NCBI GenBank assembly: GCA_027946365.1
Contig: JAPEUQ010000001.1
Span: 124,001-188,000 of the forward strand
Length of the DNA stretch: 64,000 nucleotides
Origin: Kalmusia sp. IMI 367209
Taxonomy: Eukaryota > Ascomycota > Dothideomycetes > Pleosporales > Didymosphaeriaceae
Direction of reading: 5' to 3'
Part shown: in pieces, positions 1 to 64,000 of the stretch
How the letters are laid out: each line of letters opens with the position of its first letter
How positions within the stretch are numbered: position 1 is the first letter of the stretch
Position numbers and translations under genes: made by a program
The notes under the pieces: generated by a model
What the model was told of the DNA's origin: nothing
Seen by the model: only the letters and a program-made list of their open reading frames with translations
Database searches by the model: none

Positions 1-647
1 CGCAGTCGGCCCCCACGAGTGACCAATATGCTTTGCTGTGAACACCATATACCATGTGCGTACATCTGGGGATCGACCCACTAACATAAAGTAGGCAATT
101 GTGACATGTGCCGATCCATGCCCAAAATCCCAATTTAAAATGCAGGGAAACGATCTCGACGCCAAGCGAATGAGGCCCAAGGCTTGTTCTGCACGTTCCA
201 TGGATATTGCCCTGTCCCAGGTACGTTTGTACAAGGATGTTTATTGACAGCGGTTCCGCCTCGTTTCCAGGTCGATCTGGAATATGCGCGCTTAGAAGAT
301 GCTCGTAACGTACATTTACATCTGCAGATTCGATAGAACGCCTAACGCAATGTCTTTCGTGGGATTTTGTGCTTCCTACGGTCAAGCGAACCGGTGTAGT
401 ACCGCATCCCTCCTGCCGAAAACGCAAACACCTCCGATGTCTTAGAAGAGTCTGCAGACGCCATCTGCAAGCGCTCACAGCGTGGAGGCTTGGGGCCAAA
501 GCGATAACTGTTCTGTTGAATGTGAACCTGTGCTTACGCGGGGTTCAAAGCGTTACAAGAAGACGAAGGTTCGTAGTACCGTCCATCTGGTCTTTGGTCG
601 AACAAGCCTTTCCAGTGAAACTCTCCCTGGCTTCGTCCTCCTGCACA
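1..647. other. Intergenic, left edge
   Basis: I see no supportable gene. Open frames reaching into 369-844 are upstream extensions or alternative frames of the secreted-protein gene that starts at 648. The stretch presumably holds that gene's promoter, but no clear TATA box was found. Confidence 0.4.
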
Positions 648-1402
648 ATGAAGCTTATTTACACTGTCTCGTTGATCGTCGCCGCTCTGTCGCAACATGC
701 GGTGGCAGCTCCGAACCCATTACCGCTGCCAAAGCAGGAGAACAAAGGGATCCCACAGCGTTTCCGCGTCAAAAGCCAGCAAACGGTCGGCGGGCTCCAA
801 ACAACCACCTTGGAAGCCACGAATATGACCGCGCTCTACAGTAAGTTGAAATCTCCACCGTAGTAGGACCATCGCTCACAGGTATACCCAAAGCCATCCC
901 CGATGACCTTAAAAACTGGCCCTGGTGGTGTAGCTCCGACCGTAGCTACTGCGGTGCCAGCTGGGCTCCTACTACCGGAGAGTCGCAAGCTCTTGCAGAC
1001 TACCTTTCTGGACTCGGAGATCAGCAGTGCGAACTTTCACGTGCTCCAGGCTCAACTTCTGACGGCTACACTGTCATGGCGCAGGTCAACAGTCATGCAA
1101 AGGTCGGCTTGTTTTTCACGCATCTGGGTGACACAGATCGCGCTTATCGCGCCTCATATCCGTGCGTTCAGATTGGATATATTATGAATTCATTGATCGA
1201 AGCCTGCCAATGCAACGGAAGAGTTGTTGGTAAGCTGAACTCCCTCGCTTTTCTATAGGTCACGCTGCTAATTAGCAAAGGATCAACCCCATTGCCGAAC
1301 TGTTGGGTTTCTTCATTTGACTACACGGGTGACCAGAACTCGCCGCCAGGTGGAGGCAACGCGTATTCAGGTGCTGGTGTTGGAATCTCGCCGTACCCTT
1401 AG
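648..1402 (+). CDS. Secreted Cys-containing protein, effector-like, unknown family
   Basis: Three exons are inferred: 648-840, 882-1229 and 1281-1402, giving 220 residues. The 41-nt and 51-nt introns both have GT..AG ends, and reading frame is kept across both joins. The N-terminus starts MKLIYTVSLIVAALSQHAVA, a clear signal peptide. The mature part has about eight Cys (WWCSSDRSYCGASW, QQCEL, YPCVQ, ACQCNG, NCWVSS) and a Gly/Pro-rich tail ending in SPYP. I recognise no domain. Secretion, small size and paired Cys fit an apoplastic or effector-type protein, but that is inference. The start was chosen because it begins the signal peptide; the open frame extends upstream to 369 without adding anything protein-like. 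The 41-nt first intron is very short but is needed for frame. Confidence 0.7.
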
Positions 1403-1769
1403 AGCGACTAGTAATGTGAAACAACGTCAAGCGAATGGGATGGGGATGGAGTAGTGAAAATGGTAGTCAACTATAGTAGAGTAGGAAATGACTATAATAT
1501 TATTCGAGTAAAATCGTTCAAATTGGACTATACCTACGTGAAGAAACATAAACTTACCAACGACCAGTGGTTTAAATATTTTACATGAGAATTGTCTTCC
1601 GAGTAATGAAACTCGTAAGGGTAAAGAATTCAAGTTCAACTTCTCACTTGCTAAGTCCGTCTATATATCCTACAAGCTTTCGCGGCAACGAATTCGGACA
1701 TTGCAAATGCTATGGGAAGATTGTTCAGACATGGAAGCTGATGAAAACAGATTCTATAGCTCAATTAAA
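1403..1769. other. Intergenic between convergent genes
   Basis: This AT-rich 3' spacer lies between the secreted-protein gene and the UstYa-like gene, which run toward each other. Nothing else is seen. Confidence 0.4.
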
Positions 1770-2749
1770 CTAAGTACTAAACGTCTCTTCTGGCACAAGA
1801 AGTCCTTTTTGCATGGACGTCCTCTTTTCTCTGCTCCATGTATCAATCTGATCCCAATTTGCGCATTTACGCTGTGATTTAGAATGCAAGTCCAAGAATT
1901 GCGACTCGTTGTTCTTTGGCCAGGTGAAAGTGTAGAGGCTCAGATCACTTGAGCACATCACCGAGAGCCGTAATACCTCAACGCAATGATCTTGCAAGTC
2001 TATCAGTAAGGCATCCTTGATAGCTGGGGAATAATCGTCTCACCTAGATGCATGTACCAATAGTTCATGTCTTCCTGGTCCCACGTATTCTGCGTCCGGT
2101 GGCTGTATAAAAAGAAGCGCATTTTGTTCTACATTTGGCTGATTAGTCGAAGAGTTCAGAGTATTTTAAAGAGACAGGCAACACTCACCAGACAGTGAAG
2201 TTCATGATGAACGCCCAGGGCTGCTAGATAACCTCCACCTTTGACCTGTATGCTTTGCTCCGCATTGGCACCTTCCGCTAAAACCTCTTCTTTCGTCGCA
2301 TTGAAATACAAGTCTGTGCAAAACGTCAATCGCGAAGAACTCCATGTCAAGGACTACAGTACACACTTTGGAGTAACTTCTTCCAAGCAGCAGAGTTCAC
2401 GTCGTTTGGAGGACCCGAATACGACGTGTATTGTGTGAAATTTGTTGCATGATCGGTGCTCGTAACGCTTGCGAGCGTCGCTCGTAGTGTTTGCACTATG
2501 TATTCTTAGTAAAGTCGGAATGTGTCTATGTATCGTCTTCATACATCTGTTACTCTCTGCGAGAGGTGTCGGGGTAGTGAAAGGGGTTTTCCTAGTGATC
2601 AACGCTACTGCGAGAGCGACATGTAGTACAACGATGTATAGTGTGACGAGAACATAGATGCACTTCCGTCGCGCACTCAATCTTTTGTTGCGCACGCTGC
2701 TTAGCGTCTCCTCTGGAAGTAGCTTCTCTTCTTCTTCAAGCATCTTCAT
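1770..2749 (-). CDS. UstYa-like (DUF3328) membrane oxidase family protein
   Basis: Five exons are inferred: 2545-2749, 2367-2495, 2189-2313, 2044-2128 and 1770-1990, giving 254 residues. The introns are 49, 53, 60 and 53 nt with GT..AG ends. The first ATG of the frame is at 2749. Residues about 30-52 form a single N-terminal membrane helix (KCIYVLVTLYIVVLHVALAV). Then come a YSGPPNDVNSAAWKKLL segment typical of the family, and both diagnostic HxxHC motifs: HELHC at about 148-152 and HLDHC at about 180-184, the second followed by VEVLR..VMCSSD. UstYa-type proteins catalyse oxidative cyclisation or dehydrogenation in fungal RiPP and other mycotoxin pathways. The last acceptor (after 1991) was chosen because it restores the second HxxHC. 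The small secreted gene at 3195 is a possible substrate precursor. No tyrosinase or protease partner lies nearby, so the pathway is unproven. Confidence 0.85.
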
Positions 2750-3194
2750 CTCGGTGTTGGACAAAGTCCTCAACAATTGATACAGTCGGGGGGAGGGACT
2801 CTGTCCGTTGTCCGCTGTCCGCTAGGTGTGCGCGTTCTCGAATCTCCCAAAATCCTAGACCAGTCGGATCGGGGATGTGCTGTCCGCGCTAAGGTCACCG
2901 GTGCATGTAAGCTGATGACAAGGATGTATACATGGTGCATTCAGCCTTGCATGGCCGTGCATGCTCGGCTAGGAGGAAGTCTCGCCTGGAATCGAGAGTT
3001 GCACGACACTATGGAGCATGTGCTTGAATCGGCATCTCATCTAAGCGTGGCGTTCTTGGCCCCCGTTATGGCTGCAGCATCACATTGATTCTTTACCTGA
3101 GCTGTACCTTCATAGTTGACTGCATTCGTGGCCAGGAAACAACTTGTATAGCGCTGCTCTCCATACTGCTCGCTCCATAATCCAAGTCGCAAAT
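2750..3194. other. Divergent intergenic region
   Basis: This is the shared upstream region of the UstYa-like gene (left) and the small secreted-protein gene (right). Around 2800-2822 there is a short direct reiteration of a GTCCG(C/T)T unit. No gene is supported. Confidence 0.4.
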
Positions 3195-3537
3195 ATGCAC
3201 AGATTCTTCTCAACTCTCGCGTTCCTGCTTGCGCTGGCTATGTTCGCGAAAGCGATGCCGATCGCGAAGCCAAGTAGGTTTATCCCCATCACTGAGAACA
3301 TTGTTTCGACAATACCATGGCACATTTAAGCTCACAACTCTAGACCTACGCGAGATACATCTTTCTGAAGATTGCGAAGAGGCCGACAAAGTCATTAAAA
3401 GTATGCACATCCTCCCAATAATCTTCCAGGAACATACACTGATATCAATGTTAGAGAGGAGCAAATACGATGTCATAATTGGGGACTTCAATATCATGCA
3501 AATCCAGGCTCCGTGTTTTGGCTTCAAAAAGAACTAG
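3195..3537 (+). CDS. Small secreted protein with dibasic site, possible peptide precursor
   Basis: Three exons are inferred: 3195-3273, 3344-3400 and 3455-3537, giving 72 residues, with introns of 70 and 54 nt. The N-terminus MHRFFSTLAFLLALAMFAKA is a strong signal peptide. It is followed by an acidic spacer (SEDCEEAD), then VIKKR, a Kex2-type dibasic site, then a C-terminal peptide that starts SKYDVIIGDFN and ends CFGFKKN. The KKR is made across the second splice junction. It lies 445 bp from the UstYa-like gene and diverges from it. Signal peptide, spacer, dibasic cut and Tyr-containing tail is the layout of fungal RiPP precursors of the ustiloxin type, but only one candidate core is present where known ones are usually repeated. 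It could equally be a small effector or a chance model. Confidence 0.5.
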
Positions 3538-4809
3538 GGGCACAAGATTCTTGCAGAGCATATTCGTAGGAACAAAAGGTCCTAACAATAAATCCTAATC
3601 CAAGCCGCCAAGATAGGCCATGTACCAATGTATCAAATCCACAAAAATGATATGCTACATTACACAGATCATATTCTTTGCTGGCATTACGTTCACTTTC
3701 ATGTAACAAGATGATGATTTTGACTTCATTCTGTGTAAAACTCGTGATATGGATTCAATCGGATGAAATGCCGACGTCTTACAAAAGCATATGCAGGGTT
3801 GAGTAAGAACTCAATTTTTTGTTGAAGACCGATCATATGACCATGATGCACTTCGTACACCTTCGTATGCGGGGATTGTTCGTTCCGTCTCACAAAATAC
3901 GCGCATATGTCGCGGTGGTTGTATCGTTGAGGAACTACATCCGTAGTTGCATTTCTTGCTCTCATCCCACACACAAACTCTCATGCATAGGTCTAGATAT
4001 CAATCAGGAAGTACCTGTGTGCATGCTAGACTCAGCCTTTTCTGCGGTCTAAAAACGGTGCGTGATGTGGCCTGCAACGTTCTGTTACGCGATTGGTCAA
4101 GACAGGGTTGTAGAGCCGCTTTCATATATTAACCACCCATTGAACCATCTTGGCAAGTCAGCTCACCCACCCACCCTCTAGGCTGGACACCAAATTGATA
4201 GTCAAACCAGCGTAGTCCTAACCGTTCTGCGACTGGCCCCACATCGGACGTACAACTCGGAAGTCTTTGGGGCCAAGATATCACCATCGTCCAAGCTTAT
4301 TCGCGTGGCTGCGGAGCGACAAGCATGACCCCACTACCCGTAGGAAGACCATCAGGCCACAAGCGTTTGCTAAATTCTCATGCACACCCTATCGGTGGAA
4401 GTACCTAGCATGCGACACAGCCCCGGAAGGACTCGCAAGGGAGTGAGCGACAGTGACATAGCTAAGCGCCGACATCCTATCAAGCCTTCAGCCCAACGAC
4501 CCCAGATTTGGGAACTTTTGCAGCATGGCCGGCCAGGATCTTCGGCCTTGAACGGAGATCAAAGGTGAGCAAAGAGTGGTCTTGTCTGTGTTCTGCATGA
4601 GCGTATAATGGGTCTGATTTGCCGATGGGGGCTGAGCACGGGTGCGATTTTGGTTTGCTGGGTCGATACAGCCTTATATAAGGGAAGATCAGCTTTGCTG
4701 CACCGGGTTCGTGGTTCAGACAACCTTGCGCTGTTACACTGGGAGCTGCTGCTTTCTTCGCTACCTCCTTGTACCACTTCTCGCTTCGCAGTCTCGTTTC
4801 ATAGCCAAA
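3538..4809. other. Intergenic region
   Basis: No supportable gene. Several short open frames here lack signal peptides, domains or good splice partners. The right end holds the promoter of the SAT4-type gene. Confidence 0.4.
4675..4682 (+). promoter_or_regulatory. TATA box candidate for SAT4-type gene
   Basis: TATATAAG lies about 130 bp upstream of the ATG at 4810, followed by C/T-rich sequence before the start. The match is to the eukaryotic TATA consensus only. Confidence 0.45.
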
Positions 4810-6037
4810 ATGATTATTCACGCCCCATCAGTACCGACCATCATTGGTGTCATCACCTTTCTGCTCGTCTGCAATGTCTTCGCTGTGGCCTTGCGATTTT
4901 ATACTCGGCGAGCCTTGGGCCAGCGGCTTCAGGCTGACGACTGGCTCATGGTCCCAATCATGATTGGGACTTTTGGAGCAGCCGCTTGCCTGTTTCATGG
5001 TAGGTACAAACGAGTGCCAAACACGATCTATACTGATAAGTCAAGGTCTTCGAAGAGGATCTATGGGATACCGCTTTCAGCCTCCGATGGATGCTACAGC
5101 CGTGAAGGCTCGATCGGATGCCTACGCTGCAGAGTGGGTAATCGTGGAATCCAGGATGGTAAGACAAATTCTGTCGATGATTGGTACAATTGCTGACTTG
5201 AACAGCTTGAGTCCTCGTTCTTCTGCATCGTCATTCCGACGCTTGGTCTTATCAAGCTCGCCGTTCTACTTTTTTACCGTCGCCTGTTCGTCATTCAGAG
5301 GCACCTCAGTGACGCCCGCAACTTGATAATCTCCGGAATGATTGTCATTGTCATCATGTGGACTGTTGGATACACATTCGCCAAAGTGTTTGCTTGTGGA
5401 ACCAACTGGACGAGACCCTTCTATGACTTCGAATTCTCGATGGCTGTCTGTGTCGACACAATCAAGTTGGGCTACTCCTTTGCCATCTCAGACGTTATTA
5501 CGGATGGCCTCATCGTCTTGATTCCGATTCCATTGGTAAGCTAGATTAATTCCCAATCGTCCATGTCAAACATTGGTGCTGACTCGAGTGCAACAGATCT
5601 GGAAACTTCAACTACCAGTCGCTCAGCGTCTTGCAGTTATGGCTGTTTTTGCAGTGGGTCTCTTATCCATGGCTGCATCCATTGTCCGATTGTCAGTGGC
5701 AGTCTGGTTGCAGCACGTGACGTACGATCCTGAGTTCGATGAAGAACTCAACCTCACTGCTGAGCTCTTCTGGGGTCTCATCGAAGTTACGACCGCCCTT
5801 CTTGCCGCCTGCCTTCCCACTCTCCGGGCCCTCGTCAAAGTGCCCTTCATCAGCAGCACTATTCGCAGTCTCCAGTCGTTCCTTTCTATCGGCTCGAAGT
5901 CTCAGGGCTCCTCAGTCGACGCTCCAAAATCCCCACCTTTGCTGCAATTCGACTCTGCTGCCTCCGAGAAGGGAAGTGGACATATCGTCAAACAGTCAAG
6001 CGTTACGGTGTATCCTTCGAGTGTCGATGCGGTATAA
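4810..6037 (+). CDS. SAT4-type rhodopsin-domain integral membrane protein
   Basis: Four exons are inferred: 4810-4999, 5046-5158, 5206-5535 and 5597-6037, giving 357 residues, with introns of 46, 47 and 61 nt. About seven hydrophobic helices are visible, starting with IIGVITFLLVCNVFAVALRF and including CIVIPTLGLIKLAVLLFYRR, LIISGMIVIVIMWTVGYTF, FAISDVITDGLIVLIPIPL and LAVMAVFAVGLLSMAASIVRL. The family hallmarks are the RxYTRR after helix 1, the ADDWLM segment, and the IPIPL/IWKLQLP join, where the third intron falls. The C-terminal tail of about 60 residues is Ser-rich and cytosolic. This family includes PTH11-like receptor candidates, but no CFEM domain is present, so a receptor role is only a possibility. 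A second family member lies at 17234-18600. Confidence 0.88.
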
Positions 6038-6975
6038 AATATCAACTTATCATTCCGCGAGAAGATACTATGTAATGGTAACTAGGGGTGGGGGTACTTT
6101 AATGTATGATTCGATGTGACGAAATTTTCGTGACGGTGTTCAGACGGAAGTTCTTAGTCTTTAGCACGATACCTCATAGATCTCATTCTTCATTGGGCTA
6201 TTGGTGGGATATATGATGGGATATGAATACAAGCTGCATTCGCTTCAAAGCTTTTCACACAAGTAATATCCTATTGATGATCTCGTAGAATCTCTTTTTT
6301 TTTGACGACAAAAGATCGAACATCCTAATATTGCGCCTGTGTCTTTTACCCAGCGACTACTCTTGCAACATATTCTACCATCTTCTCAGGAAGTCCTCAC
6401 ATTGTGACTTAAGGTCGATTGAATTTTCGCTGCTAAGTCAGACCGCGACGCTAGGTATTATCACTGGCATAGAACTCACCGTCGATCCCAATATGAGCTC
6501 TAAAAGCGAGCCGACCGTAAGCGAGCCGTCCAAGGTGATAATTGTGGGTGTTTACAGATATATAATCTTGATAGTCTCATTTTTTCCGGTAGCATCAGAG
6601 ATATGTCGTCAGTGAGGATCTTACGCTTTGATAAGCGGCTGTAGAGAGAATAAGTGAAGTTGAGAACGGGGAATCATCGATGTGGAAATTAGCGTGCAAA
6701 GCAAGCGATAGACTATATCAAACTAGGAGCTAAATGGAAGGTTGGACCTATTTACTTTCTTAAATGCGGGACAAACTCATGCTAGAGCCAGGCGTGTATT
6801 CTAGATATTCGAAAAGTGTAAGATCTCGGTCACATGAAGGCGCGAAAACGGCAATGGTACTAATCCGAGATTGGTAAGTTCCACAGAGCCTGGCTACTGC
6901 CTGCAATCTGCCCAACTTCCTGCCACCCACAAATTGTTGTTTTAAACTCTATCGAAAACAAAATTGGAACTTGTG
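6038..6975. other. Intergenic region
   Basis: AT-rich. One 94-codon open frame (6331-6615) has no recognisable features and is not called. Nothing else is seen. Confidence 0.4.
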
Positions 6976-8355
6976 ATGGATGGAAAACCTGCGGGGGGAA
7001 AAACGGACGCAATTTTGCCATCAGCCACTTTAGACAATGACCCTCGTCTGGATCCTGTGCGAGAAGGCGTGTTTCCGTTCATGGCTTTACCCAGAGGTAT
7101 TCAATACATACCCGAACGTGCAGCGAGCCGGTACTGATCTATCTTATAAAGCTTCGTGACAACATCTATGAGTTTGCCACAATGTACAAAAATCCTGTCT
7201 CCGAGGAGAGCGTGATGATCTTCCATCATCCTTCAGCTTTTCAGGAAGACTCAGGCCTCGAGCGCATCACTGGTAGCGCAGCTAACTCAAATTGCGACGG
7301 TTCCAGGGGCCTTGTCCTAGTTTGCCGTCAAATATACGAAGAGTATCGCTCATGCAACATAAGCCCATCCAAGATATCTATGCAAATCAATTTTGTCAAC
7401 GATATTTCTAGACATGCCTCAAGACTCCTAAAATAATCAAAGAAGAAATTCTTCTGACGATATTTGGAGGTCCAATAGTGCAAATGAAGCGTCCAGTCGG
7501 CCCCACGCCACCTATGGTCGATGTGCTGCCATTGGTCAATCTAAGTCTCTGTGAGCCAAATTTCAAGCTTTCATATAGGTCAAGCCTCCTAGGAAAAGCC
7601 CTCATTGAAGACAGGAAAGCGCTAATGATCCGGCTGACTACGCTTCAAACAGAAGCTCTATCCTTGCCGACACGATCAATCCTATCTACGGACTCTTTGT
7701 CACGGCCAAATTCAATCATATCACTACCCGCCCTCCTAAATCTCATAATTATACAGACTCATTGGACTGGAAGCCCTACCTTTTGCAGTCGTACGATACT
7801 CTTGGTTTCGTCTTTGATTCAAGTAATGCTCCCCCGTGAATTGACGGAAAATGGGTCTACACTACCAATATCAGAACACAGATCAGTGATATTGAGCGCG
7901 GAGCCATTAGTTCTAAGTATTTGAATGAGAATGACGCACAACGAATTGAATTCTACAAGTTGATGGGGTGGGATCAAGTGTTAGCAACAAGGAAAGTATG
8001 GGTGGCTCCGGAAAAACAGGAAGATTTGCATGTGCCACTAACCATTAGAGACAACCAAAGATGGTTATGGGATCACTAAGAGGACAAAGACGAATGGTCC
8101 GATACGGATCCCTCTTGGCTTTCCGTCGAGACCGAGAAAGAAGACGAGGAGTCAGAGTCGGAAGACGAAGAAGATCAAGACATTAGGGGAGAGCTTAGAG
8201 AGGTTTTAGGCGGGTTGCGAGAGCCGCACCAACTGTGGTGGGCGCAACTCCTCCGCATATGTGGACATCGTAGGATTGGAACGCAAAATTGCACAATGTC
8301 AGCTTTTTATCGTTATCATATGGCTTGGAAGAATGTGTTGGTAGAATCATTTTAA
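6976..8355 (+). pseudogene. Decayed F-box/2EXR-like gene
   Basis: A protein-like trail can be followed but not in one frame. It starts at ATG 6976 and reaches FPFMALPR, a splice donor near 7097, then LRDNIYEFA from about 7152, which would complete the LPRELRDNIYEFA segment typical of fungal F-box/2EXR proteins. Next come RGLVLVCRQIYEEYR and, in other frames, a long segment with WKPYLLQSYDTLGFVFDSS, RIEFYKLMGWDQV and an acidic ESESEDEEDQD stretch, ending ENVLVESF-like at 8355 (WKNVLVESF). It is interrupted by TGA near 7605 and 7838, TAA near 8080, at least one frame change near 7410-7440, and a splice acceptor that reads TATAA where TATAG would keep frame. All the point lesions can be explained by C-to-T or G-to-A changes. 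The function of the intact ancestor is unknown. Confidence 0.55.
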
Positions 8356-8810
8356 TAAGACCTTTGAGTTCCTATTGTAGGCATCAAATCATCAATCAAC
8401 TAACTCAATAGCCGAGCAATAGTTAGAGCTGTTGCATAGAGACATTTACAATCGTATTTTCTACTCGCCAACCAAATTCCATGAACCTAAGATGAGCTTT
8501 GTCAGTGACTCTGTCTCATTAGAGTCAGGCAGGATCGCTCAAAACGACTCTTTGATCTTTATTCTCTTTCGCATATACCACATAATAATTCAGTACATCA
8601 TGGGTCCCCAAACTCTTGTCATAGCTTGTTAGTCCACAGTTGCCTACTGAAGTCAAAATAAAATAAGTCTGACACTTTTCTAACTTTGAATCAGCTTGCG
8701 CAATGACTCATCGTGCAATGCATCCCCAGATATATACCCTAGTCCCTTACGTCAAAATGCAATAACCTTAGACCACCATTGCCAATCATACTTCTGATGA
8801 TGCAGTGCCC
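8356..8810. other. Intergenic between convergent loci
   Basis: AT-rich 3' spacer between the decayed gene and the F-box-like gene. Nothing else is recognised. Confidence 0.4.
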
Positions 8811-9665
8811 CTAGTTGTCGCGAAACTGCACAATCGACTTGGCGATATCCGTGATCTCATCCACTACCGTAATGTCAAAGTTGCCCAAATCACTTAGAGT
8901 CTCCACTGACACAACGCCTTTGCAATTGAAGCGCCAGATTTCTTCCGAGAATTGTCCCCTAAGAAATTCCAACAAATCATCTAAGCCATCGTGATCATCG
9001 GCTACAACGATGAAATAGTCCCACTGAAATTGAATGTCGACGTATTTGAGGTTCGTAAAACCGTAGGTTCCGCTTGCGAGATCGTACAGATCTAATAGCC
9101 TATCAGGACACATGCTAACCTTGATATCGAGCCTCCGGATGTAGATTTGATTCTTTGGGTACCAGAATGTGTTGAATCTCAAGAGGTTGAGCTTGAAAAC
9201 ATTGGCCTTGTAGAAAGCATCCTTTGCCAGCAACGCGATGGCTGGTCCCATCTTGAGATGACGCCTGAGCTGAGACGAAGTCCAACCGTCACCGCCGGCG
9301 TTAGGTGCTTGCGATGAATCTACCACCTGGGATTCCCGCGAGCTGTGTTCAAGGATAAGCAACTTCACCTCGATAGGAATATCGTTCCATCCCCGCACAA
9401 AGTTGGGTGTTAGGTTATCGATGGGCAGTAAATGCATGAGCATGCGAGATTGGATCTTAATCGGCCCCTCTGCGGAGATGAACGTGGAACTGTCTGCGCT
9501 TTGCTCAGAGAGCTCGTGTGGGCGAAGCTCAACTTCGTAGGAGCACCGAATGGTGATCGGCGTGTTCGGTTTCAAGATGAAGCATGTCTTTAGGTCGACA
9601 ACCTCTTCGACATCGTCTGAAGTGTCTGTCATCTTGATTCGAGGGATTTCCTTGTCGAGGCTCAT
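8811..9665 (-). CDS. F-box-like protein, dispersed family
   Basis: A single exon encodes 284 residues from ATG 9665. Near residue 92 there is an F-box-like segment (GWNDIPIEVKLLILEHSSR), followed by LRRHLKMGPAIALLAKDAFY and a C-terminal region with LRR-like hydrophobic spacing (IYIRRLDIKVS, FTNLKYVDIQF). The N-terminal part includes FILKPNTPITIRCSYEVEL. The same order of segments (PNTP..LEV, GW..LP.E.K..IL, L..H.KM.P...ALA) is seen in the broken copy at 52440-53149, so this is one member of a dispersed family. F-box proteins usually recruit substrates to SCF ubiquitin ligases, but this F-box is divergent and the role is not established. Confidence 0.65.
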   Translation of the reverse strand: MSLDKEIPRIKMTDTSDDVEEVVDLKTCFILKPNTPITIRCSYEVELRPHELSEQSADSSTFISAEGPIKIQSRMLMHLLPIDNLTPNFVRGWNDIPIEVKLLILEHSSRESQVVDSSQAPNAGGDGWTSSQLRRHLKMGPAIALLAKDAFYKANVFKLNLLRFNTFWYPKNQIYIRRLDIKVSMCPDRLLDLYDLASGTYGFTNLKYVDIQFQWDYFIVVADDHDGLDDLLEFLRGQFSEEIWRFNCKGVVSVETLSDLGNFDITVVDEITDIAKSIVQFRDN

Positions 9666-11059
9666 TCTAATTGAACTCTCAATGGGGTTGATGTAGAGTC
9701 TCCTTGACGCATTAGGATAGGTACCTATATGTAACAGGTAAGATTCAAAATCTTGGCAAAGGTTTTAGTCATTCACTAAGTACCACGCTATTCTAAATCA
9801 GTGACGATTCTACTGACCTAATCCAATGTCATAGACGTGTATAGCTCAGGCGCTGCAACTCCCACTACCCATACGGCTCTTACTACCCAATGGCAACGCA
9901 AGTATGCGGCTCAACTCCCCTCAACCTAGTACTTCGACAATGTTGACATGGATCTTAATACAACACAGACACGCGGCAAAGGCAAGAACACGGTAGTAAC
10001 CGGAAACATATTCGAAAACCTCCTCTGTTTTAGTGGATATCTGATCTTACGGAGGTCTATTCCACTCTTCAGCCGCCCACACCACAACTATTCAGTCTAT
10101 GTATGATATGTGTATCTAGCCCTCGGCGCCATTAAAATCTTTATCGGATAGATTAAGCTACCGTACTAGCTCAAAATGGGGATTCTTGAGAGGGATATCA
10201 TCAAAGACGAGATTATCGACACTGACGACATCGGCTCTCAAGCTCAGCCCAGCTGCAAGTCGCTTGAACACTCGTACTATCGCCGTCCCTTTATGAAACC
10301 GGATAATGCGTCTTTCTATCGCGAGATCTTGTAAGGTGAACATGCTTTCGTTGCTCAATACAGCCCTAGACGACATAATAGGCTTTAGCGGATCTCCCTG
10401 CTTTAGACTACCGCCTAAGGCTCAGAAGGTGGATTCTGGAGGTAAACGTAGCAGTCTTTTTTCTGGCTGATTTGGAAATACTTATAACCACTCTTATAAG
10501 TATGTACTAAAATCACAAAACTTCAGAGCTACAGTATATGCTTCTACTCTACGCACCAAATAGATGGCTCGAATCCAGCTCTGGGAGATAATATTGACGA
10601 CAAAGGTCAAGAGCGTACTGCAGATAGCTTGGTACTCTAAAGGGTTGCTATTATTATTATGTGGAGGTGGTACACTCTACAACGATGACTATCATTTTGT
10701 ATGACAGGCTGTAGGAGATAGCGTCGGCTTCGTCGAGAAACATCGCTCAAATTCCAGAAGCACAGGTATGAATTGAACATGAATTGGTGATTGTCTGCTA
10801 GACTCCGGGTTATAATGCCAATTTCAATCTCGACTATGTAAGTATGTGGACACTAGGTGGTGAGCAACTGAAGCAAACTATCACATGAAGCGTCATATTG
10901 CACTCTTTCCAATAAGATCAATAAGCCGTAGCTCAGATTCGCGATTGTAAACAAATGTTTTGATAAGCGTAGGTAGCTCAGACCTTCTTACACTCAAAGC
11001 GCGATGGTAGCGAAGCAACTTCGACTTTGGCGAAATGCTTACATCATGCCCTTACGTAT
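9666..11059. other. Intergenic region
   Basis: No supportable gene. A 72-codon minus-strand open frame at 10158-10376 is too short and featureless to call. Near 10480-10500 the heptamer CTTATAA and CTTATAAG recur a few bases apart. The right end is the 3' flank of the symporter gene. Confidence 0.4.
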
Positions 11060-13199
11060 TCACTTCGCAACTTTGGCTCTATCTTCCTCACTCTCATAGT
11101 CTTTCGCGCCTTCTCCCCTCTCCGCCCCAACCATATCCGCGATAGACCGCCCTGCCAACTCCCCCTTTGTCATCATCGCAGTCGTCGGTTCCGTGCCCTC
11201 CACTCTTCTCTCCAAGGGAATTAGTTTGTCATAGTACCTTGGGATAGCATAGCCGACAATTATGGCAAGCATAGTGATATGCGCAATGATGAAGCCTGTG
11301 ATCATCATGGGGTCGTATCGCAGCTTGTGGAACTCCGGGTAAGCGAAAGAGAATATGATGGCGAGGACTGGGCCGCTGATGTAGCGCAGTAGGATGGGAA
11401 GAAAAGAGGGAATCCTCCAATTGCGGCCAACGCCAACAATGACGTTTAGATCGCGGCGAAGCTGATTGCCCTACCTCATGTCAGTTCGTTGCTCGACTTG
11501 GTTATTATTGTCAGGAAATAGACTCACAGAATAAAATGCGAGAAACCAGAATTTTCGAACAACCGCATTCGAATTCCAGAGATCAAAGCGCCTCGACAGC
11601 CTAGGCGCTGCCTGATCAGGCATGTGTCCGATGAAAGCAGCAACGATAGAACAGATAACATATAGACCTATACCTGCACCTGCACCCGCTCCAGGGTTGC
11701 CAATACCATGGGCCAGGGTAATTCCAAAGAGCTGTCCACCGAAAAACCCGAAGTTATAGACGATAAAGGCAGGAAGCCCAGTTTGTTCGACGACATCTCT
11801 CCATCTGTACACTGTTGTAGAGCTCGAAACTTCTGTCCAGACTACAAAGATAAGAGCAATGTTATTGACCCATCGATCCACACCATCCAGGAGATAGTAA
11901 CCGAATTCCGTGCAGTACGGGATACACATCAGGAAAGATATGATAGTAAGGATGGTGACCACAAGTGGACGAGAGAGCTTCGTCAACCCTGAGTCGCAAA
12001 TAAGAGTGACAACCACATCCAGCATGACGAAGGCTGAGCTGAAGCCGAGGACAATGAGGGTGAAGAAGAGAAGAATGGCCCAGAAGTTAGCTCCAGGCAT
12101 TTGCAGGACGGCCTCAGGTAAAGTCAAGAAACCCACGACGAAAGCACCAAGTCTAACACCGTCTTCTGGCCATCTGCGAAGATAGCCGACGACGCCGAAT
12201 ACCGCAAAGGCCGCGAAATTTTCAAATAAGACGTTACTGCCGCAAATAAGGATCGCGTCCATTACCGCGTTGGCGTGTTTTTGGTTATAGCTCGCATAGC
12301 TTGTAAAATAACCAAAACCAATACCGGTAGAAAAGAAAACCTGGTATTGTTAGGTACTATATTAAGCAAGGAATATTTCATGTCTTGTCTCTTCAGTCAC
12401 CTACCTGTCCGACAGCGGTTTGCCACACGGTTCCAGATGCCAGTTGATCACTTCGCCAATTTGTCCAAAGAAGTCTCACACCTGCTCCAGCATTCTCGAG
12501 CGATAGGGCTCTGCCGACAAAAATGATAGTTGTGACAATTGGCAGGCCCATAGTGAAGTACACGACACGTCCAGTCATGCCAACACCGCGAAAGATTGAG
12601 ATCCAGATCAAGAACCAAATGAAGATAGACCATCCGACAGTCTCTCCAAGGACACGAACCTTAGGATATCCTGTAAAAGACTCTACCGAATTGCCACTAG
12701 GGCTCAAACTGCCTTCGGTGATGTTGCCGACTTGGAGGACATCGTTCCAGTAGAATTCTTCTAACCGACCTTCCCAGGGAAGCGGACTCGTGAAACTCCA
12801 TCGGAAGTAGCTCATAATCCATGCCAGGTTGACGGTGAAATACTGTACGACTAGAAAACTGACAATGACTGGGCCTAGACCAACTCCTTTCAATCGTCGA
12901 TTGATATTGTTGAAGGCGATGACGGTGCCACCTCGGTATGCTTGACCTATGGAGACCTCCAGGATCAAGGATGGAATTGCGATGAGGAATACCGCGAGCA
13001 GATATGGCACGAACCATTGGAGGCCATAATTGTTGTATACCACTGAGGGATATCGCAATAGATTGCCTTGACCGGCGCAACCACCCATGGCGGCGAGAAG
13101 GAAGGCCGTTCGTGAGGGCCATTGGTCGCGTCCATCGTCTGAGGTCGGAGGCGGGGGAGCGAGGAGATTGCCGACTTTCTGAAAGAGACGCAACGCCAT
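11060..13199 (-). CDS. Sodium:neurotransmitter symporter (SNF) family transporter
   Basis: Three exons are inferred: 12405-13199, 11528-12340 and 11060-11470, giving 672 residues, with introns of 64 and 57 nt in phase 0. The N-terminal helix carries GGCAGQGNLLRYPSVVYNN, matching the unwound TM1 that binds Na+ and substrate in the LeuT fold. This is followed by WFVPYLLAVFLIAIPSLILE and LEVSIGQAYRGG, which correspond to the FxxPY and E..xGQ segments of TM2. About eleven to twelve membrane helices are visible, and STGIGFGYFTSYASYN corresponds to the ion-binding TM6-8 region. Family members move amino acids or amines with Na+ at the plasma membrane. The substrate cannot be told from sequence. The C-terminal tail of about 60 residues is charged and cytosolic. 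The start at 13199 is the only ATG before TM1. Confidence 0.9.
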
Positions 13200-16100
13200 T
13201 CTGTCTGGTACAGGAGGCGCTTCAGGAAAGGAACACAGTGGATCGAGAGAGCTTGTCGGCGGATACTCGAGCTACCCTGCTCACCTTTGTACTGCCCCAT
13301 TATGTATGCGAACAAGATCAGCCTACTAAGTCGCGCCAAGCACTCCAACTCACTCCTGCGGTCAAACCCGAAGATATTTCTTTTGCCATCAGTTGGCGCG
13401 GACTTAGGCCCTGGTCGCCCTACCTCTAAAGTCTAAAGAGAATGCAAGTGTGGCTTCGACGGCCTCCCTGACATTGTCATGCAATTGGAACAGTACGGCA
13501 AGTTCTTTGACGGACTTGCATCGTTGTCCTCTTTTTGTCCAGCTCGATGTCTTGGTTTGAGGCTTAAGTGTACATCAAGTGCGGTGGTGCATGGCGAAGC
13601 TCGCAAGTGGTCCCATCTGATGCCAAGATCCCGCTGCGCTATCCATGATCAATCCCCGGCAAAGGGGCCTGGCTTACGTCAAATGCGAGGAAGGAACGCG
13701 GCCTGCAAATCATCGCGTGTCTTGGCTTCCGCTTTTCCGACTTGACGAAGCTGGGTATATCTTGGCTCCCGCCGCGGTTTCCATCTCGAGATCATGGCGT
13801 GCTACCGCCGCACCGTTGCGTGATGCTAAAATCGCGTCGAGAACTTGCGAACAGCTTATTGATTTTGTACTGTTGTGTAGATGGAAAGAGATCGAGGGAT
13901 ACGCTCGAACAAGACATAAATGACGTCACTCATTCCTTACGTAATCAGATAGCTTGCCCGAGTTTAGCACGGTGAATGAGTGATCGCATGTTGGTATGTA
14001 CAGATATAATCAGTATCGCTCACGACCTCCTCAAATTCACCTTCAAAATATTTACCTGCAATTTCTTTAGGGGAGCCGCACTATTTCAGAAAATAAAGTA
14101 CATAAGGGTGCACTATGCGCGATGGTTGAATGAATAATCTTGACATCATGATGAAACACAATGTACTTACATAAATCCCCTCATGATGAAACCACATTAC
14201 ACATTAATACAATCTTTATCACAATTCTAGCACAACGTATCATCTTTCAGCTTCATCTAGACCTTACAAACGCCCATATTGAACAACACCTGGTATGCCT
14301 CGCCAAGTAGCACCACCACCATCAGGAGAGTTCCAAGTCGCCCTTTCCAGGCCATACTCGGGTAAATTGTCCCTACAAAGTTTCAAAAGGTAAGATTGAC
14401 CAAATGCAGGAACCCCAACACACCAGATCGAAGTCATCGGCGAGCCCAACCGCTCGGCAAGCATCCGTCGTACCGAATATAACGGCAGCGGGAAGTCGTC
14501 AGAGAAGAAGGGCGATGTGCCTACGTAAGCTCTTGCACCATTAAGCAATCCATTCATAGCATTCTAATTACGCATTGAAGTGACGATGTCAAAGAGCTCT
14601 TGTCTCTCGTAAACCAGCTCCGCGGCTTTCCATCGCATGCCTCGAAAGATATCTACGGCCTCGATACTAAGGTGGACTTCAATACATTTGACATCCAGTG
14701 GGGCAACACGGATGAAGATTCAGCGGCAGATGTTGTGCATGAGATTGCGGGTGAGCAGAAGGATGACTTCAAGCGGATCGTGGACAGTATCGAGGCGTTG
14801 GCAAGGACGTTTGCGAAACAAGACTCCGCGGTCTGAAGTGCTAGTCGAACTATAGTCTAGAGTCAAGGCCTAATACGAAGGAAGCTAGAAGCATGTAGGA
14901 GGAGTGCAACTGTTTCAGCTGCATTAAGCCTGTCACTCCATGCTTCTCAACTCTATTTGAACAAAGTGTATGACTTACATCTCATTGAGAGCAGTATTAA
15001 ATCCAACAATCTCATCAATATCGTCATTCGTATGCTACCGAGCCCTTTCAATATTCATGCGATACATTCTCGAGCACTATATCTTTTCATTGTCTGAATT
15101 TATTCAGATCCTTGTAGAATTTGTTATCGTCACACTCGGCATTTGGGTTTGCTGATACACACGGATGATCCGATCGTTGTTTCTAGGCAACTGTGAATAG
15201 CATATAACACCTTATCTACTTCACGACTTCAGCAAGGCTCACCCTTTGACCCTTTGTCACATGAATATATAACGATAATACCTCTATTCATGCGTGATGC
15301 GATATTTGTCTCTCCTTTCTGTCACAATTGAACCCCTTAACGTCCGCAAGTCGCTTCGTATCCATGATGTCAGATCTCTTCAATAACAAAACGCTTTTAG
15401 AGGTCATATTTTCTCTGAAATCTAGATCTGGACAGCTGAAATCCTTCAAATATGTTCTTATTTAGTTTGATGAATCGTAGATTGCATGCCACCAATGACC
15501 ATGTAATCAGCGGTGGTCCCTCAGAAAGATCATATTTTCGCGTCGATTGCAATTAGCGAACAGTTAGTTGCCGTAATATTTCAGGCCTCAAGGTCTCCTC
15601 CTATCATTGAAGATCGCATACTCCTGATATTAGTTCCATAAACATAGCTTAAAGATTGTCTCCTATATAGCAGCACCACCACGCAGAATTGGAACGCCTT
15701 CAACAAGCTAATTTGTGCCACAATCGGCCTAAAGGTATCATTCGATATATATAGGTTTCTATGAGAAAACGCTCCTCAGGTTTTGCAAGAAGACATCAGA
15801 TTATGTTTGAAACCACACTCCTTACCAAGGCTAAGACCTGAATGATACGCCCCTCGCATACCTGAAATCATCTACGCTATTGGAAGACGTATTTGACATG
15901 GCTAAAACTTAATACAATAAAATCTGGAAAGGTCGCTACCCCTCTCGCGGTACATTAGTGCTATTCTACGAGCAAAGATGTATTTTCTTTGCACATGACG
16001 TCAGACCCTTTGAGTAATATTTCGAGTTGCGCTCGCTCATTTTGTATCAAATGGTAGCAAGTTAATGTGCAATTGTTCTTGACTTCCCAATGTTTTGCTA

Positions 16101-17233
16101 CATTTACCGCTTCTAGTAACCACCTGTTTCTTTAGGACTTTAATCACTCCTTGTGGCGGTACGAATACTCCCAAAGGCTCTATAATTCGGAAGATTGCAA
16201 TATTCGAAGCCTGTGGCAAGCTCCATTAAGTGCTTATCCAACGAGATGCAAGTCTTGAGAAAGGCTGCAGATGCACGGGATGCAAATAAGAATCATTAAG
16301 GCGCTGCTCGAATTCCACAATGTTCACGTGCTCTCCTCTTTCATCCGCACACCATTTTACCTCGGTCTCGAACGCTCTCCCAAACGTGAGGTGACGGTCT
16401 CAGTAGCGCCCGAAGCCATACGCCAAACAATTCCAGGCTGGGCCTGGCCCGCATGACAGCTAATTTACGCACCCGTCCGCTAACCAGTTTCGGAATCGCT
16501 AACATGATAATCGCACGCTCAGCTCGAGACTCAACCTCCACATGACGCCACTCCAGTAGAATTGCAGCGGAGGCTTCACATGAGGACCTTAGACTTTGTC
16601 GCAAGTAGTCATTATTTTGACATAACGTTCTGGACCATCTTTTGCCGCCACTGAAGCCCGGCGTACCGCTGATATTGCCGAATTTATATTCTGCTCCGTG
16701 GCAGCAACGGCGTGGCCGGTAACGTTAGCTCATGTTGCTGGATCGTGTTCTGTAGCAGGCACCTCTCGAAGTAGGTGCTCGCGTGTGAAGACAATGGCGC
16801 GACAGTGATGAGCGCAGCGGCGAGCGTCTAGTACATAGCGCAAGCGATGCAGGCCCGCATTAGTCTACAGTCACAGGGTAGGTTTTTGCAAACTTATCCA
16901 GTAGCGACATGCGGAACAAAAGTCCGCTTGAGCTCTCCTAAGTAATTTATGGAACAAACGATATTAGAGCCACTGCATCACAGAGCTTTCTGCCTCTAGG
17001 CTCACCAAGATCTCTCTGCGCCTAACGCATTTACATGAAGAAGACATGCTTCTTGAACCTGAATTTGATAGGGTGACCGTTTCGATCATGATCGTGTACC
17101 AGATGTGTACTGTACATACGAAATCTTCGTCTAGTAATGAATGCTTTTGGCCGCGTCCGCGCCAGATATTATAGAACCCATAAAAGCCACCTCGAGCCTG
17201 GACAATGTACCTAAACGCCCATTCGCATTAAAA
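13200..17233. other. Long gene-poor stretch
   Basis: About 4 kb without a supportable gene. Short frames at 14264-14557 (minus) and about 14583-14836 (plus) look mildly protein-like but have no start, splice partner or recognisable domain. From about 14900 to 16300 the sequence is AT-rich and closed in all frames. I could not identify terminal repeats or transposase remnants by eye. Confidence 0.4.
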
Positions 17234-18600
17234 TCAATAGTCCCTCGACTTATAATCCCGTGACCTTGTACTCAGCGTCCTGAAACTCCTCCCCCCTCCC
17301 TTCTCTTCGTCGTCCAGCTCTCTGATGGTCCTTAGCTCATATCCCGCGTTCGAGTTAGCGCTAATCGTCGTCTCGTTGAAGCCAAAATTTAGTCCATTCA
17401 TGCCAGCAGTACCCTCTAAGGCTTTGATGTCGAGATTTGGTGTGGTTGGTGTGTACGGTGGTTGGCTTTCGCGTTTTCTGCTGATTGTCCAAGCCCAACT
17501 GCGGCGGCTGGTGCCTTCGGAAGGGAGCCGTTTGGAAGTGAGCGAGGCGTGGACCTCACGGAGGAATGGCCGGAGCACGGGTATGCATTGGACGAGAATG
17601 GTTCCTGCGACTTCAGAGCTGTACCATACATTGGATGTGGCATTGCGTTCTATTGAATGTCAGTTCTACATACAGGGCTTTGTTGTCGAGTTGAGTGTAA
17701 GGCTTACTGTAGTAAAGAGGATCGCGTTTGTTGCCCTCGTCTTTCCATGCTGTGCGAACAGCTGCGACGACAGCGACGCTAAAAATACTAGTCAGCGATT
17801 GCTTTACGAGAAAGGTGTTACGTTACTCACACAACTCCTAGGCTCATGGTGACACAAAGAGCGATCTTCTCCTTCTTTTTCATATCTAGTTTCCAAGTGA
17901 TCCACCATGGGAAGAATGCGAAAAAGAAGTCCATGAGGATGTTATACACTGCGTTTATCAGCTTTGCTTAAAGAAAGCCGGGCCAAGAGTACGACTTACC
18001 ATTCCCACCCTCTTTGAAATCATCTCGAAATTTCTTGTCCAGACAGAAGTTAAGTCGATACCAAACATCATAGCTCTCCTCATCGCAAAGTTTCGCCCAT
18101 TGAAAAATGACCTTGACGACCATCCATAGATTCATGGTAACGATGCAGAACCATATCATCCACTGCTGATAGCGGTTGGTAAGCTTCAGTAGTGTAACGC
18201 CAAATGCTGTCTTGCTCAATGCCTGGCCGATGACATTGGTGCATGAGGAGATATTGATGAGTATATGCATCCTGTCGTCCCATTTCGAACCATTCGTTGG
18301 TACATAGCCGGTCGCATACTGGTGGGCGATCATCGCGTCCGTAAGCAGCAAGAAGCTCTGCAAAGTGTCAGTAGGACGAACAGGCGTGCTGTAGAAGGGA
18401 CTCACCCATGCAACGATGAGGATATAGTCATCATACCATAGTCCGTGGCGACGGGTGATCTTGCAGTACAGCCTTAGGAACAGAAACACTGTCGCGCCTG
18501 CGAACAGCGACCACAATCCTGCATTCAACTCTTTCTCGGGGTTCACATAGTTGGTGATGCTATCAGCCCCATCACTGTCTTTGCGCGGTCGCATCCACAT
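17234..18600 (-). CDS. SAT4-type rhodopsin-domain integral membrane protein
   Basis: Five exons are inferred: 18406-18600, 18000-18357, 17831-17948, 17708-17778 and 17234-17649, giving 385 residues. The introns are 48, 51, 52 and 58 nt. The first intron (48 nt) is a multiple of three with no stop, so unspliced message would still be open. Helices include LWSLFAGATVFLFLRLYCKI with the following WYDDYILIVAW (the family's DD motif), MIWFCIVTMNLWMVVKVIF, NILMDFFFAFFPWWITWKL, ALCVTMSLGVV and VWYSSEVAGTILVQCIPVLR. The last is the usual end of the domain, followed by a cytosolic Ser/Arg-rich tail ending SRDYKSRDY. The role is unknown; see the paralogue at 4810-6037. The first true ATG is at 18600. 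Confidence 0.88.
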
Positions 18601-19878
18601 ATTCAAGGCACCAGTTCATGCGCGCGATGCTCCAATGCCAGCATGAGATGGAAAACGCGATGTCATTGATAGAGAAAAGGGACAATGGCCATGCTAAAAC
18701 TGGGGGAGAGCTCGTAGGATCAGAGGTGGGGCATACAAGATGATACACAATTGTTCCGAAACGGCCATAGGTGGATGCATTCGTTCCTGAATCCACGATC
18801 CTGGGACGCCAGCTAGCTCGGGACTCGGTTGCCCACGCGCGTGCGCTTTGACAACGGACGATTCCGATGGGGATTTTGCTCGCGCTTTGTCCTTTTCGTA
18901 GCCTTTCCCGCGCGCAGGTGAGCACTACGCAAGCCCAGAATCGCATTCTCGTGCCCATGGTTGCCAGCGCTGGCTTCCTCGCTCTGTGAGCGCTCTGTGA
19001 ACGTGTTGCAAAATTGGCCAAGTCGATGGTACCTGTTTCGCCAGCCTCTGTTGGCACCCAACATGTGTCAACATGTGTCAACATGGGCTCTGGAAACGTT
19101 CGCGTGCACGTTGCGCGTGCCGCATTCGGGTCAAGAAAGCCCCAAATTTCCCACCTCTCGATCCAGGCCTCGTACCCGCTTACGCACCAACACTCTTGCC
19201 CCTTGTACCATCCCTGCACACCACGCCAAACATCGGGTCGGTGGTTTCAGCTTAACGGCACGACCGGGGACACCCGCTACTTTCTGAACATCGCCCGCGT
19301 CAAGAATTTCACAGAAGACGTCAGCCTTTCGAGTCAGGGGGAGAGCGATCGCACTGTTTTGAGAGATGTCAAACGTACCAGACACGTTCCTGACGGGACA
19401 GATGCGTGGCGGGGAACCCGGGTGCGCAGCTTTGGCTGACCAGGGCCGGCCATAATGGGTGGTAGGAGCGGAATTAAATTCTCCGTTAGCTTTACCGCCA
19501 CGATGTGGCTTGGATGTGTGGCTGGGTACGCTAGCTGAAATAGGTCATTCAGGTGAATGTTGCACAGGGGCTTCAATACACAAGAATTCGTACACTCACA
19601 AGAGATCAAACATCACAAATTAATAGCTTTTATAAGATTTCTATAATACGACAAAAGGATTTGAAGATATCATTAGGTTGAAAGTCAATCTGCGGTCGGT
19701 CTATGCTCAGGTAAACTATGATTGCTGAACCGTGATGCCAAGTGCAAGCATCCGAGACACAGTTAGCTTAGATTTGCAATAGCATCACGGTTCCTCTATC
19801 TCACAGTGTGTTAGGCATTCCTCGCTCGCATTTCGTTGTCTACCTTACCGCGGCCTTGGGATGGATGCACCTAATTGC
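18601..19878. other. Intergenic region
   Basis: Overlapping open frames exist on both strands because the left half is GC-rich and stop-poor, but none shows domains or codon structure that supports a gene. Near 19059-19086 the unit CAACATGTGT is repeated about three times in tandem. Confidence 0.4.
19727..19793. repeat. 12-bp perfect inverted repeat with 43-nt loop
   Basis: GAACCGTGATGC at 19727-19738 is mirrored by GCATCACGGTTC at 19782-19793. The arms match at all 12 positions. It lies about 90 bp beyond the 3' end of the BTB-like gene, so it could act in the 3' UTR or form a cruciform, or be the trace of a small mobile element. I see no target-site duplication that would decide. Confidence 0.6.
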
Positions 19879-20916
19879 TTAGACACCCATGCCACAAGGT
19901 CCTACAGAGAGTTTCGCCATGCGAGCCTCCTCCCAAGTCACTGTATTCACGCTTCCACTGTCTAACTTCTTATGCACCGCCTTGCGCGCAACCTTCTCCT
20001 CGCGTGCCAGGCGTTCCCTTTTCGCGCGTTGCTCAATCCGAACCATACGACGCTGTTCGCTTATGGCCTGGCGGGCCTCAGTCTGCTTCAGGATTCGATC
20101 ACGAGTAGCAGCGATGGCAGCCTGAATCTTGGGAAATCCGGGCAACCACAAATTCATCGGGTCATCGATGTCAACTTCTTCACGCTCATACTCATGAGTG
20201 ATCCGATCGATAAGTATCTGAATGAGCGGGAATTCTTTGGTGTCATCACTTAGTCGACGATCTATGGTCTCTAGAGTTTCGTATTGAAGCTCATAGGCGA
20301 GCGATATGGTCTTCAAGACCCACCACCAATGGGCGCAGACATTCTTGATGTAGTAGTCGACACCCAATTTTTCAGCAACGACTATCATGTCTAGATCTGA
20401 CCTAAAACTACTTCGTTGTAAGAAGTATGGTGTTTTCTTAGTGACGGTATGTTTCAGATAGCCAGTGAGTATCTTGAGGCCTTGGGCCAACTCGGCGTTG
20501 TCGATTTGGAGGCTTGGCAGAACTTTGGTCTCAAGGAAGATCTTGTGCAGCTTGGCCGACATCGAGAGGATCAGACGGATGGGGATCGTGTCAACAACGT
20601 TATCGCCGCAGCAAACTGGAACGTGCGGACTGTTAAGAAGCTCCAAGCGATGGGCTCGAGACTTCAAACAGACATCATCATCATTCGGGTTAATAGTGTT
20701 GGCCCACTGGTGAATCTCGGCGAGCTGTTGCTCTGGTATAGTGCAAATGGTGGGTGCCTTCGACTTGTTGTCGGAGTTGGTTTTGGAAATGGCTCCAAGC
20801 ATGCCAATGCCCTTATCGTCAGCCTTGCCGTTTGCCTTGGACTTCTTGAAGATGTGAGCCAAGGGAGTCTTGACGACTGGAGCCGATGGAGCAATCTGCT
20901 TTCCGGATGAAGACAT
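19879..20916 (-). CDS. BTB/POZ-like domain protein, dispersed family
   Basis: A single exon encodes 345 residues from ATG 20916. After a Lys-rich leader there is PEQQLAEIHQWAN, then a BTB-like region (about residues 100-200) with VPVCCGDNVVDTIPIRLILS, SLQIDNAELAQGLKILTGYL and LDMIVVAEKLGVDYYIKNV. The C-terminal third is a charged helix (RDRILKQTEARQAISEQRR..AKRERLAREEKVARKAVHKK), probably a coiled coil. The order (fold, hydrophobic ID stretch, V.AE.LG..Y helix) recurs in the genes at 29107-30059, 30745-31548 and 34311-36219. The BTB assignment is by general pattern, not by a strong motif. BTB domains mediate dimerisation or Cul3 adaptor roles, but none is shown here. Confidence 0.6.
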   Translation of the reverse strand: MSSSGKQIAPSAPVVKTPLAHIFKKSKANGKADDKGIGMLGAISKTNSDNKSKAPTICTIPEQQLAEIHQWANTINPNDDDVCLKSRAHRLELLNSPHVPVCCGDNVVDTIPIRLILSMSAKLHKIFLETKVLPSLQIDNAELAQGLKILTGYLKHTVTKKTPYFLQRSSFRSDLDMIVVAEKLGVDYYIKNVCAHWWWVLKTISLAYELQYETLETIDRRLSDDTKEFPLIQILIDRITHEYEREEVDIDDPMNLWLPGFPKIQAAIAATRDRILKQTEARQAISEQRRMVRIEQRAKRERLAREEKVARKAVHKKLDSGSVNTVTWEEARMAKLSVGPCGMGV

Positions 20917-22224
20917 GATTATGGCGTCTTTGGGATTCGAAATAGTGACAAGACTCAGAGGTAGGTGGTGTTTTGGGGTTAGGTGAGATTGATAAAGATG
21001 GTCGTAATTGCGCTTTTGGGTTGTTGGTTTGGTTCTGGAGTCCAGAGAGGGTGAAGTGCTGATGTATCTATATAGAACAGCAAGTTTACGTTAGTTAGAG
21101 AAATGAAAGTGGCGTGAATGCTCACACTATTGATGAAAGGATCATTGTTACAGCACTTCCTCGGGGCTCTCAGTCAACAATGTGCCATTGTCTAAATCAT
21201 CGCTAACTTGGGAGCTCTAAAGAAAGTTTTCAAGCCCTTTCAAGCATTTTCCTATGCCTATATTGTGGTACACTAGTACGTGGCTGATGGCTGTGTGGTT
21301 CTTGAAAGCAAGCGATTCAAGCTAGCGGTGGGATTACCATGGAACAAGGGATTTAGTATATAATGCTCGTAATGCACATTCAGACTGTCCTAGTCCAGGG
21401 ATATCTGGGCTTCTTAAAGCTATGCATTACAACAATGTTACTTGTGAAGACATGTATGTACGAGCAAACTACTCACCAATCTGACTGTTGAGGTCGACAA
21501 CGGTTTGGCACCGATAGCGCCCGTCCTTTTCGTCATCGCCTGCGGCATCATGTCTCGCCAGTCTCCTATAGTTTACGGAGGCATCTGGAAGCTATACATA
21601 GAATGACATTGCGGTAATCGAGATAAATTTGTGAAGATCAACTAATTCGTACCAAAGCTTTGAGCTCAAATTTGAGTTTTGTGGGGGAAAAAACTATTTA
21701 TGCATCTACTTTTTTCAGACATGAGACAACTCATTGAGGTCTAGGTTGTCTGATGATTGTGGCAGTTTGTCTATCTGATTGTCTTACTCTCTCAAGCTTT
21801 GCTAACATAGCTCCGCGCATGTCCTGAGCTTTCTACACGTCACTTACAGAGACTACTGGCCCGCCATCAAGCAAGATATCTTCAACCTTCACTTTGAAAG
21901 AAGACTTTGCGCTTCCTCACAAAGCATTCTCTAGGAATAAGCGTCTTACTCTTAATTCCTTACTCCATGACTAGGGAACCGCAGATTTTGTAGCCTCATC
22001 TCGAGATGAATGAGTTTGATTGACACCTCAATTTGATAGCTAGATTGGTGAATGGAACATCATGATACACGGAGGGTACGGCGCCTTATCACTATCGCGT
22101 GTCATTTAGCGACTGCGAAGTGGGGCCGCCAAGCGATCATCGTCCGCACCAAGCATCCTAGCAGCACATGACATACCACCATCTATGTCGATTAAATAGG
22201 CTGAAGGTTTCTTAGCGGTAGCTC
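20917..22224. other. Divergent intergenic region
   Basis: Upstream region shared by the BTB-like gene and the carbinolamine dehydratase gene. AT-rich, closed in all frames, with no gene seen. Confidence 0.4.
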
Positions 22225-22841
22225 ATGGCAGCTACTCTCTTTCCATTCATTCGTATTCTGTCACCATCGACTCTGTCACGACGTCTACTCCCAAGTCCAT
22301 TAACTCCGCGCATCCGATCGTCTCCGTGCAACTATTTGGTTGCGCGAAAGCACTGTCCTTTCAGAACGCTCTCCACTCCCTCAACTATGCCCCTACGGAT
22401 TTGTGAAGGGCAGAATGAGGCCTATGTAACCGCAGGGGTGGATGCACTCCTTGAAAAGGGCTGGGGATTGAACGACGAAGTACGACTAGAGAAGACTTAC
22501 TTCTTCAAAACGTACACCAAAGTCTCGGTAAAGGAAACACTTAGTAATATTAGCAGAGCTGAGAGTATAGGACATGCACCAAGTCATCGCAACGAGAGTC
22601 AAATCAATAAACCATCACCCTACGATGATCTCGGTATGACTTTCCGTACCGTTTCAAGGACAAACTGACCAAGCTACAGACTAGGAGTACTCTAAAAGTG
22701 ATATGGACAACACACGTACCTCCAGGCCTCTCCGATAAAGACATAAGAATGGCGGAGTATTGTGACGAACAAGCAAGTCATATTGGCACAGTGAACCCGA
22801 GTGAAGCTCCACGATGCGGGCCCGCACCATCTACACTGTAG
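22225..22841 (+). CDS. Pterin-4a-carbinolamine dehydratase, likely mitochondrial
   Basis: Three exons are inferred: 22225-22527, 22571-22633 and 22680-22841, giving 175 residues, with short introns of 43 and 46 nt. The spliced middle reads KVSDMHQVIATRVKSINHHP, containing the catalytic HHP of the family, then KVIWTTHVPPGLSDKDIRMA, the conserved (V/I)xxxTTHxxxGLSxxD signature. The enzyme dehydrates 4a-hydroxytetrahydrobiopterin formed by aromatic amino-acid hydroxylases, and bacterial and plant relatives also act in other pterin recycling. Residues 1 to about 50 are Ser/Arg/Leu-rich without acids (FPFIRILSPSTLSRRLLPSP), which looks like a mitochondrial presequence. A second ATG (MPLRICEGQ) could give a cytosolic form. 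Without splicing the HHP and TTH motifs are lost, so the exon model is well supported. Confidence 0.9.
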
Positions 22842-23787
22842 TTGAGGAGAGATCCTTAATTGAACACCCAACAAAAAGGTTTAGGGAGCATTATGGCGGC
22901 GTGCCCGTTCCCAAACGATTATATTTAGGTATTCCCATGTTCTTCTATCGCACCTAAGACAATATTACGAGCCTCCCCTCTACTGTCCCTGGCTGTGTCC
23001 GAAGCGAACTTGTATCAGACCTAGGAAAGAGTTGCAGCTTCAACTTCATGGGTCCCACTATTGATAGTTGTTCCTGGAGTATCATGCGGGTTAGTCTAGA
23101 CCCAGAAGTTCTCCGAACAGGTTTCCGTTTCCATTCGTACAGTGGCGGCAGCCGATCCCATCTCTCGCTTACGCAAAAATTTGCTATCCACAGTTGAGCA
23201 TAAAGCCTTGTGCGCGTTGTTGTTAGTGAATACACGTAGTATCATTAGTGAAGATGAAATCTAGAGGTGTCGATATTTCATGATAGTTAAAAGTGTCGCG
23301 TGCACAATATCAATCTTTAGAAAATCAATTGTTAGTTTGCCCAGTGGATCTAATAGAATCTCATTACAGAGCAGACTGAGAGATATCGGGTTCGGCGGCA
23401 TAATATGATCAGGTTCTAAGTAGGCTGATTCTACACAGTGTTAGGCTGGGCTTTTGCGCCTAATAAGATCGAATTCAATGGGCATGACCTTCGGCATTGG
23501 TTAGATAGACTACGATTTCTTGGAACTGTATTGTAGCGAGTCAACAATACCTTTGATAACACACGTTGAACAGTGCGCACAATATTTCAAAGAGATTTGT
23601 TTAGATTTGAAAGTAGTTTAATCAACTCTATTACAGTAAAAACCTGGGTCAACACATCAATGAATAATAATGCCATACGATTCTGGAATCACAATGCAAG
23701 AAACGTTTCAATTGAACAATGTTGAGATTGGCACCGGGTCTCTGATCACGTGATCTATGTCCTCGAATTTATACAAACGAACTCCCC
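22842..23787. other. Intergenic region
   Basis: AT-rich, with no supportable gene. The right end is presumably the promoter of the F-box-like gene at 23788. Confidence 0.4.
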
Positions 23788-24558
23788 ATGTTTCAAGACC
23801 TGTCAACACTACCACAACGGCAAGATTTCACAAAAATGGATAATTCCATAGCCCCACTCATAGACTCGACCAAGACGGGAGTAACCGGGCTAGAGGTGAC
23901 TCCAAAAATGTTGGTTGAGCTCCCAGAGGAGCTTAGATTCCAAATACTTGCCGAAGTCCTCCGCTTCCCGAATGGCCTCCACACCGATCGCTGGACCCTT
24001 CTCCTTCTGGCTCGAGTCCGTAAGTTTCTCTCTATTCCCACACTCGGGCACATGGTCTCAGAGGCTCTCTTCAACCACAATACGGTCATCATCAAGCTTC
24101 AACACACATCCGCCATGCGCACACCCTGGAATGAAATCTTTTTAATCCCAAGGTTGGTTTACCCCAACCGGCTACTCGCTCACCACGTCAAGAACCTCGA
24201 GCTCCGAATCGGCCACTCACTGCATCCAGACTTCAACACCTTGGGAACGAGTACAACAGGATACGGTGGTCTGTATCTCCAATGGCTTCAAAAGCTTGCA
24301 AATCATGAGCTTGGCTTCGATCGCCTCGATACCTTCAAGATCCTGTTTCTGTCTACAGTCGAAAAGATAGACTTGCAACTATTCCTGCAAGACTTGCTTG
24401 AATTCTATGGCCCCATGCAGTTTCCATGCAAAAAGCTGTTAATTGAAGTGAGTGAGAAAACTTTTGAGGATACGGGTCATCCCATGGCTAAACTCTACAA
24501 ATATCGAGCTGCTCTCGAAAAATACCTCACTGCTAGTGAACAGGCACCTCGGGTTTAG
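23788..24558 (+). CDS. F-box-like hypothetical protein
   Basis: A single exon encodes 256 residues from ATG 23788; a second in-frame ATG at 23836 (MDNSIAPL) is an alternative start. Residues about 41-60 read KMLVELPEELRFQILAEVLR, an F-box-like LPxELxxxIL segment. It is followed by a hydrophobic helix (WTLLLLARVRKFL) and a region with LRR-like spacing (HHVKNLELRIG, FDRLDTFKILFLS). It resembles the genes at 8811-9665 and 52440-53149 in layout, though less closely. No catalytic motif is present. F-box proteins usually link substrates to SCF ligases, but no target can be inferred. Confidence 0.6.
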   Translation: MFQDLSTLPQRQDFTKMDNSIAPLIDSTKTGVTGLEVTPKMLVELPEELRFQILAEVLRFPNGLHTDRWTLLLLARVRKFLSIPTLGHMVSEALFNHNTVIIKLQHTSAMRTPWNEIFLIPRLVYPNRLLAHHVKNLELRIGHSLHPDFNTLGTSTTGYGGLYLQWLQKLANHELGFDRLDTFKILFLSTVEKIDLQLFLQDLLEFYGPMQFPCKKLLIEVSEKTFEDTGHPMAKLYKYRAALEKYLTASEQAPRV

Positions 24559-24997
24559 CGTTCGGCTTGTATATCGACTATAACCTTCTACAAGGAGAGT
24601 TTACGGATTCGATATAGCTCGACGAACGTGGAGAAGTACTACAAAATTGCGTTTCAGGCTCAGTGATACAGATTACCGGAATAAGTATAGCTGTAAGATT
24701 CCATGCCCTTGCCAGTTCGCTAGAATCTAGTTCTTTGCATTTCCTGTTATGGCATGGGCTTCTGACACACTTGAAGGTTGAAAGATAGGGACAGTAGAAA
24801 TTATTTATGGGATATGGAATTCAACATTTCACTATGCTTATTTAATTGCCTAGGTTATCATTAACATTATTCGGAAGTGCCACCATGGTAGGCCCTAACA
24901 TTAGCATTAATCATATACATCTTTGTTGTAACGTTGTTTATGATATAATCTACATTAATAGGGTATGCGTAGTTTATATACATAGAATCAACACATT
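24559..24997. other. Intergenic between convergent genes
   Basis: AT-rich 3' spacer between the F-box-like gene and the NOD-like receptor gene. Nothing else is seen. Confidence 0.4.
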
Positions 24998-27509
24998 CTA
25001 GAAGAGACCCTTTCTTATACGAATCTTTGCTAACATATGTGTCAACTTTGATCCCTTGCCCACGGGCAACTTTACACCACGTTTATCTACCTTTGGAGAA
25101 AGGCTCGCATTGAGATGGTCCGTGTCCTGCGCTGCAAGCATCTCTGAATAATTTCGGTAACAGGCAAGGGTATGCGGATGATCTTCCCCAAAAACGGCGC
25201 GGTACCCAGCGTATGCTCTTTCATACAGAGTGGAGGATTCATGGTAGCGATGCTGTTGTGAAAACATATAAGCGAGATGATACACGCTCGTCAGTGTGCC
25301 TGGATGCTCAGGTCCAAGCACGTTCTCCCTCCGCCCGAGTATCCGCCTGTGCATCCGTTCCGCCTCTTCGTGTTTGCCAGATCTGTGAAGCACAATCGCT
25401 AAGTTGCTCATAATTACTAACAAATCTGGATGCTGAGGCCCTAATACCTTTTCTCCCGTCGCTAGCGTCTGTCTATTCATCCGTTCTGCCTCTTCATACT
25501 TATCTTGGTTTTGTAGCAATAACGCAAGATTGTTCATGGTACCGAGCGTGCCTGGGTGCTCAGGCCCAAGCACCTTTTCTTCCGTCGCCAGCGTCTGCCT
25601 ATACATCCGTTCCGCCTCTTCGTACTTACCTTGTTCATATAGCAAAAACGCCAAATCATTCGCGGTATTCAGCGTGTCCAGATGCTCAGGCCCAAGCACC
25701 TTCTGCTGGCCCGCGAACGCCTGCCAACACATCGATTCTGCCTCCTCATACTTGCCTCTCATTCTTTTTGCGATCCCTAACATTGCCAGGTTGTTCAACG
25801 TCTCTGGATTATCGTTTCCAAACAACTCTCTCCTAACCTCCAACGCTATCGTTGACATCTGCTCCATGTCGTTTATTTTACCTCTTCTCCATGCGTACCA
25901 TGCTGCCTTATATAGTAACGAGGCCCAGTCTGCGAGGGACTCTTTATCATTAGGACGTTGTACTAATGCCGCCCGTGCATGTGGGAATAGCGCCTGGCAT
26001 TTCTTCCAATTCTCTGGTTCTCCTATAGGCAGTTCCGCATCTAGACGGAAGATGAATTGCTCCCTCCATCTATCGAGTTGGCCCTCGTTTTCTAGCCATT
26101 TGCGCATGGCCAGCTGTACTAGGCTATGCATTTCGAACGTGTTTATATTACTCGTAATCTTGATGAATGAATAGTCTCGAAGTGTAAGAACATCCTTCTC
26201 AAATTCGTCATCGATACTGATAGCTGAAACGCTGACATCATCATCCCTATTTTCTGCATCACTCCATGCTCCGTCTCCGTCTTCTCCCCCACTCTCGCTA
26301 TCACCTTCGTGTTCATTTGGTGTTCTCTCTTTACGGCGGAGCAAATCTTCATGAATTCCCTGTCGGTCGAAGAAGCTCATAAGCGACAGCAGATCTGCGG
26401 CTGATTGTCTGCTATTCCTTAAGTGATTAAACGATATCTGCCACGTTATGAGGATAGAATTGCTGGCTGCTTGGTCTCGACGTAAATGACCTGCCTCCTG
26501 GTTTAGTAGGCTTGTCTTCTCTCTGTCACTCCGCCGGTAGTCCTCCAAGTATTGCTGGACTGAGTATCTTGGCGCTCGTCTCCGGATGTGCGCTGCCGCC
26601 TGTATAAGAGCGAGCGGCATGAAATCCAACGTTTCAGCCAGCTCAGCGATATTACTGTCATTTTCCCCCGTATCTCCCAGCTTAGTACGAAGGAGAGCAT
26701 ATGCAGCCACATGGTGCATAGGCTCGATTGGTATAATGTCGTCGTCTTCTACGACCTGCCTTGCCGCATGATGTGTCCGACTAGTCACAAGTATAGATCC
26801 GTGTCTACTTGGAGGCAGATACCTTGACAGGTGTTTCCGCGGAGCGTGGCTGCTACTGCTGTTGTCACCGTCATCTTTCCGCATTCCCTGACTGTTACTC
26901 GGAGGCAGGGAAAGAACGGTAGCATCGTCTGCATTGTCAAGGATTAAGAGCCATGGTCCGTTTTTCTCGTTGCAAAGCCAGTCGTGAACCAGCTTGAATA
27001 CATCGGCTTGCGGGTCCTTCCGGCCGCGAGCCTTGATATGGTCTGCTATATCCCGGTAACTTTGCTCGAGTCGAGCAGTATTGCTAGCGTGCACCCAGAA
27101 CACCCACGTAGCCAGCGACTGCTCAGCAGTGCGATAGCAGTGCTCGATGGCCAGCTGCGACTTTCTGTGCCTACGTTAGGTGAGCCCTAACATGAGGGTT
27201 TATCCGCCTACCCAACGCCGCCCAGGCCCACCAGCGCTACTCGAGATGCTGGCGCAGAGCATCGCTTGCGTATCTGATCGAGCAGTGTCCCACGGTCAAC
27301 AAAGTCTGGGTCGCGCCGGAACGGTATGAAGCACGAAGGTTGTGGTGGGGTTTCGGGACGTTCTACACAGACACATTAGCGCAGCGTTTGCCTAGCAACA
27401 GCGGGTACTTGCCAGCTGCAGCGACGTAGACCGAGCCAGTATTATCTCCGATCTGCAACCCTTGGTTTCTTGCGCCTGCAAAATTAGTCGTGATGCTATG
27501 GGGAGCCAT
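24998..27509 (-). CDS. NOD-like receptor: amyloid-like motif, NB-ARC, TPR repeats
   Basis: Three exons are inferred: 27413-27509, 27212-27362 and 24998-27164, giving 804 residues. Residues 15-25 read NQGLQIGDNTG, a short motif shared with the neighbouring HeLo protein. Then comes ERPETPPQPSCFIPFRRDPD and the NB-ARC ATPase, with P-loop GLGGVGKS at 78-85, WVFWVHASN, Walker B WLLILDNADD at about 154-163, and the downstream SRYLPPSRHGSILVTSRTHH sensor region. About residues 505-760 carry some six 42-residue kinesin-light-chain-type TPRs (GKYEEAERMYRQTLATEEKV and LGPEHPxTL repeated). Intron 1 uses a GC..AG donor (GCAAGT) and separates the motif exon from NB-ARC; intron 2 splits a P-loop Gly codon. 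Fungal STAND/NLR proteins sense non-self or stress through their repeats and oligomerise. Divergent pairing with a HeLo gene suggests it triggers that effector by templating an amyloid fold. The role is inferred. Confidence 0.9.
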
Positions 27510-27765
27510 GGCATTGCTAATGTATTGCGAAAGTCGCGCGCAGAAACCAGCTGCTCTTGTGCATCAGGCTGTGTCGGCTGGCTGCCAGCATGTTCTATTT
27601 TTATCCATGTCTACGCGCGCCATCCATCGCAGCCTGTCTGCCGCGGATGCTACTCTCCAGTGTCGAACACTGATCTTGTGCACAGTTGCCAGTCGAAATT
27701 CTTGCGCCTGCGCCTATTTTTTTTTTTTGTTTTCCTCGTCCCTCCCGCGGCTTCAGCAAAACAAC
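27510..27765. promoter_or_regulatory. Shared divergent promoter of NLR/HeLo pair
   Basis: Only 256 bp separate the two divergent starts. It holds a 12-T run at 27717-27728 followed by TTTT and a C/T-rich stretch just before the HeLo start. Such pyrimidine tracts are common in fungal core promoters. No TATA box is obvious. Confidence 0.5.
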
Positions 27766-28566
27766 ATGGCAGAAGCAGCAGGCCTTGCCGTCAGCCTTGT
27801 CGCTCTAGCCAGCTTATTCAACAACACAGTCGAATGTTTTGAATTCATCCAAGTCGGTCGCGCATTTGCAAAGAACTATCAGACGAGCCAACTCAAGCTC
27901 GATAATGCGAGGCTTCGTCTGTCGCGGTGGGGCAAGTCGTTGGGCTTAGGCGACAACGTCCAAAATACCACGACGCTCGTGGGGCATTTCGAGTCGCAGT
28001 CAACAATCGATCATGCTGAGTCTCTACTTGGTCAGATTCTTGAATTGTTTGCTGAAGCCGAAGGTGCGTCGAACAAGTACAGGAGCAGAACAAGGCCGGA
28101 AGACAGTAGCCACGCAGTATGCAATCCGCAGACAGACTTGGATCCAGCCATGGCAGAGCTCCATCGCAAGCTAAGGCAGCTGGCCATAGAGCGTCAGAAT
28201 CGGACTAGCTTACGGCAAAAGGCAAAATGGGCTTTGTACCAAGAAAAACAGTTCAGACGACTGATCGAGGATATAACGGACCTCGTTGACAGTCTGGTAG
28301 AGCTGTTCCCGGCCAGTCAGCAGTCTCAGCGTGAGCTCTGCAGCGAAGAGGTGACTGCTGTCGAGGGAAATGAAGCTATCCCGGTATTGAGAGAAATCGC
28401 CGCTGCCCAGGACACGTTATTGGAGGAGGCGTTTGCGAAGGCTGCGGATAATACAGGAAGGTCGCATCACATCGTGTTCTCTGGTAGTCATAATACTGGC
28501 GTCCAGATCGGACACAACTCGGGTACAATGTCGGGGTTCACGTTTGGGAGCGTCGGTTCAAGCTGA
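27766..28566 (+). CDS. HeLo-domain protein with C-terminal amyloid-like motif
   Basis: A single exon encodes 266 residues from ATG 27766. This start was chosen because it begins the HeLo domain; the open frame runs upstream to 27490 through the promoter. Residues 1-30 form the hydrophobic N-terminal helix (GLAVSLVALASLFNNTVECF), followed by family-typical FIQVGRAFAKNYQTSQLKLD and ARLRLSRWGKSLGL, and then helical segments to about residue 215. The last 30 residues are Gly/Ser/Asn-rich, with NTGVQIGHNSG at 243-253 and GFTFG after it. In HET-S and relatives the HeLo domain is a membrane-damaging death domain, triggered when a C-terminal motif adopts an amyloid fold templated by a partner NLR. 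The partner here is the divergent gene at 24998-27509, whose N-terminus carries the same motif. Confidence 0.88.
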   Translation: MAEAAGLAVSLVALASLFNNTVECFEFIQVGRAFAKNYQTSQLKLDNARLRLSRWGKSLGLGDNVQNTTTLVGHFESQSTIDHAESLLGQILELFAEAEGASNKYRSRTRPEDSSHAVCNPQTDLDPAMAELHRKLRQLAIERQNRTSLRQKAKWALYQEKQFRRLIEDITDLVDSLVELFPASQQSQRELCSEEVTAVEGNEAIPVLREIAAAQDTLLEEAFAKAADNTGRSHHIVFSGSHNTGVQIGHNSGTMSGFTFGSVGSS

Positions 28567-29106
28567 TGAATACTTTATCGTGGCGTTATCATGTGGGTGA
28601 GCGAAAGCCAGAGTCGACGATAAGATGTCCAAATTGTATGTGAATGATCAAACTTGCTAGTATGAGGTATACTGTGTTGCTTTGTATCATACAACGGTGG
28701 TGTTTTCTTCTTCATCGCTGACATGATTCGAGAATGCTTCCTAATCCACGCTAAGCGCAATAGAGACATACAAATCATCAGCACGTTTTATGCAGCTTCA
28801 TACTATCAACTTGCACACAGTCCACCTCATAGAAATCTAGACTTCTCAATCTGCTTGCTATCTTACAAATCAACTTAACAATTCTGCCGGAATCATGTCG
28901 TCAGACTGTACTGAGCAAGACTGAAGAGCCAATCCTCCTGGAGAATCAACACGCTGAGTTTTCATACTCGTTATAGACCATATACCACTTGCAATCCCAG
29001 AAAAGAGTCTATAATTGCTACATGATTTCCAACTATCGACTAGACAACAAAACCCATGCTTGAAACCCGTCACTCCGTAGTTTTCCTTGGAGGCTTGATT
29101 GATCAT
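28567..29106. other. Intergenic region
   Basis: 3' spacer between the HeLo gene and the broken BTB-like gene. AT-rich, and no gene is seen. Confidence 0.4.
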
Positions 29107-30059
29107 TCAGTCCATGTCATAACTCCCCAACAATTCAAATCCATTGCCTGGATTCTGCTGCTTCTCCACAGTAGTGCCCTTTGCCTTGGGTGTATCGGAC
29201 AGCTTCCGTTTCTCACCCTTGCGCAGCTTGCGACCCTCCATGACAGACTTGCGGAAATCTCCCTCTGCCTTGTCCATAGCAAGCTTTAACAACATGTTCT
29301 CCTGCATATCGATGAAGGCATCCCAGCCAGTAGGCAGGTTTCCGCTGCGCTTATTGGACGTAAGACGTTCTGCAAGAACACCGATGATAGCAACATCGTT
29401 TGGCATGACCAGATGCGAAAGGACTATCTGCGCCTCCTTCATCGTTGGTACACGCCTTTCGAATACAGTCTTGAATGTAGGAATGAAGTGGGAGAGGTAG
29501 ATCTTCTCCATGCCTAGTAGCTGCATTGCTACACGAATGTCCATCGCCTCGGAGAGATTGAGAGATTCATATCTTCGGATAACGGCAGATGGACCGCTTT
29601 GGGCTTCGGGTGCTCGACAACGTGACGCAACCAAACTGCGATGGTCCTAATGGCCTTCGGCTTGAAGTAACTGTGTGGATTGGGTATCTTGAACTTGTCT
29701 GCGGAGGCATTCTGCTCAAAGAAGGAGTTCATGACCGGGGATAAGACGACCATAGCGAGCTTGGGTGCTGCGAAGACGTAGTAATCTTGCTTAAGGTGTC
29801 GATCTTCTGTTGGCTTTTTGATGTCGGTGGGAGCAGGCGTGTCGTTATTCTTCTTCTGAGACAAGAGTATAAGCGCTCGGCCGCCCTGGTCCAGTTCGCG
29901 ACGAGCGTTCTCCAACCAATTTTGAATGTCAGGGTCGCGGTGGCTATTGAGCTCGGAGACGGCGTATGCGATCTGGCCAGAGTGCGATAGGCTAGCGACA
30001 TGGCCTCGTGCTTTCTAGCTGCTGAGAACAGAATCGTTGTTTGGAATGTGGGCAGACAT
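29107..30059 (-). pseudogene. Broken BTB-like family gene
   Basis: The conceptual product begins MSAHIPNNDSVLSS at ATG 30059 and meets TAG at codon 15 (30015-30017). It then stays open in the same frame through VSELNSHRDPDIQNWLENAR, DYYVFAAPKLAMVVLSPVMN and AIRTIAVWLRHVVEHPKP. Near 29551-29570, in a CTCTCAATCTCTCC tract, the frame shifts to one reading NLSEAMDIRVAMQLLGMEKI and continues to a stop at 29107. The fold order matches the genes at 19879, 30745 and 34311. A C-to-T change would explain the stop and a 1-nt slip the shift. An intron could not be found to explain either, as no GT..AG pair of reasonable size fits. It may be a recent pseudogene, or the lesions may be sequencing errors. 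Confidence 0.55.
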
Positions 30060-30744
30060 ATTGATGTAAACCGAAAACGTTGTGGTAATAGTGTATAGTA
30101 ATGGTTGATAGAATTGATCAAAGTTGATAGAGTTGAGTGGAGACTTTGGAGTTGATCTGTGGTGATCTAGCCCAGTGAGATGGAGTTTTATACGACAATT
30201 GCAGGCGGGCTGGTTCGGCGGGCGGAGAAAACTACCTCTAGCTATGCCCAATGCACCGGCGATTTACGCAACTATAAGCCACTATCCATCTCAAGGGAAC
30301 GATGAAACATCATATAATGTCGAAATATTCGCGCAGCGGCGTTTCTAATTATTCCTTAACCATATATAAACCCCTTCGAATTTCATAATCTCTGTTCACG
30401 CATTTGGTAGATGTAGATACCTACCTAGGACAGAGAAATGACCTTTAAAAGATGATCATGTTGACCTAGCAGAGGTTCTTATAGTCCTTTTTGTTACCTG
30501 CGATCATGTACAGCCGTAGCAAGCAGTTCAGATCAAAAGCAATAGGCCGATGGGGTTATTAGGAAACAGACTTTAGGCAAACACAGTTTCAAGCAATTAT
30601 ATAGCATTATAATTCAGGGCACGTGAGCCCGACGTTAGTTGCTGATACTTTTCAACGCAAGCTCAGGTCGTTCACAATCATTCAGAATAGTATTTTGTCA
30701 ATTTTCCCTGATCCCAACAGCCCATTCACCGCTTACATGATCCC
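30060..30744. other. Intergenic between co-oriented BTB-like genes
   Basis: This holds the promoter of the broken BTB-like gene at its left end and the 3' flank of the next copy at its right end. No gene is seen. Confidence 0.4.
30186..30192 (-). promoter_or_regulatory. TATA box candidate of the broken BTB-like gene
   Basis: TATAAAA on the minus strand lies about 130 bp upstream of the ATG at 30059. Its survival suggests that the gene was broken recently. Confidence 0.45.
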
Positions 30745-31548
30745 TCATTTGCCCGGTACTTTCCCTTCAAGCGCTTCCATTACTCCTTTGACTAGTTTTC
30801 TTGTCTTAATCTCTTCCACAGCGTCCTTCAAAGCCATGTGCTGCTCCTTGCCCAACCATCGCATAATCTGGTCCAATTGTCTCTTCTCTGGAACTTCTAC
30901 TGCGCTCTTCATTGCATTGGTCATCTTCCTCGCTAAGAACAACAACAGCGGGTCGTTCCTCGGAATAACGGGTATAAGAGCGCCTGGCTCGGAAGAGCAG
31001 GAGAATAGTAGCTCGGTGATCTGCCACGGCTGAAGTGTATGAGTCTGCGCATCGACGATGAATTGCTGAGTGCGGGCGGGTAGCAAGTGCGATATGTGGA
31101 GCTGGCGCGCGATATGGCGGAGGGAGATCTCGGAGTAGAAGGTCGGTGCTTGTAAGTCTGGGACCGCAGTCGTACACAAGTTATACATCCACTCTTCCAG
31201 CGTCTTCAACGCGACTTCATGCTGTCGCACAAGCGCTGTATCCATGTTTCCAACATCAAATATCAGCCTGTTCAACTCGCGCGAATTATTCCAGTATTCC
31301 CAGAATGTTTCTGATATGGCTGCAAGTGCGTATTTTGGCACATAGGCAACATGAGTCCAGGCAATAAGTTCACTTTCGGAATTAGAATTGGGTGGGGTAC
31401 GCGTAAGTAAGCAAAGAGCTACCGTGCCGCCGGCGAGAAGATCAGCGCGTGTAGAAAGGCTCCATTTGCGAACGTCATTCTCAGAGTCGAGCAAGAAGAG
31501 AATTATGCTGAGATCGTCTTGCTCGGTAGGAGATGTATGGGCTGCCAT
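30745..31548 (-). CDS. BTB-like family protein
   Basis: A single exon encodes 267 residues from ATG 31548 (MAAHTSPTEQ); an upstream in-frame extension begins only with TTG. The middle carries AWTHVAYVPKYALAAISETF, LNRLIFDVGNMDTALVRQHE, LKTLEEWMYNLC and ISLRHIARQLHISHLLPART. This follows the same order as the other BTB-like genes here: a beta-rich start, a hydrophobic ID-type strand, a helix before an aromatic, and a second helix with LG/LH and a hydrophobic run. The C-terminus has a helical KR/E-rich tail (LARKMTNAMKSAVEVPEKRQ). No enzymatic motif is visible and the role is unknown. It lies 0.7 kb from a broken copy in the same orientation, suggesting local duplication. Confidence 0.6.
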   Translation of the reverse strand: MAAHTSPTEQDDLSIILFLLDSENDVRKWSLSTRADLLAGGTVALCLLTRTPPNSNSESELIAWTHVAYVPKYALAAISETFWEYWNNSRELNRLIFDVGNMDTALVRQHEVALKTLEEWMYNLCTTAVPDLQAPTFYSEISLRHIARQLHISHLLPARTQQFIVDAQTHTLQPWQITELLFSCSSEPGALIPVIPRNDPLLLFLARKMTNAMKSAVEVPEKRQLDQIMRWLGKEQHMALKDAVEEIKTRKLVKGVMEALEGKVPGK

Positions 31549-34310
31549 GGCGGTAATCCGTAGGCTCAATGCAGCTGTCTTTAGTGTGAGGATTTAAATC
31601 TTCCTGTTAATTAGAGGGTGCCTTTTTGATGTTAGGTCTCGCTTGGAGACTCAAGGTACGAGCTGGCGGCAAGAAACAAACGGAGATGATGGTGTGACCA
31701 AAGTAGGCATGCCAAGAATTTGACTAAGCAGCTGCTCAAGTGCTTGTAGTGAATGCAGATGATACCGATCTCAGCTCACGCGCCCGTAGCGATATTTGTG
31801 ACAGTCTCTATAAATGCCCAAGATAATTCGCGTTTTCACACTCGGTTTTCATTTTGTACGAAGGATCGACAGATCATAACATTCTTGTGCAAGCGATTTT
31901 ATTTTGCTGTTGAAAAGCCTAGCAACTCGTTATTGTGCAACGCAGTCCCTCATAACACCTCAAGAAACGACCGACACTTTCAACAAGTAACCTATCCCAC
32001 TAATACCAGGTCATACTCAGGAAATTCCGCTCCTATGAATCGTAGCACAATAGGTCAGCGCTATCTAAACTATTAAGGCAGAGCCCACTCTACCAAGGGC
32101 TGAGTCATCCTCAGGAAGATCCACCCTTACGAAGCGTGGCAGGACACCAGATCGAAGTAGTGTTCCAAGCTCGATGGGGACTACAGTGAATCAAAGCTTA
32201 TTGGCAAAGCGACAACCCCATCGAAGTAGTAAAAAGGTCCCGCACGTCATCATGTTCAAGAGCAGGATTGAGTCCGTGTCAACAATTATGCTTGCGAATT
32301 CGTCAACCACTTAATGAACCTCTTTTTTCGCCCCAAGGCGACGAAGCAACCCCAGCCGAGCCCGAAGAGACCATAGTCATCAACTCGCCCAAGCGCTCCA
32401 GTAACATTCAACCAACCAGCATTTCAACATATTCCGTTTGATTGTGCGCGATCAACCAACATGTTCACCCGCCTGGCTGACATCGATGGCCAAGGCCTCT
32501 CGCCGAGTCTCAGGTAAGACACATTTAGGTACGACACCAATATTTGTTCTATACTGACGTTGGTCAAAAGAATATCGCACAACAGTCGACCGGTACCGCT
32601 TCCGACCCGCTAGATCACGTCTTTATTGCCAAAGCCGTCGCAGATATGAACAACTGCCGAAATGAAGATAATCCCCCCCCATGTGACCGTACGCTTCCCG
32701 CCGCGAGTTATCGGCCGCCGGTCATCCAAGTTCGGCCAAGAGCTTATCGCTGCTCCCTCTGCCCAAGCTCAAGGTCAACATATCACCATAATTCATAAGT
32801 TCGCGGCTCTCAAGTTGGCTTTGATAGTTGCGTCTCTCCTCATCCCTCGCAGTCTGTCTACTTGAGCCCGCATTTGAAGCCCAGGGCTTTCGAGGTGCCT
32901 GTTATAAACAAGAAAGTCTCACATGAGCGCATAATTGACGTGTATGCTCATTAGGTAGACGAACAGCAATACCTATGAAGCTGGGCACCGAGTAGACGTC
33001 ATTCATGTCAGGTCCTCGTAATTTCATACTGACGGCGGTTCAGATTCAAGACGCAACCTTCAGAGAGGTGATCAAGTAGGAGTGCGTGGAGCGCAAGGAG
33101 GCATGGCGCCAGCAGGTAAAGGTCGAAGTATAAGATTTGAACAATCTTAGTAGATGTATAATAAAAGAGCGATTGGGGAAGATGAATAAAGACGAGAAGC
33201 TGGTTATACAGGCAGGCAGGCAGCACCACTGGTACCAATTTACGTTCTCTCTTGGAAGAGGATAAGCGGCTATCTGGTAGCGCGCTACGAGCGCTCATAA
33301 CGATCGACTTTTTCTACAGTATACTATGAACCCGTGTTATACATAGGGTGAGGTGGTGTACGAGGTCATTTGTTCTATATTACAATGAGAATATGCAAAA
33401 TGATGAGTTTACTACATCTGTGATGGTCCATAAAGTCTATCTCCTCCTGTCGCAGGTATATCAAGTTGGCGTACAATTCAATCAAGTAGGAGTCAAGCAA
33501 GAGAGGTGCTTGAGAAGTTCTGTTGGCATGGGCTCGATGACTCGAGACATATTTGTTAGCTGGTATAAGAGTATCAGAGCAATAACACGACATTTCAAAG
33601 TTTGCACGTGGTGAAAGGAGCGAGCTGGGTTTCTGTCTAACATTTATCTCGGGCATTGAGAATAGCCTTCATTCTTTAATGGGGCATTCGGGAAGTCAGG
33701 GTCCATGAATCTCCGGTATAAAATTATCGCCATTCGACATAGTAATAACATCTCACCGACGGTTAAAAGTCATAATACTCCCAAAGGTCGCAAAATTTTG
33801 ATTTCACCATTGTACTAGCCTTATCATATGTGCCAGTATCGTCAATTATAAACCATGCTATGCTGATGACCATGCGTACCACCACCCATCACAACGCGCG
33901 GAATTTGCCTGACAATAAACGCCGTCGAAAGTAGACAGGTCCCCCACATTAAACCTCCATTTTCAAGTGCGATTCGTCGATGATGCCCATATCCAGATCC
34001 GTTGAACTCCGAAAATGCTGAAAGCTGATAGAATACTCCCTGGGAATAGGTTGTCCTCCATAATTGCCGGATATCATTCATCAGTTTCCTTGCTCCTCCC
34101 AGACTTCCATCGTGAATGAATAGCTATCTGTTTACGTATACCATTTTCTGAACAGATCTGGATATCTCATAAAAAGAGCTATGCTCAATTATGGGCAAGG
34201 AAAACCGAAAACTGAAAGCCATGTGTCCTTGCTACCAGTGCGTAAACGTACTGGGAAAATGTAAACATTAGTGCGCCGCGACGCCCTAGCGTCGAAGCCG
34301 AACAGAGCAT
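31549..34310. other. Gene-poor stretch with a possible relict
   Basis: No complete gene is supported. Around 32461-32865 there is a protein-like trail: MFTRLADIDGQGLSPSLR, a donor/acceptor pair, then IAQQSTGTASDPLDHVFIAK and, in another frame, RFPPRVIGRRSSKFGQEL. The frames do not join, so it may be a gene relict. The rest is AT-rich and closed. Confidence 0.35.
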
Positions 34311-36219
34311 TTACATCCAGGCAGGACCGGTAGCAAGCCAATCGGCATCCGGGTCGGCTTCAGCTGTCGCAGTAAGGCCTGCAACTTCTTCAGCCTCCCT
34401 CGTAGGTGGAGGTCTCTGTTACAAGGTGTCAGCACTGCTCTGTATACTTTCGGCTCTGCTTGTTCGTTCGCCGTACCTTTCCCTGGTCAGGAGACTTGCC
34501 CAGAGCAAAGTTCCTGCGGGCCGCGATCTCCTGAATCTTTGCTGATAGTTTCGGAAGATGCGTACGTTTTCTGCTCCAGTCCGCAAGCTCCTTGGGTCCA
34601 GCCTTTTCATGAGCAAGGGCCACGCAGTTGGCCAAGCAATCGAAGATCGGATCGTTGTCCTGGTAGACTAACTCTTCAATCAAAGCAACCAGCTCGTCGG
34701 ATGGGCCGTTCCGGATCATTTGGCAGAACTGCTTGGTGAAGTGCGCCACGTACATGCTGTGCAAACCCAATACCCGAGCCGCCTTAACAAGCTCTAGGTT
34801 GTAGCGTTCGCCCTCTTCAAGTCTCAGGCTAACACTATAGACTCTATTGCAATAAGTGTGCGTAACCATCCACTCGACATGCTTGTCAAGCGCCGCTTTA
34901 GTCATGACGCCGGCATCGAATTTTATCGTCTGCGCGTTCGGATTCTCATTCCAGTGTTTGTAGGCTTTGAATGAGCACTGCATAAATACGTGCTTAGGAA
35001 GAGAAGCAGCGATCTCATTACCGACCATAATGTGAATCGTTGGACCATTTCCGAAAGGCAAGCGTTCTTCTTTGGACATCCGTCGGATGTCCTTGGATGG
35101 ATCAATCTCCAGGGGGGCCTCGTTACCACGGCGAGATCCGAGGGTATGCTTGGCTCCCGGGCCAATCTCTGGCTTCTTTCCAAACCTTTTTGTGTCGATA
35201 CCCAATTTTAGTTTCGGGGGTGGTGGAACGGGCGCAACTTTCTTGATCGTGCTCGGTGTCACGAAGACCGGGCGGCTGAAGTCGCGCGGTGTAGGGGAAC
35301 CCAGAACGGGGAAGTTTGAGTGTGGCAGCGCGGGGAACTCATTGTCGAGGGGGCCGACTACCTTCCCCTTGATGGGTTCGCCGGGTGTGGCTTCAAGCGC
35401 ACCGCTGGAGGTATCATCTGTGTTCCCAAGTGCATCGGTACTAGATCGAATGAATACGTCCTCAGGAATCGGCATGTCTTCGGAAGTTGGCTTAGGGAAA
35501 GGCTGCTCCTCGTTAATAGACTGGTCACCCTCTGTGGCAGAACCAGAATCAGGGATGCTGATGTTCTCCGCGATTTGTAGCTCCAGTTCTCTAATGAGCT
35601 TGCACTGCTGTTGAAGCTCTTGCTGGAGATGAGTGGCCTCCTTTGCTTGTCCGACGAGCCTCTGGATACGTAGCTCATTTTCGTGCATCTTGACTCCTAA
35701 TTCGGCGGAATCCTTTTCCCGTTTTCGTAGAGTGCCTTCCAGCTGCTCGATACGTTGATCCTTGCCTTTTAGATCGTGTTCGAGCTCCGCGATGCGCTCC
35801 ACATTCGCGGATGTCAATGCTTCCAGTTCTGCAATTCGATCTACTTGAACGGATGAGACGGCCTCCATATCCTCAATCCTCTGTGTTTGTTCGATCACAG
35901 TATCAGCCAGGCGTGTGCATTCCTTGCACTGTTCGGCATACGTGCCAGCGGCTCGGGCTTCATCTTCTTCAACCGAATCAGCCCATGACATGGACGTGCT
36001 AGGCGTCAGCGGCGAGGCGGCCGTTGTCGATGCCCAAGCAGTGCTCTTCGGTGCGGAATTCTGGCGGGACCTGAAGACCAGCGGGCTGCTGGTCTTCTTC
36101 GTATTGCTTGCTTCAGCCGGCGTCGGGTCTGTCGCCTTCTCCTCCTTCTCTGCAGCGGGTGTCTGGGCCACGCCGCGACGCTGGCCTATCTTGGACCAAA
36201 AGTCCGCCGGGGTTGACAT
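34311..36219 (-). CDS. Coiled-coil protein with C-terminal BTB-like domain
   Basis: Two exons are inferred: 34477-36219 and 34311-34415, giving 615 residues, with a 61-nt phase-0 intron. The second exon ends DADWLATGPAWM. The start at 36219 (MSTPADFWSKIGQRRG) is the first ATG; the frame extends to 36411 only through a TTG. Residues about 1-95 are Ser/Thr/Pro-rich. About 96-230 form a long coiled coil (QTQRIEDMEAVSSVQVDRIA, AELEHDLKGKDQRIEQLEGT). After a Pro/Ser-rich linker, residues about 390-520 hold the BTB-like domain (GPTIHIMVGNEIAASLPKHV, LVKAARVLGLHSMYVAHFTK). It is the longest of four such genes in the window. The combination suggests an oligomerising scaffold or adaptor, but no target is known. 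Confidence 0.7.
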
Positions 36220-37955
36220 CCCTAGGTAAGTGAAAAGCGGGTGCTCGTCAAAGTGCCTAAGTTGGGAAGGAGAGCGGAGTGCAGAGGTGCGCCTGGTGTC
36301 AATCACGCAGGAATGGGTAGTACTCCCTATAAATTGTGGATACGGAGGCGTTGGTTCTTGGCGCTCTGGAGGCTTCGAGTCGTGGTTGAAGCTCTCAAGC
36401 GGTGCGGACAAGGCGGTGCAGGGGCGGGGAGGGAGGTTTATATATATTTGTAAAGTTGACCATGGCGAGGGATATTAAGGCTTAATTGCTTTGAAACGGC
36501 CTGGTAAGCGTGCTTGAGGGCGGCGCACAGGTGAAGCCCAGAGTCGCTCGAGGTGAAAGTGAAGGAGAAGTGCGGAGCACGGACCAATCAAATGCGCCCT
36601 TCGTCTGGGAAGGGAGGGAAAGCACGACAGGAGCGAACTTTCCTTGGGCAATTGACATGCACACGGTCGCCGGGATGTGAAGGGGCGAGAGTCAGAGTAT
36701 ATATATACATCCACACATGTGTATACGTGTGTATGGGCACTATGTCTCTGAGCCCGCCATTTCGTCCTCCCTTCATCTCAACATGGCACAATGTGGGCTC
36801 GACCTGGGAGACGCAATGGTGTACGGCCTCGTGCTCACAGGAATGGGCATTCCAGCCGTCGCTATCGCGTGTACAGACGCCGAGACCATGTGGTGCTTGG
36901 CAAGGATGTTCGTGGCGAGACAGCTACAGCGGCGGGTATTCGTGGTGACGGTGAGCTTTACCATACAACTAAATCATCAGGGCCGCTAAGTAACATGCGA
37001 TCGCGTCTTTCTGATCGAGATGAAGAGAGACGAAAGAATGATACTTCGTGCAAAAGCAGCAAAGCGGGGGTTCGGCAGCACAATTCTCCGTTCCACCGCG
37101 CGCCCTCCTGAGACGCGCGTCGTCGCGTCACCCTCCACCTCTCTCTCACCTTGTGTATCATTCCCCATTGCCATCTTTTTGTTTTTTTTTGTTTTTTTTT
37201 TGTTTTTTTTACAGAGAGCGAAATCTGTGCTGCAAGTGATTTCATGCACGGAACTGTCACGTTGCTTTAATCCCGGAGATCCTCCATCGCTCTCTCATGC
37301 CTCCTGTAATAGAGCAATCTCATACTATGACTAGCATATCATCATATGCGCACTCTTCAGGTGCCAGCCATATATAGACAAGCAAGCACACTACTATGGG
37401 CGCCTTGCTGTGCGTCAGTATCCATCATGACCATATGCCCAACCAGTCACCCACCGGTTCAATAAAGTAGCCCAGCGGCAGCGCAAAATATGTCCTTGCT
37501 GATAAATGATGGAAAGAGTTCCTTTGAGAGATTGCAGACGTAGCTTTTGCAAAAGGCTACATTTATCCTTGAGCTCCCAACGTTACTGCCCACTCTCCCC
37601 TTCTTGCCCCCACTTCGACTGCTCCTTACAACACAATGACAGCGCTCGTCAATGGCTACCGATGCACTGTAGGTAGGCATCTTGCATACTAGCAGCTGCC
37701 ACAATGCCTTCAAAACAATTGGTGCTCGACAGAATTTTGCCACTTTCTTCCATCACCTTGCATCCCAGCACATCACCACCAACCCCCTTACTACATATTC
37801 TGCTGGCCATCTAACGCTCTCATCCTGTTATATGATCGTTGGCTGCTGACTCTAGCAGTGTGCACGCCGGTCTTTTCTTGACGCTGCCAATCATCTCCAC
37901 TCTGTTTCTACACATCCACTACCTTCGTCAGTTTGCTCCACCAACTGCGCCGAAC
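36220..37955. other. Divergent intergenic region
   Basis: Upstream region shared by the coiled-coil BTB-like gene and the repeat-containing secreted-protein gene. It holds TA-repeat and CA/TG-rich sequence around 36698-36735 and T-runs broken by G at about 37177-37210. Short frames such as 36783-36989 are not supported. No gene is called. Confidence 0.4.
36437..36446 (-). promoter_or_regulatory. TATA box candidate of the coiled-coil BTB-like gene
   Basis: TATATATAAA on the minus strand lies about 220 bp upstream of the ATG at 36219. This supports 36219, rather than the TTG-initiated frame at 36411, as the start. Confidence 0.4.
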
Positions 37956-40835
37956 ATGCTCTTCGTAGCACTCATCACCGCTGGCCTGAGCGTGCTACCC
38001 ACCCTTGCAGATCAGCCTAAGCTCACCAAGTTTCTCGGTCCTTGCAATGCAGAGCTTGACGGCGTCAAACAATGCGGCCCTAACGGCTATACTCCCTGGA
38101 AGCTCATGTGCAATGGAAAAGCACAGAGGTGGATGCCCATTGGCGAGCTCTGCCCATCGCCAATGAGGGCCATCCCGCCAGATGGTGACTGGCACATTGG
38201 CTGCTATGGTGATAGTTGCGACCGATATCGACACTATGATCCTGAGCTCGCGGTTTTGGACCCTCGCGCCGATCTACAGTTCAAGCAGGCTGGATCCTCA
38301 CCTCGCCAGTATTCAGATTGGCTAGACATACCCGACCGAGACGCAATTGATACACGATGCAGTCTCACTAGCATTGACCTAGTTGAGACGTTCCAAGACG
38401 GTGAATGGATCCACCATTACAAGTGCCCCGCCGGTACGTCTTGTGTCGATCTTCAAGGCCGCGGCACTTGCAAGGCGGGCGAACATGAATACACAGTTCC
38501 TGGACTGAGCTATCTTTGGGTCTTCATATGTTCCGACCCCGTCGACTCGAGCACTTGTCGATTTCCTGACTCTACGGCGAAGTACAAGTCCGTGAAACCA
38601 CAAGAGCCTTATCTTGTCGGCAACACACAATGCAGCCCGAATCAACGAGTTGTCCAGCATCTCGATGGACAAATTTGGACAGATATGTACGCATGCAAGG
38701 CCGAAGCAATATGTATCGACTCCAACGGCAGGGGTAGCTGTCAGCTTGGTCAGTCTTCTGCCCACCAGCTACACTCCCGCTCTGACGCAGAAATTTCCGG
38801 GACAGTCTCGCCAACTGGTTACCAGCCGCCTACTCGGTGTAATCCTGACACCAATGGCCACGTCCAGTTTTACAGCGAGTATTGGGATGAATGGATGGAT
38901 TTCCACACTTGCGAATATCGCGAAGGCTGCATCAGCATAGATGGCAAGGCCGCTTGCGATGACGAAACGCAATATCTGATACCTTATCCCGAGCTTCCGA
39001 ATGGTCCAAATGGATGGCACCCAGCACAACACCAAAACAAAAATTCAACAGATGTGTATGAGGGCTTAACTCGAATTCCCACACAGACTCGCTGTGACCC
39101 TAGTGACGACATGGACAAACTTGTTCAATATCTTCATCCCACAGGACAATGGCTTCATTTTTACGAATGTCGCGGACATTGCAAGTTGTTTCCCGAGTTT
39201 GCGGCATGCGAGGAGGATCGGAACAAGTATGTGGTCCCAAGTCCGCCGAAAAAGTACATCTCCCGCAGTGTTCCTGTTTTGCCCCGTGCACACCGAGATC
39301 AGTTCTCGAAATGCGACACGTCTACCTCGCAAGGCGTTCTCGCGTTCACGAAGGGCTACAAGGTGGCTTGGGGTAAATGCCCTGGGGTTAAACCGTGCCG
39401 CGACGTCGATGGATCGGCTGTGTGCGATGTGGACGGTTACCAATATATCATGAACAACCAGAATTCCTTGGAGTCCCGGAAGGACCCTTACAATTCTTTT
39501 GCACCTGAATTCCATACCTTCGACACCCGCTGCAACCCCAATGACCTTGGTGAAGTTCAGCGCTTCAATCGTACCCTCGATTCTTGGGTTCATCATTTCA
39601 CGTGTACCTTCAAGGATGCCTGCATCGACGTCGGTGGGTACGGAACATGTCGCCTAAGGGAGAATGTTCACGAATTACCCTCTGCAAATTACAGCTCAGT
39701 GGAACACGAGCCCATCAACCCTCTTCGTATTGAAACGAAGTGTAATGAATCCAATGCTACCGAAGTTCTTGAGTGGCATGGCGGATTTTGGAACTCTCAC
39801 GGGGTGTGTCTTCCCCCTTATCAATGTCGCGATTTCGGAGATCGAACAGGCTTCGCGTTCTGTGCACATCCAGATGTGAAGAAAGGAGAGATCTGGATGC
39901 CTTGGCCGTCTCTCGGTCGCGGCACAAACAACGGTCTCGTCACTCGCTGCAAGAGTGGGACTATACTCGAAGAGTTCAAGAATGATGCTTGGGTTCCATT
40001 CCGCAGATGCCAGAATGGGTTCGAGTGTCGAGATTCGGAGGACTCTCCTCACAATGGGGGTTGCGTTGCGTTCATGGATCTCGTTGGCATGAGGACGGAC
40101 GATTCTGAGAACTACGGGCCTTCCGGTTTTGCGCGTCCCAAGCTTCCCAAGCGTGGCGAGCCCAAGGAAGGACTACTCACGAATAGCGAGAGGGTCACAG
40201 CTCAAGGAGAATTCCTAATGAAGGAAGGCGAAGATTTGATGGCACAGAGCGATGCCGTCCTCGAAACTTTCTTCGGGCCTCGGGATGGAATAGCCAATCC
40301 GGTTACAGGTTCTCTCGCATCATCCTCCGAATCTGAATCCGACACGGAGAGCGACGAGCCCTCGCGGCTTGTCGATCCGCATGCGTCACATTCAGCGCTC
40401 ATTCGCAGTGCTACCCCGACCGATTCCAAAATTCGTCGTCGCGACTCGGGCGGTTTGTTCGATGACAGCCTCCAGATGCACAGACAGGGTCAGCATCTTG
40501 TCACTGAAGGTCAACGTCTTATTGCTCAAGGCAGGGAACTTCTCCATACTATTTTCGGCGAGAGGACAGACGAGTACATCAAGAACCTTACGGAGCATAG
40601 TCACCGTATGGCTGCTCTGACTGCCGCACCATCGACCGTTCCGTCTCTATACCTTACAGATGCAAAATCTCGCACAGCTGTAGTGGCCAGCGCCCCAACG
40701 ACTGTTCGGGTACCAGGGAAGGTTGATGGCAAGATCGAATACGCGAATCATACTTTTGAAAACATTAGGGATCTCCTCTCTGATTGGGATACGAAAGATC
40801 GTAGTTACGAGAGCACCGACTCTGACACCGAGTGA
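37956..40835 (+). CDS. Large secreted protein of tandem four-Cys repeats
   Basis: A single exon encodes 959 residues from ATG 37956 (MLFVALITAGLSVLPTLADQ), a clear signal peptide. An upstream open extension starts only with TTG. From about residue 130 to 710 there are about eight imperfect repeats of 45-80 residues, each with TRC/TKC, then W(I/V/M)xxxxC, then C(I/V/R)D..G, then a final C. Examples are TRCSLTS..HHYKCPAGTSCVD, TRCNPND..HHFTCTFKDACID and TKCNESN..YQCRDF. An extra Cys-rich unit precedes them. The tail carries two copies of an amphipathic segment (FLMKEGEDLMAQSDAVLETF, about 742-773; HLVTEGQRLIAQGRELLHTI, about 837-870). I do not recognise the repeat family. Cell-wall or matrix location is a guess. 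Confidence 0.85.
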   Translation: MLFVALITAGLSVLPTLADQPKLTKFLGPCNAELDGVKQCGPNGYTPWKLMCNGKAQRWMPIGELCPSPMRAIPPDGDWHIGCYGDSCDRYRHYDPELAVLDPRADLQFKQAGSSPRQYSDWLDIPDRDAIDTRCSLTSIDLVETFQDGEWIHHYKCPAGTSCVDLQGRGTCKAGEHEYTVPGLSYLWVFICSDPVDSSTCRFPDSTAKYKSVKPQEPYLVGNTQCSPNQRVVQHLDGQIWTDMYACKAEAICIDSNGRGSCQLGQSSAHQLHSRSDAEISGTVSPTGYQPPTRCNPDTNGHVQFYSEYWDEWMDFHTCEYREGCISIDGKAACDDETQYLIPYPELPNGPNGWHPAQHQNKNSTDVYEGLTRIPTQTRCDPSDDMDKLVQYLHPTGQWLHFYECRGHCKLFPEFAACEEDRNKYVVPSPPKKYISRSVPVLPRAHRDQFSKCDTSTSQGVLAFTKGYKVAWGKCPGVKPCRDVDGSAVCDVDGYQYIMNNQNSLESRKDPYNSFAPEFHTFDTRCNPNDLGEVQRFNRTLDSWVHHFTCTFKDACIDVGGYGTCRLRENVHELPSANYSSVEHEPINPLRIETKCNESNATEVLEWHGGFWNSHGVCLPPYQCRDFGDRTGFAFCAHPDVKKGEIWMPWPSLGRGTNNGLVTRCKSGTILEEFKNDAWVPFRRCQNGFECRDSEDSPHNGGCVAFMDLVGMRTDDSENYGPSGFARPKLPKRGEPKEGLLTNSERVTAQGEFLMKEGEDLMAQSDAVLETFFGPRDGIANPVTGSLASSSESESDTESDEPSRLVDPHASHSALIRSATPTDSKIRRRDSGGLFDDSLQMHRQGQHLVTEGQRLIAQGRELLHTIFGERTDEYIKNLTEHSHRMAALTAAPSTVPSLYLTDAKSRTAVVASAPTTVRVPGKVDGKIEYANHTFENIRDLLSDWDTKDRSYESTDSDTE

Positions 40836-41113
40836 CGATAGTTGAGATCAAGGGTGTCTTAATCGGAGTACGACTGAACGATTTACTAATATGGAGGATC
40901 CGGTACATGTTTGGGCTCTGAGTGTTTGCTGTTCTTGTTGTTTTCTTTCGTAGCGTTTGCAGATTATCCTCCGCAGAGTTGTTATCAAGACAGCCACTAC
41001 GTTTTCTATTAGTTAGAGTATGTAGCTTTCAGTTTTTGGAGCGTTTCAATGATTTTTTTGTTCATTATGTCTAAAGATTCTTCCATCCCTTGTCTTCCTC
41101 TCCCTGGCCCAAA

Positions 41114-42418
41114 TCACTCTTCACCCTTTTCCCCGTCAAGCACGCTTCTCAACCACGCTCCTAGTCCACTCCAAAGTGTCGTTTCCTCTCTTCCAGCACT
41201 CTCGCAGAACGTCTCCAATGCTTTATACCTCTTCCTCACCCACCGCTTCCTGTCCACGTCTCCACCACTTTCCACTTCCACTTCCACGGCGTAACTTATC
41301 TTCGCCTCACACACAGGGCAGAGATACGGCGGCTGGCGCACATCTTCATGAAGACCAGCTGTGGACTGCATATTACACGCGTAGTACGTGCAGTGCGCGA
41401 GGCAGAAACAGTGGCCGAGCTCGTGGCTGACGGTGCGAGCGACGCGAGAGAACCATAACACCTCAAGCTCTCTCTTTCCATCAGAGATACTCAGACTAGC
41501 TGCAGCATCCACCGCCGCCCGCATTGGTCCCGTTTTACTCAGACGAGTCTGCTTCGTCGTCGCAGGCTTAGGTTTAACCTCTTCCACGGCGCACAGCTCG
41601 TCGGCGTAAGACTTGCAATGGCTCATCGGCCATGCGTGATGCTGTATAATACCAACCCTTTCATCTAGGAAGGGGTTGTACCGCGCGCTCTGTACAACAC
41701 ACACTCTACTCCCGCCGTACGCCCGACCGCAACAGAAGTCGTCCTCGGGGGACTCATATATGTCGTGATCGACCAATAACACTATCGCATACGCATCCTT
41801 AGGTAACATCGCGATCGCTGCGTCCAAAATATCATCCAGATTCAACTGCGCGGGGAACGCATCGTCCGGCGGTCTCCTCGCACGCACCCTGGTCAAAGCC
41901 TCACCATACTTTAGTGCAACAAACTTCGGTACCCCATCAACCATTCGTACATCCCTCTTCTTGCTCTGTGCCCACGATGTCCATTGCAGGTCTATGTCAA
42001 ACTCTTTGACATCAAGGCCGTGATAGAAGGCGCGGAGATATTCAATCGTCTCAGCGACTCCTGGACTTTGCAAATCTCTCTCAGGACCAGTCACATGCCC
42101 ATCATTCTTCTTGACTTTCTTCGACCGGTGCTCTTCAGGACTTCCATCGAGATTCGGTCGAACCCACTCGTTCATAAAGCTTACGCTTTTATTGATTCGT
42201 GGCGGCGCGCCGACATATAACGTCCTTCTTTCCGTGGTGATTTTGTTGCGCCATTCCTCTTGCTGCCAGGAGCGGAAACTTTGCGCCGGCTCCTCGGGGT
42301 CGTAGTTTAGTGCGTCGTGGGGGAGGACCAAGGGGGCGGGAAAAGTCTGACCAAGCGTCTCCGCGTCTTTCGAGGACGCTGGGGTTTTGGATAGGGGCGG
42401 GACGCGGCCCAATCTCAT
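41114..42418 (-). CDS. Archaemetzincin family metallopeptidase
   Basis: A single exon encodes 434 residues from ATG 42418. The zinc site HELGH is at 332-336, inside HELGHCFCLAHCTYYACNMQ, followed by YLCPVC. This matches the archaelysin/AMZ pattern: HExxHxx-x-xxHC, CxM and a CxxC that holds a second structural zinc. The N-terminal domain reads typically for the family (ALTRVRARRPPDDAFPAQLN, YAIVLLVDHDIYESPEDDFC). The position after HELGH that is usually Gly in metzincins is Cys here (HCFCLAHC). The enzymes are presumed cytosolic or nuclear aminopeptidase-like proteins in animals, and the fungal role is not settled. Length and motif order fit AMZ1/AMZ2 relatives. No intron was needed. Confidence 0.92.
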   Translation of the reverse strand: MRLGRVPPLSKTPASSKDAETLGQTFPAPLVLPHDALNYDPEEPAQSFRSWQQEEWRNKITTERRTLYVGAPPRINKSVSFMNEWVRPNLDGSPEEHRSKKVKKNDGHVTGPERDLQSPGVAETIEYLRAFYHGLDVKEFDIDLQWTSWAQSKKRDVRMVDGVPKFVALKYGEALTRVRARRPPDDAFPAQLNLDDILDAAIAMLPKDAYAIVLLVDHDIYESPEDDFCCGRAYGGSRVCVVQSARYNPFLDERVGIIQHHAWPMSHCKSYADELCAVEEVKPKPATTKQTRLSKTGPMRAAVDAAASLSISDGKRELEVLWFSRVARTVSHELGHCFCLAHCTYYACNMQSTAGLHEDVRQPPYLCPVCEAKISYAVEVEVESGGDVDRKRWVRKRYKALETFCESAGREETTLWSGLGAWLRSVLDGEKGEE

Positions 42419-42917
42419 AGTTGCTGCCTATAGCGTAGAGGAAGATGATCAGTGTCAATCCTTAGTCACGTGATCCGGATATAAGATATAGGGATATGAC
42501 GTCTTTGCTGCCCAAGATCGTCGTGTAAGATGGCCAGCATCATGTTCCATCGTGACTTACCAGTCTTGCTCGCGCGTCGGGCCTTTCGAACCCTGCCAGC
42601 TCGGCGAAGGGCGAAGGTTCGAGCTGTAGAATTGCATGTTTGCAATTCGACTCTGCATGCATCTTTTCTACTATCAGTTATGAGACTAGGCAGCATGCCC
42701 CTTGTTGGTGGACTAGCAATGTTATATAGGAAAAGATAGGTCGAAGGGATGGTTGTTGCCTTACGCCCGCTGCACCGCCTCGTGCGCTAACCTGTTCTGG
42801 GGAAGGTGCCTAGCACGCTGGCATATCGTCAATCGCTTCTTGGGCCTACAATTGTCGCTTTTTCGAAGCGTTGAACAGAACAATTACTGCTCACTCTTCT
42901 AGGGTTACCAGTTGAAG
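42419..42917. other. Divergent intergenic region
   Basis: Upstream region shared by the archaemetzincin gene and the F-box-like gene at 42918. No gene or clear promoter motif is seen. Confidence 0.4.
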
Positions 42918-44450
42918 ATGGCTTCGTTAATGAGTTTGTCAAATGAGCTGAAGCTGCTCATCATTGAGCAGATACCTCGTGGGCCACCTTCGAGAACGTG
43001 GGACTCGAGTCGGGGAAACGGCGAAGAAGATGGCAAAATGAGTCACGTAGAAGGAGGCAAGAATGAAGAAGCTACTCAGGAGAAGATCAGTCCCTCGAAA
43101 CGCGCAGAAACCGAGAAAGTGCCGCCTGACCACATCCCATACATCACACGCGCTCTGCTCGCATTATCCTGTGTAAACAAGGCTTTCCGTGTCCTTACGG
43201 TACCTTACATCTTCCCCATCATCGTATTACACAACTCAGAAAAAAGCGGGGCCTCGGTCAAGCTCCTCGCAAACGGTCCTTACTCGCAGCTCATCCGCAA
43301 GATCGAGTATGTGGGATATGTGCCTCTTCCACCGTCCCAATCTGAGGGCGGCATCAGCGTGAGAGAGCGTGAAAAGGACACATATGTACCACGCGCTGAA
43401 AACTTCCCTGCGCCGGTTCGATACGTCCTCGAGAATCTAAGAATGTTCAAGAAGTTGGAAGGGATCAGCGTCGAGTTCTCCTTCGGGGAGGATTTCGATG
43501 TATATCATGTGGAGAATGTGGAGAGTAGGGAGGACATTTTAAAGAATGAAGCCGAGTTGGGGTGGCGCGCGATGATGAGGGACACGTATGTAGCAATAGC
43601 GAGGAACCATCCTTGGAGACTTCGAAGTCTTGAGATCAAGAACATGATTACGAAAGAGTGTAGTTCATGGGATACGGATGTGTGGCGTGAGGTTCTGCGT
43701 AATCTGGAAAGCTTCAGCGTGCGTTTCCATCCGGGCGATAACCGTGTAGGCTTGTAAGTCCCATTTCTGCTCGTTTGCAGCGACAAGAACGCTCATTTTG
43801 TTTCTCAAAATAGGTCCATCGGTACTTTCGATGGCTATCACAGCTTCATACCGACCTACTTCAGCAACCTCCTCCCTAATCTAACCTCTGTATCGCACCT
43901 CAGCATTGCTGGCTCAATGCATGGCCCGCTGGGTGATGGCCTCGCCGAAATAAATGTAGCTGACATATTCGGTTCCGAGGCCGAGGCCGAGAGCTTACCC
44001 CAGCTCCCGAGTCTCAGGTCTCTCGAATTGGACTACATCTTCATCGGTTCGCACTTCGCTCCCTTCCTCAAAGCCCACGCTTCCACCTTACAATCAGTAT
44101 CCTTGACGAATAGCTACTTGTGCATTTCGGGAATCGGTGAATTGGAATATCGCGTTGCCACCTGGGAAGAGTTCTTCGATGCGTTGCTGGAGACAGAGCC
44201 GCTTTTTCCTCATTTGCAAACGTTTTATATAGATGAGAAGGATGGGAGAACGGAGTGGAAGGATGGCGACAATGTAGTAGTGGAGCGAAGGCTTGCTCAG
44301 GCATGCATGGATGATAGGACTGGGCACATTTTCATGGATGATGACTACCATCAGCGCAATGAGGAAATGTGGAGAGCTAATCGAAAGGCTTATGAAGCGT
44401 TCATGATGGTTGTGGAGAGGAATAAGAAGGGGAATATCGGACTAGCTTGA
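42918..44450 (+). CDS. F-box-like protein with LRR-like C-terminus
   Basis: Two exons are inferred: 42918-43753 and 43814-44450, giving 490 residues with a 60-nt intron. The start is the first ATG (MASLMSLSNELKLLIIEQIP). That N-terminus is an F-box-like LSNELKLLIIEQ segment. A low-complexity acidic/basic insert (about 25-65) separates it from DHIPYITRALLALSCVNKAF and RVLTVPYIFPIIVL, both typical of fungal F-box/LRR proteins. Later parts have LRR-like periodicity (PWRLRSLEIKNM, LPSLRSLELDYIFI, STLQSVSLTNSYL). The C-terminal 60 residues are charged. This is a different subfamily from the genes at 8811 and 23788. Its target is unknown. Confidence 0.75.
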
Positions 44451-45814
44451 ACTTGTGATAAAAGAGAATTTTTCCCCCACACTTCTCATTTAGTCGATGC
44501 TTTAGGGCTCCAAAACCATGAATGTAACAGTGAACGACAGGTAAAACACCATGCGGGCCAGTAATAGATCAGCTTCGATACGGAGTTCTCACACAAATCA
44601 ATTATCGATGTTCAAAACCCATAACGAAGCCCAATTTCGATTTTCCCACGGTACTTCCAAAGAGCAGTGATTTACACAACTAAAGATTCCACAACAGCGA
44701 ATGGTGTGCCTTAGAATGCTAGTAACCTTTTTTATTGCATGAGTCTAAAGGCTAGCATCCCCGTGCGTAAGCGGAGATGTGCGCTTTTACCTCTGTTGGT
44801 CTCACACCCCTGTACTTCGAGAACAGAGCCCAATGACATATGAATCACATGTGGTTCATTTTCTAATGAGACTTTCAGTACCAGGGTGACGGGGATGTAT
44901 CGTGCGCTGCGTTTACGATCGTTTGTCACATTAGCCGCGCGTTCCCATTGGCGTGGCTAAGCGATCGCTCTAACCAGGCGTTGGTAGCTTGCAATGCTCC
45001 CTCGGTACCAGAAAAAGGCCTCATCTTCGATAACCACATCGAGATCTGGGATATGGCCAGTGTCCTCAGGTACGCACAGAGCTCAGGGAGCCCAGCAGCA
45101 GATCATTAGATTGCTCCCTGCGGATCATTCCAGGATCAGGCGCTCGCGCCAGGCTCTGGCTCCGTATTTGGTCGCAGTGAGATGTCAGGCGCCACGTCGG
45201 GTCCATGCTGCAGTGTACGGTGGGGAAGCCCAATGTTAGCTCGATGTCAGTGCTACAACTTCCGCAGTCACACCCAACGGGAACATCCATCATGTCGTAT
45301 AACCAGAGAAGTCGGGTTGCTTCTAGCAACATAGATCGATTAAGGTTTTCCTCAGGATTCCCTCACGAATCAACTCACTGCGAAGAAAGCAGGAAAATTA
45401 CAGGGAACTCGATCTTGATCGCCCATTCGATAGTCATCATCCTTCCTATCAACCTCAGCTTATCGTATATGCACTTTCCCAGAAAGAGTCCTGGATAGGA
45501 CATTCCCGTGCTGTGCGATGAGATGGCGTATCGGTACCGGCTTGCTCATAGCGCTGAACATGTGCCACGACTTTGCTCACCCGCACACGCGTCTTTGCCG
45601 GTTACTCCGGTGATCAATTGCACAAGCCGTGCGAGTTATATCTATACAATAGACCTTGACTCACGCCCGAGCGTTCCATTATCATATGATGATTCATACA
45701 ATTCTTTGTCACAATAGCTACATATGTCCTACATCGATTGGCCGGTAGAACTAGATATCCGCTCCTGGTTACTTTTACTCTCTCATTCGAGGCACCACAT
45801 CAGCAGACGACGAA
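44451..45814. other. Intergenic region
   Basis: No gene is supported. Short frames on both strands at about 44994-45717 lack features. The right end is the upstream region of the first hydrolase gene. Confidence 0.4.
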
Positions 45815-47136
45815 ATGGCAAGCTCGATAAAGGTTGATCAATGGAACGACGAAAAGGAAAAGGTCCTGCAGACGATGAAAGAGAAACACAAGCAAAATTT
45901 AGAGCGTGCGATTAACTACATGGGTGGTAAATTCAACGACCCAAATACTATCGTTGACGCGAACAACAATAAGAGCTTTGAGTACTTCAAGTTCACGGAT
46001 TACACGTTGCACTATCGTCTTCCAAAGAAGTACTGGAACGAAGTTGGGCTTCTTGTTCCCGAAAACCTCTCAGAGGAGGAGCTGAATGATGAGCGTCCTG
46101 TCCATGTGTTCTTCGTGGGAGGTGGCTTTGTAAGTGTGGCTTCAAGATGTCTTCAGTGTTTGCATCACTAAATCCTAAGCAGTGGACTGGTGACTGGAAG
46201 TATCACCCATGGTACCTCCAAGCAACGCTTCGACAGGCCGAACATTATAGAGCCGTCATTCTCGCCGTAAATTACCCTCGTTTCCCACTCGCCGATATCC
46301 GCGACATCACGCAAGCGGTGGACGATTTCTGGGACTATTTCTACAGCAATGATTGTAAAACCGATATACAAAAGCATCGGCTGGGTCTTAAACTTGATAA
46401 AAATAAGACAATGATATCTGGTGAGAGTGCGGGAGGTTACGTTGCAGCATACTCCGTTTTCAGACCCCACAGAGAATTGAAAGTCAACGCCCTCTTCCTT
46501 CGCTATCCTATGCTTCGTCACTATGAACGCATCGATCGGGACAACCAGGAGTTGGCATACATGGGAGAGACGATCCAAAAGCCTGAAGTTCAGGAGAAGG
46601 CTAATGAGATGTGGCAACTGGCACAAGAAATCAGGAAAGACATGATGAATCACCGACTACTAGGCTTGAGCGATCACGGAATCTTTGCTGATATCCTCGA
46701 TCGACGTATCCCACCATACGGAATGTGCGGGGCCTTCACTAGTTCTTGGTGCGGAACATGGATCAACTACTTTGGACAGGGGGTCGATAACACACCGCTA
46801 CCCGACATTCTTACCCAGATGGAAACGGAGAGCAAGAAGCAAGATGGCGGCCCAAGCCTGTCAAGGGTTCCAGAATTGTTCATCTATCACGGCAGTCAGG
46901 ACACGAACATCCCTGCGCAGGTCTCAAGGGACTTCGTAGCAGTCTGGAAAAAGATGTTCAAGAAGGATGCCAAGTTAACGATCGTAGAAGAATTGAGGAC
47001 TAAGCAAAAAGATCCGGAAATAGTGCCACACGGTTTCGACTACACGCTCGATGAGAACAAAGAACCGCTCATGAAGGAGTATATGGAGGCTATAGCAAAG
47101 GCATGGCTAAGAACGGGCAGATTAGTCAAACAATAG
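45815..47136 (+). CDS. Alpha/beta hydrolase (esterase/lipase-like)
   Basis: Two exons are inferred: 45815-46129 and 46183-47136, giving 422 residues with a 53-nt phase-0 intron. Motifs are visible in order: VHVFFVGGGF (oxyanion region, split by the intron) followed by WTGDWKYHPWYL, nucleophile elbow GESAGG (MISGESAGGYVAAYS), a likely acid Asp in GSQDTNIP, and His in PHGFDY. The first residue of the usual HGGG motif is Val, not His, which is unusual for hormone-sensitive-lipase-like hydrolases. No signal peptide is present, so a cytosolic location is likely. The next gene is a tandem paralogue. Such enzymes hydrolyse esters, often in catabolism or specialised metabolism, but the substrate is unknown. 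Confidence 0.85.
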
Positions 47137-47977
47137 CTGCCCTTAAAGTCTCTGCTTGTCCATTCGATCATTTTCATCTGAGTATCATATCTTACCGAAT
47201 TTTGTACCATATACGTAGTCAGGTAACAACAATGAGAGCTTTGTTCTGAGCGATTACACTCAGAAACAGCTCTGCCGTATAAATTCAACGAAAGGTTTGT
47301 TTGATACCGCGGAGCAATCAATTGCACAAAGGTTGAGTTGTCTTCGTCATCTCAAGTTGACCAACCATGTTTGATGCATAGCCTCTATACCGGGTGGCCG
47401 TACGAGCGCTAGCACATCATGCCGACTTTCACTTCCGGTTCCGGCTTCATCTGAGCCTCGGCATAAACGTCATTTGCGGCAACGGCTCCATGCAACCATA
47501 CCTCTGCCGAGCCCAAGAATCATCGGGTGGTTTTCTTTCCAATGTGGCAGTCTCCCGAAATTGCCGATCCCGAGCTAGGGACGTTTCAAATTTAGCACCA
47601 CGAAATCCCGCGTTTGACCTACCAATTTGCGCTCGGAGCAGGTTCCTAAACTTAAAAGTCGACGTTGAAGCCCAACTACTGTCTGCACAGACGGGTAGTG
47701 GGTCATTGCACTTCTGCCCCGCGATTTGTGATACCAAAGACAGCTCACTTTCTTGCACGATCAGGCTAGTAGGCCCGTGCCCCCTAAGACTTTGCTTGCT
47801 ATAATCACTAGCAAGCGGTGATAATGAATACACGCACTAGGAGCTGTGTGCAGCATATAAATATTGACAAATGCAGCATTCTCTATTTGGCAATACACAC
47901 ACATATGGAAATACATTCATACCATTTTCATCATACAGATATTTTCACTTCTCAAGCATTGTTTGATAGCACACGCC
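47137..47977. other. Intergenic between tandem hydrolase genes
   Basis: This region holds the promoter of the second hydrolase gene. No other gene is supported; the frames on both strands at about 47394-47833 are featureless. Confidence 0.4.
47856..47863 (+). promoter_or_regulatory. TATA box candidate of the second hydrolase gene
   Basis: TATAAATA lies about 115 bp upstream of the ATG at 47978, a plausible spacing for a fungal core promoter. Confidence 0.45.
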
Positions 47978-49371
47978 ATGGATGCAAAAATGCTCGAAGC
48001 GGCAATCAGGAACTATGTCCACACAATCAAGACAAGGAAGAGCCTCACTAACGATGAAGTCGCGGCTATGATAAAGCTACTCACCGAACAACAGAGACAA
48101 ATCAAGGACGAAGTTCGCATCTTCGATGTCGAAATAAAACAAGTCAGAGAGCCCCTTATCGAAGAGGTCGGAGCCTTCATCAACGAAATGCCCGACATGG
48201 AAAAGTATGACTCCAATCCGATGAGCTACTACAACCCCATAAATCAAAATCGCTTTGCTACACTAGGATTTCGTGTACACGAGGTTGTGTATAAGAGAAC
48301 TCAAACGTGGGATTGGCAACCCGTCACGGTGGGCATCCTTGTGCCTGAATCGTTGGATCTGAAGAGAGAGGTCGGCGTTCATGTGAAGTGGCATGGAGGC
48401 GCATTCGTAAGGTGGTTCATATGCTTATACGCTCTCACTGACTTCGGTGACAGGGTTCTTCGGGCTGGGACTTCGAGCCTTGGTTCGGAGGACATTATCT
48501 ACGTCATGCCGAAGCGAATAACGCCATCCTCGTCGCTCCAAACTATCGGCTGATGCCCGAAGCTGTTGGAAAGGACATCCTTGAAGACGTCGATGACTTC
48601 TTAGCGTGGTTCAACGGAAACTCCACGCCTAATGTCCACGGTAGTTCCTTCACTACTGCTATAAAGTCCTTAAACCCTAACATTGTCGTAAACCTGGATC
48701 GACTCGTTATCTCAGGAGATAGTGCGGGGAGCTTTCTCGCTGTTTATTCATGGCTCAAGTACTCAGGTGTCATTCGAGCACTATACCTGACCTATCCAAT
48801 GCTAAACTATTATGAGTGGCCAATGACGGGTCCGGAGTTTGTATACAGAGGGTGTCCAGTCACAAAGGCGTGGTCAGATGCCAACGCGGATAAGATTCAC
48901 GCCGCAATCCATGCACTAGAGAAGGACAATCTGGTACCAACAATGACGAAGCGCACACCACCGGACGGCTGCCCCAGCAACTTCAAGCTAGGCTTCACGG
49001 GAAAATGGAAGGATTTCTTCCGGCGTGGGTGCGACACACAAGATGTTCCTGGAATGATCGGTGAGATGCTTGCCCAAAACAAAACTCCGAACTCTCTGCC
49101 ACCCATCTTTATTCATCAAGGACACGATGATCCGCAATGTCCAATCGCGAATACAAAAGCCTTCGTCGAGACACTTAAGACAACATGGTACAATGCCTGC
49201 CCTGACAAGGTCCAACTTGTTGAAGTCAAGAAGATTGAGAGTAGGAAAGTAGGGCAGGAGGAAGTTGGGCACGGATATGATCATGACCTAGATGAGGCCG
49301 AGGAGACATGGCTTCGTAAAATGTTGAAGGATATTTCAGAAGCGTGGAACCTTCATGCAGACTATACTTAG
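47978..49371 (+). CDS. Alpha/beta hydrolase (HGGG-type esterase-like)
   Basis: Two exons are inferred: 47978-48406 and 48454-49371, giving 448 residues with a 47-nt phase-0 intron. The oxyanion segment is WHGGAF, again ending at the intron as in the first hydrolase, followed by GSSGWDFEPWFGGHYLRHAE and NNAILVAPNYRLMPEAVG. The elbow is GDSAGS (VISGDSAGSFLAVYS). A likely acid Asp lies in GHDDPQCP and the His in GHGYDHDLDEAE. The N-terminal 80 residues form an extra helical region (RNYVHTIKTRKSLTNDEVAA). The same intron position shows descent by tandem duplication, though the pair has diverged strongly. The start is the first ATG (MDAKMLEAAI). Substrate and pathway are unknown; an SDR gene lies 1.4 kb further on. 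Confidence 0.88.
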
Positions 49372-50730
49372 AATGTTGGGCTAACAGCAGATACAAAGTT
49401 CTATAACGATCAAGGACTTGGTCATAATTGGGGCTTCAAACTTCACGTACAGAGATGTCTCGGGAGTTGTTATTTTGTTGTCTCAAATTGTTTTCCTTCT
49501 CTTCTTTTGTATTGATAGATTAAGCTCATCTCCTAGCTTGTTTCATATGTACATATATTTGTCTGAATTCAGCTGGTGTGTATAATATCCATCATTAGCC
49601 CTTGGGGCGCATTTTCTATTAGATATCTAGCAGAGCTGGACTTCTTACTACCGGAATACCGGCAGAAGATGAACAGGGGCCTATTCAGGATTCAGTGAGC
49701 CCTCCAGCTAGGTCCGACCGCCTAAATGTAGCGTGACTATTCAGCTTAAAGCAGCACCAGTGTACACGATCGCATTTCGTACAGCGCATCGCAAGTATCG
49801 TAGCCTCGGTGTAACATTCATCGCAACACCGGTAGAGCTCTTGAGCGCGGACCCAAAGATGCTTCTTGGAAGTTCGGCCATACGCCGGCTGTGATGGTTG
49901 CGGATTACGACAACGAATGTTCTATGCTGCCACTTCGCTAGGGTAAGGATGCAAGAAATAGTCTTCGTCGAACTGCCGGCATTAGATGGTCTTCCACGCA
50001 GCACTACAAGGTAGCAAAACTAGTGCTTACATCGGCAGCTCCGGCGTAATCAGTGAGAATCAGTTGTAGGATTGTCACAGATCTTACAACATGTGAAGAA
50101 ATCAAATCGCCAGCTCTATCCTATTTAGGACTTCGAGCATTTTCGCCACTTCCCAGTCTTAATGGTGTCACTGCAGAGTGTCACGTAGCGAATCGCACCA
50201 TGCGCACTACTATTAAGTAACAGTAGAGTAACCCTATTGTATAGAATACGGGGATGATACTAATGTTGCATTTTTAGTTAGTCAGCGCGACCCTCTTTCG
50301 CTGAACATGAGAGCCAAAGTTATGATGTTTGATAAGCGTTAAATAATCCTTACGCTTCCTTTCTTCTCCTCTTATGACTCCGCCTCCTCCATACCACTGT
50401 TAAAGTACGCAATCGGAATATCTATGCAAATACATACATTCAATATATGTAGACAGAGGCATTAGATCCGGACATCATCCGCATGGATTTTTTACAGATT
50501 GAAGGCCCTGATTGTCACATAGTGGTTGCACTAAGTCATCTTCCGAAACGTTTGATTTTCTTGGCTAATAATTTGATGAAACCTCCCATTAAGTAAACCA
50601 CAAGCTAAGACACGCTTTGTCGTGAATCATTTTCGTATCCTTTACCTCCAAAGACCAGACTAATATCCTAGTTTCACACGAAGATTACTGATGTACAGCG
50701 AGCATGTGAAGGTCTCGGTGGCACTATTAT
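49372..50730. other. Intergenic between convergent genes
   Basis: AT-rich spacer between the second hydrolase and the SDR gene. No gene is supported. The minus-strand frame 49741-50004 has no recognisable features. Confidence 0.4.
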
Positions 50731-51567
50731 TTATTCAGGGTAAATCATCTTCCGTCCAACACCGCCATCAACTGTGACCTCCTGTCCCGTGACGAAACCA
50801 TTCCAGATGAGGTATTCAGCCGCCTTAGCAACATCCTCCACCTTGCCAACCCTACCAGCCGGATGCCATTCAGCATCTTCATTTCCCAGGCCCTCTTCCC
50901 ACGCGATTCCCTTCTCATCCGCCTCTGCCCGCTCGTTCACTACGTGGATCCAGCCCGGCAAGATAGCATTCACGCGGACCTTGTGTCGATGACCCAATGA
51001 GACACTCATCGACTGCGTTAGCCCCAGAATCCCCGCTTTAGCCGTCGAGTACGCCTCATGGTTGTCCTCAGCCTGATAAGCACGCGTAGATGAAATATTA
51101 ACGATAGTCCCCGGGGAGCCAGTGGCGCTCGACCCAGCCTTGAGAAGCGGAACGCAAAGGCGACTCAGCAAATACGGTGCCGTCAGTCCAACCGCGAGCT
51201 TCGTGTCCCAATCGTCCATGATCTCGTCGCTGTCGTCTTCCATCGGCTTGCCCGCTCCAACGCCTTCCGTGGCCATCGCATTGTTGATGAGGACATCGAG
51301 CTTGCCGTCGAAGACGCTGTTCACGTCGTCGACAATGGACTTTATTTGCGCTCGATCGCGCAGATCACAGAGCGAGGCCTTCCATACAGCTCTAGATGAA
51401 GACGCTGTCCATGTGTTGGCTAGTCTCCTGACATGCTCCAGCTCGGAAGAGTTAGAGTCTAGTATGTATACCGAGTGGCCGGCCCCCAAGAAATGACGGA
51501 AGAGCCCACGACCAATGCCGCGTGCGCCGCCTGTGATGAGGATTCGAAGAGGTTGGGTACCAGACAT
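50731..51567 (-). CDS. Short-chain dehydrogenase/reductase (SDR)
   Basis: A single exon encodes 278 residues from ATG 51567 (MSGTQPLRILITGGARGIGR). TGGARGIG is the TGxxxGxG dinucleotide-binding motif, with an NNA motif in DVLINNAMATEG. The catalytic Ser lies in VNISSTRAYQ and the Tyr/Lys pair in EAYSTAKAG, giving Y-x-x-x-K. Proline follows the active site in NAILPGWIHV. The C-terminus ends GQEVTVDGGVGRKM, usual for classical SDRs. The upstream open extension to 51747 is not protein-like. The family oxidises or reduces alcohols and ketones with NAD(P)(H). The substrate is unknown; the two hydrolases nearby run toward it, so joint control is not implied. Confidence 0.9.
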   Translation of the reverse strand: MSGTQPLRILITGGARGIGRGLFRHFLGAGHSVYILDSNSSELEHVRRLANTWTASSSRAVWKASLCDLRDRAQIKSIVDDVNSVFDGKLDVLINNAMATEGVGAGKPMEDDSDEIMDDWDTKLAVGLTAPYLLSRLCVPLLKAGSSATGSPGTIVNISSTRAYQAEDNHEAYSTAKAGILGLTQSMSVSLGHRHKVRVNAILPGWIHVVNERAEADEKGIAWEEGLGNEDAEWHPAGRVGKVEDVAKAAEYLIWNGFVTGQEVTVDGGVGRKMIYPE

Positions 51568-52439
51568 TGTTGCCCTGAAGAGAGTTTCTTGAGGTTCGCG
51601 CTCTATGACGTCAATTTTTCTTGAGAATTCTTGCACTGGAAGCGAAGTCGTGTGTGATAACCGAACCCTTACAGCGAGGGAATCAAGTGGGAGGGGGCAG
51701 CTACTTGCAGCACAAATTCCAGGGCAATATTCTGGGTAAAAGACCAACCAGTGGTGGTGACTGGTGGCGAAGTGCTTACTACCTTAGTGGCATTAGGAAA
51801 GTGGACCTTCATCTCGATTTGGGCTAGCGTATCAATGTCTTGCATGTACTCCACGTTCAGAGCGTATAAACGGGAGTTCTTTTTACCAAACTTTCAGTAG
51901 CAACATCGTACTTGTAATTAAGACAAAGTCGGTTATTGGCATGTTTCGTTAAAATCAGGGAAATCTCTCCGTTTAAAGCGGTCAAAAAAATACCACGCCA
52001 GAAGTGTTTGCGTGTCTGCGAGCTGCGCTATTTGACAAAAGTCTAAAGCTTTTTGTTTAATCAGAAGTCAATAGAGGCGATTGATTTGATACCTAATATC
52101 GACCGTCTGGCCAAGAATTAACACCTGCCGCAGAGTCTAGCGAGCCCGCTGCCTTCCACCAGTGTAATCCCTCAACCTATTTGACGAGAATGAAGCGTGA
52201 AGCTTGATAATGGCAATGCGCACATTGTGCAGACACCAAACGCGATTCATCAGCCACCAGACCCAAAGGTGATCCACTCCCGCAATTCCTGCTCATACTC
52301 TTGAATATCCGAATCTATATCTTGTTTCCATATTATCCATATTCCCACATGCCTAACCGCAACTCTCCCAGCACACCTGAAGTCAATCTTCGAGCATGCG
52401 CAGTCCAGCATAAGCCAACGCTTCAGATACTATGGTTTA
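51568..52439. other. Intergenic region
   Basis: Upstream of the SDR gene on the left and downstream of the decayed F-box-like gene on the right. Past 52440 the relict may continue with a few protein-like codons (ALAYAGLRMLED) broken by TGA and TAA. No gene is supported. Confidence 0.4.
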
Positions 52440-53149
52440 TCATAGAAAGCGAAATGCCCAGGATATGAGTCCAAGCTCAACGTGGACATACGTCAGCGCT
52501 TCAAACCCACGATGGCCCCCTGCAAGATCTCGAAGCCAGAGCACCGTTTTCATGCATAATAATGCATTCATGGACAATATGCGGATCCACTTGTTGACTC
52601 CGCGCTGCGGGGAGAAGATGGCATACGTCAAGAGGGCGAAGTGTTCTGCTGCCTCGACGCAAAAGTGGTGCGTCGAGTGGAACATCTCTGTCGCGAGCGC
52701 ACCCAGCTCAGGCGACATCTTGTGGTACCTCAATAGCGTCTTCAGCCCCTCCTCCTGACAGTCAGGCGAGTGCAACTTATCCCTCTTCTCAATATCGCCA
52801 TTCAGCTGGGGGTCGAACGACAAGATGTTTATCTTCAACTCGTCGGGTAGCTTGGCCCAGCCGGCTGCGAAACCGGGTTCGAGGGAGACGTGCGCGCAAA
52901 TGAGAGTCGGCTTGTCGACTTGGATGAGAATGGCGTTGGCGACCAGATGTAGACGCCGGGGGCGACTTCGAGGCGCGTCAGCGCGGAAACTTGCATAGGC
53001 GTGTTAGGGCTGATTGTCATATCTGGGAATATTTGTCAGTAGTTTGAGATGAATATGAGTAGCGGGGAGGATGGCTTCCCATTGTATAAGCGGACAGACG
53101 GCAAGATCACAGGATCACTGTCCGCGACCTTGACAGCTAGGACGTCCAT
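52440..53149 (-). pseudogene. Decayed F-box-like family gene
   Basis: A trail homologous in order to the gene at 8811-9665 runs from ATG 53149 (MDVLAVKVADSDPVILPSVR). An apparent splice acceptor follows near 53021, then MTISPNTPMQVSALTRLEVA. At GVYIW the frame must shift by one base, near 52930-52945, to continue as NAILIQVDKPTLICAHVSLE and then GWAKLPDELKINILSF, an F-box-like segment. LLRYHKMSPELGALATEMFH and GGHRGFEALTYVHVELGL follow. The frame ends with TGA and TAA near 52435-52440, short of the length of the intact copy. A splice donor to pair with the acceptor was not obvious. The lesions suggest a pseudogene, though an unseen intron could hide the shift. Confidence 0.45.
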
Positions 53150-54200
53150 GGCAACGTTAGAAGCTGGACTACCCATGCTCAGATGCTAGAATAGAGTCGA
53201 GTTGAAGAAAATTAAACGTGGGGCATGACGCTTAGAAAGAAGCTGAAAACAGCAGCACCTAAGAAGCCCTGGTGAAGTGCGAACGCCAAGACTTATTTGA
53301 CCTGGCAACCATATAGAAGACATATACCCTGGGGGTCTTCTATGGCCTTCATAGTCTTCGAAATAATCTCAGGTGACTAGTTACGTGCGCAAGGTGCTCG
53401 CCATCGGCCTCACCCATAGCACCAACAAATACGAAATACCAAAATTTCTACACAAGTCTTGTAAATCATTTCTTATGACATATAATCATCCAAACGGTAC
53501 ACTACAGGATATCATCCGAGGCAGATCTGCCTAGTCACTTTAGTCACACATGAACTTCACAGCCATATCCACAATAAGGAATCCTCTAATACTGCATGCT
53601 GATTCACAGGCTCTAGGTATCTACAACTTTATTCCATTACCACAACCCCAACTATGCACATGACTTCGTATCCACTCGCGAGGATCAACTCACTTACATC
53701 ACAGCACAACAGACAAGACAGACAAACAGCTCGTTACCAAACATAGATTCCCTATTCATTGGCGCCACGCCTCAGGGCAGCACTACATCTATCTACCATA
53801 CTTCATACAATCCCCGTCCAGCCGCAACCTCTCAGCAGCCGGCGCAAAGAAAGGAAGAGCAGATCCCTCCAGCGCCATGCTAATACAAATGCTTGATAAA
53901 ATAAGCCAGCCATGCATGAACAGAGTGTTGCATGGAGAGAGAGAGAGAGAGCAGGATACCTCGCAGCCAGCCAGTCCATGCCAGGAGAAAGCCGGCGAAG
54001 TGTGCCGAATGTTTTGGACCATACCAGACCGTTATAAAACACCAAACACCGTGTCCCATGGGCGGAACCTCTAAGGGTAGAAAAGAAAACAGAGAAACTG
54101 GGGCCGGGTACCATGGTGTTGGACCCGAGAACCCACAACCGCAAACGTGTCATCCATCTTCCGCAACACAGACAATGTACCGGTGGCAGATCAAGAGGGG
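53150..54200. other. Intergenic region
   Basis: Upstream of the decayed F-box-like gene and 3' to MOT1. A (GA)-rich run lies at 53932-53951. Overlapping open frames near 53789-54377 are shadow-like and not supported. Confidence 0.4.
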
Positions 54201-57200
54201 CTATCCCTTCATCTTACCCAAGAAGCCCTCGAGATCGAATTCCTCCTCGTATTGGTTCTCATCCCACAGCTCGCCTATCTCGTCCAAGAAACCCTTCTTT
54301 CCCTTCTCCCTCAGATTACCCTCTGCATCAACCGCGTTCTCTTCGCTTATGCCGCTTCCGCCATCTTTGTCATTTGAGGGGGGTGGAGGGAGCGCGGAAG
54401 GATCGGCACTGTCGGCCGATACGTTGAAAAGGTCGAGGATCTGGTCGGTCTGCATGGAGCCCAGACCGGCGTTTTGTTGATTGACGACGGTGGAAGCGAC
54501 GTCGATTTTGAAGCGTTGGAGGCTGGCAAGAAAGTTAGTATTTGAGACAAAGAGAGAGGGAGAGAAATGGAACACAATACGCACTTGAGAATCTTCTCCT
54601 CTAGGGTACCGCGGGTGATGATGCGGTACACGTTCACGACCTTCTTCTGACCGATACGATGTGCGCGATCCATAGCCTGGATATCCTTCTGGGGGTTCCA
54701 GTCGTGCTCCACGAAGATGACGGTGTCAGCTCCTGTTAAGTTAAGGCCTAGGCCACCGACGCTAGTCGTGAGAAGTAGGACGTCGTAGGAAGGATCCGAA
54801 TTAAACTTGTTGACAATGTCCTGACGCTTTGTTGCATCAACGCTGCCGTCTAGACGCATAAATTGTACAGAGGGGAGGAACTTCTGGAGGACCTGTGTTT
54901 GCACCATGTCAAGCATCTCCTTCATCTGGCAAAAGACGAGGGCCCGATGCTGGGAGACAGCTTCAGGAAGATCGCCATTAGCTACAATTCCCTTATCGCG
55001 CTCGACGTCTGCAGCTCCGATGCCGCAGTCCACTAGCAGGTCTTTCAGGGCGCCGAGCTTAGGCGCGTGCGCGATGTCTTCTAGCGAAGTGTTGCTCTTC
55101 TTGAGGAAAGCTTGGGTAGCATCGTATTGCTTGTGATTTGGCTTGATGACAAGGGATGGTCCATTGCACAGTTTCCTCATATACTGCAGAGCCTGGAAGA
55201 TATGCTGTTTGCTGTCGCGGTCCGCATTGCCGGCCTTGGATTGTATCTCTTTGCCCTCCTTCTTCGTGAACTCGTCGAAGAGCTTGCGTTGCAAGTCAGA
55301 AAGGTCGCAGTAGTAGTTCTGCAAAATCTTCGGTGGAAGGTCGTCGAGCACCTCCTCCTTTAGACGACGTAGTAAGAATGGCAAAACCTGCTTGTGCAGT
55401 GCTTCGATGGCCAGAGCGCCACGTTCTTGCTCCTTGGAAGACGACTTGGCAAAACGAGATGCTGCTATGGGCTTGGCGAATCGTTCTTGGAAGACCTTCT
55501 CTGAACCAAGGAAACCAGGCATGAGGAAGTCAAAGAGCGACCACAATTCCAGCACATTGTTTTGAATGGGTGTGCCGGAGAGGATGAGGCGGTGATTAGA
55601 TTGGAAATTCTTGACAGCTTGGCTCGTCTTCGACTTGGAGTTCTTGATCAGATGCCCCTCGTCCAGGACGACATAGTTCCAGCTGAAGGGCTTGAGGACT
55701 TCGTTGTCATTACGACAAATGTCGTAAGAGGTGATAACGATGTCAACCTTGTCAAGTTGTTCCCTATATTGACCACGAACGGTAGGCGACCCAACATATG
55801 CGGCACATGTCAAAAATGGTGCATACTGCCGGATTTCTTGTTGCCAATGTCCAGACAAGGTAGGTGGACAGACAATGAGAGACGGAAGGCGGCGGCAGTT
55901 GGGATCTTGAGTCTTTGCAAACTCTTCTGCACGCAAATGGTGGTCGGACGCAACCATACAAAGGGTCTGCAGAGTCTTTCCAAGACCCATGTCATCGCAT
56001 AGAATTCCATGCAGGTTGTAGCGGTTGAGGAAGGCCAGCCAGTTGACACCATCTTGCTGATATGAACGTAGCGTTGCTTTGATCCCGACTGGGATCTCGA
56101 AGGGCTCCACCTTTTTAGCATCCAACATCTGCGCAACAAACTTTCGCTCCTTCTCTCTTCCTTGGAGTAGCGATTCGGGTAAACCAGGCGGATCAGGGAT
56201 ACCCGCTTCGAGAGGAACGAGCTTGACCAGTGTAGCAAAGCTAGTTGTCGCAAGAAGTCGAACATCGTTGTCAGAGTCGCTCATCCTACCCAACACTGGG
56301 GTGATCAAAAAGATGACGTAGGGGAGAATGCTGTCTTCCATAACGTGAATGAGATGGTAAACGCATTCGATCGCGCCCTGCCGAGCATGCAAGTTTCCGG
56401 CATTGTTGATCGATGGGAGAACATTTTGGACGAGCATAGTAATGCCTTCAACCGGCATGACACTACAGATGGTCGCGAAACATTTTGCCGCAGCATAGCG
56501 GAGGACGAACAGCCGTGACTGCAAAGCCTTTGCCACCAGTGGGAGAAGGTCTTTGACGAATTGGTGAACATCAGGGTGGAGGCTTCCGACTAATGCGCGT
56601 AGAGTGGACAAGGCATCTACAACTTCTTGACCGAATACACCACTCTCGTCGTTAATTTCTGATGGCAGAACATCATCAGTGAATGCTTGTCGGATGGGTC
56701 GCTCGATCAAATCCTTAAGTATTGCCACCTTTTCAAAGACCTGCGCACCAAAGCTCTGAACGACGTGCTCCAGGCCCTCACGAGCACCACGCTTAGTGAT
56801 ACGGGCAGCCCTAGACTCTTCGGCAAATTTGGCCGCATCAGGATGGTCGCGGATGTCCTCGTCCTTCTTCAGAGTGAGAATTCCTGATTCAGTCCCCGCG
56901 TGCGCAGGGAACTCAGGGGTCTCTGCGGTCTCCATACAATAGAATTTCACCAAGTTGCCAACAACCTTCTTGACAATACCGGACTTGTTTGTATTGACAA
57001 GGTGAAAGATGAAACCTGCCACAGCGCTGGCGGAGCGTTTTTGGAGTTCCACGTTCTCTTCCTTTTTGATGCTGTCCATCATAGCTTTGATCGCCAACGA
57101 AGGCTTTCCCGGCGGGGACTTGAGAGTGATGAGCGCACCAGCGGCGGCGGCCTTGATTCGAATATCGCGTTCTTCTTTGATATCCCTAGCTTCCTGCAAT

Positions 57201-60200
57201 GTAGTCTCCACTTCTGCCTTGGTAGTCTCCAAGTTTGATAAAGACATCATGCGCTGGGCAGGTGTCATAGCTTTCTTCAACTTCTCATAAGAGACGTTCA
57301 AGATCTTCTCAGCGTCCGCGACAGAGAATGCATATTGACTTGCTTCTGGCTGTCCTTGGACAACTATGGCGATGTTGGGCACGCTTTGTACATGAGCCTC
57401 TCGGAAGATGCTGAGCAAAGCAGTGCATTGCGTTCGCACAATTTGTAGCTTCGGGACAAGATCTTCATACGCAGTGGGTCTCTCCCCATGCACAATAGGG
57501 GAGAGTGCATCCGCCAAGGCCTCCGCAAGAGCATCCTTGGCTGAGAGCGACTTGCCGAATTCTTCCATGATCATAGCAGCCGCTAGTTGCGTCGTAGAAT
57601 TAGTGGACGTGAGGGGAGGGACCAAATTAGATTTGAAAGTTTGTAATCGAGAATCTTCCGGCCATGTTGCGATAGCCTTTCCGAGGGCTTGTGCAGCAAA
57701 GATCCTCGATCGGATCATCACTTCAGAGCCGACAAGTTCAAGATCACCATGGACCATAGGCCCGTCAACGTTATGAGATGAAGAAGCTGGTGGTGGTGGT
57801 GGTAACTCGTCACGACCGACCCGTGACTGTTTCCGCTTCTTGATGGTGCGCTCGCCATTTTGAGGCGGTGTTGAACGTCGGGACAGTTGTATATTCGGAG
57901 GAGGTCCGAAAGCTTGACCCGATGGCTTTATGAGCAAAGATCGATCCATCGATATAGGGTGGCGGGCTACACCGATAGGTGTCAAGGACAGAGGTATAAT
58001 TGATCCAAGAATCGGGCCCAGATGCGTTGGCAGCTGCTCGCTACCAAGAGCATCGACAAGTGCATCCCAGAGCTGCATGGACAGCCGAAGAACTCCCTCG
58101 TTCCTCTCCAGCAGGATGTTCTGGAACACAAGTTGCAGAGCTTTGCTGTCAATCCATCCATCTTTTCCTGTGTCTTGAATGTCGAGAAACGTATTTAGAG
58201 CCCGCAGAACCGCAGCACGTACACTTGTGATGGTGTGCCGAAGGAAGGGGAACAAGCGTGGTACAAGTTCGTGGAAGGACTGCAATTCATCCACTTGAGC
58301 GTTTGCTTGCATCGCTGCCAGCACTTGAGGGAAGCTGCAAAGCTTTGCCAGAAGGTCCATGATAAAGCCAGTACTAGCGCTGAGATCGTCCGTTAGACTA
58401 GACAAGCACGACCAAACTTCGTTAATAAGCTCCTTCAGCCTCTCTGGTCGCATCTCAACGAATTCTTTGGCGACAGGGATGAGAGTTGCGGCGCTGATCG
58501 CGCGGACATCGTCGTCGGAGTCACCGAGCCCTTTGATAACAGCATTCAAGATGCCGTCCATTAGAACGTCATCCTCGAGAAGAAGATCACTTCTCACTGC
58601 AACCAAGTATCGTAGACCCATCATACCACCCTGAGAAATCTGCCACAGTGCATGAGTGGGTGTATTCTCTTGCAGTATGAGGCGATTGAGGACGTGGAAT
58701 GTCGCGAGGACGTTGTCCCGCGAGAGGTGCTGAAGCAATGCGCCAAGCGCCTGTCCAGTGGTTTCACGAACGGGTGCCACGGCGTTATCACCTGTGTAGT
58801 CGGCGAATCTGTCCAGCATGAACACACAGCAGAAGCGACAAGCAAGATCGTTGAGCCATTTTTGATTGAGCAGATCGTTCTGCGCGCGAGTCTTGCCCTT
58901 CACCCGTCCGGCACCTGCGCCGTGCACACGGAGAATTTCTCGAAGACCCATTGCAGCACCGTGCCGTACCTCCCAAGCATGGTCGAATAACTCTACACTC
59001 AGGTATTCGCAGGCAAGCTCGAAGGGCCACTCCAAGCCTTGTTCTTCGGCTTCGGTCTGGAAAGATGATTTGTCTGGTATTGGGGCACCCTTGAACTCTT
59101 TGACGAATTTCTGATCATCGTCAACGCCGTTTCTCTCCAGAGAGAAGTAATCGTCGCCAGCTCCAGCATCAGGTTCTTCCTTCGGCTCCAGCTTAATGGC
59201 ATGGGGTTGCGCACTGGCTGGCGTCTGGGGGAGATCATGGGAGCTCTTGCGGTGGACGGACCCAAAATCGACGACCTGTACCTTGTTCGCCTTACTCTGA
59301 GCGTCCTTCTTAGCCTTGCGCTTTAACGCGTTCATTTGACGTTTGCTAAGGGCAGACTGGTCACCGTTTGGAGTCGCGGCCGGTGGAGGAGAGGCGAGTG
59401 TTGCAGAGGCCATACTATCTGATCGTGACACCGAGGTATCGATGCGGTGGGGGGCTGGGGTGCGTACACCTGGTGTCTGGGCGGGAAGATCCTGTTCGGT
59501 GACGAGTTCTTCTTCGATGTAGTCACCCCCGAGACCAAGCCTTTGGGAGAGGGTCTTTTTCTGGTGTGCGAGTCGCGCGGCGGGGTCCATGGCGGCAAGT
59601 TTGTAGTCGTACTCTTTTCCAGCGCTGCCCAGGAGCTGCCTGCCAAATTTCAGAATGGAGGGCAGGTCGAGCGTTTTGAGGTCGAGGAGGTCATCGTCGA
59701 GCGAGGCGCTGTCTTTAGCATTTTCTTCTTCTTCTTCTTTCTTCGCGAAGCCATTGCTGCCTTCGACCTTGACGTGCCCATTGGTCTCGGATTTGACTTC
59801 TGGCTTGATAGGCTCGTCTTCGGCGTTAGGGTCGAACTTTTCGGCATTGGTGATTATGCCTCCCACAGCCCTGGCAGCGGCGACCCGAGTCTCCCAGTTC
59901 TTAGAACGCAAATAGGGAATGACTCGCGTTAGGAGGTTGAACAAGTCCTCGGGATGTTGTTTTTGGACATCGGCAAGCTGATCTGCCGCAGTGTTCCGGA
60001 TTAAGGGTGTGCTGCCGGTCTCGAGTAATCTGGCGGGAGGTTAGCAGCTGCTGCATCGATGGTGGAGGCCATGGCCATGGCGGAGCGAAGTGCAGCGTTG
60101 CATGTCAAGACAGCGCTAGACGTGCGGTGGATGACCAAGTGCAGGCGAACAAGGTAAAAGGTACTCACGTGACGAGCCTGTCTAGCCGGCTGTGCGAGCC

Positions 60201-60262
60201 ACTGTGCATGGTTAGCGGGCAATCTCGCGATAGTGTGCAGATGCATGGCAGACATACCTCAT
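54201..60262 (-). CDS. MOT1: MOT1, SNF2-family TBP-removing ATPase
   Basis: Four exons are inferred: 60258-60262 (only ATGAG), 60169-60201, 54585-60029 and 54201-54522, giving 1934 residues. Introns are 56, 139 and 62 nt. The N-terminus reads SHSRLDRLVTLLETGSTPLI, then NTAADQLADVQKQHPEDLFN, as in known MOT1/BTAF1. Residues to about 1300 are HEAT-repeat-like and bind TBP. The SNF2 ATPase follows, with Walker A DDMGLGKT at 1358-1365, DEGH at 1469-1472 and SGTPIQNN after it. The helicase C-lobe includes SVGGLGLNLTGADTVIFVEH and DRAHRIGQ at about 1780-1800. The end ILNLQRFKIDVASTVVNQQN is made across the last splice, and the tail ends EGFLGKMKG. MOT1 uses ATP to strip TBP from DNA in the nucleus and sets promoter choice. 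It is slightly longer than yeast Mot1, and all catalytic motifs look intact. Confidence 0.96.
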
Positions 60263-63200
60263 GTTGGCAGCAGCTAGGCGCACGAGATGGGGTTATTAGA
60301 AATTACGTGGACCAGTCAGGCCGCCATGGATGCCGGACTGGATAGTGGGGGGCAGTAGTGGTGGTGGTAGGGCAGGTCACGTGTAAGCGAGCGGGCCGGG
60401 GGAAAATTGGCGCGGACGAGCTCAAAGGTTTGAGGGGAACGGACGCCTATGTACGCGGTCAATAAATACGGTAACGCACCGCCTTAGCGGTTCGCTCGCG
60501 CACGGACCCTCACCAGCACGGCCGTTTCAGGGACGAAAATCTGATTTTCGCACGCCGTCTGCCATCACCGCCGCCCCGATTTTCCATCGTTTTTGCGGTC
60601 GCATCGCCGTCGCGAGCCCGTCGCGAGCCTCTTGGACATGTTGTCTGCGTCGCCGCCGTTGTGCGCGGCGTCGCGTCTGCCTTTCTTGAAACTGGACAGG
60701 TCATCACCTAATCACCCACGCGCACGCTAGCCGTGAATCATCAACGCTTGGGGCACTTCTCTCCCGCTTCCATGCTGCAACACCGACGCGTCCACGATAC
60801 CAACAGCACTGCAAGGCCGTCCTCCTGCTCCAAAGACGCTGCCTGTTGCGGTGCACATCGCATGCGCGACCCCAGATCAGCTACGCGAGGCTCCAGGCAC
60901 CGGTGATCTTCCCCTCGGTCGAATAGCCATGCATCCTCTGCCCCCAGGCCGCAGCTTTCCTCCACACGTCTGCACCACCCCTGCACGAGACGCCCAGCTG
61001 CACACCCGTGTTGCCGTCGATGCCGCGACAATGAAGACGCGTAGAAATCCTATCGGCGACATGTCTTACTAGATGTTCACGGCGCGTCAAACGGCCGTCT
61101 ACGCAGATCCTTCCCAGCCTTTGGGCAACCCGGCTCCAAATTGGCCGTTGATCTACTGCGGCTGACCGCTAGCGCGTCGTCTGCCATCACCTCCACGTCT
61201 TTTCGCGCTATCACTGCAGCCTCTTTCCCCTCCCCATCAGCATTTGCGCATCAGGCTCTCTGCACTCAACCTTGTTCTAGACATATTGCATCGTTCGCGC
61301 GAGATTCTCTTTGCTTTTACAGCCTTGAGTCCATAGCCTGCCGGCTCTCCGCTCGTAGTTCGCATGCACGGAGCGAGGCGGGTAGGTTGCGGGAGCGCGC
61401 ATACTTTCTTTGTGACCCTAGGAGGCCTCACAGTTCTGGGCAACGGCGGTGACAGGTCGAAGGTTGGATTCACCGACGAGTGCGGGATGGTGGGGAAAGC
61501 GGCAGGGTTCTCAAGCCCCCAGCATCGTCCATTGGACAGCATCGAAACCCAGCATCGCTTTCGGAGATCCTGTCTTGTCTCGTGTTATTCTCCATCTCTT
61601 CTTTGATGTTCCACGTCACACGACCCTGAAATCTGCAAGATTCAATCCCGAGCCAAGTGCATACATGTGCACCGAGCATGGACGCTGTTCACGTGACTCC
61701 GAAAGTTTCAAGGTTCCGCACGTAGCCGCCTCGGAGGCTCCCGACCGCTCTTGGCAGTCTCTATGGCAGACGCGTGCGACATACCAACTAGATTGCAGAC
61801 CGGGAACCCGCATTCTATACAGACTCTTGCAGAGCAGGGGAGCGATGTCGGCATCCTCGACACTCTCAACAACCCGATCGGGTTCCGGCGCGAGTGAGCG
61901 AGCATCGATATAAGCACCAGCTCTACAGCAGCTGTCTTCCTCGGCTAATGCTCAATCGACTGCGAGGAATGGTCAGTCAATAAAGCATTCACAGATGGCA
62001 TACGCCCCAGCGTGCATTTGTACCCAACGAATTTGGCCTGTTGTGCTCGTCAACGAATAGACCCCCTGTGCGTCAGCTTTGCTTCATCAGCTAAATCTAT
62101 TTCTATGGTAGATACACATACACAGCTTCATCGTCCATGCGCGACAAGTGCATGAACGGAGCAAAATCCAATCGAAGGGCGTAGTAGTCAACGCTGCAGC
62201 AATGTGGTGAGCAGCAATGTGCAGGTGGGCTGAGGCTGCAATCTTTTTCTCTGAAAGTTGCGTAGCGAGGACGAATAGCGAATTGAATTGTGCTAAAATG
62301 CGATAGGAGCGAGCAGGCTGCAAGGAAGCTGCATGATGCACGGGGATATGCCTGTCATTCATGTCGCCTCACTTAATGTCCGAGTGTGGCCAATCAAGGA
62401 CCGAACTGGCCAAAACTCTTTCAAGACACGATAAGATCGCGATCCTAGTGTCCCGAAGATTTAGATTACACGCACCCCACTACCTTTTAATGATTCAGTT
62501 GCCAAACGGTCCTCCCGATGTGACAGCTTTTCTGAGGGAGCCCGTAAACAGGTTGGTGAACCAGAAGTATACTGCTATCGTAAAGGCTGCATAGAGAGAC
62601 TAAGACTGCTCTATAGTGATATGTTACGAATGATTGGAATGAGTCTGGGCGAGATTGTGTGTTACATCAACGAGACGATCAAAGTACCTCCAGATGAGAA
62701 TAAGAAGGTCGAGATCGCTTCTAGTGCATCTGTTTTTTTCATTCCGTGTTGATTTGATTCCAGTGCCGCTGTAGCAGCTACAGAAGGAGAGGTCTGATAC
62801 TAGGATAGGATAGAGAGGTAAGCGACACTAAAAGCATGACTTATGGCTGAACACGCCATTAAAGAAGCTTCTATAAGATCAACCTTGATCAATCACTTGG
62901 ACCAGTTCTCAATATCGGATACCAAAGTAGTGGTTTGAAGCTCCTAATACTCACGATATTCTACATCGTCGGTGTCTGCACGTGGTGCAGAACCACCGTC
63001 ACGCTCCAGGGCAATCCAAGCCAAAGCACATGTCCGCTCAATGATCTTGTTTCGAATGCCCCAGCTTCCCAATGCATCTCTGTCGTTGTTGCTTGCGCTC
63101 AAAGCTGCACAGTATCCCTAGGTCTCGACCCGCATTTTAGAATCGTTGACAAGCATATGAAACTTACTTCGACCGCTCAACATGATATTACGTCCGACAT

Positions 63201-64000
63201 GTCTTAATTTTTGGAAGGCATTCGGGGACAAGCAAAACCTTCCAGGCATCAAGTCGCTTCATGTTTCAAATAGTAAAATCGAGCCGCCCGTGCTTTTTCC
63301 TATATCATTTAGAAAACAGCGACATGACGCAAATGCCATACGGGAGTTTTGAGGCGTCCTAGAGCGTCAGGAAGCCCCGATAGCCTGGGGTTGCGTAGTT
63401 TCAAAGCCCACCAGGGCCACGACCTTGACCATGAAAGTAGGCTGATTTTAGTGCAGCGCGCAGAGCGGAAGTGCGGAGGTTGCAGCGGCAGCACAGGATG
63501 TATTTATGCTTTTTGGTTACTGGGGACACTTATCCTTTTTTTCTTGGTGAGCATGAGATCAACGCGGTGAAGATTCAACATCAATATATGTTCCAAGCTT
63601 ACAGGGAGACTCCAAAAAGACTGTTCCATGAGAATTTGGAGTCGGAATCAGGACTGGTGATCGTATTGAATCATAATCCCCAGCCCCTTATATGAGATAG
63701 AGATCAGTGCCAAGGCTGCATACATGAGGACGTCCAAAGGTTCTCTGGGCACTGTATTGAATCAAGATAAGTTACCCCAAACCCAGACCATTTGAGGCAT
63801 GGCATTCATCTTCAAGGGTCGATCACATGATATCGTCCTTAAAGTTTTTGGACTCAGCGAGCATGTCTCCAACTACTAGATTACAGAGGGAAAACTCCAT
63901 AAAGTCTGGGTCTATCGGATTTGAGCGCGTATGAGACGTTCCCGCTTCCACAGAATACTTTTTTGAGTGGGTGTTTATTTTGTTTCTGTAAACAGCTCCA
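60263..64000. other. Long stretch without a supportable gene, right edge
   Basis: The first 0.9 kb is GC-rich and stop-poor, giving overlapping open frames on both strands with biased composition but no domains. A GTCGCGAGCC unit recurs near 60610-60628. From about 61900 to 64000 the sequence is mixed and closed in most frames. The open frame 62935-63207 resembles a signal peptide but starts with TTG. It may hold a promoter for genes beyond the window. Nothing firm is seen. Confidence 0.4.

Follow-up and report, generated by a model that had tools for sequence, protein, structure and literature searches.

A divergent NLR/HeLo gene pair with a shared PP motif, a predicted amyloid signalling pair of Kalmusia sp. 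IMI 367209

The analysed 64-kb stretch of the Kalmusia sp. IMI 367209 genome (hereafter, the window) contains two adjacent, divergent genes, the start codons of which are separated by 256 bp (intergenic region, 27510..27765). The plus-strand gene (27766..28566; ATG at 27766, stop at 28566) consists of a single exon and encodes a protein of 266 aa, assigned by us as a HeLo-domain effector based on its translation, its Pfam match, its likeness to solved protein chains, and its fungal homologues. The minus-strand gene (24998..27509; ATG at 27509, stop ending at 24998) encodes an NLR receptor of 804 aa in three exons (27509-27413, 27362-27212, and 27164-24998), as indicated by splice enumeration and translation of the joined exons, as well as by NB-ARC-type motifs and TPR families. 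The splicing of this gene was deduced from sequence and not from RNA, and the predicted introns, both on the minus strand, are a GC-AG intron of 50 bp (27363..27412; nt 98-147 of the ORF) and a GT-AG intron of 47 bp (27165..27211), which splits the P-loop codons. It is the predicted GC-AG intron that joins the N-terminal tag of the receptor, described below, to the nucleotide-binding domain. The 804-aa model is contained in none of the database receptors listed (the best 120 of 1160). The gene models bear out the proposal of the first-pass annotation that a divergent NB-ARC/TPR receptor gene and a HeLo gene lie 256 bp apart.

The HeLo family (PF14479) was assigned by a Pfam scan to residues 6-200 of the effector (27781..28365, plus strand; E=5.8e-54). 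By sequence, the effector resembles solved "small s protein" chains (best 2wvo_A, E=2.9e-36), and its HeLo domain is related to the solved HeLo chains of HET-s/HET-S. In the receptor, matches to TPR families are strong and over the cut-off, and the best TPR stretches span approximately residues 585-741 (25190..25660, minus strand; coordinates derived by hand from the exon map), while the matches to NACHT (23.3 bits) and NB-ARC (20.7 bits) are weak and both under the cut-off. The receptor contains NB-ARC-type motifs, namely GLGGVGKS at residue 78, LLILD at 155, GSILVTSR at 205, MPLAL at 265, and MHSLV at 428. The P-loop and the other NB-ARC-type motifs, together with the TPRs, identify it as a protein combining a nucleotide-binding domain with superstructure repeats.

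The two proteins share a short motif, located at the N-terminus of the receptor (FAGARNQGLQIGDNTGSV, residues 10-27; 27429..27482, minus strand) and at the C-terminus of the effector (FSGSHNTGVQIGHNSGTM, residues 238-255; 28477..28530, plus strand). The match of 7 of 11 positions between receptor residues 15-25 (NQGLQIGDNTG) and effector residues 243-253 (NTGVQIGHNSG), indicated previously, was reproduced by us. The 18-residue segments are identical at 9 positions (BLOSUM62 score 55) and form the best ungapped match of this length, both between the 60-residue tails and between the whole proteins; none of 20,000 shuffled tails reached this score, the top shuffle score being 41. The Ses_B family (PF17046) matches effector residues 233-257 over the cut-off (E=1.2e-8, 35.0 bits). 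In the case of the receptor, residues 4-27 score 20.5 bits in the whole-protein scan, below the cut-off of 23.2, and the segment scores 25.7 bits, above the cut-off, in the six-frame search of the genome. In the six frames of the window, the pattern N.G.Q.G.N occurs only in these two tags, with no third PP gene, and the five-residue core alone has a third occurrence (minus strand, 61006).

The pattern N-x-G-x-Q-x-G-x-N has been published as the core of the PP motif (PMC9815663). Both tags fit the PP consensus of 2012, as printed, FxGx(x)NxGLQLxGxNxGxL (PMC3321046), save at four points: V replaces L before Q in the effector, I replaces L after Q in both tags, no residue separates the position after Q from the next G in either tag, and the final position is V or M. 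Judged by these features and by the PF17046 match, the shared tag is the published PP (pseudo-palindromic, RHIM-like) motif, and for this reason the suggestion of a possibly distinct motif class made in the first-pass annotation is rejected. The nearer animal relative of the PP motif is the RHIM of RIP1 and RIP3, with which the tags share the G-(I,V)-Q-(I,V)-G core (GLQIG and GVQIG here), while the conserved N and G arms on either side of this core belong to PP, and the protein architecture differs (PMC7885112). Membership in the HRAM/HET-s class was ruled out by the single PP motif, the TPR receptor, and the Pfam scan, in which there was no HET-s prion-domain match at E<=1. The effector of the window does not fit the PUASM pattern, FxGxGxQxxGxGxF, which occurs on PNP_UDP effectors; as judged by eye, it reads FxGxHNxGxQ, and it carries a HeLo domain.

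Both genes and their tag are conserved in related fungi. Among the effector relatives listed (the best 120 of 291, the window's own protein included), N.G.Q.G.N is retained beyond residue 180 in 103 of 120. For the receptor relatives listed (the best 120 of 1160), the first 90 residues contain the same pattern in 55 of 120 and G.Q.G in 79. The strict motif is absent where sought from 17 of the 120 listed effectors and 65 of the 120 listed receptors; some of these absences stem from incomplete gene models and some from changes of core positions, which among linked pairs comprise, in effectors, Q to N (P0009) and G to A (P0109) and, in receptors, Q to D (P0176) and G to E (P0146). For at least 17 of the other 119 effector relatives listed, a listed receptor relative lies on the same contig, as deduced from contigs of exactly equal size matched by eye, and one linked pair has consecutive locus tags (MMC21_002716/002717).

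The covariation of receptor and effector tags, set beforehand as a refutation test, was analysed in 15 pairs, i.e., that of the window and those of 14 of the 17 linked effectors. The Alternaria burnsii effector P0083 (with receptors P0121 and P0125) was left out because its model lacks the motif end, and the pairs with receptors P0184 and P0180 because these receptor models lack the N-terminal exon. No signal was obtained: cognate tags are identical at 10.67 of 18 positions and non-cognate tags at 10.59 (permutation p=0.41; Mantel r=0.17, p=0.17). We read this result as one of low power, and not as a refutation, since there is almost no variation among the effector tags and since in Podospora and Chaetomium the identity of PP motifs within a cluster is no higher than between species (PMC7885112). 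A higher similarity of cognate than of non-cognate tags has been reported for sigma and HRAM pairs and is not given as defining for PP.

Adjacent HeLo and NB-ARC-TPR genes sharing the PP motif were reported in Arthroderma otae and A. gypseum in 2012 (PMC3321046), and TPRs in place of WD repeats, together with NB-ARC, have already been described for PP pairs (PMC7885112, PMC3321046). The pair of the window has the same composition as the Arthroderma pairs, namely a HeLo effector with a C-terminal PP and a neighbouring NB-ARC-TPR receptor with an N-terminal PP, but it comes from Dothideomycetes. The HELLP/PNT1 system of Podospora anserina is likewise a two-gene cluster with a PP-NB-ARC-TPR receptor and an effector of similar size with a terminal PP (271 aa vs. 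266 aa here). The PNT1 intron occupies nearly the same position in the ORF as the first intron here (nt 95-148 vs. 98-147), although one intron is reported for PNT1 and two are predicted in our receptor (PMC7885112). The Podospora effector carries a HeLo-like (HELL) domain (PMC7885112). In contrast, the effector of the window has HeLo PF14479 and matches no HeLo-like family at E<=1 in the Pfam scan, which excludes HELLP proper. The HELLP/SBP/PNT1 system of Chaetomium globosum also joins a PP receptor with a membrane-active PP effector (PMC7885112, PMC5485727), whereas here the window holds no third PP gene or SBP-like PP lipase, and no such lipase scores above the PF17046 cut-off in the genome. 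The HET-S/NWD2 system of P. anserina has a HeLo domain and the same overall logic, but differs in its NACHT-WD receptor and in the doubled 21-residue HET-s motif, as opposed to the TPR receptor and the single PP here (PMC3321046, PMC7885112, PMC12881547).

Results of our analysis indicate that the locus very probably encodes a PP-motif NLR signalosome with amyloid-templated activation of a HeLo protein. Both the PP tag and this kind of gene pair have already been described; therefore, it would be a new example of a known cell-death switch. The earlier proposal that an NLR gene and a HeLo gene form an amyloid-signalling pair, in which TPRs are the repeat domain, is supported at the sequence level. 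PP receptor/HELLP systems were tested in Podospora and Chaetomium, and in Podospora the N-terminal segment of PNT1 forms a prion and activates HELLP (PMC7885112). By analogy, the receptor would sense a ligand via its TPRs and oligomerise via its nucleotide-binding domain, and its clustered N-terminal PP segments would adopt an amyloid fold and impose it, by templating, on the PP segment at the C-terminus of the HeLo protein. This conversion would free the HeLo domain, and the HeLo protein would relocate to the plasma membrane of its own fungus and attack it, leading to cell death, as in HELLP/PNT1, presumably in defence or allorecognition. The locus probably adds a well-defined, conserved Dothideomycete case to the PP/RHIM-type death signalling of fungi, one where PP is coupled to a true HeLo domain with solved relatives, and not to HELL. 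This makes it a suitable case for examining cross-seeding between the PP tags of different effector classes.

The same molecular mechanism might serve heterokaryon incompatibility, i.e., the discrimination of self from non-self, and not defence against other organisms. We consider this rather unlikely: while allorecognition death in Podospora is controlled by HET-s/HET-S (PMC12881547), the tagged effector family is present in many related fungi, and the authors of the HELLP study infer no natural incompatibility role from their synthetic system (PMC7885112). Much less probable is that the tag is an ordinary, non-amyloid homotypic binding segment joining effector and receptor without templated conversion. 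A short common motif is by itself no proof of amyloid, and sequence alone was examined here. However, prion behaviour is reported for PP segments of Podospora and Chaetomium proteins, the Podospora HELLP segment fibrillises in vitro, and its prion shows partial cross-seeding with those of human RHIMs (PMC7885112); in both tags of the window, the pattern of N, Q, and G is retained, as is the core G-hydrophobic-Q-hydrophobic-G.

That the two genes are chance neighbours, with a motif likeness due to coincidence or composition bias, is in our view refuted at the sequence level and has a negligible probability. NLR-like genes are indeed numerous in the genome (98 matching stretches at E<=0.001), and the strict 27-base pattern was matched once even in the backward control. 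Read forward, however, this pattern has four matches in the 42.8-Mb genome, two of which are the pair of the window, the others being at locus C25 and in a frame of some 50 codons (C23), for which no partner was observed. Moreover, the PF17046 cut-off was passed solely at the two tags of the window among the five candidates scored in the genome search, and the shuffling results and the same-contig pairs of other species also argue against chance.

A relaxed pattern gave six matches in the genome and six in the backward control, so that the raw number does not exceed chance. Five matches were accepted because of their context, each lying where a coding frame begins or ends, and the remaining one is C12. 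Three further PP-like tags were assigned at two other loci, C25 and C28. The PF17046 search could miss degenerate or intron-split copies, and the C28 PNP_UDP tail is absent from its five matches. The tail of a second HeLo gene, located beside a NACHT-type frame (C7), is visually similar, but this likeness is not significant (1093 of 5000 shuffles ungapped, 302 of 5000 gapped).

At C25, a PP-like tag is carried by a NACHT receptor, and no PP effector was observed in its vicinity. At C28, such tags are carried by a tandem pair of a PNP_UDP enzyme and a 1578-aa all-TPR protein, a presumed sensor in which no nucleotide-binding domain was detected. A tentative and rather unlikely extension of the signalosome reading is that the pair of the window is one node of a PP network spanning C25 and C28. 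Provided that these tags cross-seed, receptors of several types would feed into the HeLo executioner of the window, and amyloid signalling at C28 would proceed without an NLR-type switch. The wider value lies in the other PP-tagged genes of this genome, above all the TPR/PNP_UDP pair, which is a more novel lead than the pair of the window. Over 22 columns, the two C28 tags are identical at 7 positions (score 36) and are no closer to each other than to other PP tags of the genome.

The window effector is encoded by a single exon on the plus strand (27766-28566, 266 aa) and the divergent receptor by a minus-strand gene (27509-24998, 804 aa) with two predicted introns. When the two 60-residue tails were compared without gaps over 18 residues, FAGARNQGLQIGDNTGSV against FSGSHNTGVQIGHNSGTM was the best match, and it is also the best one between the whole receptor and the whole effector. 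It comprises nine identities and has a score of 55, which was reached by none of 20,000 shuffles (shuffle maximum 41), and confirms the proposal of the first-pass annotation that an NLR gene and a HeLo gene carry a common tag. The possibly distinct motif class suggested there is not new; the tag is the published pseudo-palindromic (PP) motif (PMC3321046, PMC9815663). A PP consensus, FxGx(x)NxGLQLxGxNxGxL, was printed in 2012, along with HeLo genes of Arthroderma otae and A. gypseum that adjoin NB-ARC-TPR genes carrying PP (PMC3321046), and NxGxQxGxN is the core according to a survey from 2022 (PMC9815663). According to a 2021 study, the PP segments of Podospora HELLP and PNT1 behave as prions, with partial cross-seeding with human RHIM, and the PNT1 segment activates HELLP in Podospora (PMC7885112). 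Therefore, the window pair belongs to a known kind. By analogy, it very probably works by signalling of the HELLP/PNT1 type. A third core of glycine-hydrophobic-Q-hydrophobic-glycine type in the window (NTGVQLGVS, 61006, minus strand) is devoid of the second N-x-G arm.

The Pfam scan assigned effector residues 6-200 to HeLo (E=5.8e-54) and residues 233-257 to PF17046 (Ses_B, E=1.2e-8). In the receptor, TPR families matched strongly and NACHT and NB-ARC below threshold; its sequence contains, in this order, GLGGVGKS, LLILD, GSILVTSR, MPLAL, and MHSLV, which we take to be motifs in the order expected for an NB-ARC-type domain. Receptor residues 4-27 matched PF17046 at 20.5 bits in the whole-protein scan (cut-off 23.2) and at 25.7 bits, above the cut-off, in a six-frame search of the 42,784,582-base assembly. 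The latter search gave five matches, including the effector stretch at 37.3 bits, and the three outside the window pair were all below the cut-off. Judging from the positions of these matches and not from the text of the Pfam entry, we read PF17046 as standing for the PP motif. The only solved relatives of the effector found by sequence at E<=0.001 are the "small s protein" chains 2wvo, 2wvn, and 2wvq (best E=2.9e-36), and a review names 2WVO as the structure of the HeLo domain in this family (PMC12881547).

The first receptor intron was predicted at 27412-27363 (minus strand, 50 bp, GC-AG, donor GCAAGT, nt 98-147 of the ORF). Splice enumeration gave many alternatives in frame; among those listed, the PP exon is connected to the stretch RPETPPQPSCFIPFRRDPDFVDRG by two, of which the chosen intron also retains residues SVYVAAA. 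This intron was chosen because relatives, e.g., P0121 and P0127, pass similarly from the motif to the RPETPPQPSCFIPFRRDPDFVDRG stretch. Its position can be compared with nt 95-148 of the ORF for the sole intron reported in Podospora PNT1 (PMC7885112), whereas the window receptor has a second predicted intron (27165-27211, minus strand, GT-AG, 47 bp), which splits the P-loop codons. The 804-aa model is contained in none of the 120 database receptors listed of the 1160 relatives found.

The search with the effector gave 291 proteins, of which 120, including the window's own, were listed. Apart from the latter, the matches listed are 60-79% identical to the effector, and most carry PF17046 and PF14479. 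They include proteins of Zopfia, Clathrospora, Alternaria, Pyrenophora, and Curvularia and, outside these, of Mytilinidion, Cenococcum, and Puttea. The pattern N.G.Q.G.N occurs beyond residue 180 in 103 of the 120 listed effectors (102/119 without the own protein). Within the first 90 residues of the 120 listed receptors, it is present in 55, and G.Q.G in 79; the remaining ones include other receptor kinds and models devoid of the first exon. Of the listed effectors, at least 17 lie on a contig identical in size to that of a listed receptor, which suggests same-contig linkage; the shortest such contigs have 15,966 and 19,857 bases. In Puttea exsequens, the locus numbers of the effector and receptor are consecutive. 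In P0092, a 421-aa metagenomic prediction, TPR repeats run directly into HeLo and PP; it may be a real fusion or a gene-caller read-through across tandem genes.

No covariation between the tags of cognate partners was detected in the 15 pairs compared (the window pair and 14 others): the mean identity over 18 residues was 10.67 for cognate and 10.59 for non-cognate tags (p=0.41), contrary to simple co-evolution. Effector tags are identical to one another at 14.26 of 18 positions, which exceeds the likeness to the tag of their own receptor in 15/15 rows, and receptor tags at 11.56. We do not take the missing covariation to refute the mechanism, because the PP tags of Podospora and Chaetomium cross-seed across species and are reportedly about equally alike between and within clusters (PMC7885112). 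It is therefore plausible that a pair ends up with a conserved, interchangeable PP tag.

Little is new in the window pair itself; a tandem pair on another contig of the same genome, C28, is moderately novel (G000:C28:1739942-1746346; positions 443-1543 and 2111-6847 of stretch L037). Its first protein (366 aa) is a phosphorylase matching PNP_UDP_1 at 26.9 bits (cut-off 25.1), and its PP-like tail consists of SNSSNNSGVQVVHYTGSMKNIF and four more residues. The second, of 1578 aa, starts 567 bp downstream; its PP-like head contains NYGLQIAYNHGSV (PF17046 at 21.5 bits, below the cut-off), the rest is TPR, and no match to NB-ARC or NACHT was obtained at E<=0.01. Database protein P0241 corresponds to the C28 frame (100% match, equal length). 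The first 200 residues of the 1578-aa protein are matched by seven of 553 candidate proteins, itself included, and all seven have NYG.Q[IV].[YF]N.G[ST][IV]SNYF within their first 80 residues; as that stretch belonged to the query, these heads show conservation among the relatives found and are no evidence of independent recurrence. One of these proteins, P0246, also has a P-loop-like pattern. The likeness between the two C28 tags does not exceed their likeness to the other PP tags of the genome, and therefore their pairing rests on adjacency. The PP motif has been tied to both pore-forming and enzymatic effectors (PMC9815663). A PP sensor without a nucleotide-binding domain was not found in the portion of the literature searched, and no wider absence is claimed.

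On contig C25, a PP-like tag, MASSTSFDHSNSGVQVGNNYGTL (PF17046 at 21.2 bits, below the cut-off), heads a NACHT/NPHP3_N frame (PF24883, E=4.8e-31; L021 4500-649, minus strand, near G000:C25:1269443); a 117-bp GT-AG intron is predicted between the tag and this frame. A 670-aa WD40 frame follows beyond an in-frame stop, which may reflect an intron, decay, or a separate gene. No second PP tag was found within the surrounding 9 kb by pattern search, nor anywhere on C25 with a relaxed pattern. The closest paralogue of the receptor lies on C15 near 423791-426324 (L023; 52% identity over residues 82-692) and corresponds to P0207, of which 53 of 55 twenty-residue blocks are read in frame there. In P0207, the same kind of NB/TPR body is preceded by a HET domain (PF06985, residues 27-117, E=8.5e-11) instead of the PP tag of the window receptor, and the PP pattern is absent from the 9 kb around the locus. 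Such a swap fits the published idea that split and all-in-one layouts alternate (PMC3321046).

A second HeLo gene, on C7 (L031 3178-4167, minus strand), is divergent from a NACHT/NPHP3_N frame (5015-6271, plus strand). The tail of its product, YKNFKIRGSGTINIGD, resembles YENFIVDSTDSNIHVGD of a small upstream frame, a likeness that is not significant (302/5000 shuffles). Two further HeLo genes (L029 3733-4701 and L030 3334-4488, both minus strand) have no PP pattern in the 8 kb around each. The frame adjoining the L029 gene appears, by eye only, to contain ankyrin-like repeats.
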